A stretch of 64,000 nucleotides of DNA from Pontibacter oryzae (GTDB taxonomy: Bacteria > Bacteroidota > Bacteroidia > Cytophagales > Hymenobacteraceae). This document shows positions 1-64,000 of this stretch, piece by piece. Position 1 is the stretch's first letter. Every line of letters begins with the position of its first letter. The position numbers and the translations under genes are program-made. The DNA lies in assembly GCF_003576375.1 (NCBI RefSeq), contig NZ_QWGE01000002.1, positions 744,001-808,000 on the forward strand, given 5' to 3'. A model generated the notes under the pieces. That model was not told the origin of the DNA. It saw only the letters and a list, made by a program, of their open reading frames with translations, and ran no database searches.

Positions 1-1376
1 TTGTACACGCCGCAAACTCTGTTATAAAGCATAACCAGGCGCAGCTGCGCAAAGAGGTTTTTACGGATAACGAACAGGGCCCGCTGATTGAGGTTATCAA
101 GGCCAACTCTGATAACGAAGAAGGCAAACTCGTGGCCACCACTATTTTCGAGGAGAAAATGAGCAACCACCTCTCCTACGACGATTTTGCCATACTTTAC
201 CGCACCAATGCGCAGTCCAGGGCGATGGAGGAAGCCTTGCGCCGCATGAATATCAAGTATAAGATCATTGGTGGCTTGTCGTTCTACCAGCGCAAAGAAA
301 TTAAGGACTTGATTGCCTACCTGCGCCTGACCGTAAACCCGAACGATGAGCAGGCACTGCGCCGTGTCATAAATTACCCGAAGCGCGGCATCGGCGAAAC
401 CACCGAGCAAAAAATATTCGTGACGGCCAACGAAACCAACCACTCGGTTTGGGAAGTAGTACAGAATGCCTCGCAGTTTCTGGGCAGCCGCGTAGGCACC
501 ACCATCGAGAATTTCTCGATCATGATAAAGGATTTCGCGCGCATTGCCGAGCACTCTGATGCCTTTGAAGTTGCCAAGCACATTGCAAAGCAATCTAAAA
601 TAGTGGATGAATTGCATCAGGATAAAACCGTGGAGGGCCTGGCACGTTACGAAAACATACAGGAGCTCCTGAACGGTATAAAGGAGTATGTAGATGACCC
701 GGAGAAGGAGGACAAGAGTCTGGATGCCTTCCTTCAGGACATCGCCCTTATTACAGATGCAGACACCAAGGCCGACGATGACGGTGAGTTTGTAACCCTA
801 ATGACGATCCACTCGGCTAAAGGCCTTGAGTTTAAGAATGTATTTATTGTTGGTATGGAGGAAAACCTCTTCCCGAGCCAGATGATGCTGAACTCGCGCG
901 CTGATTTAGAGGAGGAACGCCGTCTATTTTATGTGGCCATTACCCGCGCCGAGAAAAAGCTATACTTAACCTACGCAACCAGCCGTTACCAATGGGGTAA
1001 CCTACGGGCCTGCGAGAAAAGCCGCTTCTTGGATGAGATTGATCCGAAGTTCATCAACTTTAAGTATGGCGAGAGCCACTCTTCCGGAGGCAACGTGTTC
1101 GACCGTGTACTGCAGCGCAAAAGTAGCATCAGCAACCTGGTAACACCGCCACCACGCAAGCAGGCAGCCAGCAACTACACGGCACCAGCAGATTTTACAC
1201 CAAGCGACACCTCTACCCTGGCAGCCGGCATGAAGGTGGAGCACCCTAAATTTGGTTTCGGAACCGTAACCAAAATGGATACGCAAGGCAACAGCACCAA
1301 AGCCATCATCAACTTTGATGAAGTCGGTGAAAAAACCTTATTGCTCAGTTTTGCCAAGCTGCGCATACACAACTAA
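1..1376 (+). CDS. UvrD/PcrA-type ATP-dependent DNA helicase, C-terminal part (5' end outside window)
   Basis: Superfamily 1 DNA helicase used in repair and replication-fork processing. The reading frame is open from base 3, before the first in-frame start-like codon (GTG at 132), so the gene begins upstream of the window. Visible helicase parts are the HSAKGLEF motif V (about base 812) followed by EENLFPS, and motif VI with RLFYVAITRAEKKL (about base 920). The last ~60 residues hold HPKFGFGTVTKMD, the small Tudor-like C-terminal domain of PcrA/UvrD that contacts RNA polymerase in characterised homologues. The Walker A region is off the window. An AT-rich inverted repeat follows the stop codon. 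PcrA versus UvrD naming cannot be settled from this fragment. Confidence 0.93.
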   Translation, partial: VHAANSVIKHNQAQLRKEVFTDNEQGPLIEVIKANSDNEEGKLVATTIFEEKMSNHLSYDDFAILYRTNAQSRAMEEALRRMNIKYKIIGGLSFYQRKEIKDLIAYLRLTVNPNDEQALRRVINYPKRGIGETTEQKIFVTANETNHSVWEVVQNASQFLGSRVGTTIENFSIMIKDFARIAEHSDAFEVAKHIAKQSKIVDELHQDKTVEGLARYENIQELLNGIKEYVDDPEKEDKSLDAFLQDIALITDADTKADDDGEFVTLMTIHSAKGLEFKNVFIVGMEENLFPSQMMLNSRADLEEERRLFYVAITRAEKKLYLTYATSRYQWGNLRACEKSRFLDEIDPKFINFKYGESHSSGGNVFDRVLQRKSSISNLVTPPPRKQAASNYTAPADFTPSDTSTLAAGMKVEHPKFGFGTVTKMDTQGNSTKAIINFDEVGEKTLLLSFAKLRIHN

Positions 1377-1380
1377 CTTT

Positions 1381-1512
1381 AATTAAAAATTAGAAATCAG
1401 AACATATCAAACCCAAGTTGAAGTATAACAAACATGTATTTGTCTTCTATTTTGAAAGTAATTAGACGATATACTTCAGACAAACGTAATTTTTAATTAC
1501 TAATTTTTAATT
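1381..1512. repeat. AT-rich interspersed inverted repeat, copy A
   Basis: The helicase-DUF4290 gap starts with AATTAAAAATTAG (1381-1393) and ends with its exact reverse complement (1500-1512). A further near-copy of the right end precedes it (1489-1500). The same AATTAGAAATTAG-like ends occur in three other gaps of this window (28690, 43858, 56252). The centre is unrelated between copies. It looks like a MITE- or REP-like non-coding element; no transposase is visible. Confidence 0.6.
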
Positions 1513-1534
1513 TTGAATTCACTCAACAGATACA

Positions 1535-2185
1535 ATGGAAGCTAGTACCTCTTTTAAACAAGACTTATTGCTGCGGGAGTATGGCCGTAATGTGCAGGAC
1601 CTTGTAAACTACATAACCAAAGTAGAAGACCGTGACGAACGCACACGCCTTTCGCATCTCTTAATAAACCTGATGTCGAAATTAAACCCACAGCTGCGCG
1701 ACACGCAGGATTTTCAGCAGAAACTGTGGAATCACTTGTTTGTAATGTCTGGCTCCAGTCTGGATGTTGACGCTCCTTACAAGCTCAGCGCCATGGAGTA
1801 CCTGAACGACAAGCCACAGACCATGGATTACCCTCTGGATACACCAAACTTCAAGCACTACGGCAAAAACGTAGAGCTATTGGTGCAGCGGGCTACCGAG
1901 TTGGAGGATGAAAAAGAGCGTGAAGCTGCCATTGTATCCATCGGCAAACTGATGAAGACGCTTTATAGGTCTTACAACAAGGAAAATATAACGGATGATG
2001 TAATTCTGGGAGACATTCGCCAGATATCTAACGGCCAACTGGACATGGACCTGCAGTACATCGAAAGTAACAACCTGTTTGAGTCTAATGTAGGCCGACA
2101 ACAGGACAGCGGTTACCAGCGTTCCCAGAACCAGAACCCGCGAAACAAGAAAAGTAACCGTTCCTCAAATCAAAGAAATAAGTAA
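1535..2185 (+). CDS. DUF4290 domain-containing protein
   Basis: A 216-residue protein of the DUF4290 family, which is found in Bacteroidota next to murA; its function is unknown. The chain is mostly charged helix (for example LVQRATELEDEKERE at about residues 112-126) with no signal peptide or membrane segment, so it should be cytoplasmic. The last 30 residues are a basic, Gln/Asn/Arg/Lys-rich tail (RNKKSNRSSNQRNK) that could bind nucleic acid or an acidic partner; that is inference. murA starts 4 bases after the stop codon, so the two are almost certainly co-transcribed, which ties this unknown to cell-wall synthesis or its control. Confidence 0.85.
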   Translation: MEASTSFKQDLLLREYGRNVQDLVNYITKVEDRDERTRLSHLLINLMSKLNPQLRDTQDFQQKLWNHLFVMSGSSLDVDAPYKLSAMEYLNDKPQTMDYPLDTPNFKHYGKNVELLVQRATELEDEKEREAAIVSIGKLMKTLYRSYNKENITDDVILGDIRQISNGQLDMDLQYIESNNLFESNVGRQQDSGYQRSQNQNPRNKKSNRSSNQRNK

Positions 2186-2188
2186 TAC

Positions 2189-3493
2189 ATGGCTTCTTTT
2201 GAAGTAATTGGTGGCAATAAGCTTAAGGGTGATATATACCCACAGGGTGCTAAAAACGAAGCGCTGCAGATTCTGTGCGCTGTACTGTTAACTCCCGAAC
2301 CTGTTACCATCTCAAATGTGCCCGACATCCGGGACGTGAATAAACTGATCGAATTGCTCCGTGACCTAGGCGTGAAAATAACGCGCACGGCACCGGATAC
2401 ATATATTTTCCAGGCCGACGACATTAATCTGGAGTACCTGCAAACAGAGCAATTTGTAGAGCAGGGACGTGCTATCCGAGGTTCGGTAATGATTGTTGGC
2501 CCACTGCTTGCTCGTTTCGGAGAGGCTAAAATGCCAAAGCCAGGCGGAGACAAGATTGGCCGCCGCCGCCTAGACACGCACTTCATCGGCCTTGAAAAGC
2601 TGGGCGCCAAGTTTAACTACGATACCCCGGACATTTTCTACAGTGCCACTGCTGAGCGCTTAAAAGGTGCATACATGCTCCTTGACGAAGCATCTGTTAC
2701 CGGTACTGCTAACATCTTGATGGCTGCCGTGCTGGCAGAAGGCATTACTACTATTTATAACGCCGCTTGCGAGCCTTACGTGCAGCAACTTTGCCGTATG
2801 CTTACCCGCATGGGCGCTAAAATTACCGGAACAGGCTCTAACCTGCTCGTTATAGAGGGTGTGGAGAAACTAGGTGGCACAGACCACCGCATGCTACCAG
2901 ACATGATCGAGATTGGCTCGTTTATAGGTATGGCTGCCATGACAGGCTCAGAAATTACGATTAAAGACTGCCAGATTCCAGAGTTAGGCCTTATTCCCGA
3001 TACGTTTCAGCGCCTGGGCATTAAGATGGAATTTAGAGGTGATGACATTTTTATTCCGGAGCAGGACCATTACGAGGTTGATACTTATATCGATGGCAGC
3101 ATTCTAAACATATCGGATCATACTTGGCCAGGCCTTACCCCTGACTTATTGAGCGTGGCGTTAGTAACCGCAACACAAGCGAAAGGTACAGTACTAGTTC
3201 ACCAGAAAATGTTTGAAAGCCGCCTGTTCTTCGTGGATAAGCTGATAGACATGGGGGCTCAGATCATACTTTGCGATCCGCACCGCGCAACGGTTATAGG
3301 TATGAACAAGCACATACCGCTGAGAGGCATCCGTATGACATCCCCGGATATTCGTGCCGGTGTAGCCTTGTTGATAGCAGCACTTTCCGCTGAAGGGCGC
3401 AGCATCATCGATAACGTAGAGCAAATTGACCGTGGCTACCAAAATATTGATGGAAGACTTAATGCCATCGGCGCGCAGATCAGAAGAATATAA
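2189..3493 (+). CDS. murA: UDP-N-acetylglucosamine 1-carboxyvinyltransferase (MurA), Asp-type active site
   Basis: First committed step of peptidoglycan synthesis: transfers enolpyruvate from PEP to UDP-GlcNAc in the cytoplasm. The 434 residues match the family length and show the EPSP-synthase-like inside-out barrel, with the N-terminal GAKNEALQ motif (Lys22 and Asn23 positions of the family) and a long central loop. That loop reads KPGGDKIGRRRLDTH: Asp121 stands where most bacterial MurA enzymes have the catalytic Cys (Cys115 in E. coli). Cys-to-Asp is known in other lineages, keeps activity and gives fosfomycin insensitivity, so this should be an active, fosfomycin-tolerant enzyme. It follows the DUF4290 gene by 3 bases and ends before a strong terminator. 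Confidence 0.97.
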   Translation: MASFEVIGGNKLKGDIYPQGAKNEALQILCAVLLTPEPVTISNVPDIRDVNKLIELLRDLGVKITRTAPDTYIFQADDINLEYLQTEQFVEQGRAIRGSVMIVGPLLARFGEAKMPKPGGDKIGRRRLDTHFIGLEKLGAKFNYDTPDIFYSATAERLKGAYMLLDEASVTGTANILMAAVLAEGITTIYNAACEPYVQQLCRMLTRMGAKITGTGSNLLVIEGVEKLGGTDHRMLPDMIEIGSFIGMAAMTGSEITIKDCQIPELGLIPDTFQRLGIKMEFRGDDIFIPEQDHYEVDTYIDGSILNISDHTWPGLTPDLLSVALVTATQAKGTVLVHQKMFESRLFFVDKLIDMGAQIILCDPHRATVIGMNKHIPLRGIRMTSPDIRAGVALLIAALSAEGRSIIDNVEQIDRGYQNIDGRLNAIGAQIRRI

Positions 3494-3511
3494 TGGATAA
3501 CCCCATATTAT

Positions 3512-3551
3512 AAACAAAAAGAGCATCTCGAAAGGGATGCTCTTTTTGTTT
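3512..3551 (+). terminator. Rho-independent terminator after murA
   Basis: A perfect 16-bp stem (3512-3527 with 3536-3551), core GAGCATC/GATGCTC, with an A-run on the left and TTTTTGTTT on the right. It can work in both directions but the gene arriving from the right starts its stop codon at 3659. Confidence 0.88.
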
Positions 3552-3658
3552 ATCAGTAGTGTTTAAATCTATAACTTAAACAGATGTTTGGAGACAACAT
3601 ATGTCGTTATAAATCATTATTGTTGAGCTGCTAAACACATGCAAAAGTAAACGTACGT

Positions 3659-4834
3659 CTATTCTTCCCCACCCTTCCGGCTTCCGCGGTATAACTCATA
3701 CTTTAGCAATCGGCACTCGATGGAGCCATTGTAAAGCGGCACACGGCGAGAAGTCCGAAGGCCTATACTTTTAGCGGCTTCCAGGTTACCGGTGAATACG
3801 AAAGCATCAAAACCTTGGTAATTCTGCTTTAGCGTGTCACCGATGTTTTTATAAAGCAGGTTGATATCGTCTGACTGGATACGCTCGTTGTAAGGTGGGT
3901 TCATCACCACTACCCCATGGTCAGCTGGTGCTTTTGTATCGAAGAAGTTTGCCTGCTCCAGTTTAATAACACCCTGCAAGCCTGCATTCTCGATGTTGCC
4001 AAGCGCTGCCTCAATATAGTCTGCATCCAGGTCGTAACCAATGATCTGGGCTTGCGGCGCAGTTTTAGCCTTGGCCTCAGCGGTGTTCCAAACCATCTCA
4101 AATAGCTGCTCATTGTAGTCTTTCCATTTCTCAAAACCGTACGGGTCGCGGCGAAAAAGGCCGGGCGCCATGTTTTGGGCCATAAGGGCAGCTTCTATCA
4201 GGAATGTTCCCGAGCCGCACATAGGGTCGATAAAGGCTGATTTTTTATCCCAGCCAGACAGGCCGATGATGCCGGCGGCAAGCACCTCATTGAGCGGGGC
4301 CACGTTGGTTTGCAGGCGGTAACCACGGCGGTGCAGCGAGTCGCCGGACGAATCCAGGGACAGCGTTACCATGTTCTCGTGCATATGCAGGTTCAGGCGC
4401 ACATCAGGTCGGATACGGTCTACGGATGGGCGCTCGCCGGTTTTCTTTCGGAACTGGTCCACAATGGCATCCTTGGTTAGCTGCGATACATACAATGAGT
4501 GCTCAAATGTAGAGTGGCTAACAACAGCATCGATGGCAAAAGTCATGTTTAGGTCAAAAACCTCGGACCAATCAGTTTTTTGTACCTGATCGTACAACTC
4601 TTTCTCGTTGCGCGCCTTAAAATTGCGTATCGGCCGAAGTATGCGGATAGCCGTGCGGCACCACAGGTTTGCCTCGTAAAGCTGGCGAAGATTGCCAGAG
4701 CAGGATACTGCCCGGTTACCCACTTTCACAAACTCCATATCCAGATCGCGCAGTTCCTGCGCCAATACCTCTTCCAGGCCCGCCAGCGTGGTGGCCACTA
4801 TATTAAAGTTCTCGTTCGAGTTTTTCTTCGCCAT
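3659..4834 (-). CDS. THUMP-domain class I SAM-dependent RNA methyltransferase (RlmL N-domain/YpsC type)
   Basis: Predicted 23S rRNA guanine-N2 methyltransferase related to the first half of E. coli RlmL and to B. subtilis YpsC. Of 391 residues, about 45-165 form the THUMP RNA-binding domain. The Rossmann methyltransferase follows, with DPMCGSGTFLIEAAL (residues 203-217) as the SAM-binding motif and NPPY (312-315) as the catalytic motif of N-methyltransferases acting on a planar exocyclic amine. The second methyltransferase half of E. coli RlmL (RlmK) is absent, as usual outside proteobacteria. ATG at 4834-4832 is the only start that keeps the N-terminus. It stands alone, convergent to murA and divergent from the symporter. 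Target nucleotide is inferred from the family. Confidence 0.88.
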   Translation of the reverse strand: MAKKNSNENFNIVATTLAGLEEVLAQELRDLDMEFVKVGNRAVSCSGNLRQLYEANLWCRTAIRILRPIRNFKARNEKELYDQVQKTDWSEVFDLNMTFAIDAVVSHSTFEHSLYVSQLTKDAIVDQFRKKTGERPSVDRIRPDVRLNLHMHENMVTLSLDSSGDSLHRRGYRLQTNVAPLNEVLAAGIIGLSGWDKKSAFIDPMCGSGTFLIEAALMAQNMAPGLFRRDPYGFEKWKDYNEQLFEMVWNTAEAKAKTAPQAQIIGYDLDADYIEAALGNIENAGLQGVIKLEQANFFDTKAPADHGVVVMNPPYNERIQSDDINLLYKNIGDTLKQNYQGFDAFVFTGNLEAAKSIGLRTSRRVPLYNGSIECRLLKYELYRGSRKGGEE

Positions 4835-4934
4835 ACTTTATACTTGCTAAAGTTGCAAAGTTAACATTTCAGGCGGTATACTTTTGGGGTTTCTTAAACA
4901 GGTCGTTTCAAAATCTATTTTAAGATTACCGTGA

Positions 4935-4942
4935 TAACTTTG
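4935..4942 (+). promoter_or_regulatory. Possible -7 element (TAACTTTG) for the symporter
   Basis: TAACTTTG matches the Bacteroidota TAnnTTTG -7 consensus and lies about 105 bases before the symporter start. No clear TTTG -33 element is seen at 19-21 bases upstream, so this is a weak call. Confidence 0.35.
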
Positions 4943-5048
4943 ACCATTAACTTTCAACTATATGCAGCTTTTCTTATTTTGTGTCTTTTTAGCAGACTAT
5001 GCACTTACCAGAGCCTGCAAACTTTCAACCTAAACCCTAACCTTATTC

Positions 5049-6797
5049 ATGCACCTCGACCTGATTGACTGGATTGTGATGGGCGCTTTCGCCGTCGTCA
5101 CGCTTGTTATTGGTATTAGTTACACAGGCAAAGCCAGTGGAAGCCTTGCCAATTTCTTCCTGGGCGGCCGTAACCTGCCCTGGTGGATTGCCGGCACCTC
5201 CATGGTGGCCACTACCTTTGCCGCCGACACACCGCTTGCCGTAACAGAACTTGTAGCACAAAGCGGCATCTCAGGTAACTGGTTATGGTGGAACATGCTG
5301 CTGGGTGGTTTGCTCACTACATTCTTCTTTGCCCGCCTCTGGCGCCGCGCAGGCATCATCACCGACCTGGAGTTCATCGAGATGCGCTACTCAGGCAAAC
5401 CTGCCTCTTTTCTGCGCGCCTTCCGCTCGGTATACTTAGGCATTTTCATGAACAGCTTAATCATTGGCTGGGTAAATGTGGCCCTGATGTCCATTATCGA
5501 GGTTTTCTTTGAAGTGCCAAAGGGCGAGCAGCTATTTTATGTGGGTATTGCCATGGTTATTGTTGTGGCTTACTCATCATTATCAGGCTTACTAGGCGTT
5601 GCCATAACAGATGTTATACAGTTTGTGATAGCCATCGTGGGCTGCATCATACTTGCCTACCTTGTAATTACCTCTGAGCAGATTGGGGGCATTGTTGGCT
5701 TGAAAGAGAAATTGCCCGCCTCAACCCTCGACTACTTCCCGAAGGTTGGTACAGGCAGTGAGATAGGCCAAACGCTCACGCTCTCGCTAGGCGCTTTCCT
5801 GGCATTTACAACCGTGCAGTGGTGGGCCAGCTGGTACCCGGGCAACGAGCCTGGCGGTGGTGGTTACATCGCGCAGCGCATGATGAGTACTAAAAACGAA
5901 AAGCACGCCCTTTACGCAACCCTGTTCTTCCAGATCGGGCATTACTGCATTCGCCCATGGCCATGGATTCTGGTGGCATTGGCAGCCGTGGTGCTTTACC
6001 CGAACCTAGGCCCTGGCAACGAGAAACTGGGTTACGTAATGGCGATGAAAGATTTCTTGCCTCCGGGGCTTAAAGGTTTATTGCTTGTAGCCTTCTTTGC
6101 AGCCTATATGAGTACCATTTCCACGCAGTTAAACTGGGGCGCCAGCTACATCATCAACGACTTGTATGCACGCTTCATTAAGCCAGATGCCACTCAGAAA
6201 CAATTGGTAACCGCTTCGCGTGTTACTACGCTACTTCTCATGATCGTTTCACTGGGCGTAACCACACAAATCACATCTATTGCAGCCGTTTGGAAATTTA
6301 TAATGGAAGCCGGCGCGGGCCTTGGTTTGGTGCTTATACTTAGGTGGTACTGGTGGCGCATTAACGCCTGGAGCGAGATTGCAGCCACCATTGCTCCATT
6401 TATTGGGTACGGCGTGGCTAAGTATGTTATTGGATGGGAGTTCCCGGACAGCTTCTTCCTGACCGTTAGCTTTACAACGGTAGTATGGATTGTGGCAACT
6501 TTTGTTACGCGCCCTACGCCCGAAAGCAAGCTACAAGCGTTTTACGAGAAGATTCAGCCAGATGGAGCCTGGGCACCTGTACGTAAATCCTTGAAATTAC
6601 CGAAGCCTAAGACAAAAGTATACCACCTGCTGGTTGCCTGGATCGCGGCTGTGATAATGGTTTACTCCACCCTGTTCCTGATCGGCGACCTGATTTTCCA
6701 GAACTATGAGCGCTTTGCCATGTGGCTTGTTTCTGCGGTTATATCACTTGTAATTATGGTTGTGATGTCTAAGCGGGTGAAGTTCTTTGAGGACTAA
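5049..6797 (+). CDS. Sodium:solute symporter family (SSF/SLC5) transporter
   Basis: Inner-membrane Na+-driven symporter of the SSF family. The 582 residues contain about 13 hydrophobic helices, starting with LIDWIVMGAFAVVTLVIGI (residues 4-22). The next loop carries FFLGGRNLPWW and STMVATTFAADTPL-like residues typical of SSF helix 1-2, the region of the conserved sodium site. Loops such as GNEPGGGGYIAQRMMS are also family-like. Substrate (sugar, amino acid or carboxylate) cannot be told from sequence. The length is within the family range. It is transcribed alone; a perfect terminator hairpin follows the stop and murB begins 170 bases downstream. Confidence 0.88.
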   Translation: MHLDLIDWIVMGAFAVVTLVIGISYTGKASGSLANFFLGGRNLPWWIAGTSMVATTFAADTPLAVTELVAQSGISGNWLWWNMLLGGLLTTFFFARLWRRAGIITDLEFIEMRYSGKPASFLRAFRSVYLGIFMNSLIIGWVNVALMSIIEVFFEVPKGEQLFYVGIAMVIVVAYSSLSGLLGVAITDVIQFVIAIVGCIILAYLVITSEQIGGIVGLKEKLPASTLDYFPKVGTGSEIGQTLTLSLGAFLAFTTVQWWASWYPGNEPGGGGYIAQRMMSTKNEKHALYATLFFQIGHYCIRPWPWILVALAAVVLYPNLGPGNEKLGYVMAMKDFLPPGLKGLLLVAFFAAYMSTISTQLNWGASYIINDLYARFIKPDATQKQLVTASRVTTLLLMIVSLGVTTQITSIAAVWKFIMEAGAGLGLVLILRWYWWRINAWSEIAATIAPFIGYGVAKYVIGWEFPDSFFLTVSFTTVVWIVATFVTRPTPESKLQAFYEKIQPDGAWAPVRKSLKLPKPKTKVYHLLVAWIAAVIMVYSTLFLIGDLIFQNYERFAMWLVSAVISLVIMVVMSKRVKFFED

Positions 6798-6821
6798 CCC
6801 TGATAACAAAACCCCACGAGC

Positions 6822-6863
6822 ATAAAACAGAAATCCCCTTTTGCAAGGGGATTTCTGTTTTAT
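6822..6863 (+). terminator. Strong terminator after the symporter
   Basis: Perfect 19-bp stem (6822-6840 with 6845-6863) and a 4-base loop; core AAATCCCCTT/AAGGGGATTT, with ATAAAACAG on the left and CTGTTTTAT on the right. The same ATAAAACA...TGTTTTAT outer arms recur in the terminators at 52541 and 61972. Confidence 0.87.
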
Positions 6864-6952
6864 AGGTCAACCCCATCAATTCGCGTTGAGGTTGTAGCAG
6901 CCAACGCATAATTTGCGGTTGCGGCTAATTCGGAACTCGCTGCACAAAAACC

Positions 6953-6960
6953 TATCTTTG
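6953..6960 (+). promoter_or_regulatory. Likely -7 element (TATCTTTG) for murB
   Basis: TATCTTTG fits TAnnTTTG of the Bacteroidota primary sigma factor and ends 10 bases before the murB ATG, which implies a very short leader. The -33 element is not obvious. Confidence 0.5.
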
Positions 6961-6970
6961 CACCAAATCA

Positions 6971-7993
6971 ATGCTTATGAAACTGCAGACAGACTTCTCG
7001 CTAAAACCTTACAATACTTTTGGCATGGACGTTAAAGCCCGGCTCTTCGCGCGCTTTGATACGGTGCCGGAATTGCAGGAGCTGCTCCAGATGCCGGAGT
7101 TGGAGCAGGAACCCAAACTTATACTTGGTGGCGGCAGCAATTTGCTTCTCACAAAGGATTTTGATGGCGTGGTGCTACTAAATGGCATCAAGGGCATAGA
7201 GAAAGTGCGCGAAGACCAGGAGCACGTATACTTACAGGTTGGCGGCGGTGAAGTATGGCACGATTTCGTTTTAAAAACACTGGACCTGAACCTAGGCGGT
7301 GTGGAGAACCTGTCGCTGATACCAGGCACTGTAGGTGCAGCACCGCTGCAAAACATAGGTGCGTATGGCGTAGAACTGAAGGATGTGTTTGAGCAACTAG
7401 AGGCGGTAAGTATAAATTCAGGCCAAATCAAGAGCTTTACGGCCGATGCATGCCGGTTCGGATACCGCGAGAGTGTCTTTAAAAACGAGCTGAAAGGGCA
7501 ATACATTGTAACACACGTTACATTCAGGCTGCAAAAAAAGCATAAGCTAAACACTAGCTACGGCGCCATTTCCACCACGCTGCAGGAAATGCAGGTGCAG
7601 CAGCCCACTATACAGCATGTAAGTGCAGCGGTTTGCCAGATTCGTCGGAGTAAGTTACCCGACCCAAAGCAGATCGGAAACGCTGGCAGTTTCTTCAAAA
7701 ACCCCGAAATCCCGCTGGCGCAATACGAAGACCTGCAAAAGCAGCACCCAGATATCCCCTCTTACCCCGTTTCTGAAACAACCGTAAAGGTGCCTGCCGG
7801 TTGGCTCATTGAGCAATGTGGCTGGAAGGGAAAAATGCTTGGTAATTATGGCGTTCATAAAAACCAGGCCCTAGTGCTGGTAAACTACGGCGGTGCCAAG
7901 GGTGAGCAGATTCGTCAGCTTGCCTATGACGTTATCCAATCGGTGGAAGAGAAATTTGGTATTAAACTCAGCCCGGAAGTAAACATTATCTAA
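6971..7993 (+). CDS. murB: UDP-N-acetylmuramate dehydrogenase (MurB)
   Basis: FAD enzyme that reduces the enolpyruvyl product of MurA with NADPH to UDP-MurNAc. It is a type I (E. coli-like) MurB of 340 residues. The FAD domain shows YNTFGMD near the start, LGGGSNLL and the PGTVGAAPLQNIGAYG stretch. The catalytic region has YRESVFK, the NAGSFFKNP loop whose Ser is the proton donor, and GWLIEQCGWKG near the C-terminus. Two ATG codons compete (6971 and 6977); the second gives MKLQTDFSLKPYNTFG, a common family start. Together with murA 3.5 kb upstream, two consecutive pathway steps are in this window but in separate transcripts. Confidence 0.96.
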   Translation: MLMKLQTDFSLKPYNTFGMDVKARLFARFDTVPELQELLQMPELEQEPKLILGGGSNLLLTKDFDGVVLLNGIKGIEKVREDQEHVYLQVGGGEVWHDFVLKTLDLNLGGVENLSLIPGTVGAAPLQNIGAYGVELKDVFEQLEAVSINSGQIKSFTADACRFGYRESVFKNELKGQYIVTHVTFRLQKKHKLNTSYGAISTTLQEMQVQQPTIQHVSAAVCQIRRSKLPDPKQIGNAGSFFKNPEIPLAQYEDLQKQHPDIPSYPVSETTVKVPAGWLIEQCGWKGKMLGNYGVHKNQALVLVNYGGAKGEQIRQLAYDVIQSVEEKFGIKLSPEVNII

Positions 7994-8086
7994 GTATAGC
8001 TCCCGCTGGTATTAAAAAGTATAGATCCGCTCCGAACTATTTAGGTGCTTCTTGCGATATATCAGCTATACTTAACTTCTATAACA

Positions 8087-8593
8087 ATGCAATTTAAAAA
8101 CTACTTCTTATACTTCGCTTTTTTCCTGAGCCTGGGTTTCTTAGTGTCCTGCGACGATGATTCCGACGAAGACGCCGAGCCAAGCAAGACAGAAATGCTT
8201 ACTACCGGTAAATGGAAAGGCGATAAGATTCTGCTGAACGGAATTAACGCTGCATCCATACCAGGCATTGGCGCCAACGCCAGCAGCTTCCAGACGCTTG
8301 TCCTGGAGTTTAAAAACGACAATACTTATTTGGCAACATTCACTGTGGAAGGGCAAACAGAAACCACCAGCGGTAACTGGCAGTTCAACAGCGCGCAAAC
8401 CACCCTTACGCTGGATATGTTTGGCGAGCTTAATGTTAAGAATCTCACAGATCAAAACCTGGATGTGACCACAACACTTAGCACTGAAAGCATAGAGTTC
8501 ATTGCCTCGCTGTTCGATATTGATGCTACCCTGATTAAGCTTATAACAGGTGGAGGCGCTGTTAATGCTGAAATGCGTTTTGTAAAGCAGTAA
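8087..8593 (+). CDS. Lipoprotein, lipocalin-like, unknown function
   Basis: A 168-residue protein starting at ATG 8087, with a type II signal peptide: MQFKNYFLYFAFFLSLGF then LVSC. Cleavage before the Cys and Asp residues at the following positions (CDDDSDED) suit a surface or outer-membrane lipoprotein in Bacteroidota, where acidic residues after the Cys often direct surface export. The mature part has LTTGKWKGDKILLNG followed by alternating strands with GNWQFNS and LTLDMFGELNV, a pattern seen in lipocalin-like Bacteroidota lipoproteins. No enzyme motif is visible. In-frame codons upstream (8045) would break the signal peptide and were not used. A terminator follows. Confidence 0.75.
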   Translation: MQFKNYFLYFAFFLSLGFLVSCDDDSDEDAEPSKTEMLTTGKWKGDKILLNGINAASIPGIGANASSFQTLVLEFKNDNTYLATFTVEGQTETTSGNWQFNSAQTTLTLDMFGELNVKNLTDQNLDVTTTLSTESIEFIASLFDIDATLIKLITGGGAVNAEMRFVKQ

Positions 8594-8608
8594 ACCCAAC
8601 ACTTCCAG

Positions 8609-8658
8609 AAAGCCTGTCCTGCTGCGCGGTTTTATGCGCCAGGGCAGGCTTTTTTTTA
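8609..8658 (+). terminator. Terminator between lipoprotein and BrkB-family gene
   Basis: AAGCCTGTCCTG (8609-8620) pairs with CAGGGCAGGCTT (8640-8651) with one G-T wobble, with an inner GCGC/GCGC stem and a run of eight T from 8650. The genes on either side converge here. Confidence 0.82.
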
Positions 8659-8687
8659 AAGCGCTGACTAAGAATTGGCTTTTTTAC

Positions 8688-9596
8688 CTACCCTTCCTTC
8701 TCGATTTCCTTGGTTTCTACTTTTACAGCGTTAGCCTGGGGCCTAATACCTTTATCATGCTCCCTTGAAAATACCTGCGTAAATTCTGCACCAAGCAGAA
8801 AGATAACTGAAGTATAATATACCCACACCAAGATCAGCACCAGCGAGCCGGCAGCACCATACGTGTCGGCTAGTGGGTCGTGCTGAAAATAGATGTTGAG
8901 TATAAACTTGCCTATCACAAAAAGTATGGCAGTAACCGTGGCCCCAACCCATACGTTTAGCCATTTTATCTTGGCATCGGGCAATACCTTAAAAATTGTG
9001 GCAAAAATAACTATGCTGATAAGTATGGAAACTGTGATATTGCCAGCGGTAATCAGATAGATGGCTACACCAGAGAGCTGCTCCCGCAGGTAATCATTGA
9101 TCAGGCCCATCACAACATCCACAGATAACGAGACCAACAGCAGAAAACCCAGGCTCACGACCAAAGCAAGGGATAAAATACGATCAATTATCAGCTTAAC
9201 CCATCCTCTTTGGGGTTTGGCTTTCACCTCCCACATAGCATTCAAGGAATCCTGTAAGGCAACAAACACAGTGGTGGCGCTAAAAATCATGGTGGCAACG
9301 CCAACTATGGTCCCGATGGTAGTGGCCGCTGATTGATCTGCGTTTTCGATGATGCTTTGGATTTGTTCGGCGCTGCTGCGGCCCACGATACCACCAATCT
9401 GCTTAGAGAGCTGCCCACGAACGGCTTCTTCGCCGAAAACAGAGCCTGCAATCCGGATGGTGATAATCAGGACGGCGGGTAAGGAAAAGATAGTATAAAA
9501 GCCGATGATGGCAGCGTAATCCAATGGTTTGTCCTCGCCAAACTCTTTGAAAGTGCGCTTAGTCAGGTTCCAGGTAAGTTTAACTTTTGAGTTCAT
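8688..9596 (-). CDS. YihY/virulence factor BrkB family membrane protein
   Basis: Integral inner-membrane protein of the UPF0761/YihY family, 302 residues with about six membrane helices, for example IIGFYTIFSLPAVLIITIRI (residues 29-48) and VYYTSVIFLLGAEFTQVF near the end. Typical family residues are the early YAAIIGFYTIFSLPA, ALQDSLNAMWEV before helix 3, and the GAAGSLVLILVWVYYTSVIFLLGAEFTQ block at the C-terminal side. Some members were once annotated as ribonuclease BN; that assignment is now known to be wrong. The role is unknown. It is the last gene of a minus-strand run with the deiodinase-like gene and a methyltransferase upstream. Confidence 0.88.
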   Translation of the reverse strand: MNSKVKLTWNLTKRTFKEFGEDKPLDYAAIIGFYTIFSLPAVLIITIRIAGSVFGEEAVRGQLSKQIGGIVGRSSAEQIQSIIENADQSAATTIGTIVGVATMIFSATTVFVALQDSLNAMWEVKAKPQRGWVKLIIDRILSLALVVSLGFLLLVSLSVDVVMGLINDYLREQLSGVAIYLITAGNITVSILISIVIFATIFKVLPDAKIKWLNVWVGATVTAILFVIGKFILNIYFQHDPLADTYGAAGSLVLILVWVYYTSVIFLLGAEFTQVFSREHDKGIRPQANAVKVETKEIEKEG

Positions 9597-9678
9597 GGGC
9601 CTAAGTATTCTGTTGGCCTGCAGCCTGTGCTACAGTTTACAGCATATTCTTACGGAGCCCGTAAAAACAACGATACCT

Positions 9679-10359
9679 TTAGTACCAAACAGACATTTCT
9701 TCCAGGGATTTTCGAGCCAGGTTAGGCACCTTAACATTCTCGGCGGCATATCCCACGGGCAGCAATAGAAAAGGGCGTTCATTAGCAGGCCTATTCAGCA
9801 ACTTGGATAGGAAGTTCATAGGGCTTGGCGTATGCGTAAGCGTTACAAGCCCTGCTTGATGAATGGCCGAAATTAAAAAGCCACATGCTAGCCCCACCGA
9901 CTCTGAAACATAATAATTATTCCGCTTGGAGCCATCAGGTTGCACATCATACGCTTTCTTAAACACCACAATCAGCCATGGCGCGGTCTCCAGAAAAGGT
10001 TTTTGCCAATCGGTGCCCAAAGGCGCCAAATCCTCCAGCCACTCCTGGCTCATGCGGCCCTGGTAGCTTTCATATTCTTCTTTTTCGGCAGCAGCGCGTA
10101 TCTGCGTTTTAAGGGCCAGATCTGAAATCACACAAAACGTCCAGGGTTGCTTGTGTGCACCGGATGGGGCCGAAGCGGCAGTAAGGATAAGTTTTTGAAT
10201 AAGGTTACGTGGCACAGGCTTATCAGAAAAATCCCTGATAGAGCGCCGCTGGTCCATAAAGGTATAAAAATCACTTGCCCGCTCAAGAGATTCTGACACA
10301 GAGAAAGTAACAGGGGCATAAGGTATAAACGGGTTTGCAGTGGGGGCCATAAGCAGCAT
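9679..10359 (-). CDS. Nitroreductase-fold flavoprotein, iodotyrosine deiodinase (IYD)-like
   Basis: FMN enzyme of the nitroreductase superfamily, 226 residues. RRSIRDFSDKPVP (38-50) and APSGAHKQPWTF (64-75) are the FMN-binding segments, and LLPVGYAAENVKVPNLARK near the end is the C-terminal FMN segment. The lid between them has E95, Y99 and K120, which align with the Glu/Tyr/Lys triad that holds the zwitterion of halotyrosine in IYD, with the same 4- and 21-residue spacings. That makes halotyrosine dehalogenation more likely than general nitroreduction. A bacterial IYD is known from the bacteroidote Haliscomenobacter. No N-terminal anchor is present, so it is cytoplasmic. A start at Met4 (10350) is equally possible. 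Confidence 0.82.
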   Translation of the reverse strand: MLLMAPTANPFIPYAPVTFSVSESLERASDFYTFMDQRRSIRDFSDKPVPRNLIQKLILTAASAPSGAHKQPWTFCVISDLALKTQIRAAAEKEEYESYQGRMSQEWLEDLAPLGTDWQKPFLETAPWLIVVFKKAYDVQPDGSKRNNYYVSESVGLACGFLISAIHQAGLVTLTHTPSPMNFLSKLLNRPANERPFLLLPVGYAAENVKVPNLARKSLEEMSVWY

Positions 10360-10413
10360 TATTGTTTAGCTAAGCTACAAAAAGTATGAGACTGATGCCT
10401 GCCACGGCAAGAA

Positions 10414-11121
10414 TTAATTTAGCCTGAGTCTGGCAAGGTAATTCCCGGCTTCACCTTCTTGCAGCATCTCGAACACATAACCGTGCTCAACAGCATAGTC
10501 TTCCAGAATGGAAGGGTCTATAAACAGCCAGTTAAACCAGCCGCTCTCGTGGTCTTTATACTTCATATTATACTTCACCTCGCCATAATAGCCCGCGTTC
10601 AAGTCCAGCAACACAGACCCATCCTCATCCTCATACATATAAAGTATGTCTGAAGACTCGAGCAGGATTTGACCGCCTGGCTTTAGCAACAGCTTAGCAT
10701 GCTTCAGAAAACGCTCCAGGCCAAGCAGGTTGCCTGCTATACCAATGCCGTTCATCAGCATAAGTAGCGTATCATAGTGCTGGCCTTTAAGAGTATAGAT
10801 GTCCTGATGCAGAACTTGCTGCACGCCCTGTTGCTTCATAGCCTCCACGGCCCCCGCAGAAATATCCAGGGCAGTAACGTTTTTACCAGCCTGCTGTAGC
10901 GCTAAAGTATGGCAACCTGCTCCCGCCCCAATATCCAGCACAGCGCCACGGCAGGTATTTATGGCGAGCTGCTCTAGCTCCGGCATTTCTGCTACTTCCC
11001 TGAAAAGGTAGTCAACAGGAATGCAGTCATCTTCGGCCAGGTTACTTTCTACGGTAATCTCTGCATCCTTTGCGCCTGCCAGGTAATCCAGCATAGCTGT
11101 GCCAATTGGGTCGTTGTTCAT
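10414..11121 (-). CDS. Class I SAM-dependent methyltransferase
   Basis: Small-molecule type methyltransferase, 235 residues from the ATG at 11121-11119 (MNNDPIGTAMLDYLAG). VLDIGAGAGCHTLALQ is motif I for SAM binding, followed by VTALDISAGAVEAM (acidic residue that binds the SAM ribose) and LMLMNGIGIAGNL in place of motif IV. The C-terminal half is beta-rich with several aromatic residues. An upstream in-frame start would add 35 residues without similarity to the fold. The methyl acceptor is unknown. It precedes the IYD-like gene in the same orientation (54-base gap), so the two may be co-expressed. Confidence 0.8.
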   Translation of the reverse strand: MNNDPIGTAMLDYLAGAKDAEITVESNLAEDDCIPVDYLFREVAEMPELEQLAINTCRGAVLDIGAGAGCHTLALQQAGKNVTALDISAGAVEAMKQQGVQQVLHQDIYTLKGQHYDTLLMLMNGIGIAGNLLGLERFLKHAKLLLKPGGQILLESSDILYMYEDEDGSVLLDLNAGYYGEVKYNMKYKDHESGWFNWLFIDPSILEDYAVEHGYVFEMLQEGEAGNYLARLRLN

Positions 11122-11338
11122 GAGCTTAATAATATGGGGAAAGGTTTGCAATTTCGTGACAAATGCTTTGCTGTAAAAGCTTAAATATACTTGCGAGCGA
11201 GTTGTTGGCTTCACCAAGGCATGCATTCACCACACTTTCAAGTAATTACGATAAATTTTAAACTGGTAGCGTGTTGGTTCTTTATGAAAAAAATGTAGAT
11301 TTAGAGAGAATTTTAGCTATAAGCCAGTGAAATCTGCC

Positions 11339-11893
11339 ATGTATACGTATCCCCTGCTTATGATCCCGAAACTGGAGAACAAGTACCTGCGCCTGGAGCA
11401 AACCCGGAACCGCTTACTGGATGAGCTAGAGGCTTTAACGGACGAGCAACTCAACACCGCGGCACCGGGAGGCAAGTGGAGCCTGAACCAGCATGTGGCG
11501 CACCTGATTATGGTTGACGAGGTTACGCTAAATTCTATCCAATATAAGCTGAAGCAGCCCGGCACACTGAAGCCAGCAGGATTTAGCCAGGCCCTTAAAG
11601 CGCTTTTATTGAAGGTCGCGCTGCTCTCAGGCCGTAAGTATAAAGCACCCGCCCCCGTGGCCGATGTTCCTGACCACTCCGATTTGCAGGATTTGCGCCA
11701 CAACTGGAACAATGCCCGCTTTGCCCTGGAAGATACATTGACAGCGTTAAACCCGGACCAAATCGACAAGTGCCTTTTTAAGCATCCGCGCGTTGGGCCG
11801 CTAAACGTCCTGCAGACACTTGCATTCCTGCAAGACCACTTCGACCACCACCAGAAAATTATGCAGCAGCAAATCCGGGACTTAGTGTACTAA
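11339..11893 (+). CDS. DinB/YfiT-like putative metal-dependent protein
   Basis: Four-helix bundle protein of the DinB superfamily (DinB_2 type), about 184 residues. The fold is indicated by the LEALTDEQLNTAAPGGKWSLNQHVAHL block, where the W-S-x-x-x-H pattern with the following His supplies metal ligands, and by DHFDHHQKIM at the C-terminal helix, which supplies the remaining His ligands. Family members act as thiol transferases or remain uncharacterised; nothing here fixes the substrate. The ATG at 11339 is preferred over the GTG at 11327; ATG at 11360 is also possible. It is divergent from the methyltransferase gene and shares a 217-base upstream region with it. Confidence 0.78.
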   Translation: MYTYPLLMIPKLENKYLRLEQTRNRLLDELEALTDEQLNTAAPGGKWSLNQHVAHLIMVDEVTLNSIQYKLKQPGTLKPAGFSQALKALLLKVALLSGRKYKAPAPVADVPDHSDLQDLRHNWNNARFALEDTLTALNPDQIDKCLFKHPRVGPLNVLQTLAFLQDHFDHHQKIMQQQIRDLVY

Positions 11894-12025
11894 GCATCCC
11901 GAATTATACTTGGTTTAGCCACCCACGCCCCATGCTGCTGGGCTATAAGCCTTACCAGTTAAGAATATTGCTCAGAATTTGTTCTGGATGCATGTATATT
12001 TACAAAGCTTAAATCAGTTTTGAAT

Positions 12026-12925
12026 ATGCTTTCCCAGCGCCACGAAGTTTTCTTTGAAGTTGCCCGTTTACTGAGCTTCACCAAAGCCAGCCAGTCTTTA
12101 TTTATTAGCCAGTCTGCTATTAGCAAGCAGGTAAAGGCTTTGGAGGCATATTATAAAACTGGCCTTTTCGACCGCCATGGCAATACCGTGAGCTTAACTT
12201 CTGCCGGTGAGCTGCTCTACCATAAATTACTGAAAGCTAAGGAGCTGCAGCACGAGCTGTTTGAGGGGTTTAAAAACATAAACTCAGAATTCTTGCCGCA
12301 GGTGCGCATGGTTATTGGCTCTAGCACAACCATTTCGCTATACATACTCCCGGCTGTGCTCTCGGCATACTTAAACCAAAATCCTAACGTGCAGCTCACG
12401 CTGAAGAACCGGAATTCAGAAAACATACTTAAGGCACTTGTGGACCATGAGATCGATCTTGGCATTATAGAAGGAATAAACAAGTTGAATAACGTGAGTT
12501 ACACGCCTTTTATGCAGGACGAGGTAATACCTGTATGCTCGGCTAAAAACCCACTGCAGCACCAGCAACTGCAGGTGCAAGACCTCTACAATAACCCGCT
12601 GGCTCTACGCGAGTATGGCTCAGGCACTCTAGCCGTGTTAGAAGAGGCTCTTTCACAGAAAGGCATCCGCCTGAACGATATACCGGTTAAAATACGCCTG
12701 GGTGGCACGGAGGCCCTTAAAAACTTTGTACGGGCCGATGACTCCTGCTTGTCGTTCCTGCCACGCCCAGCGGTGGTTAAAGAGCTTGAGACAGGTGAGC
12801 TTGTTGAGTTACAGGTGGCAGGCCTGAGCGTATGTCGCACGTTTTACTTTATCCAGCGCAAAGGCAGCGAAAATGATCTACTGTTCAAGAATTTTATCCG
12901 CTTCACAAAATCTCATTATTCCTAA
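12026..12925 (+). CDS. LysR-family transcriptional regulator
   Basis: LysR-type DNA-binding regulator of about 299 residues. The N-terminal winged helix reads FEVARLLSFTKASQSLFISQSAISKQVKALE, the standard LysR helix-turn-helix, and the rest (about 90-299) is the periplasmic-binding-like effector domain. The start at ATG 12026 (MLSQRHEVF) fits the family; a TTG two codons earlier is less likely. It lies 74 bases upstream of, and in the same direction as, the threonine-synthase-like gene, unlike the usual divergent layout. It may control that gene and itself. The effector is unknown. Confidence 0.9.
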   Translation: MLSQRHEVFFEVARLLSFTKASQSLFISQSAISKQVKALEAYYKTGLFDRHGNTVSLTSAGELLYHKLLKAKELQHELFEGFKNINSEFLPQVRMVIGSSTTISLYILPAVLSAYLNQNPNVQLTLKNRNSENILKALVDHEIDLGIIEGINKLNNVSYTPFMQDEVIPVCSAKNPLQHQQLQVQDLYNNPLALREYGSGTLAVLEEALSQKGIRLNDIPVKIRLGGTEALKNFVRADDSCLSFLPRPAVVKELETGELVELQVAGLSVCRTFYFIQRKGSENDLLFKNFIRFTKSHYS

Positions 12926-12999
12926 TTGGAATAGCCTATAACTAAATACTATTTGATTTCCTCATAGCTATATGTCTACTTGCCGTAGAACTTAAAACT

Positions 13000-14199
13000 A
13001 TGAAGACATCAACAGCCAATTTCAGTTTATTAGATAACCTGAAATGCTCAAACTGCGCAGCCACGTATAGCGCATTTGAGATGCAAACACTCTCCCATTG
13101 TTGCGGCTTGCCGCTAGAGGCTACCTATGACCTGCAGGCTAAGCTATCTAGAAGCGTCCTTTCAGGCCGTGAAGCTACTATGTGGCGCTACAGAGAACTA
13201 CTCCCGGTAATGCAGCAAGAGCATATCGTTAGCCTCGGGGAAGGCTTTACGCCTCTCCTACGCTTGCAAAACCTGGCAAGCCGCATTGGTCTCAGCAAAC
13301 TACTACTAAAGGATGAAGGCCAAAACCCAACCGGCTCCTTTAAAGCACGTGGGTTAAGCATGGCTATTTCCAAGGCCAAGGAGTTCGGAGTGGAAGGCTG
13401 CATTGTACCAACTGCTGGCAATGCCGGCGTAGCTATGGCTGCTTATTGTGCAAGGGCAGGCATGAAGGCCATAGTTGTTATGCCCCGCCACACGCCTGAT
13501 GCCTTTAAAGAAGAATGTTACTGGTATGGCGCCGAGGTTATACTTGTAGATGGACTTATTAACGACTGCGCAGCGAAAGCAGCCGCACTTAACACAAACG
13601 GAAAGTTATTGGATGTGTCTACCCTGAAAGAGCCGTACCGCCTGGAAGGCAAGAAAACCATGGGCTACGAAATAGCAGAACAGCTAAACTGGGATTTACC
13701 AGACGTGATACTTTATCCTGCTGGGGGTGGAACCGGTTTAATAGGAATTTGGAAGGCCTTTCAGGAAATGAAATCCCTTGGCTGGCTTGCCAAAGACATT
13801 AAGCTACCGCGCATGATAGCTGTGCAGGCAGCCAGCTGCCAACCCTTAGTCGAAACGTTTTATGGGCGCCAGCCTAACGCCAAACAATATGCAGGCAAAC
13901 CAACCATAGCTAATGGGCTGGCAGTGCCACGGCCAATTGGGGAGCAGATGATGCTGCGCGTATTACAGCAATCGGGTGGCACAGCGATCGGCATAGCTGA
14001 CCAAGAAATGATTAATGGCCTCCGCGACCTAGGCAAGTATGAAGGCTTGTTTGTAGCCCCAGAAGGTGCTGCGCTATGGGTGGCCACTCAGAAGCTTCTG
14101 CAAGCAGGAATGCTAGATGCAGACGAAAGCATATTGCTTTTAAATACAGGTAATGGCCAAAAGTATATGTCAAATATAGCTGGCATGTCAGCAGACTAA
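13000..14199 (+). CDS. Threonine synthase-like PLP-dependent enzyme
   Basis: Fold-type II PLP enzyme of 399 residues. The N-terminus has a short zinc-ribbon-like segment (C16-x2-C19 and C34-C35), as in the archaeal/plant-type threonine synthases that accept O-phosphohomoserine. PLP attaches to Lys115 in NPTGSFKARG; most true threonine synthases have SFKDRG, so Ala replaces Asp here. PTAGNAGVAMAAY (136-148) and PAGGGTGLIG (about 241-250) are the cofactor phosphate and glycine-rich loops. The name threonine synthase is therefore the nearest family, not a proven activity; cysteate synthase, threonine deaminase or a related lyase are alternatives. The LysR gene in front suggests regulated, perhaps catabolic, use. 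Confidence 0.75.
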   Translation: MKTSTANFSLLDNLKCSNCAATYSAFEMQTLSHCCGLPLEATYDLQAKLSRSVLSGREATMWRYRELLPVMQQEHIVSLGEGFTPLLRLQNLASRIGLSKLLLKDEGQNPTGSFKARGLSMAISKAKEFGVEGCIVPTAGNAGVAMAAYCARAGMKAIVVMPRHTPDAFKEECYWYGAEVILVDGLINDCAAKAAALNTNGKLLDVSTLKEPYRLEGKKTMGYEIAEQLNWDLPDVILYPAGGGTGLIGIWKAFQEMKSLGWLAKDIKLPRMIAVQAASCQPLVETFYGRQPNAKQYAGKPTIANGLAVPRPIGEQMMLRVLQQSGGTAIGIADQEMINGLRDLGKYEGLFVAPEGAALWVATQKLLQAGMLDADESILLLNTGNGQKYMSNIAGMSAD

Positions 14200-14282
14200 C
14201 ATCCCAAATTACGCTGGTTTTTGAGCCGCCAACAATGGATCTCCGCTTATAGCCTGATCATATAAATCCACTCATACTTACC

Positions 14283-14316
14283 AACCTCCTGCTCCTTGGG
14301 CAGGAGGTTCTTTTTT
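14283..14316 (+). terminator. Terminator after the threonine synthase-like gene
   Basis: AACCTCCTGC (14283-14292) pairs perfectly with GCAGGAGGTT (14300-14309), followed by CTTTTTT. Confidence 0.85.
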
Positions 14317-14393
14317 CAGCTCATACCTTTTTAAGTTTATACTTTAACGCCAACAATTAAACTGGTAAATTGGGCTTTTACCTCAACAGATTT

Positions 14394-15347
14394 ATGTACT
14401 CTAAACCCTGCACCCCGCTGTTTAAATTATTTGTACTTGGCCTACTTATTTTTACCGTATCCTGTGATCGAAACACTAAGGAAAATACAAAATATAATGT
14501 AAATCTTTCCAACCGCCCCAAAGCTGAAAGTATAGATTCTGATGCGGTTTCTTCTGTACCTGAGGGCGAGGAGAGCCCCTTTATTGACTCCACAACTGAT
14601 GCATCAGCTATACTTTCCAGACCGGAAGTCCCTATCCTCTGTTACCACCAAATCCGTGACTGGGCCGGCTCTGATTCTAAGCTCGCTAAGACATACATTG
14701 TCCCTGAGCGGCGATTTGAAGAACACATTAAAATGCTCGCTGATAGTGGTTATCACACAATTTTACCGGACCAACTAATGGCTTACCTTACCACAGGAGC
14801 CAGCCTGCCTGAAAAACCTATAATGCTCACCTTCGACGATACAAATCTTACACAGTATGAGACTGCTACCCCTATTTTAGAAAAGTATAACTTTAAGGGA
14901 GTATTCTTTATCATGACAGTTTCATTAGGAAGACCGCGCTACATGTCGAAGGCGCAGGTAAAAGATCTTGCAGCGCGTGGCCACGCTATTGGCAACCACA
15001 CCTGGGACCATCACCAGGTCAAAAAATACGAATCCCAGGACTGGGAAACGCAGGTTTCAAAACCCAAACAGGATTTAGGGGAAATCACTGGGGCGCCTAT
15101 AAATTATTTTGCATACCCATTTGGCCTTTGGAACACGCAGGGTATACCTGAGCTAAAGAACCGAGGCATAAAAGCTTCGTTTCAGCTTGCCGCTAAGCGC
15201 GATAGCATAGATCCGCTCCACACAATCCGTCGGATAATTGCAAGCGGCTACTGGAGCCCTAACTCCCTCTACAAGAATATAAAAGGCAGTTTTCATAAAA
15301 CAAAAGATATCTCAGGGCAAATAAACAGGTTCAGCGTACACCAGTAA
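14394..15347 (+). CDS. Polysaccharide deacetylase (NodB-type) lipoprotein
   Basis: Carbohydrate esterase family 4-like enzyme that removes N- or O-acetyl groups from a polysaccharide. Starting at ATG 14394 the protein has 317 residues with a lipoprotein signal: LFVLGLLIFTVSC then DRN. The mature N-terminus is a disordered Ser/Glu/Asp-rich linker. The NodB domain begins with PILCYHQI, has the catalytic MLTFDD and GVFFIM strand, and the zinc-binding IGNHTWDHHQ (His-x3-His arrangement). The usual FDDG is FDDTN here, which is tolerated in the family. Location is predicted to be the periplasm or outer membrane. Neighbouring genes give no substrate clue. Confidence 0.87.
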   Translation: MYSKPCTPLFKLFVLGLLIFTVSCDRNTKENTKYNVNLSNRPKAESIDSDAVSSVPEGEESPFIDSTTDASAILSRPEVPILCYHQIRDWAGSDSKLAKTYIVPERRFEEHIKMLADSGYHTILPDQLMAYLTTGASLPEKPIMLTFDDTNLTQYETATPILEKYNFKGVFFIMTVSLGRPRYMSKAQVKDLAARGHAIGNHTWDHHQVKKYESQDWETQVSKPKQDLGEITGAPINYFAYPFGLWNTQGIPELKNRGIKASFQLAAKRDSIDPLHTIRRIIASGYWSPNSLYKNIKGSFHKTKDISGQINRFSVHQ

Positions 15348-15387
15348 GGTATCCACGTCTACATTCATTCGCATAAATACTGAAAAC

Positions 15388-15974
15388 ATGGGGCAACACA
15401 TGGGAATCGATTACGGCTCTAAACTAGCAGGCACTACAGCTGTGGCGATGGTAAAGGATAACCAATTGCACTTATGGCAAAGCCAAAAAGGCCAAGACGC
15501 TGATACATGGCTGTTAGAGTTGATTCGGGAACTAATGCCCAAGGTAATTTACATAGATGCTCCCCTAACGCTCCCTAGCGCATACTACCAAACACCTCAA
15601 AACCCCGATGCCGATTTCTTTTACCGGCAAGCCGACAGGGAAGTGCGCGCTATGTCTCCGATGTTCATTGGAGGGCTTACAGCGCGTGCCATGAAGCTAC
15701 GGTTAAAGCTTGCCCATGAAGGCATAGCCATGCTTGAGACGTACCCGTCGCAAGCGGCCAAAGTTCTGCTCAATAATACAGCCAAAAAAAAAGCCCTGCC
15801 GCCCTAACTGAATACTCAGAAGAACTGCAGGGCTTATTAGCCTATCAACTTTATCAAAAGCCAACTAACTGGCACCAGCTTGATGCTTTACTTTGCTGGA
15901 AATCAGGACATAGACATTCATTAAACAAATCTATACTTTATGGTGATGCCAAAGAGGGGCGCATTATTATTTAG
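15388..15974 (+). pseudogene. DUF429 (RNase H-like fold) protein, split by a -1 frameshift at an A9 run
   Basis: The first frame gives 139 residues (MGIDYGSKLAGTT near the start, YIDAPLTLPSA, DREVRAMSPMFIGGLTARAMKL, LETYPSQAAK) and stops at 15805-15807. The typical C-terminal part of DUF429 proteins follows at once in the -1 frame: LTEYSEELQGLL, then HQLDALLCW and YGDAKEGRIII, ending at TAG 15972-15974. The frames meet at nine A residues (15784-15792); a tenth A would join them. The run is followed directly by an inverted repeat, AAGCCCTGC (15791-15799) with GCAGGGCTT (15827-15835). Possible explanations are a sequencing error, a recent inactivating slip, or slippage that makes a full-length product. 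DUF429 members are predicted RNase H-like nucleases. Confidence 0.75.
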
Positions 15975-15976
15975 GC

Positions 15977-16579
15977 TTAATTGGTAATATCCGCTGCCGT
16001 TTCTAGCGTCCGAAACTCCATCTGCAACGCTTTGATTTTCACTTCTGTATCCGTTGGAATAGGTGCTTTTATCTGCTGCTTCTGCTCATTAAGCTCCTCT
16101 ATAACTCTTTTGGCCATTTCCCAGTCTTGGTTAGACCAATTTCCTTTCTTTGCCCGCACATTTTCCATGAAGGTAATGTATGCATCTCGTATATTGTTCT
16201 CACTAAGCATGTTATAATCGGCCCACGTGCCCAATAGTTCAGTGCGCCAAGCGGCAAGTTCCGGCTCAGCCATATTCTGCTGATAGCGTTCATCGGCGGA
16301 CCTGAATTCCTCTTTTAAATTCTTGTAATCTGCTCTCAGCTCATCACTAAACTGTTCTTGTTTCAGGTCCAACTCCTGCGTACGCGTTTTAAAATCGGCA
16401 CGGGCCCGCTTCCAGTCTTCTTCGGTGCGGTTAGCAACGTTTGCAGTTGCGTTATTCACCCAGGTTCTGAATTCGGCAAGGTCATCCTCCATTTGTTGTT
16501 CTTTAGATGTTGAGCATGCCGTAAAGAACAGGCTGCAACAAAAAAGAACTATAGCTAATGGTTGAGTTAGTTTTTTCAT
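15977..16579 (-). CDS. Coiled-coil lipoprotein, unknown function (paralogue of the 41380 gene)
   Basis: A 200-residue lipoprotein: MKKLTQPLAIVLFCCSLFF then TAC, cleaved before Cys22. The mature chain is nearly all charged helix, with repeated WxxA/WxxxR patterns such as LAEFRTWVNNATANV, EEDWKRARADFKTRT and NQDWEMAKRVIEELN, so an elongated periplasmic helical bundle is likely. The arrangement (short acidic start, FRTWV helix, central long coil, NNIRDAYITFM helix, then QDWEMAKR helix) repeats in the lipoprotein at 41380-42036, so they are paralogues. Only two bases separate its stop from the end of the shifted DUF429 frame, so the two genes meet tail to tail. No function is recognised. Confidence 0.78.
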   Translation of the reverse strand: MKKLTQPLAIVLFCCSLFFTACSTSKEQQMEDDLAEFRTWVNNATANVANRTEEDWKRARADFKTRTQELDLKQEQFSDELRADYKNLKEEFRSADERYQQNMAEPELAAWRTELLGTWADYNMLSENNIRDAYITFMENVRAKKGNWSNQDWEMAKRVIEELNEQKQQIKAPIPTDTEVKIKALQMEFRTLETAADITN

Positions 16580-17071
16580 AGCAATTCAACGATTTTAAGT
16601 CTTACGATTTCATACGCATTGGTCTGGCTTAAGATATATTAGACCTTACGGCTTACCTATACGTTGGAGTATTTAGGAGAAGCTAGTCTTTATAAATGAT
16701 TTCAAACTTTAAACACCAACCATCGTAAGCAATATAAATAGTTGGAAAATTCATATACACTTTGTAAATTGATTCCAATCACCCAAAGATTTAGCCTTAA
16801 GTAGGCGACAATTGCAATAGCTTATACTTCGAGTATGCATTAAAACCGCACAAGTGAAGTATAAGCTATTTTTATGCCTGCACAGTGGTTAAACCGTGTA
16901 ATTCCAGCATCTCGTAAACCTTCCAACTCGTTTAAGCATGTTTAGCCAGCTTGCTATCAGCAATTTAAACCTTATGCAAGATCTGTGGAAAACAGCTTTA
17001 AACAACAATACAATAAACCCTATACACAATTCTGATTATCAGATAATTAACTAAGTCAGTTAAAAGTTATT
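16580..17071. other. 492-base intergenic region without a recognisable gene
   Basis: AT-rich stretch between the divergent lipoprotein and guanine deaminase genes. The only structure seen is a 15-bp inverted repeat at 16816-16870, listed separately. The longest open frames are about 30 codons and look random. Promoters for both flanking genes must lie here, but no clear TAnnTTTG element stands out. Confidence 0.7.
16816..16870. repeat. Orphan 15-bp inverted repeat, possible hairpin
   Basis: AATAGCTTATACTTC (16816-16830) is followed after 25 bases by its exact reverse complement (16856-16870) and then TTT. It resembles a long terminator but no gene ends into it from either side. Both arms contain the AAGTAT/ATACTT motif that is abundant in this window. 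It could end an unannotated short transcript. Confidence 0.6.
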
Positions 17072-17557
17072 ATGAAAGACACTTACTTGCCTGACGAAAC
17101 CTTCATGAGGGAAGCGATCAGGTTATCCAGAGAGAAAATGGAACAAGGTTACGGTGGGCCGTTTGGAGCAGTGATAGTACGCCAAAATGAGATTATAGCC
17201 CGCGGATTCAACAATGTACTCTCCTCCCATGATCCAACCGCGCACGCCGAAGTAGATGCAATAAGAAAAGCCGCTTTGGCATTGGGCACCCACGATTTGG
17301 CAGACTGTACGATCTACACTAGCTGTGAGCCTTGCCCTATGTGCCTGGGTGCTATTTACTGGGCTAGGTTAAAAAAAGTATACTTTGGCAACACCCACAG
17401 CGATGCAGCCGAGATAGGGTTTGATGACTCATTTATATACCAGGAGATTGAAAAGGAACGCAGCCAGCGATGCATCCCGATGCAGCAGTTACTTCCCGAT
17501 GAGGCGAAGGTGGCTTTTGAGGCATGGATGCAACGCGAAAATAAACAGCCTTATTAA
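17072..17557 (+). CDS. guaD: Guanine deaminase (GuaD, cytidine deaminase-like fold)
   Basis: Zinc enzyme predicted to convert guanine to xanthine and ammonia in purine salvage. The 161 residues match the small B. subtilis-type GuaD rather than the large amidohydrolase type. Zinc ligands are His58 and the PCPMC cysteines C88 and C91; Glu60 in TAHAEV is the proton shuttle. The substrate segment GGPFGAVIV (about 28-36), NNVLSSHDPTAHAEVDAIR and GFDDSFIYQEI near the C-terminus are characteristic for GuaD and differ from tRNA adenosine deaminase TadA. It is a single-gene unit; the CHASE3 kinase follows after 144 bases. Confidence 0.88.
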   Translation: MKDTYLPDETFMREAIRLSREKMEQGYGGPFGAVIVRQNEIIARGFNNVLSSHDPTAHAEVDAIRKAALALGTHDLADCTIYTSCEPCPMCLGAIYWARLKKVYFGNTHSDAAEIGFDDSFIYQEIEKERSQRCIPMQQLLPDEAKVAFEAWMQRENKQPY

Positions 17558-17701
17558 GAACTTTAATAGTGAGAGTATTGTCAGCAAAAGTACAAAAATC
17601 TATATTGCACAAGTTTTGCCTGGTCCCGGCACTTTTAGAAGGCTAAAATAAGCCCTTAAATTGCCCCTGCATCAGTCAACAAACCTGACTAAAAACCTCG
17701 A

Positions 17702-19216
17702 ATGAAGCTTCTTACAAAAATCTATTTAGCCTTCGGCTTTATCATGCTTATTTTTGCATTTGTAACAGCTTCTTACGTGCTGCAGTCATCAGTCATAGAA
17801 ACGGATGTGCAACGGGCAATAACCTCCTCTGAGATCCTGCGCCTTTCAGAAACCATGGCTAAAGCCATAATCGATTCGGAGACAGGTGTGCGTGGGTTTC
17901 AGGTATCAGACAACGAGGCATTCCTGGACCCTTATTATAAGGGTAGGAAAGAGTATACCGCTACCATAAAGCGGCTCTCAGGCCAAGTTACCGATACCTT
18001 GCAAACCAAGCGGCTGGCAGCTATAGACGAGACCTATGATCGTTGGCTGCATACTTTTGCTGCACGCTCCATCAAACTCCAGAAAAGGTCGCTTCAATCA
18101 GATTCTGGCAAGGCAGCTTATGAGGACTTTCGCATAAATGTTATCCGAGAGGGTGTAGGCCGCAAGATGATGGATAGCATCAGGGCCCATATTGATGCCT
18201 TTGACAAGCATGAGCTAAAGCTCAAAAACGTTCGCATGGCAGAATTGAACGGCACGCTGCGCTTAACGAACAATCTGGCCATCGCACTTACGATTATCTG
18301 CCTTGCCGTTGGCTTCATGATTATCCAGATCCTTGTAAAAGCTATACGAACCAGGTTGGAAGGGCTTGCCACCATGGCCACAGAAATCACAAACGGTGAC
18401 TTTAAGGCACGTGTTGTGGACAAGCGCAGCGATGAGATCTCTGTGGTGTCGAAATCATTGAACACGATGGCTTGGCGCCTGGATGAGAGTTTTACAGACC
18501 TGCAGAAAAGCAACGATGAGCTGGACCAGTTTGCCTATGTCGTATCGCATGACCTAAAGGCCCCCCTACGCGCTATTAACAGCTTGGCCGAGTGGATTGA
18601 GGAAGACCTTGGCACTGCCCTGGACCCAGACGTAAAGCGTAACATAGACTTGCTGCGTGGCCGTGTGCTGCGCATGGAGAATCTGATCAATGGCATTCTG
18701 GAGTATTCTCGCATCGGTAGAAAAGAGCTCCCTCAGCAGCATTTCTCAAGCCACAAACTGGTAACCGACATAGTTGACTCACTCTCGACGGGGCAGAACG
18801 TTCACGTGGATGTTGACCCATCTTTGCCAGAGCTTAATACAGAACATATATTTATGCACCAGGTATTCTCAAACCTGATCAGCAATGCCATAAAGTATAA
18901 CGATAAGCCAAACCCGCACGTGCATATTGGCGCCAGAGAATTGAGCGGCAACTATGAGTTTTGGGTTGAAGATAACGGCCCAGGTATTTCCAAGGAGTAT
19001 CATGAGAAGGTGTTTGGCATTTTCCAAACCATGGAGGCCCGCGATACAAAAGAAAGCACTGGCGTAGGGTTAGCCATTGTCAAAAAGATAATTGATGAAA
19101 AAGGCGGCTCAATTCACATCGAGTCTGAGCCAGGCTTGGGCAGCAAATTTGTTTTTAGCTGGCCTAAAGCTGAAAATACTGTAACCGCAGCAACAACCAG
19201 CCTGGAATTGGCATAA
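17702..19216 (+). CDS. CHASE3-HAMP sensor histidine kinase
   Basis: Membrane-bound sensor kinase, 504 residues. Helix 1 is at about 7-27, an extracytoplasmic CHASE3 domain spans about 35-180 (SEILRLSETMAKAIIDSETGVRGF), helix 2 is at about 190-212 and HAMP follows to about 265. The dimerisation domain has phospho-accepting His283 in VVSHDLKAPLRA, of the DHp type seen in phytochrome-like kinases. The ATPase domain shows NLISNAIKY (N box), EDNGPGIS (G1) and STGVGLAIVKK (G2), so it should be active. It heads a cluster with a soluble kinase 19 bases later, a CheY-like regulator and a hybrid kinase. Stimulus unknown. Confidence 0.92.
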   Translation: MKLLTKIYLAFGFIMLIFAFVTASYVLQSSVIETDVQRAITSSEILRLSETMAKAIIDSETGVRGFQVSDNEAFLDPYYKGRKEYTATIKRLSGQVTDTLQTKRLAAIDETYDRWLHTFAARSIKLQKRSLQSDSGKAAYEDFRINVIREGVGRKMMDSIRAHIDAFDKHELKLKNVRMAELNGTLRLTNNLAIALTIICLAVGFMIIQILVKAIRTRLEGLATMATEITNGDFKARVVDKRSDEISVVSKSLNTMAWRLDESFTDLQKSNDELDQFAYVVSHDLKAPLRAINSLAEWIEEDLGTALDPDVKRNIDLLRGRVLRMENLINGILEYSRIGRKELPQQHFSSHKLVTDIVDSLSTGQNVHVDVDPSLPELNTEHIFMHQVFSNLISNAIKYNDKPNPHVHIGARELSGNYEFWVEDNGPGISKEYHEKVFGIFQTMEARDTKESTGVGLAIVKKIIDEKGGSIHIESEPGLGSKFVFSWPKAENTVTAATTSLELA

Positions 19217-19235
19217 CTTATAGTATACCTACCCC

Positions 19236-19952
19236 ATGACGACCACCCCTCACCCGTGCCTTGCTGAAAAGGAACAACTGCAAAAAGAATTTGAAGAGTT
19301 CTCATACATTGTCTCGCACGATTTAAAAGCGCCTATCCGTGCCATTTCCAACCTGTCGGCCTGGATTGAAGAGGATTTAGGAGAGGACCTGTCGCCGGAC
19401 GTAAAGCAGAACATTGACCTGCTCCGCAACCGCACCGCGCGCTTAGAGCGCATGATTGAGGCTTTGCTACAGTTTTCGCGGGCCACCCGCACCGACATGG
19501 AAATTGTGCCGGTCAGTGTATCTGAGTTGATTGATGAACTTCGCGATGAACTGCCTGAGAATGTAGGGCTTAATCTGCCTGAAGAATTACCGGAATTTAT
19601 TACCTATAAATTAAAACTGAAACAAGTCTTGCGTAATATCATGCAAAATGCTGTTACCTTTACAGATAAAAACCAGCCTTGCATTTTCGTGGCATGGTAC
19701 CAGCAGGATGGCATGATAACATTTAGCATTGCAGACGATGGACAAGGTATTCCGGAAGATGCCTACGAAAAGATATTTTCTCTTTTCTATACTGTATCGC
19801 CTAAGGATGCCCTGGACACTGTTGGTGCCGGACTGGCAATTTCAAAAAAAATTGTGCAATTTGTAGGAGGCTCTATCAGGGCTGAAGCTAACCAGCATGG
19901 CGGTACAACCGTGCACTTTAGCTGGCCTTCAAGTATACAAACCCTTAATTAA
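19236..19952 (+). CDS. Soluble histidine kinase lacking a sensor domain
   Basis: A 238-residue cytoplasmic protein consisting only of a dimerisation domain and an ATPase domain. His28 lies in YIVSHDLKAPIRA; the N box reads NIMQNAVTF, the G1 box ADDGQGIP and the G2 box TVGAGLAISKK. Its DHp domain is very close to that of the preceding kinase (both read LKAP-RAI, WIEEDLG, DPDVK/SPDVK, NIDLLR), so it looks like a tandem duplicate that lost the CHASE3-HAMP part. With no input domain it must be controlled by partners, perhaps by forming mixed dimers with the upstream kinase. The start at 19236 leaves only 19 bases after the upstream stop. Confidence 0.87.
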   Translation: MTTTPHPCLAEKEQLQKEFEEFSYIVSHDLKAPIRAISNLSAWIEEDLGEDLSPDVKQNIDLLRNRTARLERMIEALLQFSRATRTDMEIVPVSVSELIDELRDELPENVGLNLPEELPEFITYKLKLKQVLRNIMQNAVTFTDKNQPCIFVAWYQQDGMITFSIADDGQGIPEDAYEKIFSLFYTVSPKDALDTVGAGLAISKKIVQFVGGSIRAEANQHGGTTVHFSWPSSIQTLN

Positions 19953-19983
19953 CTTTAATACCTTTTTAAAGTCTCAGGCTCAT

Positions 19984-20394
19984 ATGGAAAAATTGATAAA
20001 TATCCTGTTGGTGGAAGATGACGAAGTGGATATTATGAACGTGCAGCGCGCTTTCAAGAAAAACACAATCACTAACCCGCTTTTCATAGCTCACAACGGA
20101 GAAGAAGCCTTGGAAATGCTTCGGAACGGTGAAGTGCCTTTTCCGCATATCATCATTCTGGACATCAACATGCCCAAAATGAACGGCATTGAGTTTTTGA
20201 AGGAACTTCGCTCTGACGATGCCTTTAAAAGCGCCAGTGTTTTTGTGATGACTACCTCAAACCAGGACAGTGATAAAATCAATGCCTATAACTTTAATGT
20301 TGCAGGGTATATTCTTAAGCCGCTCTCCTTCGAGAAGTTCATCTCATCGGTAGCAACGCTTAACAACTACTGGCAACTGTGTGAGCGTCCGTAA
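19984..20394 (+). CDS. Single-domain response regulator (Rcp1/CheY-like)
   Basis: A 136-residue stand-alone receiver domain. The acidic pocket is EDD (11-13), phospho-acceptor Asp60 in ILDINMP, Thr in FVMTTS and Lys in YILKPLS. The NP/H(N)GEEALE and longer loop (NGEVPFPHIIILD) place it in the Rcp1-like group that commonly partners phytochrome-type kinases, matching the two kinases upstream. ATG 19984 is chosen because codons before it run into the previous gene. It has no output domain, so it probably moves phosphate to another protein, such as the hybrid kinase downstream, or acts by binding. Confidence 0.92.
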   Translation: MEKLINILLVEDDEVDIMNVQRAFKKNTITNPLFIAHNGEEALEMLRNGEVPFPHIIILDINMPKMNGIEFLKELRSDDAFKSASVFVMTTSNQDSDKINAYNFNVAGYILKPLSFEKFISSVATLNNYWQLCERP

Positions 20395-20443
20395 GACGGC
20401 ACAGGCAAGAGGTTGCAGATATAATCATAAGTAATAGTTTCAA

Positions 20444-22795
20444 GTGCATAAGTTTCTCCAACATAAGCAAAAGGCCGTTGAGCAGCTGAAAATCCTCATC
20501 ATTGACGATGACGAGGTGGACCAAATGGCTCTTAAGCGCTCTTTACATAAATCTGGACTGAACACACAGACGTTCTCGGCCTCCTCCGGCTCGAACGGAC
20601 TGCAGTTGTTGCATCAAGAAACCTTTGACTGTATTTTCATCGATTTCAAACTACCAGATATGGACGGTTTGGACTTGCTGGAGCAATTGCAGCATTTGGA
20701 ACTGGAAGCGCCACTTCTGTTGGTTACCTCGCACGGGGACGAACGCATCGCAGCTCAGGCAATCCGGCTGGGCGCGGCTGATTATATCCCAAAAAGCATA
20801 CTTACGCCTGAAGCTATTTCTCACAGTGTTCGCTCGGCCATACGTTTGCGCAAAGCTGAAACAGAGCGTTTTAAGTACGAAAAAAGCCTCCGCGACGCAC
20901 AATATCAGCTTGATCTGATAATTTCAAGCTCCCCTATGGCTTTTTTTAGCACCAATGCTGCCGGCGAGTTTTTATTTGTCCAGGGCAAGGTTTGGGAGAT
21001 GCTAGGCCTTAACCCGGAGGAGTTAGTCGGGAAATCATGCCTTGATGTGTTGAGTAGCTTTCCGCGTGTACTCAACCGTTTTAAAAGAGCCCTCAACGGA
21101 GAAACTATTCAGTCGATTGATGACCTCAATGGTTCCTTCTTTAAAGCACACTATGTACCGATTTACAATGAGTTTGGCAAGTTTGTGGGCATAACCGGGT
21201 TTGCCATTGACATTACGGACAGGATGAATAATGAGCGCGAACTGACACAGGCGAAAGAACTCGCAGAAAAATCAGTGCGTGTAAAAGAGCAGTTCTTGGC
21301 AAACATGAGCCATGAAATCCGAACACCGATGAATGGTATACTTGGCCTGACAAATGTGCTCCAAAAAACAAACCTAGACCAAGAGCAGCACAAATTTCTC
21401 AAAGCCATCCAAACGTCTGCCAACAACCTCATGCTCATCATTAACGATTTGCTTGATTTATCTAAGATCACCTCGCAGCAGTTCACTTTTGAGAATATCT
21501 CTTTTAACCTAGATGAACTTATTCAGGATATTGTAGACTTAATGCAAGTGCGTGTAAGCGAGCGTAACAACGTGCTGCTTACGCACCATAACGGCAATGT
21601 ACCTCAAACACTAGTCGGGGATCCATTCAGGCTGAAACAGGTGCTGCTGAATCTCATCGGCAATGCCAATAAGTTTACTGAAAATGGTGACATTAAGCTT
21701 CTGATTCATACTTTAGAAGACTCAAATGGCAAGATATTGCTAGAGTTTACTGTAGAAGACTCCGGTATAGGCATCGCTGAAGACAAACTTCAGCTTATTT
21801 TCGAGAGCTTCAACCAGGCAACCAACGACACAACCCGTAAGTATGGCGGCACTGGCCTGGGGCTTTCTATTTCCAAGAGCCTCGTCGAAATGCAGGGAGG
21901 CACAATTGCTGTGCGTAGCCAACCGTTGGCTGGCAGTGCCTTTACCTTTACCCTACCCTTCTCTGCTCCCAATGCCTCAGAAACACAAAAAGAAGTGCCA
22001 ATTGAAACGCAAGAGTCTGGGGAGCTAGAGCTCTTGCCTATGAGCCATTTGCGAATCTTGCTTGCCGAGGATAACGAGATAAACCAATTGCTCATATCAA
22101 CCGTGCTCGCAGATTGGGAAGTGGAGCTAGATATGGTGACCAACGGTATGGAGGCGCTGAAGATGTTTAAGAAAAATCGTTATGACCTTATTCTAATGGA
22201 TATGCAGATGCCAGAAATGGATGGCTACGATGCCACAGGCTACATCCGGAAGCACGGCGGCGAGCAAGCATGCATTCCAATCATTGCTCTTACGGCACAC
22301 GCTACTACTGGGGAAGTTGAAAAGTGCCTCGCTGCAGGTGCAGATGCTTACGTGTCTAAGCCCTTCGAGCCGGAGCACCTGTATCAAACCATCTATAAGC
22401 TTACGCATCAGAATGGCTGCACAACCACCTCGGCGCATGCTGCCCCAAGTATAAAACTGGAACCATTGCACAAACTGTCTCCGGACCGGGCAAGCTTCCT
22501 GAACGAGCTGCTCACGCTGTGCCTTAATAGCACGCTTACCGCACAGGAAGCGTTAGCCAGTTATGACGAAAAGCGTAACTTGCAGCAACTAGAACATGCC
22601 GTAGCCGACCTGCACGATAGTATCGCTGTTATTTCAGCCCAACCCTTACTCGGCACATTAGAGGAACTACAGCAAGCCATTGAGCAGCATAACATCCTAA
22701 GCATAAAACCACTGATCGTACAGTCGATGTTACAGAGCAAGGAGCTCGTGGATTTGCTAAATCAGGAACTTAGCCAACTACATGAAATAGCCTAA
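20444..22795 (+). CDS. Hybrid histidine kinase: REC-PAS-HisKA-HATPase-REC plus degenerate Hpt
   Basis: A 783-residue cytoplasmic phosphorelay protein. The order is receiver 1 (about 15-130, IIDDDEVD, phospho-Asp in FIDFKLPD), PAS (about 150-265, ending FAIDITDR), HisKA with His290 in NMSHEIRTPMNG, HATPase (NLIGNANKF, EDSGIGIA, GGTGLGLSISK), receiver 2 (LLAEDNEIN, MDMQMPEMDG, SKPF) and a helical tail. That tail aligns with Hpt domains, but the acceptor His position is Ala721 (ADLHDS instead of H-x-L-K-G-S). No membrane helix exists. The start is GTG 20444; no in-frame ATG lies before the first receiver motif. It ends against ffh at a shared terminator. Confidence 0.92.
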   Translation: MHKFLQHKQKAVEQLKILIIDDDEVDQMALKRSLHKSGLNTQTFSASSGSNGLQLLHQETFDCIFIDFKLPDMDGLDLLEQLQHLELEAPLLLVTSHGDERIAAQAIRLGAADYIPKSILTPEAISHSVRSAIRLRKAETERFKYEKSLRDAQYQLDLIISSSPMAFFSTNAAGEFLFVQGKVWEMLGLNPEELVGKSCLDVLSSFPRVLNRFKRALNGETIQSIDDLNGSFFKAHYVPIYNEFGKFVGITGFAIDITDRMNNERELTQAKELAEKSVRVKEQFLANMSHEIRTPMNGILGLTNVLQKTNLDQEQHKFLKAIQTSANNLMLIINDLLDLSKITSQQFTFENISFNLDELIQDIVDLMQVRVSERNNVLLTHHNGNVPQTLVGDPFRLKQVLLNLIGNANKFTENGDIKLLIHTLEDSNGKILLEFTVEDSGIGIAEDKLQLIFESFNQATNDTTRKYGGTGLGLSISKSLVEMQGGTIAVRSQPLAGSAFTFTLPFSAPNASETQKEVPIETQESGELELLPMSHLRILLAEDNEINQLLISTVLADWEVELDMVTNGMEALKMFKKNRYDLILMDMQMPEMDGYDATGYIRKHGGEQACIPIIALTAHATTGEVEKCLAAGADAYVSKPFEPEHLYQTIYKLTHQNGCTTTSAHAAPSIKLEPLHKLSPDRASFLNELLTLCLNSTLTAQEALASYDEKRNLQQLEHAVADLHDSIAVISAQPLLGTLEELQQAIEQHNILSIKPLIVQSMLQSKELVDLLNQELSQLHEIA

Positions 22796-22806
22796 ACCTA
22801 AAAGCC

Positions 22807-22857
22807 TATAAAAAAGAGCGGCCATACTTTCAGAAAGTATGGCCGCTCTTTTTTATA
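22807..22857. terminator. Bidirectional terminator between hybrid kinase and ffh
   Basis: A 24-bp perfect stem (22807-22830 with 22834-22857) closed by a CAG loop; core GAGCGGCCATACTTT, flanked by A-runs and T-runs on opposite sides, so it can stop transcription from both converging genes. The stem contains the AAGTAT motif. Confidence 0.92.
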
Positions 22858-22869
22858 CTTGATGCTATA

Positions 22870-24204
22870 TTAGCGCTTCATCAGGTTTGCCATGTTGCTC
22901 AGGCCGCCACGCTTGCCGGCCATCTTGTTCATAGAGCGCATCATCTTACGCATGTCATTAAACTGCTTCATGAGGTTGTTAACCTGCTGCACATCCGTAC
23001 CGCTACCTTTGGCAATTCGCGCACGGCGGCTTCCGCTGATCATGTCCGGGTTCTCGCGCTCGGCTTTGGTCATGGATTTAATGATTGCCTCGATAGGCTT
23101 GAAAGCGTTCTCATCAATCTCCACATCTTTTAATGCTTTGCCTACACCCGGGATCATGCCAACCAGGTCTTTGATATCACCCATTTTCTTAATCTGCTCC
23201 AGCTGCGTCAGGAAGTCATCAAAGTTAAACTGGTTCTTGCGGATTTTCTTGTTGATACGCTTCGCCTCGTCCTCATCAAACGCCTGCTGCGCACGCTCAA
23301 CCAGGGAGATAACATCACCCATGCCAAGGATACGCTGCGCCATACGATCCGGGTAAAACAGATCAAGCGCCTCCATCTTCTCGCCGGTAGAGATAAACTT
23401 GATAGGCTTCTCAACAATGGCACGGATAGAAAGGGCCGCACCACCACGTGAGTCACCATCCAGCTTTGTTAGCACAACGCCATCAAAGTTAATGCGCTCG
23501 TTAAACGTTTTGGCAGTGTTCACCGCATCCTGGCCTGTCATGGAGTCAACCACGAAAAGGGTTTCGGTTGGGTTGATGGCCTTTTTGATCTCGGCAATCT
23601 CGTTCATCATCGCCTCATCCACCGCCAAACGACCGGCGGTATCGATGATAACTACTTTCTTATGCGTCTTCTTGGCGTGCTCAATGGCGTTCAGGGCGAT
23701 CTGAACAGGATTTTTGTTATCCAGCTCGGTATAAGCCTCTACGCCAACCTGCTCGGCAAGTACCTGCAGCTGGTTAATTGCAGCGGGGCGGTACACGTCG
23801 CAGGCTGCCACCATTACGGAACGGCCTTGCTTCTTGATATGGTTGGCAAGTTTACCTGTGAAGGTTGTTTTACCGGAACCCTGCAACCCAGAGATAAGTA
23901 TAACTGCTGGCTCGCCCTTCAGGTTAATATCCTGCTTCACTCCGCCCATCAGCTCGGTCAGCTCCTCGTGCATGATCTTCACCATCAGCTGGCCCGGAGA
24001 CACAGCAATCAGTACATCACGGCCCAGGGCCTTCTCTTTGATGTTATCAGTTACAGTTTTGGCAACTTTATAGTTTACGTCGGCATCCACTAAGGCACGG
24101 CGTACCTCTTTAATGGTTGTCGCTACGTTGATTTCGGTAATGCTACCCTGACCTTTCAGCGTTTTAAACGCGCGGTCCAGTTTGTTACTTAAATTATCGA
24201 ACAT
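22870..24204 (-). CDS. ffh: Signal recognition particle protein Ffh (SRP54)
   Basis: GTPase that, with 4.5S RNA, delivers nascent membrane proteins to FtsY and SecYEG. The 444 residues show the N domain (1-90), the G domain with GLQGSGKTTF (106-115), DTAGRLAVDE, and TKLDGDSRGGAAL, and the Met-rich M domain. The signal-peptide and RNA-binding region includes the SGSRRARIAKGSG helix-turn motif that contacts the SRP RNA, then MKQFNDMRKMMRSM. Length and motifs are standard, so it is fully functional. Its RNA partner, ffs, is encoded in the same window at 44715-44806. It is transcribed alone, with a 190-base divergent region before the GT4 gene. Confidence 0.97.
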   Translation of the reverse strand: MFDNLSNKLDRAFKTLKGQGSITEINVATTIKEVRRALVDADVNYKVAKTVTDNIKEKALGRDVLIAVSPGQLMVKIMHEELTELMGGVKQDINLKGEPAVILISGLQGSGKTTFTGKLANHIKKQGRSVMVAACDVYRPAAINQLQVLAEQVGVEAYTELDNKNPVQIALNAIEHAKKTHKKVVIIDTAGRLAVDEAMMNEIAEIKKAINPTETLFVVDSMTGQDAVNTAKTFNERINFDGVVLTKLDGDSRGGAALSIRAIVEKPIKFISTGEKMEALDLFYPDRMAQRILGMGDVISLVERAQQAFDEDEAKRINKKIRKNQFNFDDFLTQLEQIKKMGDIKDLVGMIPGVGKALKDVEIDENAFKPIEAIIKSMTKAERENPDMISGSRRARIAKGSGTDVQQVNNLMKQFNDMRKMMRSMNKMAGKRGGLSNMANLMKR

Positions 24205-24395
24205 CTCTTTTTCTGGATTTACCTACAAAAATAAGGAATATCAGCAATACTTGCTACTCAAATGTACGACAACTGCCAGATCAGTTAAGGTTCCGGGCCA
24301 AGTATAAATACAACAGCAGCCCACAGAGCGCGTAAAGCCAATATCGGAATCAATAATTCCCTATATTTGGAAATGAACGCTTATTAGGAATTGCT

Positions 24396-25718
24396 TTGAA
24401 AAAAACTGACCTCACAGACTTATTATATATTTCATACTATTGGCCGCCTTCAGGGGGCCCGGGCGTGCAACGCGGCCTCAAGTTCTGCAAGTATCTGCCG
24501 CAGTTCGGCGTGATTCCCACCGTGCTCACCGTCGACGAAAAGCAAGCCTCCTACCCGCTCCTGGATGCCACTTTTGCGCAGGAAGTGCCCGATGGGCTGA
24601 AAGTATACCGCACGGCAACCTCTGAGCCTTTTGAGTATTACAAGAAGCTTTCGGGGAAGAAGGAAATCCCTTACAGCGGGTTTGCCAATCAGCAATCCAA
24701 GGATACGTTAGTGGACAAGGTGTTCAAGTTTGTGCGCGGCAACCTGTTTATACCTGACGCACGCGTTGGCTGGAACAAGCATGCTCTGCGCAAAGCGCAG
24801 GAGCTGTTAAAAGTCGGTAAATATAAGGCCATACTTACCACCAGTCCGCCGCACTCCACGCAGCTTATCGGCTTAAAACTGAAGAAGAAGTATAACCTGC
24901 CCTGGATTGCCGACCTCCGCGACCCCTGGACCAACATCCATTATTACGACCAGCTGTACCATACGGCGCTTGCCAAGCGGCTCGATGAAAAGTATGAGCG
25001 CCAGGTGCTGGAGCAGGCCGATGCCATTATCGTAACCAGCGAGGATACCAAAAGGCTTTTCCTGAACAAGCCGGCCAGCATCGACCCGGACAAGATCCAT
25101 GTAATCCCGAACGGGTATGATGGTGCAGATTTTACATACCAAAGCAAGCCGCCAAAAGATGAGTTGCTGATAACCTATACCGGAACGATAACAGAGAACT
25201 ATAACATTGATGTTTTTCTGAAGGTGCTGGCACATTTACTTTCAGTGCATAGCGAGATAAACTACAAGCTGCGCTTTGTGGGCAAAGTATCCGAGGGCGT
25301 TAAAAAGCGCATCGAGAAGGCGGGCGTATTGGGCATCACGGAGTTTATACCCTATGTGCCGCACCACGAATCAATCAGATATATGATGGAAAGCACCGTG
25401 CTCTTCCTGGCTATAGCTGATGTAGATAACGTGTACGCCAACGTTCCAGGCAAACTGTTTGAGTACCTGGCCGCCAACAAACCCATTATTGCCCTGGGTC
25501 CGGTGCACTCCGACCTGGACCGCATCATTGATGAGTGTGGTGCTGGCCGGCTGTTCCATTACACCGCCTATGACCTAATGCTGGATCACATGAACCAGTG
25601 GAGCAAAGCCTGGAAGATCAACCCGAACCTAGACTTGCCATACATTAACCACTCGCGCTACTCCCGTGAGGCGCTCACAGAGGAATTAGCCAGCCTCATC
25701 AAATCGTTGAGCAAATGA
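24396..25718 (+). CDS. GT4-type glycosyltransferase
   Basis: GT-B fold glycosyltransferase of 440 residues, likely to add a sugar to a lipid-linked or surface glycan at the cytoplasmic face. The acceptor half starts with YISYYWPPSGGPGVQRGLK, whose glycine-rich loop is typical of GT4 enzymes. The donor half has VIPNGYDGADF, ITYTGTITENYNIDVFL (GT4 motif at the inter-domain strand), and a KLFEYLAANKPIIALG segment in place of the E-x7-E motif. TTG 24396 is the chosen start, with AGGA six bases upstream; the nearest ATG is in another frame. It is followed by its own terminator. Confidence 0.83.
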   Translation: MKKTDLTDLLYISYYWPPSGGPGVQRGLKFCKYLPQFGVIPTVLTVDEKQASYPLLDATFAQEVPDGLKVYRTATSEPFEYYKKLSGKKEIPYSGFANQQSKDTLVDKVFKFVRGNLFIPDARVGWNKHALRKAQELLKVGKYKAILTTSPPHSTQLIGLKLKKKYNLPWIADLRDPWTNIHYYDQLYHTALAKRLDEKYERQVLEQADAIIVTSEDTKRLFLNKPASIDPDKIHVIPNGYDGADFTYQSKPPKDELLITYTGTITENYNIDVFLKVLAHLLSVHSEINYKLRFVGKVSEGVKKRIEKAGVLGITEFIPYVPHHESIRYMMESTVLFLAIADVDNVYANVPGKLFEYLAANKPIIALGPVHSDLDRIIDECGAGRLFHYTAYDLMLDHMNQWSKAWKINPNLDLPYINHSRYSREALTEELASLIKSLSK

Positions 25719-25741
25719 TATGTATGTATCCGTTAACAGTG

Positions 25742-25768
25742 AAAGCAGCCCCCAAAAGGCTGCTTTTT
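25742..25768 (+). terminator. Terminator after the GT4 gene
   Basis: AAAGCAGCC (25742-25750) pairs with GGCTGCTTT (25758-25766), followed by further T residues. Confidence 0.8.
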
Positions 25769-25913
25769 CGTTTACTGAAAAGGATTAAAAAAATTGATGG
25801 TATAACTCGCATCGATACGCCGTATTTCCTATCTTAAGTATTAGTTCATACTTTTTGCAGCCGCTTAGCCGCAAGTATGGGCTATGCTTATTCTCACCTT
25901 AATCCGATAACCT

Positions 25914-27524
25914 ATGAACGCACTCTCCTATGCCCACGGAACAAGCAGCACACCTCTACGTGGTGAAACCATCAGCCAAAGCCTGCGCGAAACTGTAGAA
26001 AAGTATGGTGACCGCGAGGCCCTCGTGATGGTGACACAGAATTACCGCGCCACGTATCATGAGTTTTGGGAACAGGTAGAACAGGTGGCCAAAGGGCTGC
26101 TTGCCGCGGATATTCAAAAAGGCGAGCGTGTGGGCATTTGGTCGCCGAACCGCTACGAATGGGTGCTTGTGCAGTTTGCCACCGCACGCGTAGGAGCCAT
26201 ACTTGTAACCATCAACCCGGCCTATAAAGCCAACGACCTGAAGTATGCTTTGCAGCAGAGCCAGATAAAATTACTTATCGCCGCGCCCAATTTCAGGCAG
26301 ACAAATTATGTGGAGATTCTGGATGAAATAAAGCCGCACTGCGAATACCCGGAGCAAACGGTTATACTTGGCCGTGACTGGGAGTCTTTTCTGGAGACAG
26401 GAAAAACGATAAGCACCGAGGCGCTGGAAACACGCGAGCAAACGCTGCAGTTCGACGACCCGATCAACATTCAGTATACTTCCGGCACGACTGGCTTTCC
26501 GAAGGGCGCTACACTCTCGCACCACAACATACTGAATAACGGCTTCTTTATTGGCCAAATATTAAAGTATACCGAGCAGGATCGCGTCTGCATTCCGGTG
26601 CCGTTTTACCATTGCTTTGGGATGGTGATCGGGAATCTGGCTTGCATTACACACGGCGCATGCATGGTGGTGCCCGGCGAGTTTTTTAACCCTGAGCAGG
26701 TTATGAAAACAGTGCAGGAAGAGAAATGCACCTCCCTCTATGGCGTACCCACCATGTTCATAGCTGAGCTAGACCATCCTAGTTTTCCGAAGTATGATTT
26801 CTCAAGTCTCCGCACTGGTGTGATGGCAGGCTCCAACTGCCCTATCGACACCATGAAAAAGGTGCAGCAAAAGATGAACATGCGCGAGGTAACGGTGTGT
26901 TACGGCATGACGGAAACCAGCCCCGTGTCTACACAAAGCCGCACTGATACGCCATTAGAAAAGCGCGTAGCCACCGTCGGAACCGTACACCCGCACCTGG
27001 AGGTTAAAATAGTAGACCCGGAAACTGGCTTTATTGTGCCTAAAGGCCAGCGCGGCGAATTATGTACGCGCGGCTACTCTGTTATGCTGGGCTACTGGAA
27101 CATGCCGGAAGCCACGGAACGTGCCATTAAAGACCGATGGATGCACACCGGCGACCTGGCCGTGATGGACGAGGAAGGTTACATTCAGATTGTGGGGCGC
27201 ATCAAAGATCTGATCATTCGTGGCGGTGAAAACATCGCTCCGCGCGAAATAGAAGAATTTCTCATGACGCACGAAGCCGTGGCTGACGTGCACGTTATCG
27301 GTGTACCCGACTCAAAGTATGGCGAGGAGGTTATGGCCTGGGTAAAGCTGCATGATAACACCGAAACTACTAATGAACAGCTCAGCGAATTCTGCAAAGG
27401 TCAAATCCCGACATTCAAAATCCCTAAGTACTGGAAATTTGTGGATGATTTCCCGATGACGGTGACTGGCAAGATAAGAAAAGTGGAGATGCGGGACCTT
27501 TCGACCAAAGAACTCGGACTGTAA
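25914..27524 (+). CDS. AMP-binding acyl-CoA synthetase (FadD-like)
   Basis: Activates a carboxylic acid, probably a medium- or long-chain fatty acid, first to acyl-AMP and then to acyl-CoA. The 536 residues show the P-loop YTSGTTGFPKGA (about 185-196), the fatty-acid gate region PFYHCFGMVIGNL, the adenine motif CYGMTETSPV, the hinge GDLAVMDEEGYIQIVGRIKDLIIRGGENIAPREIE and the catalytic lysine in TVTGKIRK near the end. All core motifs are intact. It is a free-standing gene between glycosyltransferase and pseB, with 137 bases before pseB. Substrate chain length is not readable from the sequence. Confidence 0.9.
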   Translation: MNALSYAHGTSSTPLRGETISQSLRETVEKYGDREALVMVTQNYRATYHEFWEQVEQVAKGLLAADIQKGERVGIWSPNRYEWVLVQFATARVGAILVTINPAYKANDLKYALQQSQIKLLIAAPNFRQTNYVEILDEIKPHCEYPEQTVILGRDWESFLETGKTISTEALETREQTLQFDDPINIQYTSGTTGFPKGATLSHHNILNNGFFIGQILKYTEQDRVCIPVPFYHCFGMVIGNLACITHGACMVVPGEFFNPEQVMKTVQEEKCTSLYGVPTMFIAELDHPSFPKYDFSSLRTGVMAGSNCPIDTMKKVQQKMNMREVTVCYGMTETSPVSTQSRTDTPLEKRVATVGTVHPHLEVKIVDPETGFIVPKGQRGELCTRGYSVMLGYWNMPEATERAIKDRWMHTGDLAVMDEEGYIQIVGRIKDLIIRGGENIAPREIEEFLMTHEAVADVHVIGVPDSKYGEEVMAWVKLHDNTETTNEQLSEFCKGQIPTFKIPKYWKFVDDFPMTVTGKIRKVEMRDLSTKELGL

Positions 27525-27661
27525 GTATGAAACACCGTTGCTATGATTAGTAAAGAGATATTGCTGACGTTTAGCTTATGGAGCCTTAGCGTAAAATAAG
27601 TATCTTGCAACGCGATTGGGTGACCATTATACTCCCGGCGTATTAAGCAAAAAGTTACAGA

Positions 27662-28681
27662 ATGGCATTAGACCTTAACAACAAGGCTATACTTATAACG
27701 GGCGGAACCGGCTCGTTTGGAAAGAAATTCGTGGAGATGGTATACGCCCGCTTCCCAAATGTTAAAAGAGTGGTGATTTACTCGCGCGATGAGCTGAAGC
27801 AATTCGAGATGTCGCAGGTGTTTCCGCACAGCAAGTATAACTCTATCCGTTATTTTATTGGCGATGTAAGGGATGGCGAACGGTTTAAGCGCGCCTGTGA
27901 GGGGATCGACATAATTGTGCATGCAGCTGCCTTAAAGCAAGTGCCTGCTGCCGAGTATAACCCCATGGAGTGCATCAAAACCAACGTGCTGGGTGCTGAG
28001 AATGTTATAAATGCCGCACTTGATTGTGGCGTAAAAGACGTTGTAGCGCTCTCTACGGACAAGGCAGCAGCGCCCATAAACCTTTACGGCGCCACCAAAC
28101 TGTGCTCCGATAAGCTGTTTGTGGCCGCTAACAACATGCGTGGCAAACGCGATATCCGTTTCTCAGTTGTTCGTTATGGTAACGTGATAGGCTCAAGAGG
28201 TTCTGTAGTACCCTTCTTCATGAAAAAGCGTGCGGATGGCGTGTTGCCTATTACACACCCAGATATGACACGCTTCAACATCTCCTTGGAAGAAGGCGTA
28301 GAGCTCGTTTTCCATGCGCTCGAACACCACTGGGGCGGTGAGATATTTGTGCCGAAGATTCCATCCTACCGCATTACTGATGTGGCTGAGGCTATTGGCC
28401 CGAACTGTGAGCAGGAGGTTGTGGGCATACGCCCCGGTGAGAAGCTGCACGAAGAGATGATCACTGAAACCGACTCGCTGAACACCGTTGAGCTGAACAA
28501 ATATTATGTGATACTTCCCTCTACCCCAGTATGGGAAACGGAGGATTTCCTAAAAGTGCATAATGGCCAAATGGTAGAAATGGGCTTTAAATATAACTCT
28601 GGTACCAACACCGAATGGCTTACCGTGGACGAGCTTCGCCAACAGATTCGCCAGCACGTTGATGAACACTTTAGTGTTTAA
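27662..28681 (+). CDS. pseB: UDP-N-acetylglucosamine 4,6-dehydratase (inverting), PseB
   Basis: First enzyme of pseudaminic acid synthesis: converts UDP-GlcNAc to the 4-keto-6-deoxy-L-arabino sugar with C5 inversion. The 339-residue extended SDR has the NADP motif ITGGTGSFGKK near residue 11 and the catalytic region STDKAAAPINLYGATK, with Tyr-x3-Lys; FSVVRYGNVIGSRGSVVPFF is typical for PseB. The C-terminus ISLEEGVELVF and IRPGEKLHEEMI is also characteristic. It heads the gene order pseB-pseC-pseF-pseGH-pseI. An AT-rich inverted repeat separates it from pseC. Its base composition and AAGTAT content resemble the rest of the chromosome, unlike pseC and pseI. Confidence 0.95.
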   Translation: MALDLNNKAILITGGTGSFGKKFVEMVYARFPNVKRVVIYSRDELKQFEMSQVFPHSKYNSIRYFIGDVRDGERFKRACEGIDIIVHAAALKQVPAAEYNPMECIKTNVLGAENVINAALDCGVKDVVALSTDKAAAPINLYGATKLCSDKLFVAANNMRGKRDIRFSVVRYGNVIGSRGSVVPFFMKKRADGVLPITHPDMTRFNISLEEGVELVFHALEHHWGGEIFVPKIPSYRITDVAEAIGPNCEQEVVGIRPGEKLHEEMITETDSLNTVELNKYYVILPSTPVWETEDFLKVHNGQMVEMGFKYNSGTNTEWLTVDELRQQIRQHVDEHFSV

Positions 28682-28689
28682 ATTGCAAC

Positions 28690-28772
28690 GTATGAATTAG
28701 AAATTAGAAAGGGGTAGCTAAACCTTAGTTGATTAATTTCTAATTTTTAACTTCTCATTTCTTATTAGAAAT
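28690..28772. repeat. AT-rich interspersed inverted repeat, copy B
   Basis: It fills the pseB-pseC gap. AATTAGAAATTA (28695-28706) is matched by TAATTTCTAATT (28734-28745), followed by a second small inverted repeat ATTTCT/AGAAAT just before the pseC start. The ends match copies A, C and D. Confidence 0.6.
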
Positions 28773-28773
28773 A

Positions 28774-29973
28774 ATGAGCTCAGAATTCAGAACAAATATT
28801 AAGCCTATACCTTACGGCCGCCAGCATATCACCGAAGACGATATTCAGGCGGTGATAGAAACGCTGCAATCGGATTACCTGACGCAGGGGCCGAAGGTTG
28901 TTGAGTTTGAGCGCGCTTTTGCCGCCTACGTGGGCGCTGAGTATGCCGTTGCCGTGTCTAACGGTACGGCGGCGCTGCACCTGGCCGCCCTGGCGCTGGG
29001 CGTAAACGAGCAGAGCCGCGTGATCACGACACCCATTACCTTTGCCGCCTCTGCAAACTGCGTGCGCTACTGTGGCGGTACCGTGGCGTTCGCCGATATC
29101 GACCCCGAAACCGCGCTGCTGGACGTGGACAAGGTAAAGCAAATGCTGGAGAGCAAGCCGAAAGGCTACTATGCCGGCATCATCCCCGTGGACTTTGCGG
29201 GCAACCCCGTCAACCTGGAGGCGTTCCGAAGGCTGGCCGATGAGCACGGCCTTTGGGTCATAGAGGATGCGGCACACTCGCCGGGGGGCTATTTTGTCGA
29301 TAGCAAAGGAGAGAAACAGCTTTGCGGAAACGGTAATTACGCCAACCTGGCCATTTTCTCCTTTCATCCGGTCAAGCACATCGCAACCGGGGAGGGCGGC
29401 ATGATCACCACAAACGACGGGAAACTATACAATGAACTGCTGAAACTCCGTACCCACGGCATCACCCGCGACCCGAACCTGATGGAGGAAAACCACGGCG
29501 GCTGGTACATGGAGATGCAGGAGCTGGGTTACAACTACCGCATCCCGGATATGCTCTGTGCCCTGGGCATCTCGCAGCTTCAGCGCGCCGATGCCGGACT
29601 GGCCCGACGCAAAGAAATAGCAAATGTATACGACAACGCGTTTGAAGGCTCCCCGGGCATTGAGGTGCTAGGCACTAATCCCGACGCTTTTGACGCGGCC
29701 GGTGAAACCGGGCACGCGTATCACCTATACGTTATCCGGGTGGAAGACCGCAAGGGCTTGTACGACTTCCTGCGTGAGCATGGCATCTTCGCGCAGGTGC
29801 ATTACATCCCGGCCCACACCATGCCCTATTACCGTGGCCTGGGCTACGGCAAAGGCGACTTCCCGGAAGCTGAGCACTACTACAGCCAGTGCCTGAGCCT
29901 GCCTATGTACCCGACGCTGACGCAGCAGGAGCAGGAGTTTGTCATTGAGAAGGTGAAGGAGTTTGTAGGGTAG
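28774..29973 (+). CDS. pseC: UDP-4-amino-4,6-dideoxy-N-acetyl-beta-L-altrosamine transaminase, PseC
   Basis: PLP aminotransferase of the DegT/DnrJ/EryC1/StrS family; adds the 4-amino group in the pseudaminic acid pathway using glutamate. The 399 residues have PLP-binding Lys201 in SFHPVKHIATGEGG, a PseC hallmark, VSNGTAALHLAAL near residue 61 and VIEDAAHSPGG near 162. The gene is clearly GC-richer than its surroundings (36 of 60 bases G or C at 29161-29220) and contains no AAGTAT/ATACTT, suggesting a different history from pseB. Its stop overlaps the pseF GTG start by one base. Confidence 0.94.
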   Translation: MSSEFRTNIKPIPYGRQHITEDDIQAVIETLQSDYLTQGPKVVEFERAFAAYVGAEYAVAVSNGTAALHLAALALGVNEQSRVITTPITFAASANCVRYCGGTVAFADIDPETALLDVDKVKQMLESKPKGYYAGIIPVDFAGNPVNLEAFRRLADEHGLWVIEDAAHSPGGYFVDSKGEKQLCGNGNYANLAIFSFHPVKHIATGEGGMITTNDGKLYNELLKLRTHGITRDPNLMEENHGGWYMEMQELGYNYRIPDMLCALGISQLQRADAGLARRKEIANVYDNAFEGSPGIEVLGTNPDAFDAAGETGHAYHLYVIRVEDRKGLYDFLREHGIFAQVHYIPAHTMPYYRGLGYGKGDFPEAEHYYSQCLSLPMYPTLTQQEQEFVIEKVKEFVG

Positions 29974-30665
29974 TGAAGAACCTAGCCATCATACCGGCCC
30001 GCGGGGGCAGCAAGCGTATACCCAGAAAAAACATCAAGGATTTTCTCGGAAAGCCCATTATTGCCTATCCCATACAGGCGGCTTTGGACTCCGGACTGTT
30101 CGAGGAAGTAATGGTTTCCACGGATGATGAGGAAATAGCGGAGGTAGCCACCAGGTTTGGGGCAAAGGTACCTTTCCTGCGCAGCGCTTCCGCCTCCGAT
30201 GACTTTGCATCCACGGCGGCTGTGCTCGAAGAGGTGTTATCATCCTATAAGGAAACTGGGAAGGAGTTTAGCCACGGTTGCTGCATCTACCCTACCGCAC
30301 CTTTCACAACCGCCGCGCGCCTGCACGAGGGTTATCTAAAGCTTACCGAGAGTGACTTTGACACGGTCTTTCCGGTGCTGCGTTTCGGCTACCCGATTTT
30401 GCGTAGCCTAAACATAGGGGACGGCAAGGTTGCCATGAACTGGCCTGAGCACCTGAACAGCCGCTCGCAGGACTTGCCTGCAGCCTTCCACGATGCAGGG
30501 CAGTTCTACTGGTTTCAAACAGAGAGGTTTTTACAGCAAGGCAAGCTTTTCACCGCCAACTCGGGCGCCATGGAAGTCTCAGAGCTTGAGGCGCAGGATA
30601 TCGATACGGAAACTGACTGGAAACTGGCCGAACTGAAGTATAGATTGATGCATGGAATTGAGTAA
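29973..30665 (+). CDS. pseF: Pseudaminic acid cytidylyltransferase, PseF
   Basis: Activates pseudaminic acid with CTP to CMP-pseudaminic acid, the donor for glycosyltransferases. The 230-residue protein starts KNLAIIPARGGSKRIPRKN, the nucleotide-binding motif of CMP-sugar synthetases, and continues with KDFLGKPIIAYPI and VMVSTDDEEIAEVA. YPTAPFTTAARL and the end DIDTETDWKLAELKY match PseF/NeuA enzymes. GTG at 29973 is the start; there is no ATG near, and one base overlaps the pseC stop, suggesting translational coupling. The 3' end overlaps pseGH by 14 bases. Confidence 0.93.
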   Translation: MKNLAIIPARGGSKRIPRKNIKDFLGKPIIAYPIQAALDSGLFEEVMVSTDDEEIAEVATRFGAKVPFLRSASASDDFASTAAVLEEVLSSYKETGKEFSHGCCIYPTAPFTTAARLHEGYLKLTESDFDTVFPVLRFGYPILRSLNIGDGKVAMNWPEHLNSRSQDLPAAFHDAGQFYWFQTERFLQQGKLFTANSGAMEVSELEAQDIDTETDWKLAELKYRLMHGIE

Positions 30666-32148
30666 GCAGAAGCAAAGAATCATCTTCCGCGCTGACGGCA
30701 ACGGCCACATTGGCCTGGGGCACGTGGTTCGCTCGCTGGCCCTGGCAGAGATGCTGCGCCATGATTTCGGGTGCGTGTTCGCCATTCAGGCCCCAAGCGC
30801 TGAGCTGCAGCAACAGATCAGGGAAACCTGTGAGGGGCTAATCATACTTCCTGCCTGCGAGCCCGACGAAGAGAGGTTCGAGTACGAGTTGGATGCATAT
30901 ATTGCCGAAGACGTGATAGTGGTGCTGGACGGTTATCATTTCGCCACCCGTTATCAGCAACATATCAAGCGCAAAGGCTGTCCTTTATTTTATATAGATG
31001 ACCTGCAAGCCTTTGAAATTCCTGCCGATGTGGTTTTGAATCAGGCGGGCGGCGTAGATGGTTCGAAGTATAAAACAGCTGAATACACCAAGCTGCTGCT
31101 AGGCCCAAAGTATGCTTTGCTCAGACCTCCTTTTTTAAAGACTGCCAGTAAAAAGAGAGTTTTCCCCGGAGGTGCTATCCGTCTTTTCCTGAACCTTGGT
31201 GGCGCCGACCCAAAAAACCATACGCTAGAAATTGCTCAAGAACTCGCAAAAGTAGAGTTTATCTCTAAAGTAGAGATCGTGGTCGGTAGCGCCTACAAGC
31301 ATTTGACAGAACTAAAGGCTTGGGTGACAACTAATCCAACCTATGGACTTCACCAGAACCTGGGTGCCCGTGAGCTGGGCCGTTTGATGGAGGGATGCGC
31401 CATGGCCATCACTTCCGCCAGCGGCGTGGCTTATGAATACGCCAGCGTGGGGGGCCTGCTTTATGCCATGCAGACAGCCGACAACCAGTCAGGGCTCTAT
31501 GATTTCCTGACAAACAACGGCCTGGCGTTTACCTATGAAGAACTATCGCAGTTAAAGTCTAATGATATTGAACAAGCCTTTGATGAAAAGGTAAACATAC
31601 AACGGCAGCACTTTGAGGGCGGCCCTGGAGAGCGCCTGAGGGAAGTCTTTAAAATTCTCGGGCTGATGGCAGGTATGAAACTGCGTGAGGTGACACCGGA
31701 GGACATGATGCTGCTATTCAACTGGGCCAATGACCCTGAGGTACGAAAGCGCTCCTTTAACCCGAACCCCATCTTGCTGGAGGGCCACAGCCGCTGGCTG
31801 CAGGCCAGGCTGGCGGATGAGCGGACGAAACTCTATATCGCGGAAGTAGCCGGAGAGCCCGCCGCACACATTCGCTTCGAGCTGAAAAGCAGCACGGCTA
31901 CTATAAGCTACCTTATCGGTCCGGGTTTCAGGGGCAGGGGCCTGGGGCATGTGGTGCTGCAAAAGGGCACTGACAGGCTTGTGCGGCAAAACCCTGACCT
32001 GAGGCTGATCGAGGGACTCGTGCAGCGGGACAATATCGCCTCAGTGCGCGCTTTCGAGAAAGCCGGATTCCAATACGGACAGCCCGACCCGAGCCACCCG
32101 GATGCACACCGGTTTGTGCTGCAACCAAAAACAATGAAGCAAGAATAA
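30652..32148 (+). CDS. PseG-PseH fusion: UDP-sugar hydrolase plus N-acetyltransferase
   Basis: Two pathway enzymes on one 498-residue chain. Residues 1 to about 340 are PseG, a GT-B-like hydrolase that releases 2,4-diacetamido-2,4,6-trideoxy-L-altrose from UDP; signs are FRADGNGHIGLGHVVRSLAL and NLGGADPKNHT. Residues 342-498 are PseH, a GNAT acetyltransferase that acetylates the 4-amino group; signs are LREVTPEDMMLLFNWAND and GRGLGHVVLQKG, the acetyl-CoA loop. An in-frame ATG (31675) marks the junction, as if an old stop had been lost. The reaction order is PseH before PseG, so channelling is possible. The PseH part is GC-richer than the PseG part. Confidence 0.9.
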   Translation: MELSKQKQRIIFRADGNGHIGLGHVVRSLALAEMLRHDFGCVFAIQAPSAELQQQIRETCEGLIILPACEPDEERFEYELDAYIAEDVIVVLDGYHFATRYQQHIKRKGCPLFYIDDLQAFEIPADVVLNQAGGVDGSKYKTAEYTKLLLGPKYALLRPPFLKTASKKRVFPGGAIRLFLNLGGADPKNHTLEIAQELAKVEFISKVEIVVGSAYKHLTELKAWVTTNPTYGLHQNLGARELGRLMEGCAMAITSASGVAYEYASVGGLLYAMQTADNQSGLYDFLTNNGLAFTYEELSQLKSNDIEQAFDEKVNIQRQHFEGGPGERLREVFKILGLMAGMKLREVTPEDMMLLFNWANDPEVRKRSFNPNPILLEGHSRWLQARLADERTKLYIAEVAGEPAAHIRFELKSSTATISYLIGPGFRGRGLGHVVLQKGTDRLVRQNPDLRLIEGLVQRDNIASVRAFEKAGFQYGQPDPSHPDAHRFVLQPKTMKQE

Positions 32149-32149
32149 C

Positions 32150-33193
32150 ATGATCAACGACATAAACATAGCAGGCCGCCTGGTTGGCCCATCGCATAAG
32201 CCATTTATCATTGCCGAGATGTCCGGCAACCATAATCAATCCCTGGAGCGCGCACTTGAGATCGTAGACGCCGCGGCGGACGCCGGGGCGGATGCTATCA
32301 AGCTGCAGACCTACACCGCAGACACCATGACGCTGCCCGGTGCCTTCACCATCGAGGACGAGAACTCGCTCTGGAGGGGCCGTGAACTGTACGACCTCTA
32401 CAAAGAGGCGTATACCCCGTGGGAGTGGCACCGCCCGATCTTCGACAGGGCCAGGGAGCGCGGCATGCTCGCCTTCTCCTCCCCCTTCGACGAGACGGCC
32501 GTGGACTTCCTGGAAGAGCTCGGGGCGCCAGTTTACAAGATCGCATCCTTTGAGAACACCGACCACCCGCTGCTGCGCAAGGTGGCCGCCACGGGCAAGC
32601 CGGTTATCATGAGCACGGGAGCGGCCACGGTGCAGGAGGTGGCAGAAGCTGTAGAAGTACTGCTGGGCGCGGGCTGCCAGGAACTCATCCTGCTTAAGTG
32701 CACCTCCACTTACCCATCTACTCCTGAGAATACCAATCTTGTGACTATTCCGCACATGCGCGAACTGTATGGTGTGCAAGTAGGATTATCCGACCATACG
32801 ATGGGCGTGGGCGCGGCCGTGGCTGCCGTGGCGCTTGGGGCCACCATGGTGGAGAAGCACTTTACGCTGCGAAGGGCCGATGGCGGCGTGGACTCGGCCT
32901 TCTCGCTGGAGCCCGAGGAGCTACGGTCCCTGGTGGTGGAAACGGAAAGGGCCAGGCTGGCGCTGGGCCGGGTGCAGTACGGCGTGCAGCGGGCCGAGGA
33001 GAAAAGCCGCCTGTTCAAGCGCTCCGTGTACGCGGCCAGGGACATAAAGGCGGGCGAGCCGCTGACCGGGGAGAACATCCGTGTGATACGTCCCGGTTTA
33101 GGCCTGGCACCGAAGCACTACGACACGCTGCTGGGCAAAACTGCCAAGCAGGATATTAAGGCTGGCACACCCCTCAAATGGGAGATGGTATAA
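32150..33193 (+). CDS. pseI: Pseudaminic acid synthase, PseI
   Basis: Condenses 2,4-diacetamido-2,4,6-trideoxy-L-altrose with PEP to give pseudaminic acid. The 347 residues comprise a TIM barrel (FIIAEMSGNHNQSLERAL, then KLQTYTADTMTL) and a C-terminal antifreeze-like SAF domain (about 290-347, SVYAARDIKAGEPLTGENI). KCTSTYPSTPENTNL and DHTMG are typical of PseI rather than NeuB. The gene is strongly GC-rich (35 of 60 bases at 32341-32400) and lacks AAGTAT/ATACTT, in contrast to the AT-rich gene 3 bases after it. Its start is one base after the pseGH stop. Confidence 0.95.
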   Translation: MINDINIAGRLVGPSHKPFIIAEMSGNHNQSLERALEIVDAAADAGADAIKLQTYTADTMTLPGAFTIEDENSLWRGRELYDLYKEAYTPWEWHRPIFDRARERGMLAFSSPFDETAVDFLEELGAPVYKIASFENTDHPLLRKVAATGKPVIMSTGAATVQEVAEAVEVLLGAGCQELILLKCTSTYPSTPENTNLVTIPHMRELYGVQVGLSDHTMGVGAAVAAVALGATMVEKHFTLRRADGGVDSAFSLEPEELRSLVVETERARLALGRVQYGVQRAEEKSRLFKRSVYAARDIKAGEPLTGENIRVIRPGLGLAPKHYDTLLGKTAKQDIKAGTPLKWEMV

Positions 33194-33196
33194 GGT

Positions 33197-34474
33197 ATGC
33201 CTAGTTGGTACCAGACTTACAGCAATATACTTTTTACGCACTTCTCGGAAGGGTTTCTTCAGCTTCCGGAAAACGCGAAGGCTGCTGTTTCCCCTAAGAA
33301 TGCACTTACGCGGCTCCTTAAAATGGGTGGATACACTTTTGTGCGCTTATTTGGCAACTTACTAAGTGCCGTTGAAAAACCGCAGGCACTTGAGGGCAAA
33401 GTATGGCTTTACGTAGTTAGTCAAAATAATTATGACAGCCTGAAATTTATTGCGGAAGGCTTACCTGATAGTGTATTCGTAGCAGGCCAAAGCAAAGCTT
33501 TAGGGAAGTATAGATATGCGGTACAGCGAATATCACTGCGACAAAAAATCATCTTCTATTATAAGCTTCTCCCTTTAAGCCTGCAATTTTTAAAGCATAA
33601 CCGCAAAAGCACTTTACGGTTTTTTGACCTCCTGTATGATGCCATAGGTTTTTATGAGGTTTATCTTGAAAAGATAAGAAAGTATAAACCGAAAGCTATC
33701 ATCTTTGCAAACGACCATAATGCGGATGCCAGGGCCATGCTTCTGGCTGCTAAAGCTAACGGTATAAAAACGGTATACATCCAACATGCCAGTGTTAGCG
33801 CGCTTTTCCCCCCCCTATCTTTTGATTTAAACTTGCTGGAAGGCCAAGATGCATTGGATAAGTATTGTAGTTGCGGACCAATATCCGGTGAAGTGAAGCT
33901 CATTGGCTTGCCAAAAGCCGATGCATTTGTTTTCAAACGCAATCAGAGCAACACGATCCGTACCATCGGGATAGGTTGTAACTTACTTGATGATCTCACA
34001 GAAATTAAAAACCTGGTTAAATCACTAAGTTTAGCATTGCCAGATATCAAATTTATACTTCGGCCACACCCGCGCGATAAGCGCAATTTTCAAGCAATGG
34101 TAGCTATGTCGCCAAACATAACTTTATCGGATAGCCACCATGAACTAACATTCGATTATTTGCAGCAACTTGATGTTCAGATAAGTGGAAACTCAGGTAT
34201 ACATCTGGAGGCAGTGTTACTCAATGTATGGAGCATCTTCTACGATTTTAATCCAAGCCAAAGACTGGATGATTACTATGGCTTTATAAAGCATGGTTTG
34301 GTAGACACTTCAGATAGCACAGTGCATTTGCTCTCTCTACTAAAACTTAACCTGACAAGCAAGCCTAATGTGGTTGGAAGAGCTGCGTATTACAATTCAA
34401 CTATAGATACGCCTTACGACGGAAATAGCAAAACCTTGGCACTTAACTGCATAAATTCTTTTCTTAGAAGCTAA
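33197..34474 (+). CDS. Uncharacterised GT-B-like protein; candidate nonulosonate transferase
   Basis: No family is recognised with certainty. The 425-residue cytoplasmic protein starts 4 bases after the pseI stop and ends the pse operon. It has alternating strand-helix pattern as in GT-B glycosyltransferases. IIFANDHNADARAMLLAAKANGIKTVYIQHASVS (about 170-200) resembles the acceptor half, and FILRPHPRDKRN (about 286-297) followed by ISGNSGIHLEAVLL (about 328-341) recalls the HP and Ser-rich motifs of bacterial sialyltransferase and Kdo-transferase-like families that use CMP-sugars. A role in transferring pseudaminic acid from CMP-Pse is therefore plausible but inferred. It is AT-rich (21 of 60 G or C at 34141-34200), in sharp contrast to pseI. 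Confidence 0.6.
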   Translation: MPSWYQTYSNILFTHFSEGFLQLPENAKAAVSPKNALTRLLKMGGYTFVRLFGNLLSAVEKPQALEGKVWLYVVSQNNYDSLKFIAEGLPDSVFVAGQSKALGKYRYAVQRISLRQKIIFYYKLLPLSLQFLKHNRKSTLRFFDLLYDAIGFYEVYLEKIRKYKPKAIIFANDHNADARAMLLAAKANGIKTVYIQHASVSALFPPLSFDLNLLEGQDALDKYCSCGPISGEVKLIGLPKADAFVFKRNQSNTIRTIGIGCNLLDDLTEIKNLVKSLSLALPDIKFILRPHPRDKRNFQAMVAMSPNITLSDSHHELTFDYLQQLDVQISGNSGIHLEAVLLNVWSIFYDFNPSQRLDDYYGFIKHGLVDTSDSTVHLLSLLKLNLTSKPNVVGRAAYYNSTIDTPYDGNSKTLALNCINSFLRS

Positions 34475-34531
34475 TTATTTTCTATATATCTATATTTATA
34501 TTTATTAACTTACCAGTATATCGATCTCTTA

Positions 34532-36157
34532 ATGCTGAAAACAATCTTATGCGCTACATTCTTTGTCGCGCTGATACTCTGTCTCCCATTCACTCAAGCT
34601 GCTTTAGCCCAGACTAATAATAGTGCTTTAACACTAAATGGCGCGGATTCATATGTGGATTTAGGCGTAGATAACAGAGGAATAACGAACCAGTTAACCT
34701 TAGAAGCCTGGATCAAAACAGATACTAAAAGTCATGATCACATTATTTCTAAGTATGACCGCGACAGGCAGAGAGGCTTCCAGCTGCTAATCCAAAACGG
34801 TAAAGTATGTCTTGCAGGGCGTGATGGTTCTGGGATGTATCGCACGTCTGGATATTCAAATACTGTTGTGGCAGACAATCAGTGGCACCATATTGCAGGT
34901 GTAATAGAAAGAGGTGTTTGGAAAATTTATGTAGACGGAGAATTACATAACCAGCAAAATACAGGCTTCGCAGCTGCTGCGTTAAACAGCGATTTTAATT
35001 TATTAATAGGTAATTACTACTACCCACAGCTTGGCAATCACTTCTACGAAGGCTCAGTTGACGAACTCAGAATTTGGAATATAGCCCTTAGCGAAATGGA
35101 AATAAGGCAGCACATGTGCAGCGCAGTTAATCCGAATACGCCAGGCTTAGTTGGTTACTATACTTTCGACAACTCCCCAGGAGGACTTATCCTTGACAGC
35201 AGTTCTTCAGATATTAAAGGCCACCTGATCAATATCACTCCCCCTAATGCCTTTGTCCCCTCAGGAGCTCCGATAGGCGACATCAGCGTGTACAGGTATC
35301 CTCAAAAGTGGGATCAATCACTTGAGCTGTTAGATGGCGAAATTAACTTCTCGGTGACGAAGGTATCCCCGCAAATTCGAGGTTTTCATTTATATAAAGT
35401 GTTCTCACCCCCAGCATCTACTAGCGGTATTGATAACCATCAGGATGTAAAAGAATACTATGGCGTATTTAAAGTTGGGCCTGCCAGCGCAAAGTATAAA
35501 GTGTACCATAAAAAGCCTCTTGCCGCTTGTGGTACTACGCTATACTTCCGCCAGAACAATGCAGACAACACATGGGAGCAGGTAGCTGATACAACAGGTG
35601 CGCCAATGATGTTCTATACCACTGCTGAAAACTACGGCGAATATGCTGTAACAAATACTAGTAACGCTGAGACTATAGCCGAACAACCAGTTGAGCTCAA
35701 AGCTTGCTCTAATGACCAAATAACGTTAGATGCTACTACAGAAAAGGCAACAGCCTACACTTGGAACAACGGCCAGACAACGCCTAAACTGACCGTTTCG
35801 GCGGCTGGCACCTATACAGCCACAGTCATAGTAAATAATTGCCCTTTGGTTCGTACATTCACCGTAATTAAAGAAGATTGCCCCATCATCCCGGACATCA
35901 CTGTGCCGAATATTATCATCCCTAATATTATAACCCCGAATGGGGATGGTAAAAACGACAGCTTTGTAGTACAAGGATTGGAAAAAAATACAATGGAGAT
36001 AAAAATTTTCAACCGCTGGGGAAAATCTATGTACCACACTGCTCGTTATGACAACAGCTGGTCGGCCGCAGGCTTGCCAGACGGAGTTTATTACTATCAG
36101 TTGACCGACCCAAACACCCAAAAAGTTTATAAGGGCTGGTTTGAAGTTATTAGGTAA
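34532..36157 (+). CDS. Secreted LamG-domain protein with type B T9SS C-terminal sorting domain
   Basis: Predicted cell-surface or secreted adhesin-like protein of 541 residues. Residues 1-27 are a Sec signal peptide (ILCATFFVALILCLPF ending in ALAQ). Residues about 34-195 are a LamG/concanavalin-like domain (LTLEAWIKTD, WHHIAGVIERGVWKIYVDGEL, GSVDELRIWNIALSEMEI). The middle holds an Ig-like segment, WNNGQTTPKLTVSAAGTYTATV. The last ~85 residues, from IPNIITPNGDGKNDSF through IKIFNRWGKSMY to GWFEVIR, are the gliding motility-associated type B C-terminal domain that directs export by the type IX system. It is the only clear T9SS cargo in the window, located among glycan genes. Confidence 0.9.
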   Translation: MLKTILCATFFVALILCLPFTQAALAQTNNSALTLNGADSYVDLGVDNRGITNQLTLEAWIKTDTKSHDHIISKYDRDRQRGFQLLIQNGKVCLAGRDGSGMYRTSGYSNTVVADNQWHHIAGVIERGVWKIYVDGELHNQQNTGFAAAALNSDFNLLIGNYYYPQLGNHFYEGSVDELRIWNIALSEMEIRQHMCSAVNPNTPGLVGYYTFDNSPGGLILDSSSSDIKGHLINITPPNAFVPSGAPIGDISVYRYPQKWDQSLELLDGEINFSVTKVSPQIRGFHLYKVFSPPASTSGIDNHQDVKEYYGVFKVGPASAKYKVYHKKPLAACGTTLYFRQNNADNTWEQVADTTGAPMMFYTTAENYGEYAVTNTSNAETIAEQPVELKACSNDQITLDATTEKATAYTWNNGQTTPKLTVSAAGTYTATVIVNNCPLVRTFTVIKEDCPIIPDITVPNIIIPNIITPNGDGKNDSFVVQGLEKNTMEIKIFNRWGKSMYHTARYDNSWSAAGLPDGVYYYQLTDPNTQKVYKGWFEVIR

Positions 36158-36162
36158 CCAAT

Positions 36163-37503
36163 TTGTACATACAGCAATACATTCTTCACCATTTTTACCA
36201 AGTATACCCCGCTGCCCAGCAACTTGACCTAAAGTATGGTACTGATAATGGTGCCAAGGTAAGTATTAAAAAGTATATTGGTAGTTTCTTCGAGAAAAAG
36301 CGCCCGCGGCCACAGCAGGTTGTTTGGAAAGAATGGAAAGGCGAAAACCTTCCTTTTTTCTTTGACACCGATACTGACCAGGAAATTGTTACTTATGGCC
36401 CTGATGGCACGGCAAGTATAAACTATGATATCATTGCCTCTGCGTTTTACTTGCTAAGTGGCTGGCAGGAGTTTTACGGTCCGGAGCGGGATAAATTTAA
36501 GCGCTATACTTACAAGGCAAGCGTGCAAGCCAAGTATGGTTTTATCACAAAGCCTGTGGTAAACTATTATTTCGATATCCTTCGCGACGTACTGGAGAAT
36601 GTATATCACAAAGACCTAAGCTACGACCGTTGGGGTAACAATTCATTCGCCACCTGCCTAACCTGCGACGTGGACCGCTTGCAAAGTGGCTGGAAAGTAG
36701 CTGGCAAACAGCTCATGCAGCAGGGCAGATTTTTTGAGGTGACGAAGCTATGGCTGCAAAAAGGTATTGGCCGCGATGCCTGGAACAACCTGCCTGACGT
36801 AATGCAAACTGCTGAGAAATATGGCGCAAAGGCCACATTTTTTTTTCTGCCCAGCAACCAGCGTTTCAACGGCCACCCAAACGCAGACTATGACCTTACG
36901 AAGCTGAAATACCAGGAGCTTGCCCAACGCGTTGCTGACCAAGGCCATGAAGTTGCTTTACACGGCAGTTTCGGCACAACAAACGACTTGGTACAGCTAA
37001 AATCAGATAGAGCCAAGCTGCCTTTACAGGCCCAGGGTAATCGATTCCATTACCTCTGTTACCAACCTGAAACCACACCGCTGGTACTGGAGCAGAGCAA
37101 CCTGAAGTACGACAGCACTCTTGGCTTTGCCGAACACATCGGCTTCAGAAACTCATACTGCCACCCTTTCTACCCTTTCAACTTCAAAAACCGACGTGCC
37201 CATACTTTTATAGAGCTGCCACTCTTGCTCATGGATACCACCCTATATAACCCAAACTATATGAACCTGAAGCCCGTGGAGGCGCTACAGCATCTGCAAT
37301 CGGTGGTGGCCGAAGTACAGAAGTTCAACGGGCTATTTACCCTGCTTTGGCATAACGAAAACTTTTCAAAGTATACCGAAGCGGTGGCAGAGAGCGGCGG
37401 TATGACTTGGCTGGGTCTGGTAGGAGAATTGCTCCAGCAGCTCAAGGATGCCGGAACACGGTTTTATACCTGTGCTAAGGCTGCAGAAAAGGCGCGGGCA
37501 TAA
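36163..37503 (+). CDS. DUF7033/polysaccharide deacetylase-like protein
   Basis: A 446-residue cytoplasmic protein. The first part (to about 160) resembles the DUF7033 domain found before deacetylase domains in Bacteroidota glycan clusters; the second half resembles the NodB fold, with FATCLTCDVDRLQSGW holding the Asp-rich start and GHEVALHGSFGT, TLGFAEHIGFRNSYCHPF and LFTLLWHNENFS giving conserved His/Asn positions. NodB metal ligands appear altered, so an active deacetylase is not assured. The start is TTG at 36163, 5 bases after the T9SS-cargo stop; no ATG fits. The gene has at least seven AAGTAT/ATACTT motifs. Function in surface polysaccharide handling is inferred from context. Confidence 0.7.
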   Translation: MYIQQYILHHFYQVYPAAQQLDLKYGTDNGAKVSIKKYIGSFFEKKRPRPQQVVWKEWKGENLPFFFDTDTDQEIVTYGPDGTASINYDIIASAFYLLSGWQEFYGPERDKFKRYTYKASVQAKYGFITKPVVNYYFDILRDVLENVYHKDLSYDRWGNNSFATCLTCDVDRLQSGWKVAGKQLMQQGRFFEVTKLWLQKGIGRDAWNNLPDVMQTAEKYGAKATFFFLPSNQRFNGHPNADYDLTKLKYQELAQRVADQGHEVALHGSFGTTNDLVQLKSDRAKLPLQAQGNRFHYLCYQPETTPLVLEQSNLKYDSTLGFAEHIGFRNSYCHPFYPFNFKNRRAHTFIELPLLLMDTTLYNPNYMNLKPVEALQHLQSVVAEVQKFNGLFTLLWHNENFSKYTEAVAESGGMTWLGLVGELLQQLKDAGTRFYTCAKAAEKARA

Positions 37504-37538
37504 TTCTGAACTTTCAGGCTGAAACTCATTCCATTTAT

Positions 37539-37546
37539 TAACTTTG
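37539..37546 (+). promoter_or_regulatory. Likely -7 element (TAACTTTG) for the flippase gene
   Basis: TAACTTTG matches TAnnTTTG and ends 19 bases before the flippase ATG. The -33 box is weak. Confidence 0.45.
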
Positions 37547-37565
37547 CGGTTCACTCTTGCACCCA

Positions 37566-39053
37566 ATGAGCAGAACGTTACAGCGCGAAGGAATCTGGAA
37601 CACAACCATCTCGTACGCCGGTATTTTGATTGGCTACGTAAATACCATTCTGCTTTTCCCAAACTTCCTGGATGAGGCAGAGGTAGGCCTCACGCGACTG
37701 CTTTTGTCGATTTCCGTGATGTACGCGCAGTTTTCGGCACTTGGCTTTGCGAACATGAGCGTGCGCTACTTCCCATACTTCCGAGATGAGAACCGGCAGC
37801 ACAACGGCTTTTTATTTTTGCTGCTCTCAGTCCCAGTCATGGGTTTTATACTTACTACGGCAATTTTCCTGCTGTTTAAGCCTGCCGTGGTGGATTATTA
37901 TATTACCAATTCGCCGCTCATTATTGATTACTATTACTACCTGATCCCGCTGGCCTTGTTTGCGCTCCTGTTTAACATGTTTACAGCCTACCTGCGATCT
38001 CTGTATAAAACCATTGTATCGTCCTTCGTGCAGGATTTTCTCTTGCGCATACTCACTACTATACTAATTAGTATCTATGCGTTTAAGGTGATGGATTTTC
38101 AGACGTTTGTGCTGCTCTACATCATCATAAATTCTGCCGGAGCATTGGTGCTTGCCATCTATATTATTCGCCTAAAGCAACTATTCTTAATGCCCTCGCT
38201 AGCCGTGCTGCGCGTTATACCTATCCGGGAGATATTATACTATGGGTTTTTCACTTTTCTTGGCAACGTTTCTACAACCATCATCACCACCGTAGATCAG
38301 GTTATGATATCATCGTATAGCCTCTCTGATAATGGGATCTACACCACGGCTTTCTTCATGACGAGCGCCATACTTGTGCCTGGCCGTTCCATACTTAAAA
38401 TTGCGCACCCACAGGTTGCCGAATTCTGGAAAGAGAAAAACATGCAGGGCATGGGCAACCTGTACCAGCATGTAACCATGATCAACCTGATTGTAGGGCT
38501 TCTGCTCTTCGTAGGCATATGGGCGAACATCGATAACCTCTACGACTTTATGCCTGAGAGTTATCGGGCCGGCAAGTATGTGGTGCTTTATCTGGCATTG
38601 GCACGCCTCGTGGATTTGGCAACCAGCCTGAATGGTGCCATACTAGCCACTTCTGAAAAGTATAAATGGGACCTTGCTTTTAACATCGTCCTGGCCGGCC
38701 TCACTATCTGGACGAACTGGTACTTTATACCGCGCTACGGGATTGAAGGCGCCGCGCTGGCCTCCATGATCTCTTTAGTAGTTATGAACCTAGCAAGGTT
38801 GTTCTTTGTGCAGATTATCTACAAGATTCAGCCGTTTACTTGGCAGGCTGCGGGTGTTTTGGCTATTGCCGCGATTACCTTGGGTGCTTCTTACCTCTTG
38901 CCCTATCTTGGCGATGTGTGGCTGGATTTGGTGGTACGCTCGCTCATGATCGTATCGATCTACGCCATGCTGGCCCTGAACCTTAACATTTACCCCGAAA
39001 TGAATGCCTGGCTAAGGAAGGTGATCTATGGTGTTACTGGCTGGAAGCTGTAA
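37566..39053 (+). CDS. Wzx-type polysaccharide flippase (MATE/MVF superfamily)
   Basis: Polytopic inner-membrane protein of about 495 residues with 12-14 hydrophobic helices, predicted to flip undecaprenyl-linked oligosaccharides. The start ATG 37566 gives MSRTLQREGIWNTTISYAGILIGYVNTILLFPNFL, typical of the RfbX/MatE-like polysaccharide exporters with a charged N-terminus and a first helix. Further helices include VPVMGFILTTAIFLLF and LASMISLVVMNLARLFFV. It is consistent with a Wzx/Wzy-type pathway, although no Wzy polymerase is recognised here. Its last 42 bases overlap the 3' end of the opposite-strand oxidoreductase gene. Confidence 0.87.
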   Translation: MSRTLQREGIWNTTISYAGILIGYVNTILLFPNFLDEAEVGLTRLLLSISVMYAQFSALGFANMSVRYFPYFRDENRQHNGFLFLLLSVPVMGFILTTAIFLLFKPAVVDYYITNSPLIIDYYYYLIPLALFALLFNMFTAYLRSLYKTIVSSFVQDFLLRILTTILISIYAFKVMDFQTFVLLYIIINSAGALVLAIYIIRLKQLFLMPSLAVLRVIPIREILYYGFFTFLGNVSTTIITTVDQVMISSYSLSDNGIYTTAFFMTSAILVPGRSILKIAHPQVAEFWKEKNMQGMGNLYQHVTMINLIVGLLLFVGIWANIDNLYDFMPESYRAGKYVVLYLALARLVDLATSLNGAILATSEKYKWDLAFNIVLAGLTIWTNWYFIPRYGIEGAALASMISLVVMNLARLFFVQIIYKIQPFTWQAAGVLAIAAITLGASYLLPYLGDVWLDLVVRSLMIVSIYAMLALNLNIYPEMNAWLRKVIYGVTGWKL

Positions 39054-40091
39054 GTGTGATTGCTGCTGCACTGTTTCTTTTAAGGCATAAATACGTTCGA
39101 TCAATTCCACCACTTTGAAACCATCGGAAGCATTGGTACTGACTGCACCGCCATGCTTCAGCGTGTGTACAACGTTCTCGATAACATACTTATGGTTGGC
39201 AGCGCTCCCGCTATATGGCCCGTAATTATTGGCAGGCTCACTGGCAGGTAAGTCAGGCATTTGATAGTCCTGAATTTGGCACTGAGACACCTGGTTCATA
39301 TACTGCCCATCAATCTTGATGCTTCCTCTCTCACTAATAATAGTCATGCTACTTTCCAGATTCTGGCCAGGCACTGAGGTAGAGTAGTTAAAAGTGCATA
39401 AACCGCCCCTCTCCAACTCGAACTGCAGAAAGCCACTATCCTCAAAATCAGTCAGCCCTTGGTGGTTGAAATTTCTGAACTGGCCCCGTATATCCCTAAA
39501 ATCACCGAAAAGCCAATAAAGCATATCAATAAAGTGGCTAAATTGAGTAAAAAGCGTACCGCCATCCTGTTGGGCATTGCCACGCCAGCTCAAGGGTGTG
39601 TAATAACGTGCATCGCGGTTCCAGAAACAGTTTACCTGCACATGGTATACTTCCCCCAAGAGCTCCTGTTCTAGTACACTTCGCAGCCATACAGCCGGCG
39701 GGCTGTACCTGTTCTGCATCACGCAGAAAATATGCTTGCCTGCCGCTTTGGCTGTCGCAATCATGTGCTGGCTGTGAGTTGCTGCCAGAGCCATGGGCTT
39801 TTCGCATACAACGTGCAGCCCTAACGCCAAGCCTCTTAAAGTATGGGTGTAATGCAGGTAATTAGGCGTGCAGACGCAAAGCACTTCGGCTGGTATTTCA
39901 GAAAGTATAAATTCGTCCAGGGAGGCAAACTTTGGCACGTCTGTAAACTCGCTACTTAAGCTGAAACCTTCCCGGTTATCAATAAGCGCTACCAACTGGC
40001 AAGCCGGGTTAGCCATGATAAGCACTGCATGGCGTTTGCCAATATGGCCTACCCCGATTACAACAAATCGAACAAGCCCCAGATCAGCCAT
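39012..40091 (-). CDS. Gfo/Idh/MocA-family NAD(P)-dependent sugar oxidoreductase
   Basis: Cytoplasmic oxidoreductase of 359 residues, probably oxidising a nucleotide sugar. The Rossmann domain starts RFVVIGVGHIGKRH, and VVCEKPMALAATHSQ contains the EKP motif whose Lys is catalytic. The C-terminal sheet has GGTLFTQFSHFIDMLYWLFGD, with the conserved His-x3-Asp-like segment. Directly upstream, with an 8-base overlap, is a DegT aminotransferase, so the pair resembles WbpB/WbpE (or WlbA/WlbC), which make 3-amino-3-deoxy uronic acid sugars; the pathway is inferred. The final 42 bases overlap the flippase gene tail to tail. Confidence 0.82.
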   Translation of the reverse strand: MADLGLVRFVVIGVGHIGKRHAVLIMANPACQLVALIDNREGFSLSSEFTDVPKFASLDEFILSEIPAEVLCVCTPNYLHYTHTLRGLALGLHVVCEKPMALAATHSQHMIATAKAAGKHIFCVMQNRYSPPAVWLRSVLEQELLGEVYHVQVNCFWNRDARYYTPLSWRGNAQQDGGTLFTQFSHFIDMLYWLFGDFRDIRGQFRNFNHQGLTDFEDSGFLQFELERGGLCTFNYSTSVPGQNLESSMTIISERGSIKIDGQYMNQVSQCQIQDYQMPDLPASEPANNYGPYSGSAANHKYVIENVVHTLKHGGAVSTNASDGFKVVELIERIYALKETVQQQSHLQLPASNTIDHLP

Positions 40092-41220
40092 TCTGCTTTA
40101 CATAAGAAGTCACATGGTGGCAAATATACTCCAGTTGATCTTCTTTTAGCTCGGAGTGCATAGGCAACGATAGTACGCTGGCGCAGAGCTGCTCTGCCAC
40201 TGGAAAATCACCGGCATTATAGCCCAAGTATGTATAAGCTTCCTGCAAATGCAGCGGTTTTGGGTAATAAATCATACTTGGGATGTGATGCAAGCGCAAA
40301 TGCTCTTTAAGCCCATCCCGCAGCTCAGAAGCAACTTTTAAAGTATATTGATGGTACACATGGCTGCTGTAACCAGACATGCTCGGTGTAACAACATGAT
40401 TTAGCATACCAAGAGCATTTTTATAATATGCAGCTACACGGTCGCGGGCAGCGTTGTAAGCATCGATATACTTGATTTTTACGTCTAGCATAGCAGCCTG
40501 CAAGGTATCCAAGCGGGAGTTGATGCCTACATTCCGGAATTCATACTTTTCGCTCTGGCCGTGGTTTGCTATTTGCTGCATGCGGGCAGCCAGTTCTGAG
40601 TTATTCGTGAATACAGCGCCGCCATCGCCCATTCCGCCCAAAGGCTTGGATGGGAAAAATGAAGTTGTGCCGATGTGGCCGATCGTTCCGGCCTTTTGTG
40701 CAACAGCTCCAGCCGGCTGATAATCCGCCCCAAGAGACTGCGCATTATCCTCTATCACCCAAAGTTTATACTTCTCGGCTAGCTGCATCAGCGGCGTCAT
40801 ATCACTGCACTGCCCAAACAAATGCACAGGTATGATAGCAGCAGTTTTGTCTGTGATAACCTTTTCTGCAGCTTCAGCGGTCAGGTGAAACGTAGCGGCA
40901 TCCACATCAGCAAAAATTGGTTTTAAGCCCAATAAAGCCACTACTTCAGCAGCAGAAACATAATTGAAGGCCGGAACGATCACCTCAGCCCCTGCCGGAA
41001 GTTGCAAGGCCATCAACGCGATTTGCAGCGCATCTGTGCCGTTGGCGCAGGGTATGGCATGCTTCACAGCGAGGTAACGCTCCAGGCTCCGTGCAAAGTC
41101 TTGCACCTGCGGCCCGTTTATAAAAGCCATACTCTCCATAACATTACTGAAAGCCTTGTCCAGTTCGGGTTTGAGCTGTGCGTACTGGGCTTTCAGGTCC
41201 ACCATTTTTATATCTTCCAT
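40084..41220 (-). CDS. DegT/DnrJ/EryC1/StrS sugar aminotransferase
   Basis: PLP-dependent aminotransferase of 378 residues that installs an amino group on a keto sugar nucleotide. Lys192 in TTSFFPSKPLGGMGDGG forms the Schiff base, the WbpE/WlbC-like variant of the motif. IEDNAQSLGA (156-165) and CANGTDALQIALM (58-70) bind PLP. The last part, LHHIPSMIYYPKPLHLQEAY, matches the active-site loop. It starts the minus-strand pair with the Gfo/Idh enzyme. It is clearly different from PseC, so a second amino sugar beside pseudaminic acid is probably produced. An acetyltransferase expected for a WbpD step is not in the window. Confidence 0.87.
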   Translation of the reverse strand: MEDIKMVDLKAQYAQLKPELDKAFSNVMESMAFINGPQVQDFARSLERYLAVKHAIPCANGTDALQIALMALQLPAGAEVIVPAFNYVSAAEVVALLGLKPIFADVDAATFHLTAEAAEKVITDKTAAIIPVHLFGQCSDMTPLMQLAEKYKLWVIEDNAQSLGADYQPAGAVAQKAGTIGHIGTTSFFPSKPLGGMGDGGAVFTNNSELAARMQQIANHGQSEKYEFRNVGINSRLDTLQAAMLDVKIKYIDAYNAARDRVAAYYKNALGMLNHVVTPSMSGYSSHVYHQYTLKVASELRDGLKEHLRLHHIPSMIYYPKPLHLQEAYTYLGYNAGDFPVAEQLCASVLSLPMHSELKEDQLEYICHHVTSYVKQNG

Positions 41221-41379
41221 GGGTTGGCTTAAGGGTGTTATTTGCTAACAAATATACACATTGCACCAAGCAAATCAGCATGTGCCTGGCATCCGTTTCA
41301 TACTTTTGGCTTTGTCGAGGATCTGTAACCCCTTAGTACTCTGCAGCGTTAAGAGAATCCCAAACATCAGAAATTAGCG

Positions 41380-42036
41380 ATGAAAACATTTAACCACACC
41401 TTCTATACATTCTTCGTACTTCTTTTATTTACTGCCTGCAGCAACCAGAAACAGACCGAGCGCGAACAAGCTTTGGCAGACTACAGAAATTTCGTAACTG
41501 CATTTGAGCAGGATAGCCTCACGGAAACAGAAATGCGGGCCATGTCCCTCGAAATATACGACAGCACCGAATGGGCCAATGAAAAGGAAAGGCTCATGCA
41601 AACTCAGGATTCAAGTAGAGCGGTCATTGAAACCTCCTTGGCAGATCTAAAGAAAGAACAGCAAACAGAAGTACAAGATTTAGACCAGCGTTTTGACAAC
41701 GCCATGCATCAGCGCGAGCAACAGTATCGCGATGTGAGCCACCGGTATGCATTACGCCGCAAACTGCTAGGCCTGGAAGTGAAGAAGGATGACCTTAGCG
41801 ACATTACAAGCCATAATATTGAAGCTGTTTATGATCGTTTCGTAGGTTCTTTGTCTGCAGATACCGCTTCCTATCAGGCCAGGGACTGGGATTTGATTGA
41901 GGGTTGGTGGCTTGCGCTTAACAGCCGTTACAGAACTCTGGAACAGCAGTTATCTGGTGCCACAAAAAAGCGTATCCAGGAAAACCAGCAGCAATACCAG
42001 CGATTAAGAAGCAAAACGGACATTGACCAAGTATAA
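41380..42036 (+). CDS. Coiled-coil lipoprotein, paralogue of the 15977 gene
   Basis: A 218-residue lipoprotein: MKTFNHTFYTFFVLLLFTA then C-S-N-Q, cleaved at Cys20. The mature chain is almost all helix and charged. Its order of helices matches the 15977-16579 lipoprotein: ADYRNFVTAFEQDSLTETEM first, a long central coil, then SHNIEAVYDRFVGSL and ARDWDLIEGWWLALN, where the W-L-x-G/V-W pattern parallels the SNQDWEMAKRV helix there. No known domain is recognised. It lies between the aminotransferase (divergent) and a GT2 gene that ends 2 bases after it, tail to tail. Confidence 0.75.
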   Translation: MKTFNHTFYTFFVLLLFTACSNQKQTEREQALADYRNFVTAFEQDSLTETEMRAMSLEIYDSTEWANEKERLMQTQDSSRAVIETSLADLKKEQQTEVQDLDQRFDNAMHQREQQYRDVSHRYALRRKLLGLEVKKDDLSDITSHNIEAVYDRFVGSLSADTASYQARDWDLIEGWWLALNSRYRTLEQQLSGATKKRIQENQQQYQRLRSKTDIDQV

Positions 42037-42037
42037 A

Positions 42038-42940
42038 TTACCCTTTCTTGTTTTGCAATAATTTACTTAACAAGAATAACCTGTACAGGTCATAGAGCAT
42101 TAAGTTAGGGTAGCCCGATGCGAGGTTCTGCTTTACCACGCGCTCTATCGTAGCAAAAACCAGTTGGTATGGGCGTGCAAGCCGCCAGTTTTGGAGCATG
42201 TTGTAAGCCTGCATTATGCGTATTGGCTCCACCTGCTCCCCTTCCGCATATAATTGGGCCAGATTTTGAACTGCCTGCTCTGTTTTTAGCAAAAGTACTG
42301 TCGTTTCTTCCAGGCCCAGGTGCACCACTGGGTTATTTATATGCTTTACACTAATATTGTTCTCCTGTAGATGTTGCGCAAACACAGTATCTTCGTGGCC
42401 ATATTTTTTAAGGCTTTCGCGAAGCGGGAATTTGTAAAAGACAGCTCGTTTAATCAGCGCATTGCAAAGAAACACATCATTATATGGTTGCTGTTGCCGT
42501 TGTGTCGCGCTCTTGGCTCCCCGCAGCCGCCCATACTTCCAATGTAGCCTGAAAGGCTTTTCTGGCTTCGTAGCTACATAAGCCACCCCGCCTATAACTA
42601 CTTCGCTGAGTTGCGCTTCAACCAGGTAATTGAACAGGAAATTGAAGGAGACTGGCAAGCAATCGTTGTCAAGAAAAAGCAGGTGCTCATACTGGGCATC
42701 AAAAGCAAGCCGGTTGCGAATACTAGAGCGGCCAATATTATTTGGCAGTTCCTCGTAAACTACACCCGCTTGTCCGGCTAACGGGCGATTTAATTGCCGA
42801 AACTGATCTTCTGATGCATCATCATAGATCCTTATCTCATAAGATATGCTTAACCGAATGCATTGGGCCAGCAAGGTATGCACCATTGCTGTTACGTCCT
42901 GGTTAAACACAGGTATAAGTATGGAAAGGCTAGTAACCAT
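42038..42940 (-). CDS. GT2-family glycosyltransferase
   Basis: GT-A fold glycosyltransferase of 300 residues, inverting type, at the cytoplasmic side of the inner membrane. It starts LSILIPVFNQDVTAMV and has YDDASED for the nucleotide and LFLDNDCLPVS for the DxD motif (Asp-Asn-Asp) that holds the metal-bound sugar nucleotide. GHEDTVFAQHLQ (about residue 200) is the ED acceptor motif of GT2. It is translated right after ftsE with an 11-base overlap, so expression should be coupled to it; ftsE-glycosyltransferase coupling has no obvious functional reason beyond a shared envelope role. Target glycan unknown. Confidence 0.85.
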   Translation of the reverse strand: MVTSLSILIPVFNQDVTAMVHTLLAQCIRLSISYEIRIYDDASEDQFRQLNRPLAGQAGVVYEELPNNIGRSSIRNRLAFDAQYEHLLFLDNDCLPVSFNFLFNYLVEAQLSEVVIGGVAYVATKPEKPFRLHWKYGRLRGAKSATQRQQQPYNDVFLCNALIKRAVFYKFPLRESLKKYGHEDTVFAQHLQENNISVKHINNPVVHLGLEETTVLLLKTEQAVQNLAQLYAEGEQVEPIRIMQAYNMLQNWRLARPYQLVFATIERVVKQNLASGYPNLMLYDLYRLFLLSKLLQNKKG

Positions 42941-43640
42941 TTATGAGATTAAACTCTTGAACCTGAGAGTCCAGTACACGGCCTTTTTCACATTTTAGCA
43001 CCCGCCTCGGATAGCGGTTAATGATCTCATAGTTATGCGTGGCCATAAGCACGGCAGTGCCTTGCTTGTTAATCTCTTGAAACAGCATCATGATTTCATC
43101 GGCTACGCGGGGGTCCAGGTTGCCGGTGGGTTCATCGGCAAAAAGTATGACAGGCTCATTTAACAAGGCTCTGGCCACCACTACACGCTGCTGCTCACCT
43201 CCTGATAATTGGTGCGGCATTTTGCTAGCGGCAGCATCCAAGCCAACGCGCATAAGCACTTCCGATATGCGTTGCTTCCGTTTGGACTTATCGCTCCAGC
43301 CCGTGGCACGTAGCACAAAAGCAAGGTTGTCAGCCACCGATCGATCAAAGAGCAGTTGAAAATCCTGAAAAATGATACCCACTTTCCGGCGCAGGTATGG
43401 CACCTGCTTGCGCGGTAGCTTGCTCAAATTAAAATCTGCCACCGAGGCATGTCCCGTCAGGAGAGGCAAGTCGGCGTAAAGAGTTTTCAGCAACGAGCTT
43501 TTTCCGCTTCCTGTGCGACCTACCAAGTATACAAATTCACCTTTCTCTATATCAAAATTAACGTTGCTGAGTATTGTATTTACGTCTTGGTAAATGGCAA
43601 CATCACGTAGCGAGACCACCGGTGAAGAGGAAAAATTCAT
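42930..43640 (-). CDS. ftsE: Cell-division ABC transporter ATP-binding protein FtsE
   Basis: ATPase partner of FtsX, which activates peptidoglycan hydrolases at the septum. The 236 residues show Walker A GRTGSGKSSLLK, the Q-loop FQDFQLL, signature LSGGEQQRVVVARAL and Walker B ILFADEPTGNLDP. The FtsE-specific part is the LPYLRRKVGIIFQDFQLL stretch. FtsX is not next to it, as usual in Bacteroidota, where the two genes are separate. It follows a 67-residue unknown protein by 7 bases and overlaps the GT2 gene downstream. Confidence 0.88.
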   Translation of the reverse strand: MNFSSSPVVSLRDVAIYQDVNTILSNVNFDIEKGEFVYLVGRTGSGKSSLLKTLYADLPLLTGHASVADFNLSKLPRKQVPYLRRKVGIIFQDFQLLFDRSVADNLAFVLRATGWSDKSKRKQRISEVLMRVGLDAAASKMPHQLSGGEQQRVVVARALLNEPVILFADEPTGNLDPRVADEIMMLFQEINKQGTAVLMATHNYEIINRYPRRVLKCEKGRVLDSQVQEFNLINGY

Positions 43641-43647
43641 ATACGTC

Positions 43648-43851
43648 TTAAATGTCTAATTTCTGAAGCTTGCCAAACTCAAGTGATTCTATCAGCCCGG
43701 CAAGTGCATCTTCTTTTCCCTCTAAGCCATAACGGTCGAGGTTTTTAAGTGGGCGGTCAGCCCGGAAATAGGCAATCAGCACGAAGTTTTCGTCCCGCAG
43801 CTGAATGTAATCCGGAATTTTAGCCTTGCCCTTTACTTTGATGATGTACAT
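43648..43851 (-). CDS. Small conserved hypothetical protein (67 aa) before ftsE
   Basis: A 67-residue, soluble protein without signal peptide: IIKVKGKAKIPDYIQLRDENF then VLIAYFRADRP, a short beta-rich start, and a C-terminal helix (EDALAGLIESLEFGKLQKL). I do not recognise a named domain. It is very probably real because it is 7 bases upstream of ftsE in the same operon and its codon choice is like the neighbours. A role with FtsE is inference only. A repeat element lies between it and the aldolase gene. Confidence 0.7.
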   Translation of the reverse strand: MYIIKVKGKAKIPDYIQLRDENFVLIAYFRADRPLKNLDRYGLEGKEDALAGLIESLEFGKLQKLDI

Positions 43852-43857
43852 TCTTTT

Positions 43858-43940
43858 AGAATTATGAATTAAAAATTAGAAATTAGAAATGAAAGGGATA
43901 TGCCCCATCTCTAATTTCTAATTCATAATTTCTAATTAAA
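43858..43940. repeat. AT-rich interspersed inverted repeat, copy C
   Basis: It occupies the gap between the aldolase and the small ftsE-operon gene. The left side starts GAATTATGAATTAAAAATTAG and the right side ends in CTAATTTCTAATTCATAATT, imperfect inverted copies of each other around a GGGATATGCCCC centre. GGG/CCC in the centre can pair. Ends match copies A, B and D. Confidence 0.65.
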
Positions 43941-43945
43941 GTATA

Positions 43946-44602
43946 CTATTTTTTGCCTTTGGCGTGGTCTGCAAGGAATTTCTCTAGACCTATATCCGTT
44001 AATGGGTGGTTTAGCAAGCCGGTAATAACGTTTAGCGGGCAGGTGACCACATCGGCACCAACCTCAGCGCACTGCACCAGGTGCATTACGTGGCGCACCG
44101 ATGCAGCTAATACCTGTGTCTGGTAACCATAGTTGCCATAGATATGCACGACTTGCTCGATCAATTGGATACCGTCAGTAGAAACATCATCTAAACGGCC
44201 CACAAAAGGAGAGACATACGTTGCCCCCGCCTTAGCCGCCAGTAGTGCCTGGCCAGCCGAAAACACCAGTGTGCAGTTTGTTTTAATACCTTTATCAGAG
44301 AAGTAGCGAATCGCCTTGATGCCGTCGCGGATCATAGGAACCTTAACAACGATATTCGGATGCAATTCAGCTAGAAATTCGCCTTCACGCACAATACCGT
44401 CAAAATCAGTAGCTATCACTTCCGCACTGATATCGCCATCAACAATCTCGCTGATCTTTTTATAGTGCGCAATTACGTTATCGTGGCCAAAAATACCCTC
44501 TTTCGCCATCAGCGAAGGGTTTGTGGTTACGCCGTCAAGAACGCCGAGGTCATGTGCCTCGTGGATATCTTGCAGGTTAGCTGTATCAATAAAGAATTTC
44601 AT
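43946..44602 (-). CDS. fsa: Fructose-6-phosphate aldolase/transaldolase-like protein
   Basis: Class I aldolase of the MipB/TalC family, 218 residues, a TIM barrel that splits or forms fructose 6-phosphate from dihydroxyacetone and glyceraldehyde 3-phosphate, or acts as a short transaldolase. The Schiff-base lysine is Lys87 in NIVVKVPM (position of Lys85 in E. coli FSA). [13 protein letters not shown] at the start and [13 protein letters not shown] (24-36) are family hallmarks; SPFVGRLDD is the phosphate-binding strand. The exact activity (FSA versus transaldolase) is not decided by sequence alone. The promoter must lie between it and the 4.5S RNA gene. Confidence 0.9.
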
Positions 44603-44714
44603 AATGCGGTATTGTAGGTTTTCTCTACAAATCTAACGCATTAATTGACAAACAGGAAAGATTGTGCTAAAATTTGAAAGGCAGAATAGCCGAAAAGTAG
44701 GGGCAAAAAAAAGT

Positions 44715-44806
44715 GGCAAACCGAACATCGCGCCGCTACAACCACCTACCCTTGCTACCTTCCGGTCCTGGGGGAGTTCAGCGGGAGCTGGCCGTGCCGA
44801 TTTGCC
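44715..44806 (-). ncRNA. ffs: Small bacterial SRP RNA (4.5S RNA)
   Basis: The complement strand carries the SRP core: CAGGACCGGAAGG with the GGAA tetraloop and the following TAGCAAGG of the asymmetric loop bound by Ffh. The outer ends, GGCAAA on both sides (44715-44720 with 44801-44806), close the long hairpin. The length (about 92 nt) is that of a short bacterial SRP RNA without an Alu domain. The transcript ends in a T8 run (44705-44712, complement). A clear promoter sits just upstream. Ffh is at 22870-24204. Confidence 0.95.
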
Positions 44807-44810
44807 GTTA

Positions 44811-44841
44811 CAAAAGTACGGAGATTATCATTAACTGCAAA
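44811..44841 (-). promoter_or_regulatory. Bacteroidota promoter (TTTG-N19-TAnnTTTG) for ffs
   Basis: On the minus strand TTTG (44841-44838), 19 bases, then TACTTTTG (44818-44811) fit the Bacteroidota primary promoter exactly. The transcript would begin within a few bases of the SRP RNA 5' end. It is the best promoter in the window. Confidence 0.8.
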
Positions 44842-45021
44842 CTTTGAGCACAATATAATTGATATTTATACTTGCAAAAAAGCTGTTTGATTGAAAATCA
44901 GCTGGTTATTTTTATGTGTTACGGGTCAAAATTATGCCCTTAATAAGTTATCACCGCTTTATTATCGATGAATCTAATGTAGTGCGCCAAATACAGGCAT
45001 TTGATATCTTCTCATAAATAA

Positions 45022-45054
45022 ATTGCCTCATACCACCAAACTACCTTACCTTTG
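45022..45054 (+). promoter_or_regulatory. Promoter close to the guaA start codon
   Basis: ATTG (45022-45025), 21 bases, then TACCTTTG (45047-45054). The -7 element ends 3 bases before the guaA ATG, so the transcript should begin at or next to the ATG, giving a leaderless or almost leaderless mRNA. Confidence 0.6.
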
Positions 45055-45057
45055 CGC

Positions 45058-46587
45058 ATGCCAGAAAAAATTCTCATCCTCGATTTCGGTTCGCAGTACA
45101 CCCAGCTTATTGCCAGAAGGGTTCGCGAGCTTAATGTTTATTGTGAGATTTACCCGTACAACAACGTGCCGGAACTCACAGAAGAAGTGAAAGGCGTGAT
45201 CCTGTCAGGTAGTCCCTGCTCCGTTCGCGACGCTGAACATCCCAACATCAATCTTAACCAGTACCTTGGCAAATTGCCTGTACTCGGCGTGTGTTACGGG
45301 GCACAGCTATTAGCCCACGAAAACGGCGGCGAAGTAACCCCATCCACCATCCGCGAGTATGGCCGTGCCCGCCTGAGCGAGTTGCACAACCATGACCGCC
45401 TCTTGAAGGAACTCACCCTGGGTTCTGTGGTTTGGATGTCCCATGGCGATACAATTAAAGAAATCCCGGATAATTTTGAGGTAATTGCCAGTACGGACAG
45501 CGTACGCGTAGCCGCTTTCAAACTGCGTGACCAAGAAACGTATGGCATCCAGTTCCACCCAGAGGTAACCCACTCTGATGAGGGAAAAACGCTGTTGCGC
45601 AACTTTGTGGTGCATATCTGCGGCTGTGTGCAAGACTGGACCTCCGAGCAGTTTATTGATGCCACCGTAGCTGAGCTTAAAGAGCAGCTAGGAAACGACA
45701 AAGTGGTGCTAGGACTTTCAGGCGGTGTTGACTCAAGTGTAGCCGCCATGCTTATACATCACGCCATAGGCAAAAACCTATACTGTATTTTTGTAGATAA
45801 CGGGCTATTGCGCAAAGATGAGTTCCAGACTGTACTGGACTCGTATCAGCATATGGGCCTGAACGTAAAAGGTGTTGACGCCAAAGATAGGTTTTACACT
45901 GCCTTAGCAGGATTAACAGACCCGGAGCAAAAGCGCAAGGCCATTGGCCGCGTGTTTATTGAGGTGTTTGATGAAGAGGCGCACCAGATCGAGGACGTGA
46001 AGTGGCTGGCGCAGGGTACCATTTACCCGGACGTAATCGAATCGATGAGCGTGAAGGGGCCTTCTGCCACAATTAAATCACACCACAATGTGGGAGGTTT
46101 GCCTGACTTTATGAAGCTGAAGGTGGTAGAGCCGCTTAAAGCACTATTCAAGGACGAGGTTCGTTTAGTGGGTAGAGCCATGCATATTGATGAAACCATA
46201 CTTGGCCGCCATCCTTTCCCTGGTCCCGGACTTGCCATACGTATACTCGGTGACATCACGCCTGAGAAAGTAAACGTACTGCAGCAAGTTGACCATATCT
46301 TTATCAGCAATCTGAAAAAATCAGGTTTGTATGACGAAGTATGGCAGGCCGGCGCCATACTTACTCCCGTGCAATCGGTTGGGGTAATGGGCGATGAGCG
46401 CACCTATGAAAATGTTGTTGCATTGCGCGCCGTTACAAGTATAGATGGTATGACAGCCGATTGGAGCCGGTTACCGTATGAATTCCTGGCCGATGTGTCA
46501 AACGAAATCATTAATAAGGTAAAAGGCGTAAATCGCGTTGTATACGATATCAGCTCAAAGCCGCCTGCTACGATCGAGTGGGAATAG
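45058..46587 (+). CDS. guaA: GMP synthase (glutamine-hydrolysing)
   Basis: Converts XMP to GMP with glutamine and ATP, the last step of guanylate synthesis. The 509 residues from ATG 45058 contain a class I glutamine amidotransferase domain (Cys79 in GVCYGAQ, His and Glu in [11 protein letters not shown]) and an ATP pyrophosphatase domain with the PP loop [13 protein letters not shown], then the dimerisation domain ending PPATIEWE. The Lys-rich [17 protein letters not shown] motif is intact. A TTG two codons before the ATG lies inside the promoter and was rejected. guaA, the TPR/binding-protein gene and hemL follow in the same direction. Confidence 0.97.
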
Positions 46588-46608
46588 TTTTTTTGAGAAA
46601 ACATACTT

Positions 46609-46658
46609 AAGACACTAGCCGCAGGCTCTCATACGTTAGGGCCTGTAGCTGGTGTCTT
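46609..46658. terminator. Imperfect hairpin after guaA, possible terminator
   Basis: AAGACACTAGCCGCAGGC (46609-46626) can pair with GCCTGTAGCTGGTGTCTT (46641-46658) with a few mismatches. No T-run follows, so it may be a weak terminator or processing site. Confidence 0.4.
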
Positions 46659-46683
46659 ATGCCTTACAACCAATTTAAAGAAT

Positions 46684-48381
46684 ATGAAGAATCGCTTCTG
46701 GAATATAATTGCCGGCCTGGCCCTGGCCAGCTCGCTTTGCATCACCGCTCAGGCGCAGACCCAAGACCCTGCCACCACGTACAGCAATGGCAAAATTCTG
46801 CTGCAGCAGCAACGCTACGACCTGGCCATGGCAGAATTGCTGCCGCTGACTAATACGAGCAACTATGCCCCGGAAGCATCATACTTTTATGCACTCGCAG
46901 CCCTGAAAAACGGAAACCCAAATGCAGCTTATAAAATGCTGCTGCAGCTACAGAACCAGCACCCAACCTGGGAGGGTATGCAAGATGCTGATTATTTGTT
47001 AGCGAATGTTTTATTCGAGCAGAACGAATACGAACGCGCCTTAAGTAAACTACAGGAACTCAAAGGTTCATCTTTGGAAAGTGATGCTGAGGGCCTGAAA
47101 AGGTATTACCTAAACAAGATAAACGACAGAGCCACGTATGAAAAACTGATGCGCCGCTTTGGGTCAGACAAGGCTGTGGCGCAAGTATACGCCGATAAGC
47201 TACTCGGAGGCTGGTACAAGCCACAGGACCGCCAGATGTTGGAGAGCCTAGTACAGGAGTTTAAACTTGATCGGAACCGCTATTTAAATAAAGCCGCGTT
47301 GAGCCGCCAAGGCTACAATGTGGGCTTGCTCCTCCCCTTCCAGCTTAACCAGGATTTTGCGCAGTCTGCCCGTAAAAATCAGTTTGTGACCGATATGTAT
47401 GCCGGCATGAAACTGGCGCAGGATTCGCTTCAGAAGCAAGGTATCACTATTAACCTGTTTACTTATGATACAGGCGCTGATACTGTTAGTGTAAAACGTG
47501 TGCTTGAGTTGCCAGAGGTGAAGCAAATGGACCTGCTGGTTGGGCCTATTTATAAATCCACTGCAAAGGTTGCGGCACGCTATGCAGCCCAAAATGATAT
47601 TAACGTTATCAACCCGCTTTCGCAGGATGTAGAAATGGCCAAAGGCAATAGTAATGTCTTCTTGTTTGAGTCATCGGTGGCGACGCAGGCACGGCAGGCT
47701 GCAGCTTATGCTTACCAAAACTTCTCGCCAAAGTCTGCCATCATACTTTATGAGAATGCTAAAGAGGATACTACGTTTGCCTTTTACTACCGAAAGCATT
47801 TTCAGCAGCTTGGTGGTAAAATAAAAGTATACAAGAAGTTCAGCCCAAGCCAGGCAACTGCTACTGCGGCAACATTTAATGCACTAAACCTTCAGGATGT
47901 AGGGCACCTGGCCGTATTCTCAGATAAAATGACAGCCGCTGTAAATGCTACCAGTGTTGTGCAAAGCAAAGCAGCGAAATTGCCATTAGTAACTTATGAT
48001 AAATGGCTTGAGATTAACCAAATCACACTCCGCCAACTCGACAACCTGGAAGTATACTTCATCAGTCCCAAGTATATGGATAAGCTCAATCCAACCAACA
48101 AGTGGTTCCGCGAAAAGTATATCAGCAAGTATAACCTCACGCCATCGCAGTATGCTTTTGCAGGATTCGAGATGCTCTATTATTTTGGGCAAATGCTGCA
48201 TCAGTATGGCCCTCAGTTTAATGGCCAGCTCAGCGTAGCCGGGCTGCAGCAAGGCATACTTTACCAGGGCGTAGGCTACACAGACCGGTCGCAGCGCAAC
48301 CAACTGCAACCTGACAACCAATACGTACCGATAACAAAACTGGAAAACCTACAACTAACTGTTGTAAACCCGGTTTATTAA
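46684..48381 (+). CDS. TPR plus periplasmic-binding-fold protein (LpoA-like architecture)
   Basis: Exported 565-residue protein. Residues 1-24 are a Sec signal peptide (MKNRFWNIIAGLALASS, ending AQAQ). Residues about 30-200 form helix pairs of TPR type (QQRYDLAMAELLPL, QNEYERALSKLQEL). From about 210 (NVGLLLPFQL), a type I periplasmic-binding fold follows (FVTDMYAGMKLAQDSL, LVGPIYKSTAKVAARYA, SAIILYENAKED). This order of domains is that of E. coli LpoA, the outer-membrane activator of PBP1A, but there is no lipoprotein Cys, so direct orthology is not claimed. It may bind an amino acid or cell-wall ligand. It lies between guaA and hemL with 30 bases before hemL. Confidence 0.75.
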   Translation: MKNRFWNIIAGLALASSLCITAQAQTQDPATTYSNGKILLQQQRYDLAMAELLPLTNTSNYAPEASYFYALAALKNGNPNAAYKMLLQLQNQHPTWEGMQDADYLLANVLFEQNEYERALSKLQELKGSSLESDAEGLKRYYLNKINDRATYEKLMRRFGSDKAVAQVYADKLLGGWYKPQDRQMLESLVQEFKLDRNRYLNKAALSRQGYNVGLLLPFQLNQDFAQSARKNQFVTDMYAGMKLAQDSLQKQGITINLFTYDTGADTVSVKRVLELPEVKQMDLLVGPIYKSTAKVAARYAAQNDINVINPLSQDVEMAKGNSNVFLFESSVATQARQAAAYAYQNFSPKSAIILYENAKEDTTFAFYYRKHFQQLGGKIKVYKKFSPSQATATAATFNALNLQDVGHLAVFSDKMTAAVNATSVVQSKAAKLPLVTYDKWLEINQITLRQLDNLEVYFISPKYMDKLNPTNKWFREKYISKYNLTPSQYAFAGFEMLYYFGQMLHQYGPQFNGQLSVAGLQQGILYQGVGYTDRSQRNQLQPDNQYVPITKLENLQLTVVNPVY

Positions 48382-48411
48382 CCAAGATCACATTTTAGTA
48401 TAACATACCTT

Positions 48412-49710
48412 ATGATACAAGCACCAAAGAGCAACGAACTTTTCCTTCGCGCACAAAATAGCATACCCGGCGGCGTAAACTCGCCGGTAAGGGCATTTAG
48501 AGCAGTAGGTGGAAATCCTCGTTTCATGGTTTCGGCTAAAGGGCCTTACATGTATGATGAAGACGGCAACCGTTACATGGACCTTATCAACTCCTGGGGA
48601 CCAATGATTCTCGGCCATGCCGCTGATGTGGTGAACGAAGCCGTTAAAAAAGCCATTCCGAACTCTTTGTCGTTTGGTGCCCCTACCAGAAAAGAAATTG
48701 AGATTGCCGAGCTGATTGTGAGCATGGTGCCAAGTATAGAAAAGGTGCGCATGGTAAACTCCGGAACAGAGGCAACGATGTCGGCTATCCGCGTGGCGCG
48801 TGGCTATACAGGCCGCGATAAAATAATTAAGTTTGAAGGCTGTTACCATGGCCACGGCGACTCTTTCCTGATTGCAGCGGGCAGCGGCGCCATAACACTT
48901 GGTGTGCCAGATAGCCCAGGCGTTACAAAGGGCACGGCAAACGATACCCTCACGGCACCCTACAACAACCTGAAAGCAGTTCAAACGCTAGTTGAGGCCA
49001 ACAAAGGGCAAGTAGCAGCCATTATTTTAGAACCAGTAGCTGGAAATATGGGCTTGGTTACACCAGCTGATGGTTTCCTGCAAGGCCTCCGCGACTTGTG
49101 CGACAAAGAAGGCATCGTGCTTATTTTTGATGAAGTGATGACTGGTTTTAGGTTGTCGCCGGGTGGTGCGCAACAACTTTATGGCGTAACTCCTGACCTG
49201 AGCACGCTAGGCAAAATAATTGGCGGCGGCATGCCTGTTGGCGCTTATGGTGGCAAAAAAGAGATCATGGATTATGTAGCCCCGGCTGGCCCTGTATACC
49301 AGGCAGGTACGCTATCAGGCAACCCAATCGCCATGTCGGCGGGTATGGCTATGCTTACCTATCTTAATGATCATCCAGAAGTTTATACGCAGTTAGAGCA
49401 AACAACTCTTAAAATGGTAGAAGGCATGCAGGCAAATATGCAGAAGCTTGGGCTTAATTTTACCATTAACCGCATTGGCTCTATGTTCAGCATCTTCTTT
49501 ACTGACCAACCAGTGTATGACTTTGAATCGGCCAAAAATTCTGACACAGCTTTCTTTGGTCGCTACTTTAACGCCATGCTGCAAAGAGGTATTTACCTTG
49601 CCCCGTCACAGTATGAGGCCTTGTTTGTGTCAACAGCTATCTCAGAGGAGTTAGTGGCGCAATACATACAGGCAAATTATGAGAGTCTGCAGCAGGCGCT
49701 ACAAGCATAG
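48412..49710 (+). CDS. hemL: Glutamate-1-semialdehyde 2,1-aminomutase (HemL)
   Basis: PLP enzyme that makes 5-aminolevulinate, the start of tetrapyrrole synthesis by the C5 route. Of 432 residues, Lys268 in [14 protein letters not shown] forms the PLP Schiff base, [19 protein letters not shown] binds cofactor phosphate and [11 protein letters not shown] is a hemL signature. [11 protein letters not shown] (238-248) contains the Asp that binds the pyridine nitrogen. Starts [22 protein letters not shown], as in GSA-aminomutase. Together with other tetrapyrrole genes absent here, this indicates heme synthesis by the C5 pathway, which is usual in Bacteroidota. It is followed by dcd after 120 bases. 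Confidence 0.95.
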
Positions 49711-49830
49711 TATGAATTCGATTAGAATAAGTGAGCGGCAGCGCCTTACCCCGGTGCTGCCGTTTTGCTTTACAAATTTTGATACATCTCATAGTTCTCC
49801 TTACTTTTACATTCCCAATCACCCACTAAC

Positions 49831-50367
49831 ATGATTTTATCTGATAAGCAAATACTTGAGGAAGTAGAAAAAGGTACCATCCTGGTAGAGCCTTTCAACC
49901 GCGATTGCCTCGGTACAAACTCCTACGATGTGCATCTTGGCCGTTACCTTGCCACTTACAAAGATGATGTTTTAGACGCACGCAAGCACAACGAGATTGA
50001 GACTTTCGAGATTCCTGAGGAAGGCTTTGTACTAGAGCCCGGTAATCTATACCTAGGTGTTACGCTGGAGTACACTGAAACCCATGCGCATGTTCCGTTT
50101 CTGGAAGGAAAGTCAAGTGTTGGCAGGTTAGGCATTGACATTCATGCTACAGCCGGCAAAGGAGATGTGGGTTTCTGCAACACATGGACGCTGGAGATAT
50201 CGGTATCAAAAAAAGTACGTGTGTACTACGGTATGCCTATTGGGCAATTGATATACTTTGAAGTGAAAGGCGGCATTGAGAATTATTACAATCAAAAGCA
50301 AAATGCCAAGTATAACCACCGCACCATTACCCCAGTTGAATCAATGATGTGGATGAACGAGTGGTAG
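49831..50367 (+). CDS. dcd: dCTP deaminase
   Basis: Converts dCTP to dUTP to feed thymidylate synthesis. The 178-residue protein shows the trimeric dUTPase-like fold: SYDVHLGRYLA near the start, LEGKSSVGRLGIDIHATAG (Ser and Arg of the active site), DVGFCNTWTLEIS with the catalytic Glu and PIGQLIYFE. AGKGDVGF replaces the more usual AGWIDPGF, a small variation at the nucleotide lid. It is otherwise standard. The gene has its own terminator 20 bases after the stop. Confidence 0.93.
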   Translation: MILSDKQILEEVEKGTILVEPFNRDCLGTNSYDVHLGRYLATYKDDVLDARKHNEIETFEIPEEGFVLEPGNLYLGVTLEYTETHAHVPFLEGKSSVGRLGIDIHATAGKGDVGFCNTWTLEISVSKKVRVYYGMPIGQLIYFEVKGGIENYYNQKQNAKYNHRTITPVESMMWMNEW

Positions 50368-50389
50368 TACCATTCAACAATATATTTTT

Positions 50390-50425
50390 AAAAAGCCCGT
50401 TTGATATACGTTAAACGGGCTTTTT
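50390..50425 (+). terminator. Terminator after dcd
   Basis: AAAAAGCCCGTTT (50390-50402) pairs perfectly with AAACGGGCTTTTT (50413-50425). Confidence 0.88.
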
Positions 50426-50457
50426 GGCATAGTATGTGCACTATATTAGGTATATTA

Positions 50458-50509
50458 ATTACTTACAAATGTTGGAATCTTTCGGCTGTCAAAGCCGTTT
50501 GTAAGTAAT
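50458..50509 (+). repeat. Inverted repeat in the 5' region of the small exported protein
   Basis: ATTACTTACAAA (50458-50469) and TTTGTAAGTAAT (50498-50509) are perfect reverse complements separated by 28 bases, which themselves contain a small hairpin, CGGCT-GTCAA-AGCCG (50483-50497). It sits 40 bases before the ATG at 50550, so it may be an operator or leader structure. Confidence 0.6.
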
Positions 50510-50549
50510 ATAGTCTATTGAAAACAAAACTAAAAGGAAGGATAAGATT

Positions 50550-50996
50550 ATGAAAAAGGTACTGGTAATGGCTTGCATGATGTTTGGTTCTACGTTCGCT
50601 GCAAAAGCTAGTGGGGATAAATCCTCAAAGGCAATCGCGAATGCCAGAGCAAAGCATATGTCTGACCAGATGATACGAGATTTGCGCCTTAATAATTATC
50701 AGTCCAGAAAATTAAGAGATATTAACCAGCAAGTTGCTGAGCAGATTACTGCCATTGAAGAGCAGTATGCCGGCAATCCTGCTAAAATTGAAGAGTTATG
50801 CAAAGGCGTTTGCGCCAAGCGTGACAGTTATCTGGAGAACGTACTAAGCACAGTACAGTATAATTCATATTTCGGCGATCGTAAAGATTATGATGCAGAA
50901 GATAAAAAGTTTGTAGCGCAGACACTGCGTGGTGAGGAAAGTGAAGGTATTGCTATCAATGCTGAATCGGACCAAGCCACAGTAAGCGTGAATTAA
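50550..50996 (+). CDS. Small exported helical protein, Spy/CpxP-like in shape
   Basis: A 148-residue protein with a Sec signal peptide (MKKVLVMACMMFGSTFAAKASG, cleavage near AKA-SG). The mature part is helical: AIANARAKHMSDQMIRDLRLNNYQSRKLRDINQQVAEQITAIEEQY, then CKGVCAKRD, with two cysteines that may pair, and LSTVQYNSYFGDRKDY. The length and the R-L-N-N-Y-Q...Q-x-x-x-I pattern resemble LTXXQ-type periplasmic proteins (Spy/CpxP), but the LTxxQ motif is not exact. AAAGGAAGG lies 14 bases upstream of the ATG. The inverted repeat at 50458 may regulate it. An envelope stress role is only inferred. Confidence 0.65.
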   Translation: MKKVLVMACMMFGSTFAAKASGDKSSKAIANARAKHMSDQMIRDLRLNNYQSRKLRDINQQVAEQITAIEEQYAGNPAKIEELCKGVCAKRDSYLENVLSTVQYNSYFGDRKDYDAEDKKFVAQTLRGEESEGIAINAESDQATVSVN

Positions 50997-51019
50997 GCCT
51001 TTTAACTTTAGTAGTATAC

Positions 51020-51063
51020 AAAAAAGCCCGGGCCACCTAAAAATAGGTGGCCCGGGCTTTTTT
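51020..51063. terminator. Bidirectional terminator between 50550 gene and gldC
   Basis: A 20-bp perfect stem (51020-51039 with 51044-51063) and AAAA loop; core GCCCGGGCCACCTA, with A-run and T-run flanks. Confidence 0.92.
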
Positions 51064-51065
51064 AT

Positions 51066-51407
51066 TTATTGGTCATTCTTTTGGCGCTCTTGCTCTACAT
51101 GATCAGAAAGTTCCTTGCATAGGGCTCTGATTTTATCAGCCATTACCTGGTCGCTGGTTGCGGTGGCAATGCTTTGTGCCATGGCACCCATCGTATCGAT
51201 GTAAAAATACTTCATCTCATCAATAGGCATGTCCTTCGTCCAGAGGTCAATTTTCATGGTTCCAGCCTCGTCGCGGTCCCAAAGCGAGATGTTTATCGCC
51301 TTGGCAAAGTGGATCTTATCTCCGGCATCTGTGGCTCTCCAGCTAATGGCTTCCGGGATGCGGTTATCGTCCAGGGCAATGCTAAAGTATATTTCTGATT
51401 TCTTCAT
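51066..51407 (-). CDS. gldC: Gliding motility protein GldC
   Basis: GldC-family cytoplasmic protein linked to Bacteroidota gliding/type IX secretion; its exact function is unknown. Starting at ATG 51407 the protein is 113 residues: MKKSEIYFSIALDDNRIPEAISWRA, then AKAINISLWDRDEAGTMKIDLWTKDMPIDEMKYFYIDTM, typical of GldC, and a charged C-terminal tail. An upstream in-frame start would add 21 unrelated residues. The stop is 3 bases past the bidirectional terminator. The EEP-family gene is divergent, 75 bases away. It supports the T9SS reading together with gldA, gldF and gldG here. Confidence 0.85.
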   Translation of the reverse strand: MKKSEIYFSIALDDNRIPEAISWRATDAGDKIHFAKAINISLWDRDEAGTMKIDLWTKDMPIDEMKYFYIDTMGAMAQSIATATSDQVMADKIRALCKELSDHVEQERQKNDQ

Positions 51408-51481
51408 GTGCTCAATATTAAACTTTATTGTATAGTATTCTCGTAATATGTCTGAAAGATATATGAGCACAAAGTTACACG

Positions 51482-52531
51482 ATGCACCACGGATTTAAAA
51501 CTCTCCTACTTTTTTTTACGCTCCTCACCCTGTCGGGATGTTCCAGGCTATCGCTATCCTCAAAAAAAGGGAAGCTTTACACGGTTGCGTTTTATAATAC
51601 CGAGAAGTTTTACGATGCCACCAATGACCCTGCAAAGTATGACGATGCCTTTACCTCTGATGGCACGATGAAATGGACGCAGGAGAGATATCAAACAAAA
51701 CTAAAGCATATTGCTGAGGTCATTTCAGGTATCGGCGGAGACAATGGGCCAGCCATACTTGGGCTCTGTGAAATAGAGAACCGCAAAGTACTAGATGATT
51801 TGATAAGTACTGCTCCCCTTCGAAAACATGGCTATAACATAATACACCAAGATATGAGTGATGCCACCGGCCTGGACGTGGCGCTGCTCTATAAGCCCAA
51901 AATTTTCAAACCTACCTCCACTCAGTTTATCAAAATTGATTTTAAGGAAAAAGGCTATACTTCACGGGATATCTTACAGGTAAAAGGAGAACTACGTGGC
52001 GAGCTTGTGACCATCTATGTAAACCACTGGCCGCCAGCAGCCAGAACGCGCCGCAGAAAGCCTGATGATAGCCGCTGGAAAGCAGCTGCCACCACTTTGC
52101 GCCGGGAGATCGACAAACAGCAGGCAGCAGACCCAAGCACCAGAATTATTGTACTTGGTAATTTTGGTGCAGAGCCGCGCAGCACAGCCATGCAGCAAAA
52201 CTTAAAGGCAACCGGCAGGCCGAACCCAGCCTTCAATAAGGAGCTCTTTAATACGCATTATATGGCTTATGTAAATGGGCTGGGGAGTTACTATAACCGC
52301 GGTGACTTTGAGATGCTGGACCAGGTCATGATCTCTAAATCCCTGATTGATGAGCGAGGTAGTTTAGAGTATGTAAGGGGATCTGCCAAAATCTATAACC
52401 CTACAAGCATAAAGTATACGTTGGGAAAGTATAAAGAAGCTCCACGCAGTACCTTTAACGGCAAGCTTTATATAGGAGGCTTTTCAGATCATTTCCCAGT
52501 GTTTATACAAGTGCGTAAGGCCAAGCGATAA
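51482..52531 (+). CDS. Endonuclease/exonuclease/phosphatase-fold lipoprotein with altered active site
   Basis: Exported 349-residue protein of the EEP (DNase I-like) fold with a lipoprotein signal: KTLLLFFTLLTLSGC-S. Conserved parts include FYNTEKFYD (Asn), ILGLCEIEN (metal-binding Glu), YVNHWPPA (catalytic His region) and GFSDHFPVFI (Asp-His). The usual GDFN motif is GNFGAEP: Asn227 and Gly229 stand in place of the metal/water Asp and the Asn. Those residues are essential in DNase I and exonuclease III, so the hydrolase activity may be lost or changed. It may be a binding protein or act on a different substrate. Confidence 0.8.
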   Translation: MHHGFKTLLLFFTLLTLSGCSRLSLSSKKGKLYTVAFYNTEKFYDATNDPAKYDDAFTSDGTMKWTQERYQTKLKHIAEVISGIGGDNGPAILGLCEIENRKVLDDLISTAPLRKHGYNIIHQDMSDATGLDVALLYKPKIFKPTSTQFIKIDFKEKGYTSRDILQVKGELRGELVTIYVNHWPPAARTRRRKPDDSRWKAAATTLRREIDKQQAADPSTRIIVLGNFGAEPRSTAMQQNLKATGRPNPAFNKELFNTHYMAYVNGLGSYYNRGDFEMLDQVMISKSLIDERGSLEYVRGSAKIYNPTSIKYTLGKYKEAPRSTFNGKLYIGGFSDHFPVFIQVRKAKR

Positions 52532-52540
52532 TGCAACGCA

Positions 52541-52589
52541 TATAAAACAAGAGAGGCGAGCCGTATGGACTCGCCTCTCTTGTTTTATA
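52541..52589. terminator. Bidirectional terminator between EEP gene and dnaN
   Basis: 20-bp perfect stem (52541-52560 with 52570-52589), core AAGAGAGGCGAG; outer arms TATAAAACA/TGTTTTATA match those of other terminators in the window. Confidence 0.9.
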
Positions 52590-52601
52590 GCTAAGGATAA
52601 C

Positions 52602-53726
52602 TTAAACGTAGTTGTTAAGCATTACTGGCATTACAAGCATTAGTACGTCTTCCGCTTCCTCGTTCATGATTGGCATCAGCAAACCGGCACGGTTAGGCGT
52701 AGAAAGTTCAAATGTGATCTCATCAGAATCGATGTTGTTAAGCATCTCCATCAGGAATTTAGCGTTAAAGCCAATTTCCATGTCCTCGCCTTCGTACTGG
52801 CAAGACAGGCGCTCATTTGCCTCGTTAGAGAAATCCAGGTCTTCGGCAGAAACCTGCATTTCCGAACCAGACAGTTTCAGTCGGATCTGGTGCGTAGTTT
52901 TGTTTGAGTAGATCGAGATACGCTTCACAGAGCTCAGCAGGTCGCTGCGGTCTATCACCAGTTTGTTAGGATTCTGCACCGGAATCACGTTTTCATAATC
53001 CGGGTAACGCTCGTCAATCAGCCGGCAGATCATGCGGATGTTATCGAAGCTGAAGAAAGCGTTGGACTGGTTAAACTCCATTCTAACTGCAGTAGCCTCG
53101 TTTGGCAGCGTAGATTTAAGCAGTGTAAATGCCTTGCGCGGAACAATGATTGAAGCCTCTTGCTCTGTGCCAACATCGGTGCGGCGATAACGCAACAATC
53201 TGTGACCGTCAGTGGCTACAAACGTAACGTTCTCGGAGCGCAGCTGCACAAAGATACCTGTCATGGCCGGGCGAAGCTCATCATTGCTTACCGCAAAGAT
53301 GGTCTTGTTGATTGCACGAGCAAGCACATTAGAAGGAATCTCGATAGCATTGCCGCCCTGCACGGAAGGAACGCGTGGGAAATCAGTCGCATTCTCACCA
53401 GACAGTTTATAACGTCCGTTTGATGAACTGATCTCGATCGTATAGGTCTCTTCGTCGATGGTGAAAGTTACCGGCTGGTCTGGCAGGTTTTTCAAGGTTT
53501 CCAGCAAAATCTTGGCAGGGGCGGCAATTCGGCCGTTTTCCTTTGCCTCCACCGGCAGCTCCGTCATCATGGATGTCTCCAGATCACTCGCTGTGATGGT
53601 TAAGGTGCTGTTGTTGATCTCGAAAAGGAAATTCTCGAGGATCGGAACCACCGGATTGTTAGTTACTACTCCGTTTATGCTGGATAGCTGCTTCAAAAGA
53701 GCAGAAGAAGAGACGATAAATTTCAT
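52602..53726 (-). CDS. dnaN: DNA polymerase III subunit beta (sliding clamp)
   Basis: Ring-shaped clamp that tethers the replicative polymerase. The 374 residues show the three repeated clamp domains, from MKFIVSSSALLKQLSSINGVV, through FAVSNDELRPAMTGIFVQL and YVxx-type VATDGHRLLRYRR, to the C-terminal MLVMPVML near the hydrophobic protein-binding cleft. Length is standard. It is oriented the same way as gldG/gldF upstream, with a 107-base gap and a possible promoter (TAACTTTG, complement of 53753-53760). There is no dnaA or gyrB next to it in the window, so no origin can be inferred. It contains no AAGTAT motif. Confidence 0.97.
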   Translation of the reverse strand: MKFIVSSSALLKQLSSINGVVTNNPVVPILENFLFEINNSTLTITASDLETSMMTELPVEAKENGRIAAPAKILLETLKNLPDQPVTFTIDEETYTIEISSSNGRYKLSGENATDFPRVPSVQGGNAIEIPSNVLARAINKTIFAVSNDELRPAMTGIFVQLRSENVTFVATDGHRLLRYRRTDVGTEQEASIIVPRKAFTLLKSTLPNEATAVRMEFNQSNAFFSFDNIRMICRLIDERYPDYENVIPVQNPNKLVIDRSDLLSSVKRISIYSNKTTHQIRLKLSGSEMQVSAEDLDFSNEANERLSCQYEGEDMEIGFNAKFLMEMLNNIDSDEITFELSTPNRAGLLMPIMNEEAEDVLMLVMPVMLNNYV

Positions 53727-53752
53727 TATGTATACCTATAATGTTATTTAGG

Positions 53753-53760
53753 CAAAGTTA
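53753..53760 (-). promoter_or_regulatory. Possible -7 element (TAACTTTG) for dnaN
   Basis: Complement of 53753-53760 reads TAACTTTG, 26 bases before the dnaN ATG; a clear -33 element is not visible. Confidence 0.4.
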
Positions 53761-53833
53761 AAAATATTTCGTTTTTCTCCTAAGCCTTTTACCACTCCTT
53801 TTTTGTGGCAGGCTGTGTTATAGCGAGATAATT

Positions 53834-55519
53834 TTAAAACCGCTCATACTTTCGCTTACGCAGGTAATAACGGATAACTCCAAATAGACCCAATAATATA
53901 ATAGGTGCCGCTAAGTTCAGCAACTGCCAATACGTTTTCTCTTCTCTTACACGTACTTTATCCAGTGGCCTGAGCTCAATTTTCTTGTTCCTCACATTTA
54001 TGAGGCCTTCTGAATCTAGGAGGTAATGCACCGTGTTCATGGCCAACTCCTTGTTTGCAAACGTAACATTGTTAAACCTGTCGAAACCCAGTTCATAGGC
54101 CTGGCCAGTTCTTGCGTTAATATCGTTACGTACCAGGTCGCCGTCAGAGAAAACCGCTATTTTGCTTTCTTTGCCGATTTCCTGTACTTGTGTGTTCTGC
54201 ACACCGGCTGGCGCTTTACGGTTTCGGAAAAGCGATGTAAACTTTCCTTCCAGCAAATAACCAACAGGTTGCTGGCCTGCTTTATACTGTTCCGGGTTTA
54301 CTTCGATCCGAGCTTCTTCCAGGGTAAGCGGCACCGGGGCATCCAAAATGCGGGAATAGTTTGAAGTATAAAGTAAAGGCGTCTTCTGGATTCCGTCTGC
54401 CTTTACCGTATCAATGGTACTTGCAAACTTAGAATAAACGGCATCCAGGTTGCGTGTAATTGGGTGATCACCGAAGTTATTCAGCAGTGGGTAAAAGCGC
54501 CAGTTAATCATTTCAGTTTGTGGCTTATCACCCAAATAACCTGTTACCAAAGGTATGAACCCTGAGTTAAGGTCCATGACCATGTTGGGGTTGAGGCGCA
54601 CGCCATACCGGAATAGCAAGTCGTCGAGGTTGAGGTTGTAAGGCAGGGCAAACATACCGCCTGCGCCTACACTGTCCATATCAGCATACATCGGGTCCAC
54701 GAAGAACACCGCTTTGCCGCCCTTCATAATGAACTGGTCTATTTTATACTTGTCCGCTTCCGTGAAAGGCTTGGTTGGCTTGGCAACAATTATCAGGTCC
54801 AGCCCATACAGAGAAGGAATCTGTGCCAGATCGCCACGGGCAACACGGTAGTATTCCTGCAGGGAGCCTAAAAGGTCTGTAACCTGCTGCTGCTCCAACT
54901 CGCCCTGCCCGGTGATATACCCGATGATCTTATTGCCCTGAAAAGCGATCTTGCGGATAGCCGTCGCCAGCTCATACTCCACTCCTTCTACCGATTGGTT
55001 TAGCCGCTCGTCCGGGGAGGCAGCCAGGTTCCCCTTTAATAAGTTAACCGCAGCTTCTTTGCCATTATACTTGATTACAGCCCCCGGAAAGACTAACCGC
55101 TCTACCTGCTTACCGTCTTCGGTGGCACGCAGATTTGTCGGGATAATGCCTTTCTGGGCCAAAGAAGTATAAAACTCGTTCCGCTGCTTTTCGTCAGTGA
55201 TCTCGGTGGGGTCAATAAAGTTATAGCGCAGGTTGCCATCGGCGTAGATCCTGAACTCATCCAGAGTTTCGTGCACAGATTGCTGCAGGCGCTTAAAACC
55301 CGCCGGGAAATCACCCTCCAGGTATACGTCCACCACAACCTCGTTATCTAGGCGGCCCAGCATCTGCTTGGTTACTGGCGCAATGGTATAGCGCTGGTCC
55401 TCGGTCAGGTCTACCCTGAAGAAAAAGTTAGTTGCCAGCACGTTCAGAAGTATGATTCCTGCCAGGCAAGCCGAAAAGATAAGGATGTCGTTGTTGCGTT
55501 TACTTTTTGTATGCTCCAT
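53834..55519 (-). CDS. gldG: GldG, gliding-associated ABC transporter auxiliary protein
   Basis: Membrane-bound subunit of the GldA-GldF-GldG ABC complex connected with gliding motility in Flavobacterium. It is a 561-residue protein with one N-terminal helix (DILIFSACLAGIILLNVLATNFFFRV), a large periplasmic segment of the ABC_transp_aux type (from LTEDQRYTIAPVTKQML through IIGYITGQGELEQQ and KGGKAVFFVDPMYADMDS) and a C-terminal helix (LLNLAAPIILLGLFGVIRYYL). ATG 55519 overlaps the gldF stop by one base (TAATG), so coupling is likely. An upstream in-frame codon pair at 55525 was rejected. Confidence 0.9.
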   Translation of the reverse strand: MEHTKSKRNNDILIFSACLAGIILLNVLATNFFFRVDLTEDQRYTIAPVTKQMLGRLDNEVVVDVYLEGDFPAGFKRLQQSVHETLDEFRIYADGNLRYNFIDPTEITDEKQRNEFYTSLAQKGIIPTNLRATEDGKQVERLVFPGAVIKYNGKEAAVNLLKGNLAASPDERLNQSVEGVEYELATAIRKIAFQGNKIIGYITGQGELEQQQVTDLLGSLQEYYRVARGDLAQIPSLYGLDLIIVAKPTKPFTEADKYKIDQFIMKGGKAVFFVDPMYADMDSVGAGGMFALPYNLNLDDLLFRYGVRLNPNMVMDLNSGFIPLVTGYLGDKPQTEMINWRFYPLLNNFGDHPITRNLDAVYSKFASTIDTVKADGIQKTPLLYTSNYSRILDAPVPLTLEEARIEVNPEQYKAGQQPVGYLLEGKFTSLFRNRKAPAGVQNTQVQEIGKESKIAVFSDGDLVRNDINARTGQAYELGFDRFNNVTFANKELAMNTVHYLLDSEGLINVRNKKIELRPLDKVRVREEKTYWQLLNLAAPIILLGLFGVIRYYLRKRKYERF

Positions 55520-56247
55520 TACCACTTTCTGCTTCTAAGTACAAGTCTTGTTGCTAAAACCATCACAGCGATCACACTCACAAAGTATAGAACATCCCGT
55601 GAGTCGATAAGGCCTTTGCTGATGGCATTGTAATGGTAAGAAATCCCGAGCTGGCTGATCAGGTAGTCAAAGCTGCCCCACATAGGTATGGAGGCAATGG
55701 AATCGAAGCCGGTGTAGATGATAAAGCACAGGAACACTGCTATCACAAAAGAGATAATCTGGTTATCAGAAACAGAAGAGGCAAACACACCGATGGCGCA
55801 AAAAACACCCGCCAGAAATACCAGACCTAAGTATGAGCCTACAACAGCGGCAGAATCGATGTTCCCTTGCGGATTGCCTAACTCATACACCGAGTAATAG
55901 TATAAAAGCGTTGGCACCAACGCCAACAGCGCCAGCAATAGGGCCGCGACATACTTGCCAAGTATAAGCTGCAGATCAGTGATAGGTTTGGTAAGCAGCA
56001 ACTCAATTGTTCCTTCGCGTTTCTCCTCGGCAAAGGTGCGCATGGTAATGGCCGGAATCAGGAACAGGAAAACCCAAGGCGCCATGTTGAAAAGCGTCTG
56101 CAGGTCGGCGAAGCCATACTCCAGCACGCTGCTTTCCGGGAATACCCACATAAACATGCCAATAGCCACCAGAAACACCGTGATCACGATATAGGCGACC
56201 AGGGAGTTAAGGAAGCCGTTAAATTCTTTCTTTAAGATTGCAAGCAT
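55519..56247 (-). CDS. gldF: GldF, gliding-associated ABC transporter permease
   Basis: Integral membrane permease of 242 residues with about six helices: SLVAYIVITVFLVAIGMFMW, then WVFLFLIPAITMRTFAEEKREGTIELLLTKPITDLQLILGKYVAALLLALLALVPTLLYYY, where the EEKREGTIELLL loop is the ABC-2 permease coupling motif. It ends in TAATG shared with gldG. The N-terminus ILKKEFNGFLNSLVAYI is typical of GldF. Between it and gldA lies the AT-rich repeat D, an insertion within what is normally a compact gld operon. Confidence 0.9.
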   Translation of the reverse strand: MLAILKKEFNGFLNSLVAYIVITVFLVAIGMFMWVFPESSVLEYGFADLQTLFNMAPWVFLFLIPAITMRTFAEEKREGTIELLLTKPITDLQLILGKYVAALLLALLALVPTLLYYYSVYELGNPQGNIDSAAVVGSYLGLVFLAGVFCAIGVFASSVSDNQIISFVIAVFLCFIIYTGFDSIASIPMWGSFDYLISQLGISYHYNAISKGLIDSRDVLYFVSVIAVMVLATRLVLRSRKW

Positions 56248-56251
56248 CTTT

Positions 56252-56368
56252 TTTAATTAGAAAGTATGAATTAGAAAGTAGAAATTAAGTAAATCTTAAG
56301 TATGAAATGTTCAATAATCCAGATTTACTTCACCCCCTTATTTCTAATTTTTAACTTTGAATTTCTGA
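56252..56368. repeat. AT-rich interspersed inverted repeat, copy D
   Basis: Left end AATTAGAAAGTATGAATTAG (56255-56274) and right end near TTTCTAATTTTTAACTTTG (56341-56359) are imperfect inverted copies, with an inner perfect stem AAGTAAATCT/AGATTTACTT (56287-56296, 56321-56330). It lies between gldA and gldF and matches copies A, B and C at its ends. Confidence 0.65.
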
Positions 56369-57280
56369 TTATTTAGTCAGTTGTTGGAAAATCTGTTCCA
56401 GGGAGTTCTCTTCCTGTTTGAGGCCAACCAGCGGCCAGTTTCGTTCGGCAGCCAGCCTGAAAACGTTTGCCCGCACATCTGCTGCCTTGCTTGAAACGAT
56501 GCGATAGGTATGGCCATGCGCAAGCTCTACGCGCTGCACGCCAGCTATACTTTGCAGCACCTCTGCCTCTACTGGCGCCTCAAACTCTACCAAGGTAATT
56601 TTCTCGTTTCTGCCTCCGGCCTGTAGGCTGGCCACATCGCTGTCGGCAACCAGTTTGCCGCGGTTAATAATCACCACGCGGTCGCAGATGGCGGTAACCT
56701 CTTGCATAATGTGCGTGGAGAAGATAACGGTTTTATTCTCGCCGATGCGCTTGATCAGGGCCCGGATCTCTACGATCTGATTTGGGTCGAGGCCTGTGGT
56801 TGGCTCATCAAGTATCAGCACCTTCGGGTCGTGCACAAGGGCTTGGGCCAGTCCAACGCGTTGCCTGTACCCTTTGGAGAGGGCGCCAATTTTTTTACCT
56901 TGCTCCAGCTGCAGGCCGCACAACTCCACCATTTCCTGCACACGCGCCTTGGCAAACTTGCTTTTGAGGCCATACACCGAGGCCACAAACTGCAGGTACT
57001 CGTGCACATACATATCCAGGTAAAGCGGGTTGTGCTCGGGCAAATACCCAACGTTCCGGCGAACGGCAATGGCATCCTGCACAACATCGTGGCCGGCTAC
57101 CAGCACCGTTCCGCTGGAGGGCGGCAGGTAGCAGGTCGCGATCTTCATGGTCGTGGATTTACCTGCGCCGTTTGGCCCAAGAAAACCGAGTATCTGACCG
57201 GGCTCCACAGTGAACGAAATATCATCCACTGCGCGCTGATCGCCATATATTTTTGTAAGGTTCTTTACTTCAACAGACAT
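56369..57280 (-). CDS. gldA: GldA, gliding-associated ABC transporter ATP-binding protein
   Basis: ATPase of the GldAFG complex, 303 residues. Walker A GPNGAGKSTTM (about 35-45), Q-loop YLPEHNPLY, signature LSKGYRQRVGLAQAL and Walker B VLILDEPTTGLDP are intact. The C-terminal ~80 residues form the extra domain seen in GldA, ending in QEENSLEQIFQQL. A TAGCTTTG -7 element may lie at the complement of 57339-57346. It is upstream of gldF in the same direction, so the three genes are transcribed as gldA, gldF, gldG apart from the inserted repeat. Confidence 0.9.
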   Translation of the reverse strand: MSVEVKNLTKIYGDQRAVDDISFTVEPGQILGFLGPNGAGKSTTMKIATCYLPPSSGTVLVAGHDVVQDAIAVRRNVGYLPEHNPLYLDMYVHEYLQFVASVYGLKSKFAKARVQEMVELCGLQLEQGKKIGALSKGYRQRVGLAQALVHDPKVLILDEPTTGLDPNQIVEIRALIKRIGENKTVIFSTHIMQEVTAICDRVVIINRGKLVADSDVASLQAGGRNEKITLVEFEAPVEAEVLQSIAGVQRVELAHGHTYRIVSSKAADVRANVFRLAAERNWPLVGLKQEENSLEQIFQQLTK

Positions 57281-57369
57281 TTATCCGGGGATGCTTGGAA
57301 AACAGGTTTAATGTATAATCCGCTCATACTTTACAGCGCAAAGCTACAAAAGCTAAACCATACTTGTAT

Positions 57370-58074
57370 CTACTTCTGGCGCTTCCCTTTTGGCATCAGC
57401 GGGCGTACTTCTATGTCTACATGGTGGTAGTTCGGGTGAGACTCCAGTGCGTGCATAATGGTGGAGGCGATATCCTCGGGGCGCATCATGTTCTCAGACA
57501 CTGTGATATTCTCAAAATTATCGAAGAAGTTAGTTTGCACCGAGCCAGGATAAATGCACGTGACTTTCACGCCATACTCGCGCACCTCTTTGTACAGCGA
57601 GTGAGAAATGCCACGAACCGCGTGCTTCGTGCCGCAATACCCCGACATCTGCTCTATGCCCGTAGTGCCCGCAATAGACGATATATTAATGATATGGCCT
57701 TCTTCCAGTTCCTTCATGCCAGGTATAACCAGCCGCGTGCAGTAAAAAATGCCGTTCACGTTTGTCTCGAACATGGTATGCCAATCCTCCAGGCTCATGT
57801 CCTCCATCAATCCGGCTATGCCAAGGCCAGCATTATTTATGAGCACCTGAATGTGCGTGCCCAGGCGAGAGATCGTTTGGTCGAAAGCTTGCTGCACCGA
57901 TTCGTTGTAGCGCACATCGCACTCGAAGAAATGAAAATTTTCGTGCTTTAAGTTAGGAGCCGTGCGCCCCCATCCTGCCACCAGGGCACCCTTATCGAGC
58001 AAGCTCTTAACCGTGGCCAGACCTATACCTTTGCTAACGCCGGTTACCACGGCTATTTTTCCATCTAAATTCAT
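57370..58074 (-). CDS. SDR-family oxidoreductase
   Basis: Classical short-chain dehydrogenase of 234 residues. GVSKGIGLA (about 12-20) is the NAD(P) motif, NNAG the structural motif, and ISSIAGTTG with YCGTKHAV gives the Ser-Tyr-x3-Lys catalytic set. The substrate is not readable. It lies downstream of the TrpF-like gene with which it may form a transcript (55-base gap). The related SDR at 59555 is only moderately similar, so these are not recent copies. Confidence 0.88.
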   Translation of the reverse strand: MNLDGKIAVVTGVSKGIGLATVKSLLDKGALVAGWGRTAPNLKHENFHFFECDVRYNESVQQAFDQTISRLGTHIQVLINNAGLGIAGLMEDMSLEDWHTMFETNVNGIFYCTRLVIPGMKELEEGHIINISSIAGTTGIEQMSGYCGTKHAVRGISHSLYKEVREYGVKVTCIYPGSVQTNFFDNFENITVSENMMRPEDIASTIMHALESHPNYHHVDIEVRPLMPKGKRQK

Positions 58075-58128
58075 AGTTTTGATTGTTTAGGTATGATAAA
58101 TGATCTGAGGCGGATTATTAAAGTGAAC

Positions 58129-58782
58129 TCAGCTTTTCTCTACTGCCTCAAAAAACTTCTCTAGTTTATACGGGTCTAACTGGCCATTGCTGCGCACGCC
58201 ACTGCACAGGTCCACGCCGAAGGGTTGCACCACCTCTATTGCCTCGCGCACATTGCCGGCATGCAGCCCACCAGCCAGAAAAACGGGCTTATGTATACTT
58301 TCCCGGATGCGGCGGCTTATCACCCAGTCGTGGATGCGGCCTGTACCACCCAGTTCTTTTACCTTTAACCCAGGGTTACCGGAGTCCAGCAGGATAGCGT
58401 CTACGTTCTGCTCCAGCCTCATGGCCTCTTCTATACTTTGCTCGCCGAGCACATGCACCACCTGCACTAACTTAATGCCGGGCAGGGCTTCTCTTATTTG
58501 CTGGTAGGTTCCCTCCTGCAAGGCATCAACTAACTGAATTGTATTGGTATAGACCAGTTTGTGGTGTCCGATAATGGCTTGGGCACTGGTGCGGCTGGTT
58601 AGTAAAAAAGAGGCAAGCGGCGGCGGAATAGTACGCACGATCTCACGGATAAGGGCATCGCTGATTATTCCTGGTCCGCTGGGCATTTCGCCTACCAGGC
58701 CAAGGGCGGCAGCCCCAAACCGGGCGGCCGTTTCTGCCTCCTGTACGCTACTGATGCAGCATATCTTTACTTTTGGTTTCAT
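58129..58782 (-). CDS. TrpF-like (phosphoribosylanthranilate isomerase family) protein, atypical
   Basis: TIM-barrel protein of about 217 residues from ATG 58782. It keeps the catalytic Cys (KICC, position of Cys7) and Asp (VDAILLDSG, position of Asp126), the GGTGRIHDW motif and phosphate-binding LAGGLHAGNV and GVDLCSGV. However, the KICG motif reads KICC, and the SPR arginine that helps hold anthranilate in TrpF is absent (MPSGPG instead). It is not next to any trp gene; neighbours are two SDRs and a beta-barrel protein. It may be a paralogue with another substrate rather than the tryptophan enzyme. Confidence 0.7.
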   Translation of the reverse strand: MKPKVKICCISSVQEAETAARFGAAALGLVGEMPSGPGIISDALIREIVRTIPPPLASFLLTSRTSAQAIIGHHKLVYTNTIQLVDALQEGTYQQIREALPGIKLVQVVHVLGEQSIEEAMRLEQNVDAILLDSGNPGLKVKELGGTGRIHDWVISRRIRESIHKPVFLAGGLHAGNVREAIEVVQPFGVDLCSGVRSNGQLDPYKLEKFFEAVEKS

Positions 58783-58800
58783 ATTTAACAATAATCCAGA

Positions 58801-59502
58801 CTACAACCTATAGCTAAGCCCCAGGCGCACCACGCGCATATAATTTTCTACATTACTTCCATCCCTCTCGCCTGTATAGCTTGTGAGCCCATGCGCGTAA
58901 CTTAGATTAAGCCCAAAACGATTTTTATACATGGCAAGCCCAATACGTGGCCTCACATCGGTACGTGGTCTTATGCGCTCCTCGGATGTTGTTATGGTTT
59001 CTCCATTACTATCTTCCGCTTCACCATTTTCTTCGCTCTTCAGACAAACACCCAGATCAGTTCCCAGTAACAGATCCACATCCAGGCCAGAACTAAAAAG
59101 GCGCTTCCCAAAGTATGGGTTAAGGTTTATGAAATCGTGCCGAAGCGTAGTATGGCCCTTAGCATACCGGAAATAAGCACTACTTGAAATACCTGTTATC
59201 TCTGTGCGGCTACGCAGTTGCTCCACACCAAGCTGCGCGCCCAAAATATACTTTCTTTCGGAAACAAACTGCGCTTGCATACCGATGCCATCGTTTATAG
59301 AAAACCTGGCCCCGTACGGGTTATTGGTGTAACTATATCCCTCATCTGCTGTGATACTAGTATAGATAAAAGAACTTTTGGCGGCCCCGGATCCGCCAAA
59401 TTTTGAAATGCCGGTAAAGGCAGTACCAGATATTTCGACTGTTTGGGCAAAGCTTGAGCCAGCAAGTAAGAGCGTGCCGCACAGTAGTTTCGTTGTTTTC
59501 AT
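58801..59502 (-). CDS. Outer-membrane beta-barrel protein, unknown function
   Basis: A 233-residue protein with a signal peptide (MKTTKLLCGTLLLAGSSFAQ). The rest alternates polar and aromatic residues in strands of beta-barrel type, such as QVEQLRSRTEITGISS, HDFINLNPYFGKRLF and RVVRLGLSYRL, ending in a final strand with the terminal R-L commonly seen before barrel closing. No named family is recognised. It is downstream of the SDR at 59555 and upstream of the TrpF-like gene, in the same direction. Confidence 0.72.
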   Translation of the reverse strand: MKTTKLLCGTLLLAGSSFAQTVEISGTAFTGISKFGGSGAAKSSFIYTSITADEGYSYTNNPYGARFSINDGIGMQAQFVSERKYILGAQLGVEQLRSRTEITGISSSAYFRYAKGHTTLRHDFINLNPYFGKRLFSSGLDVDLLLGTDLGVCLKSEENGEAEDSNGETITTSEERIRPRTDVRPRIGLAMYKNRFGLNLSYAHGLTSYTGERDGSNVENYMRVVRLGLSYRL

Positions 59503-59554
59503 GTTTTAGTATGAGTTTTGAGCGTAAGGTATAAAGTTTGGTTTTTTAGCTAAG

Positions 59555-60265
59555 CTATTGAATATCCCCTAACTGCGGGCGTATGAGTAACTCCTCCACC
59601 ACACTGCTCCCGGACAAGGTATAGGCATTCCAGAGCGCGAGTGCAACGTCTTCGGCCTTTATAAAACGCTCTGGCGGCAGGTCAACTCCCTCCCAGCTTG
59701 CCGTAAGCGTGGCCCCCGGAAGTATGGCCGTTACCCGCACGTTATGCTCCTTCAACTCTTCGCGCAGCACCTTCGTCATGCCATACATGGCATACTTCGA
59801 GATACAGTAAGAGCCACCGTTAATGTATGGGGTGATGCTTGCCGTGGAGCAAATGTTAAATATATGGCCTGCCCGGCGCGCTATCATGCCGTGCACAAAT
59901 GCCTTCGTCATGTAATAAGCGCTATATAGGTTAGTGTTGATCATAAACGGCAGCGCCTCATCATCTTCCTCGGTTATTTTGCCAGGTATAAAAAGCCCGC
60001 TGTTATTCACCAGCACATCAAGTTGCACCCCCAAACCATCAACATACTTTTTAAAACGCTTCAGTGAGTCACGGTCACTCAGGTCTGCCTCCTGAAAGAA
60101 AACTTTAGAGAACGTATAGTTTTGCTCAATCTCCAGCTTTAACTTTTGCAGGTCTTTTTCGTTTCGGGAACAGGTAATGATATGGAAGCCTTCTTTGGCA
60201 AACTGCTCAATAACGGCTCTGCCAATCCCTTTAGTACCACCGGTTACCAAAATATATCGTTGCAT
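59555..60265 (-). CDS. SDR-family oxidoreductase
   Basis: Classical SDR of 236 residues: VTGGTKGIG at the NAD(P) site, NNSG, the catalytic Ser in ICSTASITPY and Tyr-x3-Lys in SYCISKYAM. It begins a minus-strand run of four genes (SDR, barrel, TrpF-like, SDR). The C-terminal segment is 3-oxoacyl reductase-like but not diagnostic. A lone 3-oxoacyl reductase or sugar dehydrogenase is equally possible. Confidence 0.88.
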   Translation of the reverse strand: MQRYILVTGGTKGIGRAVIEQFAKEGFHIITCSRNEKDLQKLKLEIEQNYTFSKVFFQEADLSDRDSLKRFKKYVDGLGVQLDVLVNNSGLFIPGKITEEDDEALPFMINTNLYSAYYMTKAFVHGMIARRAGHIFNICSTASITPYINGGSYCISKYAMYGMTKVLREELKEHNVRVTAILPGATLTASWEGVDLPPERFIKAEDVALALWNAYTLSGSSVVEELLIRPQLGDIQ

Positions 60266-60378
60266 AGTAAGCGTAGTTTTATATGTTTTACAATTTTAAC
60301 CGTAATATAGGTATTTAAGAGTATTTTTGTTTGGAAACCCCTTTATTCGCCTGTTTTTAAATACCTGAGCACCGCAAT

Positions 60379-61110
60379 ATGTTGCAACATTTCGGAAAGT
60401 ACCTGATCTTTATGAAGAGCCTTTTCGCCCGGGCCGAATCTTCTAAAGTTATTTTTAACCGCACCATCGACGAGGCGATCCTGATCGGGATAAACTCCAT
60501 ATTCATCGTCGCGATTGTATCTACATTTATTGGCGCCGTAACCTGCGTGCAGACCTCCTACAATCTTGTAAACGCCTTGATTCCGCGTTCCACCATAGGC
60601 TACATGGTGCGCGAAATGACTATCCTAGAGCTCGCCCCTACCATCACATCCATTGTATTAGCAGGGAAAGTCGGATCTAACATTGCCGGCGGGCTGGGCA
60701 CGATGCAGATTACCGAGCAGGTGGATGCCCTAGAGGTGATGGGTATAAACTCTGCCTCCTACCTTGTGCTGCCTAAGATCGTGGCGGCCATGCTGGTTTT
60801 CCCGATGCTGGTTATCATCTCCATGTTCCTGAGTATAGCTGGCGGCTATCTGGCTGGCACCATTACAGGTGAAATTACAGCACAAGAATATATCACGGGT
60901 ATTAGGGATGATTTTATTCCTTATAACGTGGTTTTCGCGCTGATCAAAGCTGAGGTTTTTGCGTTTTTGATCGCCTCTATTTCATCTTTCAGAGGTTACT
61001 ATACTTCAGGTGGCGCTTTGGAGGTTGGAGCAGCAAGTACTACAGCCGTTACAAACAGTGTTATCGCGGTACTCATCGCAGATTTTGTTTGTGCCCAGTT
61101 GCTCCTGTAA
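60379..61110 (+). CDS. mlaE: MlaE-family ABC transporter permease
   Basis: Integral membrane subunit of the Mla phospholipid transport system, 243 residues with about five or six helices. The protein shows the conserved region GKVGSNIAGGLGTMQITEQVDALEVMGINSASYLVLPKIVA, the EQIDALxxMG-type motif of MlaE/YrbE. The start, LQHFGKYLIFMKSLF, suits the family. mlaF follows after 60 bases, as usual; mlaD is not in the window. The complex is expected to move phospholipids between inner membrane and outer membrane. Confidence 0.9.
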   Translation: MLQHFGKYLIFMKSLFARAESSKVIFNRTIDEAILIGINSIFIVAIVSTFIGAVTCVQTSYNLVNALIPRSTIGYMVREMTILELAPTITSIVLAGKVGSNIAGGLGTMQITEQVDALEVMGINSASYLVLPKIVAAMLVFPMLVIISMFLSIAGGYLAGTITGEITAQEYITGIRDDFIPYNVVFALIKAEVFAFLIASISSFRGYYTSGGALEVGAASTTAVTNSVIAVLIADFVCAQLLL

Positions 61111-61170
61111 GCTACGCAACTATAAACTGTACTTTAGCTAACCTGGTAAGTATAAACAGACTACATTATC

Positions 61171-61959
61171 ATGATCGAAATACACAATATACATAAGACC
61201 TTCGGGGATAAAAAAGTACTGGATGGCGTTAGCGGCGTTTTCGAGACTGGCAAAACCAACCTACTCTTGGGTGCCAGCGGTACAGGTAAAAGCGTGCTCC
61301 TCAAGTGCATTGTTGGTCTTGTAAAACCGGATATAGGCAGTGTTACGTTCGATGGCACCTATTTTACTAATAACAAGCTGGACATCCGGCAGGAGATTCG
61401 CAGGAAGATTGGCATGCTGTTCCAAGGCTCGGCGCTATTTGACTCCATGACGGTGGAGCAGAATGTAGAGTTTCCACTGAAGATGCTTTCAGATATGCCG
61501 AAAGATGAGCGCATGGACCGCGTCAACTTTTGCCTCCAGCGCGTAGGCCTCGAGAACTCAAACAATAAAATGCCTTCTGAGTTGAGTGGCGGAATGAAAA
61601 AGCGTGTCGGTATTGCCCGGGCTATTGCGCCTAATTGTACTTACCTGTTCTGCGACGAACCTAACTCCGGCCTTGACCCGCTTACTGCCATAAAAATCGA
61701 TGAACTTATAGCGGAAATCACGGAAGAATACGGCATCACGACTATTGTGGTGACGCACGACATGAACTCTGTGATAGAGATTGGCGAAAAAATCATGTTC
61801 CTGTATGAAGGCAGAAAGATTTGGGAAGGCACCCGTGATGACATCCTCGACTCGAATGTAAAGGAACTTAACGAATTTATCTTTGCAAACAGGTTGATGC
61901 GCGATGCAAAAAAAGTAGAAGAAGAGGAAGAGGAACAGCAACGAGCGGCTCAGAAATAA
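61171..61959 (+). CDS. mlaF: MlaF-family ABC transporter ATP-binding protein
   Basis: ATPase of the Mla system, 262 residues. Walker A GASGTGKSVLLK, Q-loop FQGSALFDSMTV, signature SGGMKKRVGIARAI and Walker B YLFCDEPNSGLDP (with Pro-Asn, instead of PTSG). The ALFDSMTVxQNVEFPL segment is typical of MlaF. The tail is very acidic, EEEEEEQQRAAQK. It lies 60 bases after mlaE in the same orientation. A long terminator follows. Confidence 0.9.
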   Translation: MIEIHNIHKTFGDKKVLDGVSGVFETGKTNLLLGASGTGKSVLLKCIVGLVKPDIGSVTFDGTYFTNNKLDIRQEIRRKIGMLFQGSALFDSMTVEQNVEFPLKMLSDMPKDERMDRVNFCLQRVGLENSNNKMPSELSGGMKKRVGIARAIAPNCTYLFCDEPNSGLDPLTAIKIDELIAEITEEYGITTIVVTHDMNSVIEIGEKIMFLYEGRKIWEGTRDDILDSNVKELNEFIFANRLMRDAKKVEEEEEEQQRAAQK

Positions 61960-61971
61960 AAAAGCGGGTTG

Positions 61972-62021
61972 TATAAAACAGAAGCGCTCCTGCTATTCGG
62001 CAGGAGCGCTTCTGTTTTATA
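61972..62021. terminator. Bidirectional terminator between mlaF and nucleoside transporter
   Basis: 22-bp perfect stem (61972-61993 with 62000-62021); core CAGAAGCGCTCCTG with TATAAAA/TTTTATA arms. Confidence 0.92.
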
Positions 62022-62041
62022 ATAGTTAAACCGGATATCTC

Positions 62042-63343
62042 TTAGACTCCGTAAAGCATACCTGCAATAGTGGCAGTCATCATACAGGCCAGCGATGCGC
62101 CTAGCAGTGCCAGAAAACCTAACTTAGACAACGCGCCCTGTTGGTTAGGAGCCATACTTCCGATTCCGCCAATCTGAATGGCAATAGAGCTAAAATTAGA
62201 GAAGCCGCAGAGTGCATAAGTTGCCATAATAAGCGCCTTCTCCCCTAGCAAACCGGCTGCCTTCATGTTTGCTAAATCAAGGTATGCCACAAACTCGTTT
62301 ACAGCCGTCTTCTGGCCGAGTAAGCTACCCACTAGTAACGTATCCTGCCAAGGTACGCCCATTATAAAGGCAAAAACCCTAAATATCTGGCCCAATATAT
62401 ACTGAAACGAGAAACCATCGAACTGCCCACTTGTGCTAGCCACAACGAAATCGTTCAGGCCGGTTAGTGCGCCAACTTTTATGAGCATATAGTTTAGCAT
62501 GGCAATTACCGCAATAAAGGCTAGTAACATGCCACCTACATTCGCTGCCAACCTCAGGCCATCGCCTGCGCCACGGCTCAAAGCATCAACTAAGTTTACG
62601 CCAAGCTGCTCCTCATTTACCTCTAGTTCTGTATTTATCTTATCAGGCTCAGTCTCAGGAACCAGAATTTTTGCAAGTACAATACCCGCTGGGGCGTTCA
62701 TGATAGATGCCGTGAGCAGGTGAGCTGCAAAAATAGCCTGTTGGTTTACATCGCTTCCACCCAGAAACGCTACATAAGCCGCCAGCACACCGCCGGCCAG
62801 TGTGGCCATACCGCCCGTCATTAAGCACATCAATTCCGATTTGGTCATGCGCGAAATGAACGGCCTCACAAGCAAGGGAGCCTCGGTTTGCCCCAGGAAG
62901 ATATTACCCGCTGCAGATAAACTCTCGGCTCCGGAAAGCCGCATCCCCTTTGACATAACCCAGGCGATACCAAACACGATTTTCTGCAACACGCCGAGGT
63001 AATATAAACCAGCCGAAACCGTGGAGAAGAAAATAATAGTTGGGAGCACCGAGAAGGCGAAAATGAAGCCTAAGCCACCGTTTTCAGCTGGGTTTGCCAG
63101 GTTGCCGAACAGAAACTGGGCACCTGCCTGCGAAAAGCTTAGAAGTTTTACAAAGAGGCGGCTCACAAACGCGAAGCCATCAGCCACAATGGGAACCTGC
63201 GTAACGAGTACGCCAAAAAGGATCTGAAGAAAAACGCCGAAACCGACCAGTTTCCAGTCGATGGATTTTCTGTTTTTTGAGAACAATATGGCGATGCCAA
63301 GGAGCACAATAAGGCCACCAAGCCCTCTAAGAATATCGTACAT
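62042..63343 (-). CDS. Concentrative nucleoside transporter (NupC/CNT family)
   Basis: Proton- or sodium-driven nucleoside symporter of 433 residues from ATG 63343, with about ten helices. Typical CNT signatures are GFVFAFSVLPTIIFFSTVSAGLYYLG (with the family Pro-Thr), QTEAPLLVRPFI (nucleoside-binding QTE motif), and the second half sequence NEFVAYLDLA and CGFSNFSSIAIQIGGIGSMAPNQ, which contains the second inverted-repeat NFSS motif. The upstream start codon at 63400 would add 19 residues unlike the family. It may work with the guanine deaminase and GMP synthase of the window in purine salvage. Confidence 0.88.
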   Translation of the reverse strand: MYDILRGLGGLIVLLGIAILFSKNRKSIDWKLVGFGVFLQILFGVLVTQVPIVADGFAFVSRLFVKLLSFSQAGAQFLFGNLANPAENGGLGFIFAFSVLPTIIFFSTVSAGLYYLGVLQKIVFGIAWVMSKGMRLSGAESLSAAGNIFLGQTEAPLLVRPFISRMTKSELMCLMTGGMATLAGGVLAAYVAFLGGSDVNQQAIFAAHLLTASIMNAPAGIVLAKILVPETEPDKINTELEVNEEQLGVNLVDALSRGAGDGLRLAANVGGMLLAFIAVIAMLNYMLIKVGALTGLNDFVVASTSGQFDGFSFQYILGQIFRVFAFIMGVPWQDTLLVGSLLGQKTAVNEFVAYLDLANMKAAGLLGEKALIMATYALCGFSNFSSIAIQIGGIGSMAPNQQGALSKLGFLALLGASLACMMTATIAGMLYGV

Positions 63344-63398
63344 TACAGTTGGTTGAAAGACAAAATCTGTCAAAATTAAGCCTAATATCTTATAAAAC

Positions 63399-63433
63399 AA
63401 AAAGGTTCGGCACCTCTTGGCACCGAACCTTTT
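63399..63433. terminator. Hairpin upstream of the nucleoside transporter, terminator of the downstream gene
   Basis: AAAAGGTTCGG (63400-63410) pairs with CCGAACCTTTT (63423-63433). On the minus strand it follows the bifunctional-nuclease gene and ends with a T-run, so it ends that transcript before the transporter promoter. Confidence 0.75.
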
Positions 63434-63455
63434 ATAGAATATACTATATTTTAAA

Positions 63456-64000
63456 TCAGTTGCGCTTATTCAACTCATCGCGAATTTTGGCTGCTTTTTC
63501 ATAGTCCTCTTTTTCAAGGGCTTCGTTCAGCATTTTGTTTAAATCATCCACAGATGTTTGGTTTAAAGGCTCGCTTTTTGAACCAGAGCTAGCTGCAGAA
63601 GAACTGCTTTTTACGGCCATTTCTTCATTCTCCTCCTCTTCTTCTTCCAAGTCGCTGAGAATAATTCCGGCTTCGGATAGTACGCTCTCTACAGTATAGA
63701 TCGGAACTCCAAAGCGCAGGCCTATGGCTATAGCATCAGATGGGCGGGCATCCAACTCGAACTCTTTGGAGCCATTAGTGCACACAATCTTAGAATAAAA
63801 TACCCCCTCTTTCAAATCCGAGATCAGGATCTCAGTAACGCGCACATCCATTTCCTCAGCAAAAGACTTGAACAAGTCATGCGTTAGCGGGCGGTTAGGG
63901 TTAATCTTTTCAATCTGAATAGCAATAGACTGCGCCTCAAACATACCAATAATGATAGGCAGCCTTCTGTTTCCTTCTTTCTCTCCTAACACCAAAGCAA
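63456..64000 (-). CDS. Bifunctional nuclease (DUF151) protein with UVR domain, N-terminus outside window
   Basis: The reading frame is open through base 64000, so the start is beyond the window end. The N-terminal part is the bifunctional-nuclease/DUF151 domain (VLGEKEGNRRLPIIIGMFEAQSIA, HDLFKSF, ELDARPSDAIAIGLR). Then comes an acidic-Ser linker (EEEEEENEEM, SSSSAASSGS) and a C-terminal UVR motif (VDDLNKMLNEALEKEDYEKAAKIRDEL), which binds UvrA/UvrB-type partners or ATP-dependent proteases in other proteins. The DUF151-UVR fusion is common in Bacteroidota. In plants and some bacteria the fold degrades DNA and RNA; the function here is unproven. Confidence 0.85.
   Translation of the reverse strand, partial: ALVLGEKEGNRRLPIIIGMFEAQSIAIQIEKINPNRPLTHDLFKSFAEEMDVRVTEILISDLKEGVFYSKIVCTNGSKEFELDARPSDAIAIGLRFGVPIYTVESVLSEAGIILSDLEEEEEENEEMAVKSSSSAASSGSKSEPLNQTSVDDLNKMLNEALEKEDYEKAAKIRDELNKRN

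Follow-up and report, generated by a model that had tools for sequence, protein, structure and literature searches.

The pse operon and the gene that follows pseI

The window, as we call the whole stretch of 64,000 nucleotides analyzed here, comes from Pontibacter oryzae (contig NZ_QWGE01000002.1), and named relatives place it in Pontibacter (Hymenobacteraceae). Coordinates are window positions. On the plus strand lies a complete pathway to pseudaminic acid (Pse), in the order pseB-C-F-GH-I: the dehydratase gene pseB (27662–28681, TIGR03589), the aminotransferase gene pseC (28774–29973, TIGR03588), pseF for CMP-pseudaminic acid synthetase (29973–30665, TIGR03584), a gene for PseG with a C-terminal PseH-like acetyltransferase domain (30652–32148, NCBIfam), and pseI for pseudaminic acid synthase (32150–33193, TIGR03586, 498.8 bits). 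PseB, PseC, PseF, PseG, and PseI all pass their NCBIfam equivalog cut-offs, which bears out the original prediction of a pse pathway upstream of the candidate; the PseH half of the fusion is a GNAT domain that falls below its cut-off (33.8 bits versus 93.1). Proteins of the length of this PseG–PseH-like fusion are seen again in related loci. PseI is the single nonulosonic acid (NulO) synthase of the P. oryzae genome.

The next gene (33197–34474, plus strand) is the candidate CMP-Pse transferase. Its open reading frame, correctly predicted to follow pseI directly, starts with ATG and encodes 425 residues; three bases intervene between the pseI stop at 33193 and its start. A likely ribosome-binding site, GGGAGA (33180–33185, plus strand), lies within the end of pseI. 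Third-position GC content (GC3) drops sharply, from 77% in pseI to 40–42% in the candidate and the following LamG gene (33197–36157); among orthologues the difference is smaller, with the same direction on average.

Downstream, a Wzx-type flippase gene is conserved (37557–39053, plus strand, PF01943); Wzx probably exports the lipid-linked glycan once it is finished. In the window, two further genes separate it from the candidate. The first (34532–36157) encodes a LamG-domain protein carrying a T9SS type B sorting domain; about 12 of the 30 related loci have this insertion, and the protein is possibly a surface partner or acceptor. The second (36163–37503) encodes a DUF7033/polysaccharide deacetylase protein that resembles VimE (136.6 bits against a cut-off of 440) and occurs at about 9 of these 30 loci. 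Nearby, on the minus strand, there is a pair of genes for a Gfo/Idh oxidoreductase and a DegT aminotransferase (39012–41220). The oxidoreductase weakly matches UDP-GlcNAc 3-dehydrogenase, and the pair suggests that a pathway to a 3-amino sugar or a uronic acid adjoins the Pse cluster, possibly as the source of the acceptor sugar. Together, the LamG/T9SS type B, DUF7033 deacetylase, Gfo/Idh, and DegT neighbors point to a cell-surface glycan. The P. oryzae genome contains no flagellin and no KpsS-type Capsule_synth protein, and Maf (PF01973) is missing from it throughout. Without flagellin and Maf, the Pse made here is therefore not flagellar. The prediction had counted the missing Maf transferases as evidence by comparison with flagellar Pse; their absence holds genome-wide, but the comparison does not, because a genome that also lacks flagellin makes the absence of Maf uninformative.

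Conservation of the gene and its position

The candidate protein occurs in all 37 genus-level genomes, that of P. oryzae included, with 50–67% identity in the others, and PseI exceeds its cut-off in 36 of the 37. In every one of the 30 named loci (29 Pontibacter, one Botryobacter) the candidate comes immediately after pseI, and Wzx is encoded further on, frequently with no gene in between. This position is conserved far beyond chance. The gap to pseI is 3 bp in 29 of the 30 loci and 2 bp in the other; from this constancy, and from the placement of GGGAGA within the end of pseI, we infer that translation of the candidate gene is coupled to that of pseI. Homologues of 44–48% identity also occur in pse clusters of a sister genus within the family; of three loci there, two have the homologue directly after pseI and the third has it after two inserted modification genes.

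The operons themselves vary around this fixed arrangement. At the pseF position, between pseC and pseGH, Pontibacter loci (L021–L050) carry one of three alternative modules, namely PseF, a cytidylyltransferase on its own, or a Kdo-type cytidylyltransferase together with an aldo-keto reductase and an SDR protein (swapped modules are found, for example, at L026:4967-7475 and L029:6597-7334), which suggests that otherwise orthologous operons yield differently modified Pse-like sugars. In some genomes, genes for hexapeptide-type and PIG-L-like deacetylase proteins are inserted around pseI and ahead of the candidate (L161:6931-9621; L107:7644-9282), a pattern that would fit remodeling of the N-acyl groups on Pse.

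Predicted fold, conserved residues, and family

The AlphaFold model (24 orthologues) has a pLDDT of 87.8 and a pTM of 0.83 and consists of two Rossmann-like domains. Thus, the GT-B-like pattern noticed at the outset is now a confidently predicted GT-B fold, the outcome on which structure prediction had been proposed as a check. The best solved match in Foldseek is the CMP-Kdo transferase WaaA (E 5.9e-10); other top matches are NeuC and other UDP-GlcNAc 2-epimerases and MurG, and a polysialyltransferase with CDP is matched at E 1.6e-6. Because the TM-scores are about 0.5, the fold search establishes the GT-B class but is silent on the donor. This applies also to WaaA (GT30), whose donor chemistry is analogous but which shares 15% identity with the candidate at a TM-score of about 0.5 and is not detected by the sequence profile.

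Two conserved motifs fall in the C-terminal domain. RPHPRDK (residues 289–295; 34061–34081, plus strand) contains the HP motif and is a probable nucleotide-phosphate binding element; SGNSG (residues 330–334; 34184–34198, plus strand), followed by the invariant E338-A339, probably binds phosphate or ribose. On the N-terminal side are Y153-E154 (33653–33658, plus strand), the block FANDHNADAR (residues 170–179; 33704–33733, plus strand) in the N-terminal Rossmann domain, probably on the acceptor or catalytic side, and Q196-H197 (33782–33787, plus strand), which is invariant in all relatives aligned. These three N-terminal elements are invariant in the 24 orthologues, as are R289, H291, P292, R293, D294, S333, and E338-A339; E154, Q196, H197, H291, P292, E338, and A339 are kept down to a relative of 22% identity. 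The catalytic base of KrkA is a Glu in a "YE" context, and the same is likely in KpsS1 (PMC12887879); by analogy with the invariant Y153-E154, E154 is the candidate catalytic base.

The prediction had read RPHPRDK and SGNSG as signs of a CMP-sugar donor. Both are present and almost invariant, but as donor evidence they are weak: HP and Ser motifs also occur in UDP-GlcNAc 2-epimerases, TagF/TarL, KpsC, and sialyltransferases, and because they are generic to GT-B enzymes and epimerases, RPHPR and SGNSG..E do not identify the donor. The candidate shares the HP and Ser motifs (H291-P292, S333) with the GT38/GT52/GT80 sialyltransferases but lacks their third motif, D/E-D/E-G, and there is no DxD anywhere in the protein.

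No Pfam model is passed by the candidate. Among curated models, the closest is NCBIfam NF046086, "BFO_1060 family glycosyltransferase" (E 1.2e-10, 41.1 bits, far below the cut-off of 200), whose name suggests a Tannerella forsythia locus tag. The match covers the C-terminal nucleotide-binding region, is found in 24 of 24 orthologues, and leaves the N-terminal domain unmatched; no known family covers the first ~150 residues. In hhalign comparisons, the candidate aligned with NF046086 members above the cut-off at a probability of 88% (E 2.9e-6) and with lower-scoring relatives from NulO clusters at 99.1% (E 6e-19, 257 columns, residues 153–422). The profile of the latter detects a UDP-GlcNAc 2-epimerase, TarL, and, more weakly, KpsC (E 0.001) among PDB sequences, and direct searches of the PDB sequences with the candidate (phmmer, profile) returned nothing useful. 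In the profile searches suggested for sialyltransferase and Kdo-transferase families, PF07922 (sialyltransferase) is matched by three of 24 orthologues (best E 0.038) and not by the candidate itself, and PF05159 (Capsule_synth) is matched neither by the candidate at E ≤ 1 nor by any of the 24 orthologues. On the latter ground we rejected the Capsule_synth family (KpsS1/GT118, KpsC/GT107). KpsS1, the retaining GT118 Pse transferase of Acinetobacter baumannii, and the Kdo transferases KpsC, WbbB, and KrkA nevertheless form a related GT-B fold group, to which the candidate is linked only through the E 0.001 match of its distant relatives' profile to KpsC. The Maf family was likewise rejected, as the candidate has no PF01973 match; the flagellin Pse transferases of that family use the same donor as proposed here. 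We would class the candidate as a new subfamily, scoring below the cut-off, that is related to GT-B glycosyltransferases of the BFO_1060/GtfS kind.

To place this superfamily in its genomic context, we took NF046086 hits from Bacteroidota genomes with up to about 10 kb of surroundings on each side. A PseI/NeuB homologue was near the hit in 26 of 37 loci, compared to 0 of 40 control loci (Fisher p 4e-12), and in two further loci pseB/pseC lay at or near the end of the contig or stretch. The controls were ordinary GT-B (PF00534) loci from the same genomes, picked by PF00534 match rank and not as glycan clusters; several genomes per family were included, so that the cases are not fully independent, although the contrast is total. 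We conclude that the BFO_1060-like superfamily is significantly linked to NulO synthases. One member above the cut-off overlaps pseI by 4 bp (L095). The model of this GtfS-like protein is only moderate (pLDDT 68.7), with epimerases and TarL/TagF as best matches, and it therefore carries no donor information.

Proposed donor and its alternatives

A precedent for the arrangement exists in T. forsythia ATCC 43037, where gtfS, the next listed gene after pseI, encodes a GT-B protein of 445 aa (PMC6120980). Deletion of gtfS removes the terminal Pse5Am7Gra, and Pse transferase activity was assigned by knock-out and mass spectrometry (PMC6120980; PMC6388019). By published description (position, fold type, and length, as opposed to sequence alignment), GtfS (Tanf_01245) is like the candidate, being encoded directly after pseI in a Bacteroidota pse-wzx cluster, GT-B, and 445 compared to 425 aa long; it differs in having a DXD at the start of its C-terminal domain (PMC6388019). 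Given this precedent and the NF046086 match, the candidate would be a new subfamily of a known kind of transferase. The prediction of a pseudaminic acid transferase is partly supported, on firmer grounds than it first had: the genus-wide locking of the gene to pseI, the GT-B model, and the significant link of its superfamily to NulO synthases make it the best reading, although the arguments from motifs and from Maf add little. From sequence, gene context, and modeling, we put the probability that the candidate is a GT-B Pse transferase using CMP-Pse at about 0.7.

We hold it at that value because of four observations, two of them genomic. In one Pontibacter genome (G024), pseC-pseI are lost, and pseB and an intact candidate copy lie side by side (L138:9322-11977); a Neu/Leg-type NulO synthase and pathway are on another contig (L162). 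A second genome (G044) has a homologue of 34–36% identity without NulO genes nearby (L051) and a weak NeuB-like gene elsewhere. The third is the TagB-like SpsB of Bacillus subtilis, which is encoded beside a CMP-Leg pathway and is dispensable for Leg transfer (PMC7439481). The fourth is the tree of the candidate, which requires six changes between A and non-A donor-activation types, the same as the trees of PseB, PseC, PseGH, and PseI (six each), compared to four for Wzx. The candidate thus follows donor-activation type no better than the flanking genes do, and the tree gives no support for the donor.

Of the other explanations, the one with the most in its favor, though we judge it unlikely, is that the enzyme works on the same glycan with another nucleotide sugar, adding a residue next to Pse (e.g., a uronic acid or a HexNAc acceptor), while Pse is added by an enzyme encoded outside the window. 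Membership in the operon does not by itself fix the donor, aminosugar-type genes (Gfo/Idh and DegT) are nearby, G024 retains the gene after losing pseC-pseI, and SpsB offers a precedent. However, the conserved loci have no other glycosyltransferase gene between pseI and Wzx, it is NulO synthases specifically that the wider superfamily accompanies, and the candidate stays with pseI whereas the presence of neighboring sugar genes varies.

It is less probable still that the donor is a different CMP-nonulosonic acid, or that the enzyme is relaxed among CMP-NulOs (Pse, Leg, Neu, and decorated forms). One protein does accompany three kinds of donor-activation genes, PseI is swapped in one genome (G020, L161), and the only NulO pathway in G024 is of the Neu/Leg type; against this, the only NulO synthase encoded by P. 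oryzae is PseI, and the Pse and Leg transferases of T. forsythia did not cross-complement (PMC6388019).

Two readings arise from the superfamily, which also includes epimerases and CDP-polyol polymerases, and we consider both very improbable. A TagB/TarB/TarL-like transferase of CDP-activated polyol phosphate is hinted at by matches to TarB in one and to Glyphos_transf in four of 24 orthologues and by the TarL match of the related glycosyltransferases' profile, but the window protein has no such match at E ≤ 1 and the curated matches of the operon include no CDP-polyol genes. A non-hydrolysing sugar-nucleotide 2-epimerase, or another Pse-modifying enzyme of that fold, would agree with the epimerases (NeuC included) among the best fold matches and with a weak PF02350 (UDP-GlcNAc 2-epimerase) match (E 0.013), but the latter scores 14.8 bits, under the gathering score of 30.6, the epimerase motif HRxEN is missing, and no additional epimerase is needed to complete the Pse pathway.

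For a CMP-Pse transferase, the following mechanism can be proposed. The enzyme would act in the cytoplasm, moving Pse, or the Pse derivative made by the operon, from CMP-Pse to a growing glycan that is probably lipid-linked. Its C-terminal domain may bind CMP through R289, H291, P292, and R293 of RPHPR together with S333 and E338 of SGNSG..E, and in the N-terminal domain the acceptor or catalytic side would consist of E154, H197, and the NDHN block. The Pse-bearing lipid-linked glycan would then be flipped by Wzx toward the surface.

Pse biosynthesis genes are easily annotated and the transferases are not; the few characterized are Maf, KpsS1/GT118, and T. forsythia GtfS. Taken with the statistical link between BFO_1060-like proteins and NulO synthases, the genus-wide position after pseI offers a route to NulO transferases in Bacteroidota, and the Pontibacter gene would also provide a harmless environmental model for Pse transfer outside flagella. 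There are about even odds that the candidate is the first of a family of CMP-nonulosonic acid transferases that is specific to Hymenobacteraceae and separate from Maf, GT118, and the sialyltransferase families, serves non-flagellar surface glycans, and tolerates several naturally swapped donor variants, within a broader GT-B superfamily made up largely of NulO transferases.
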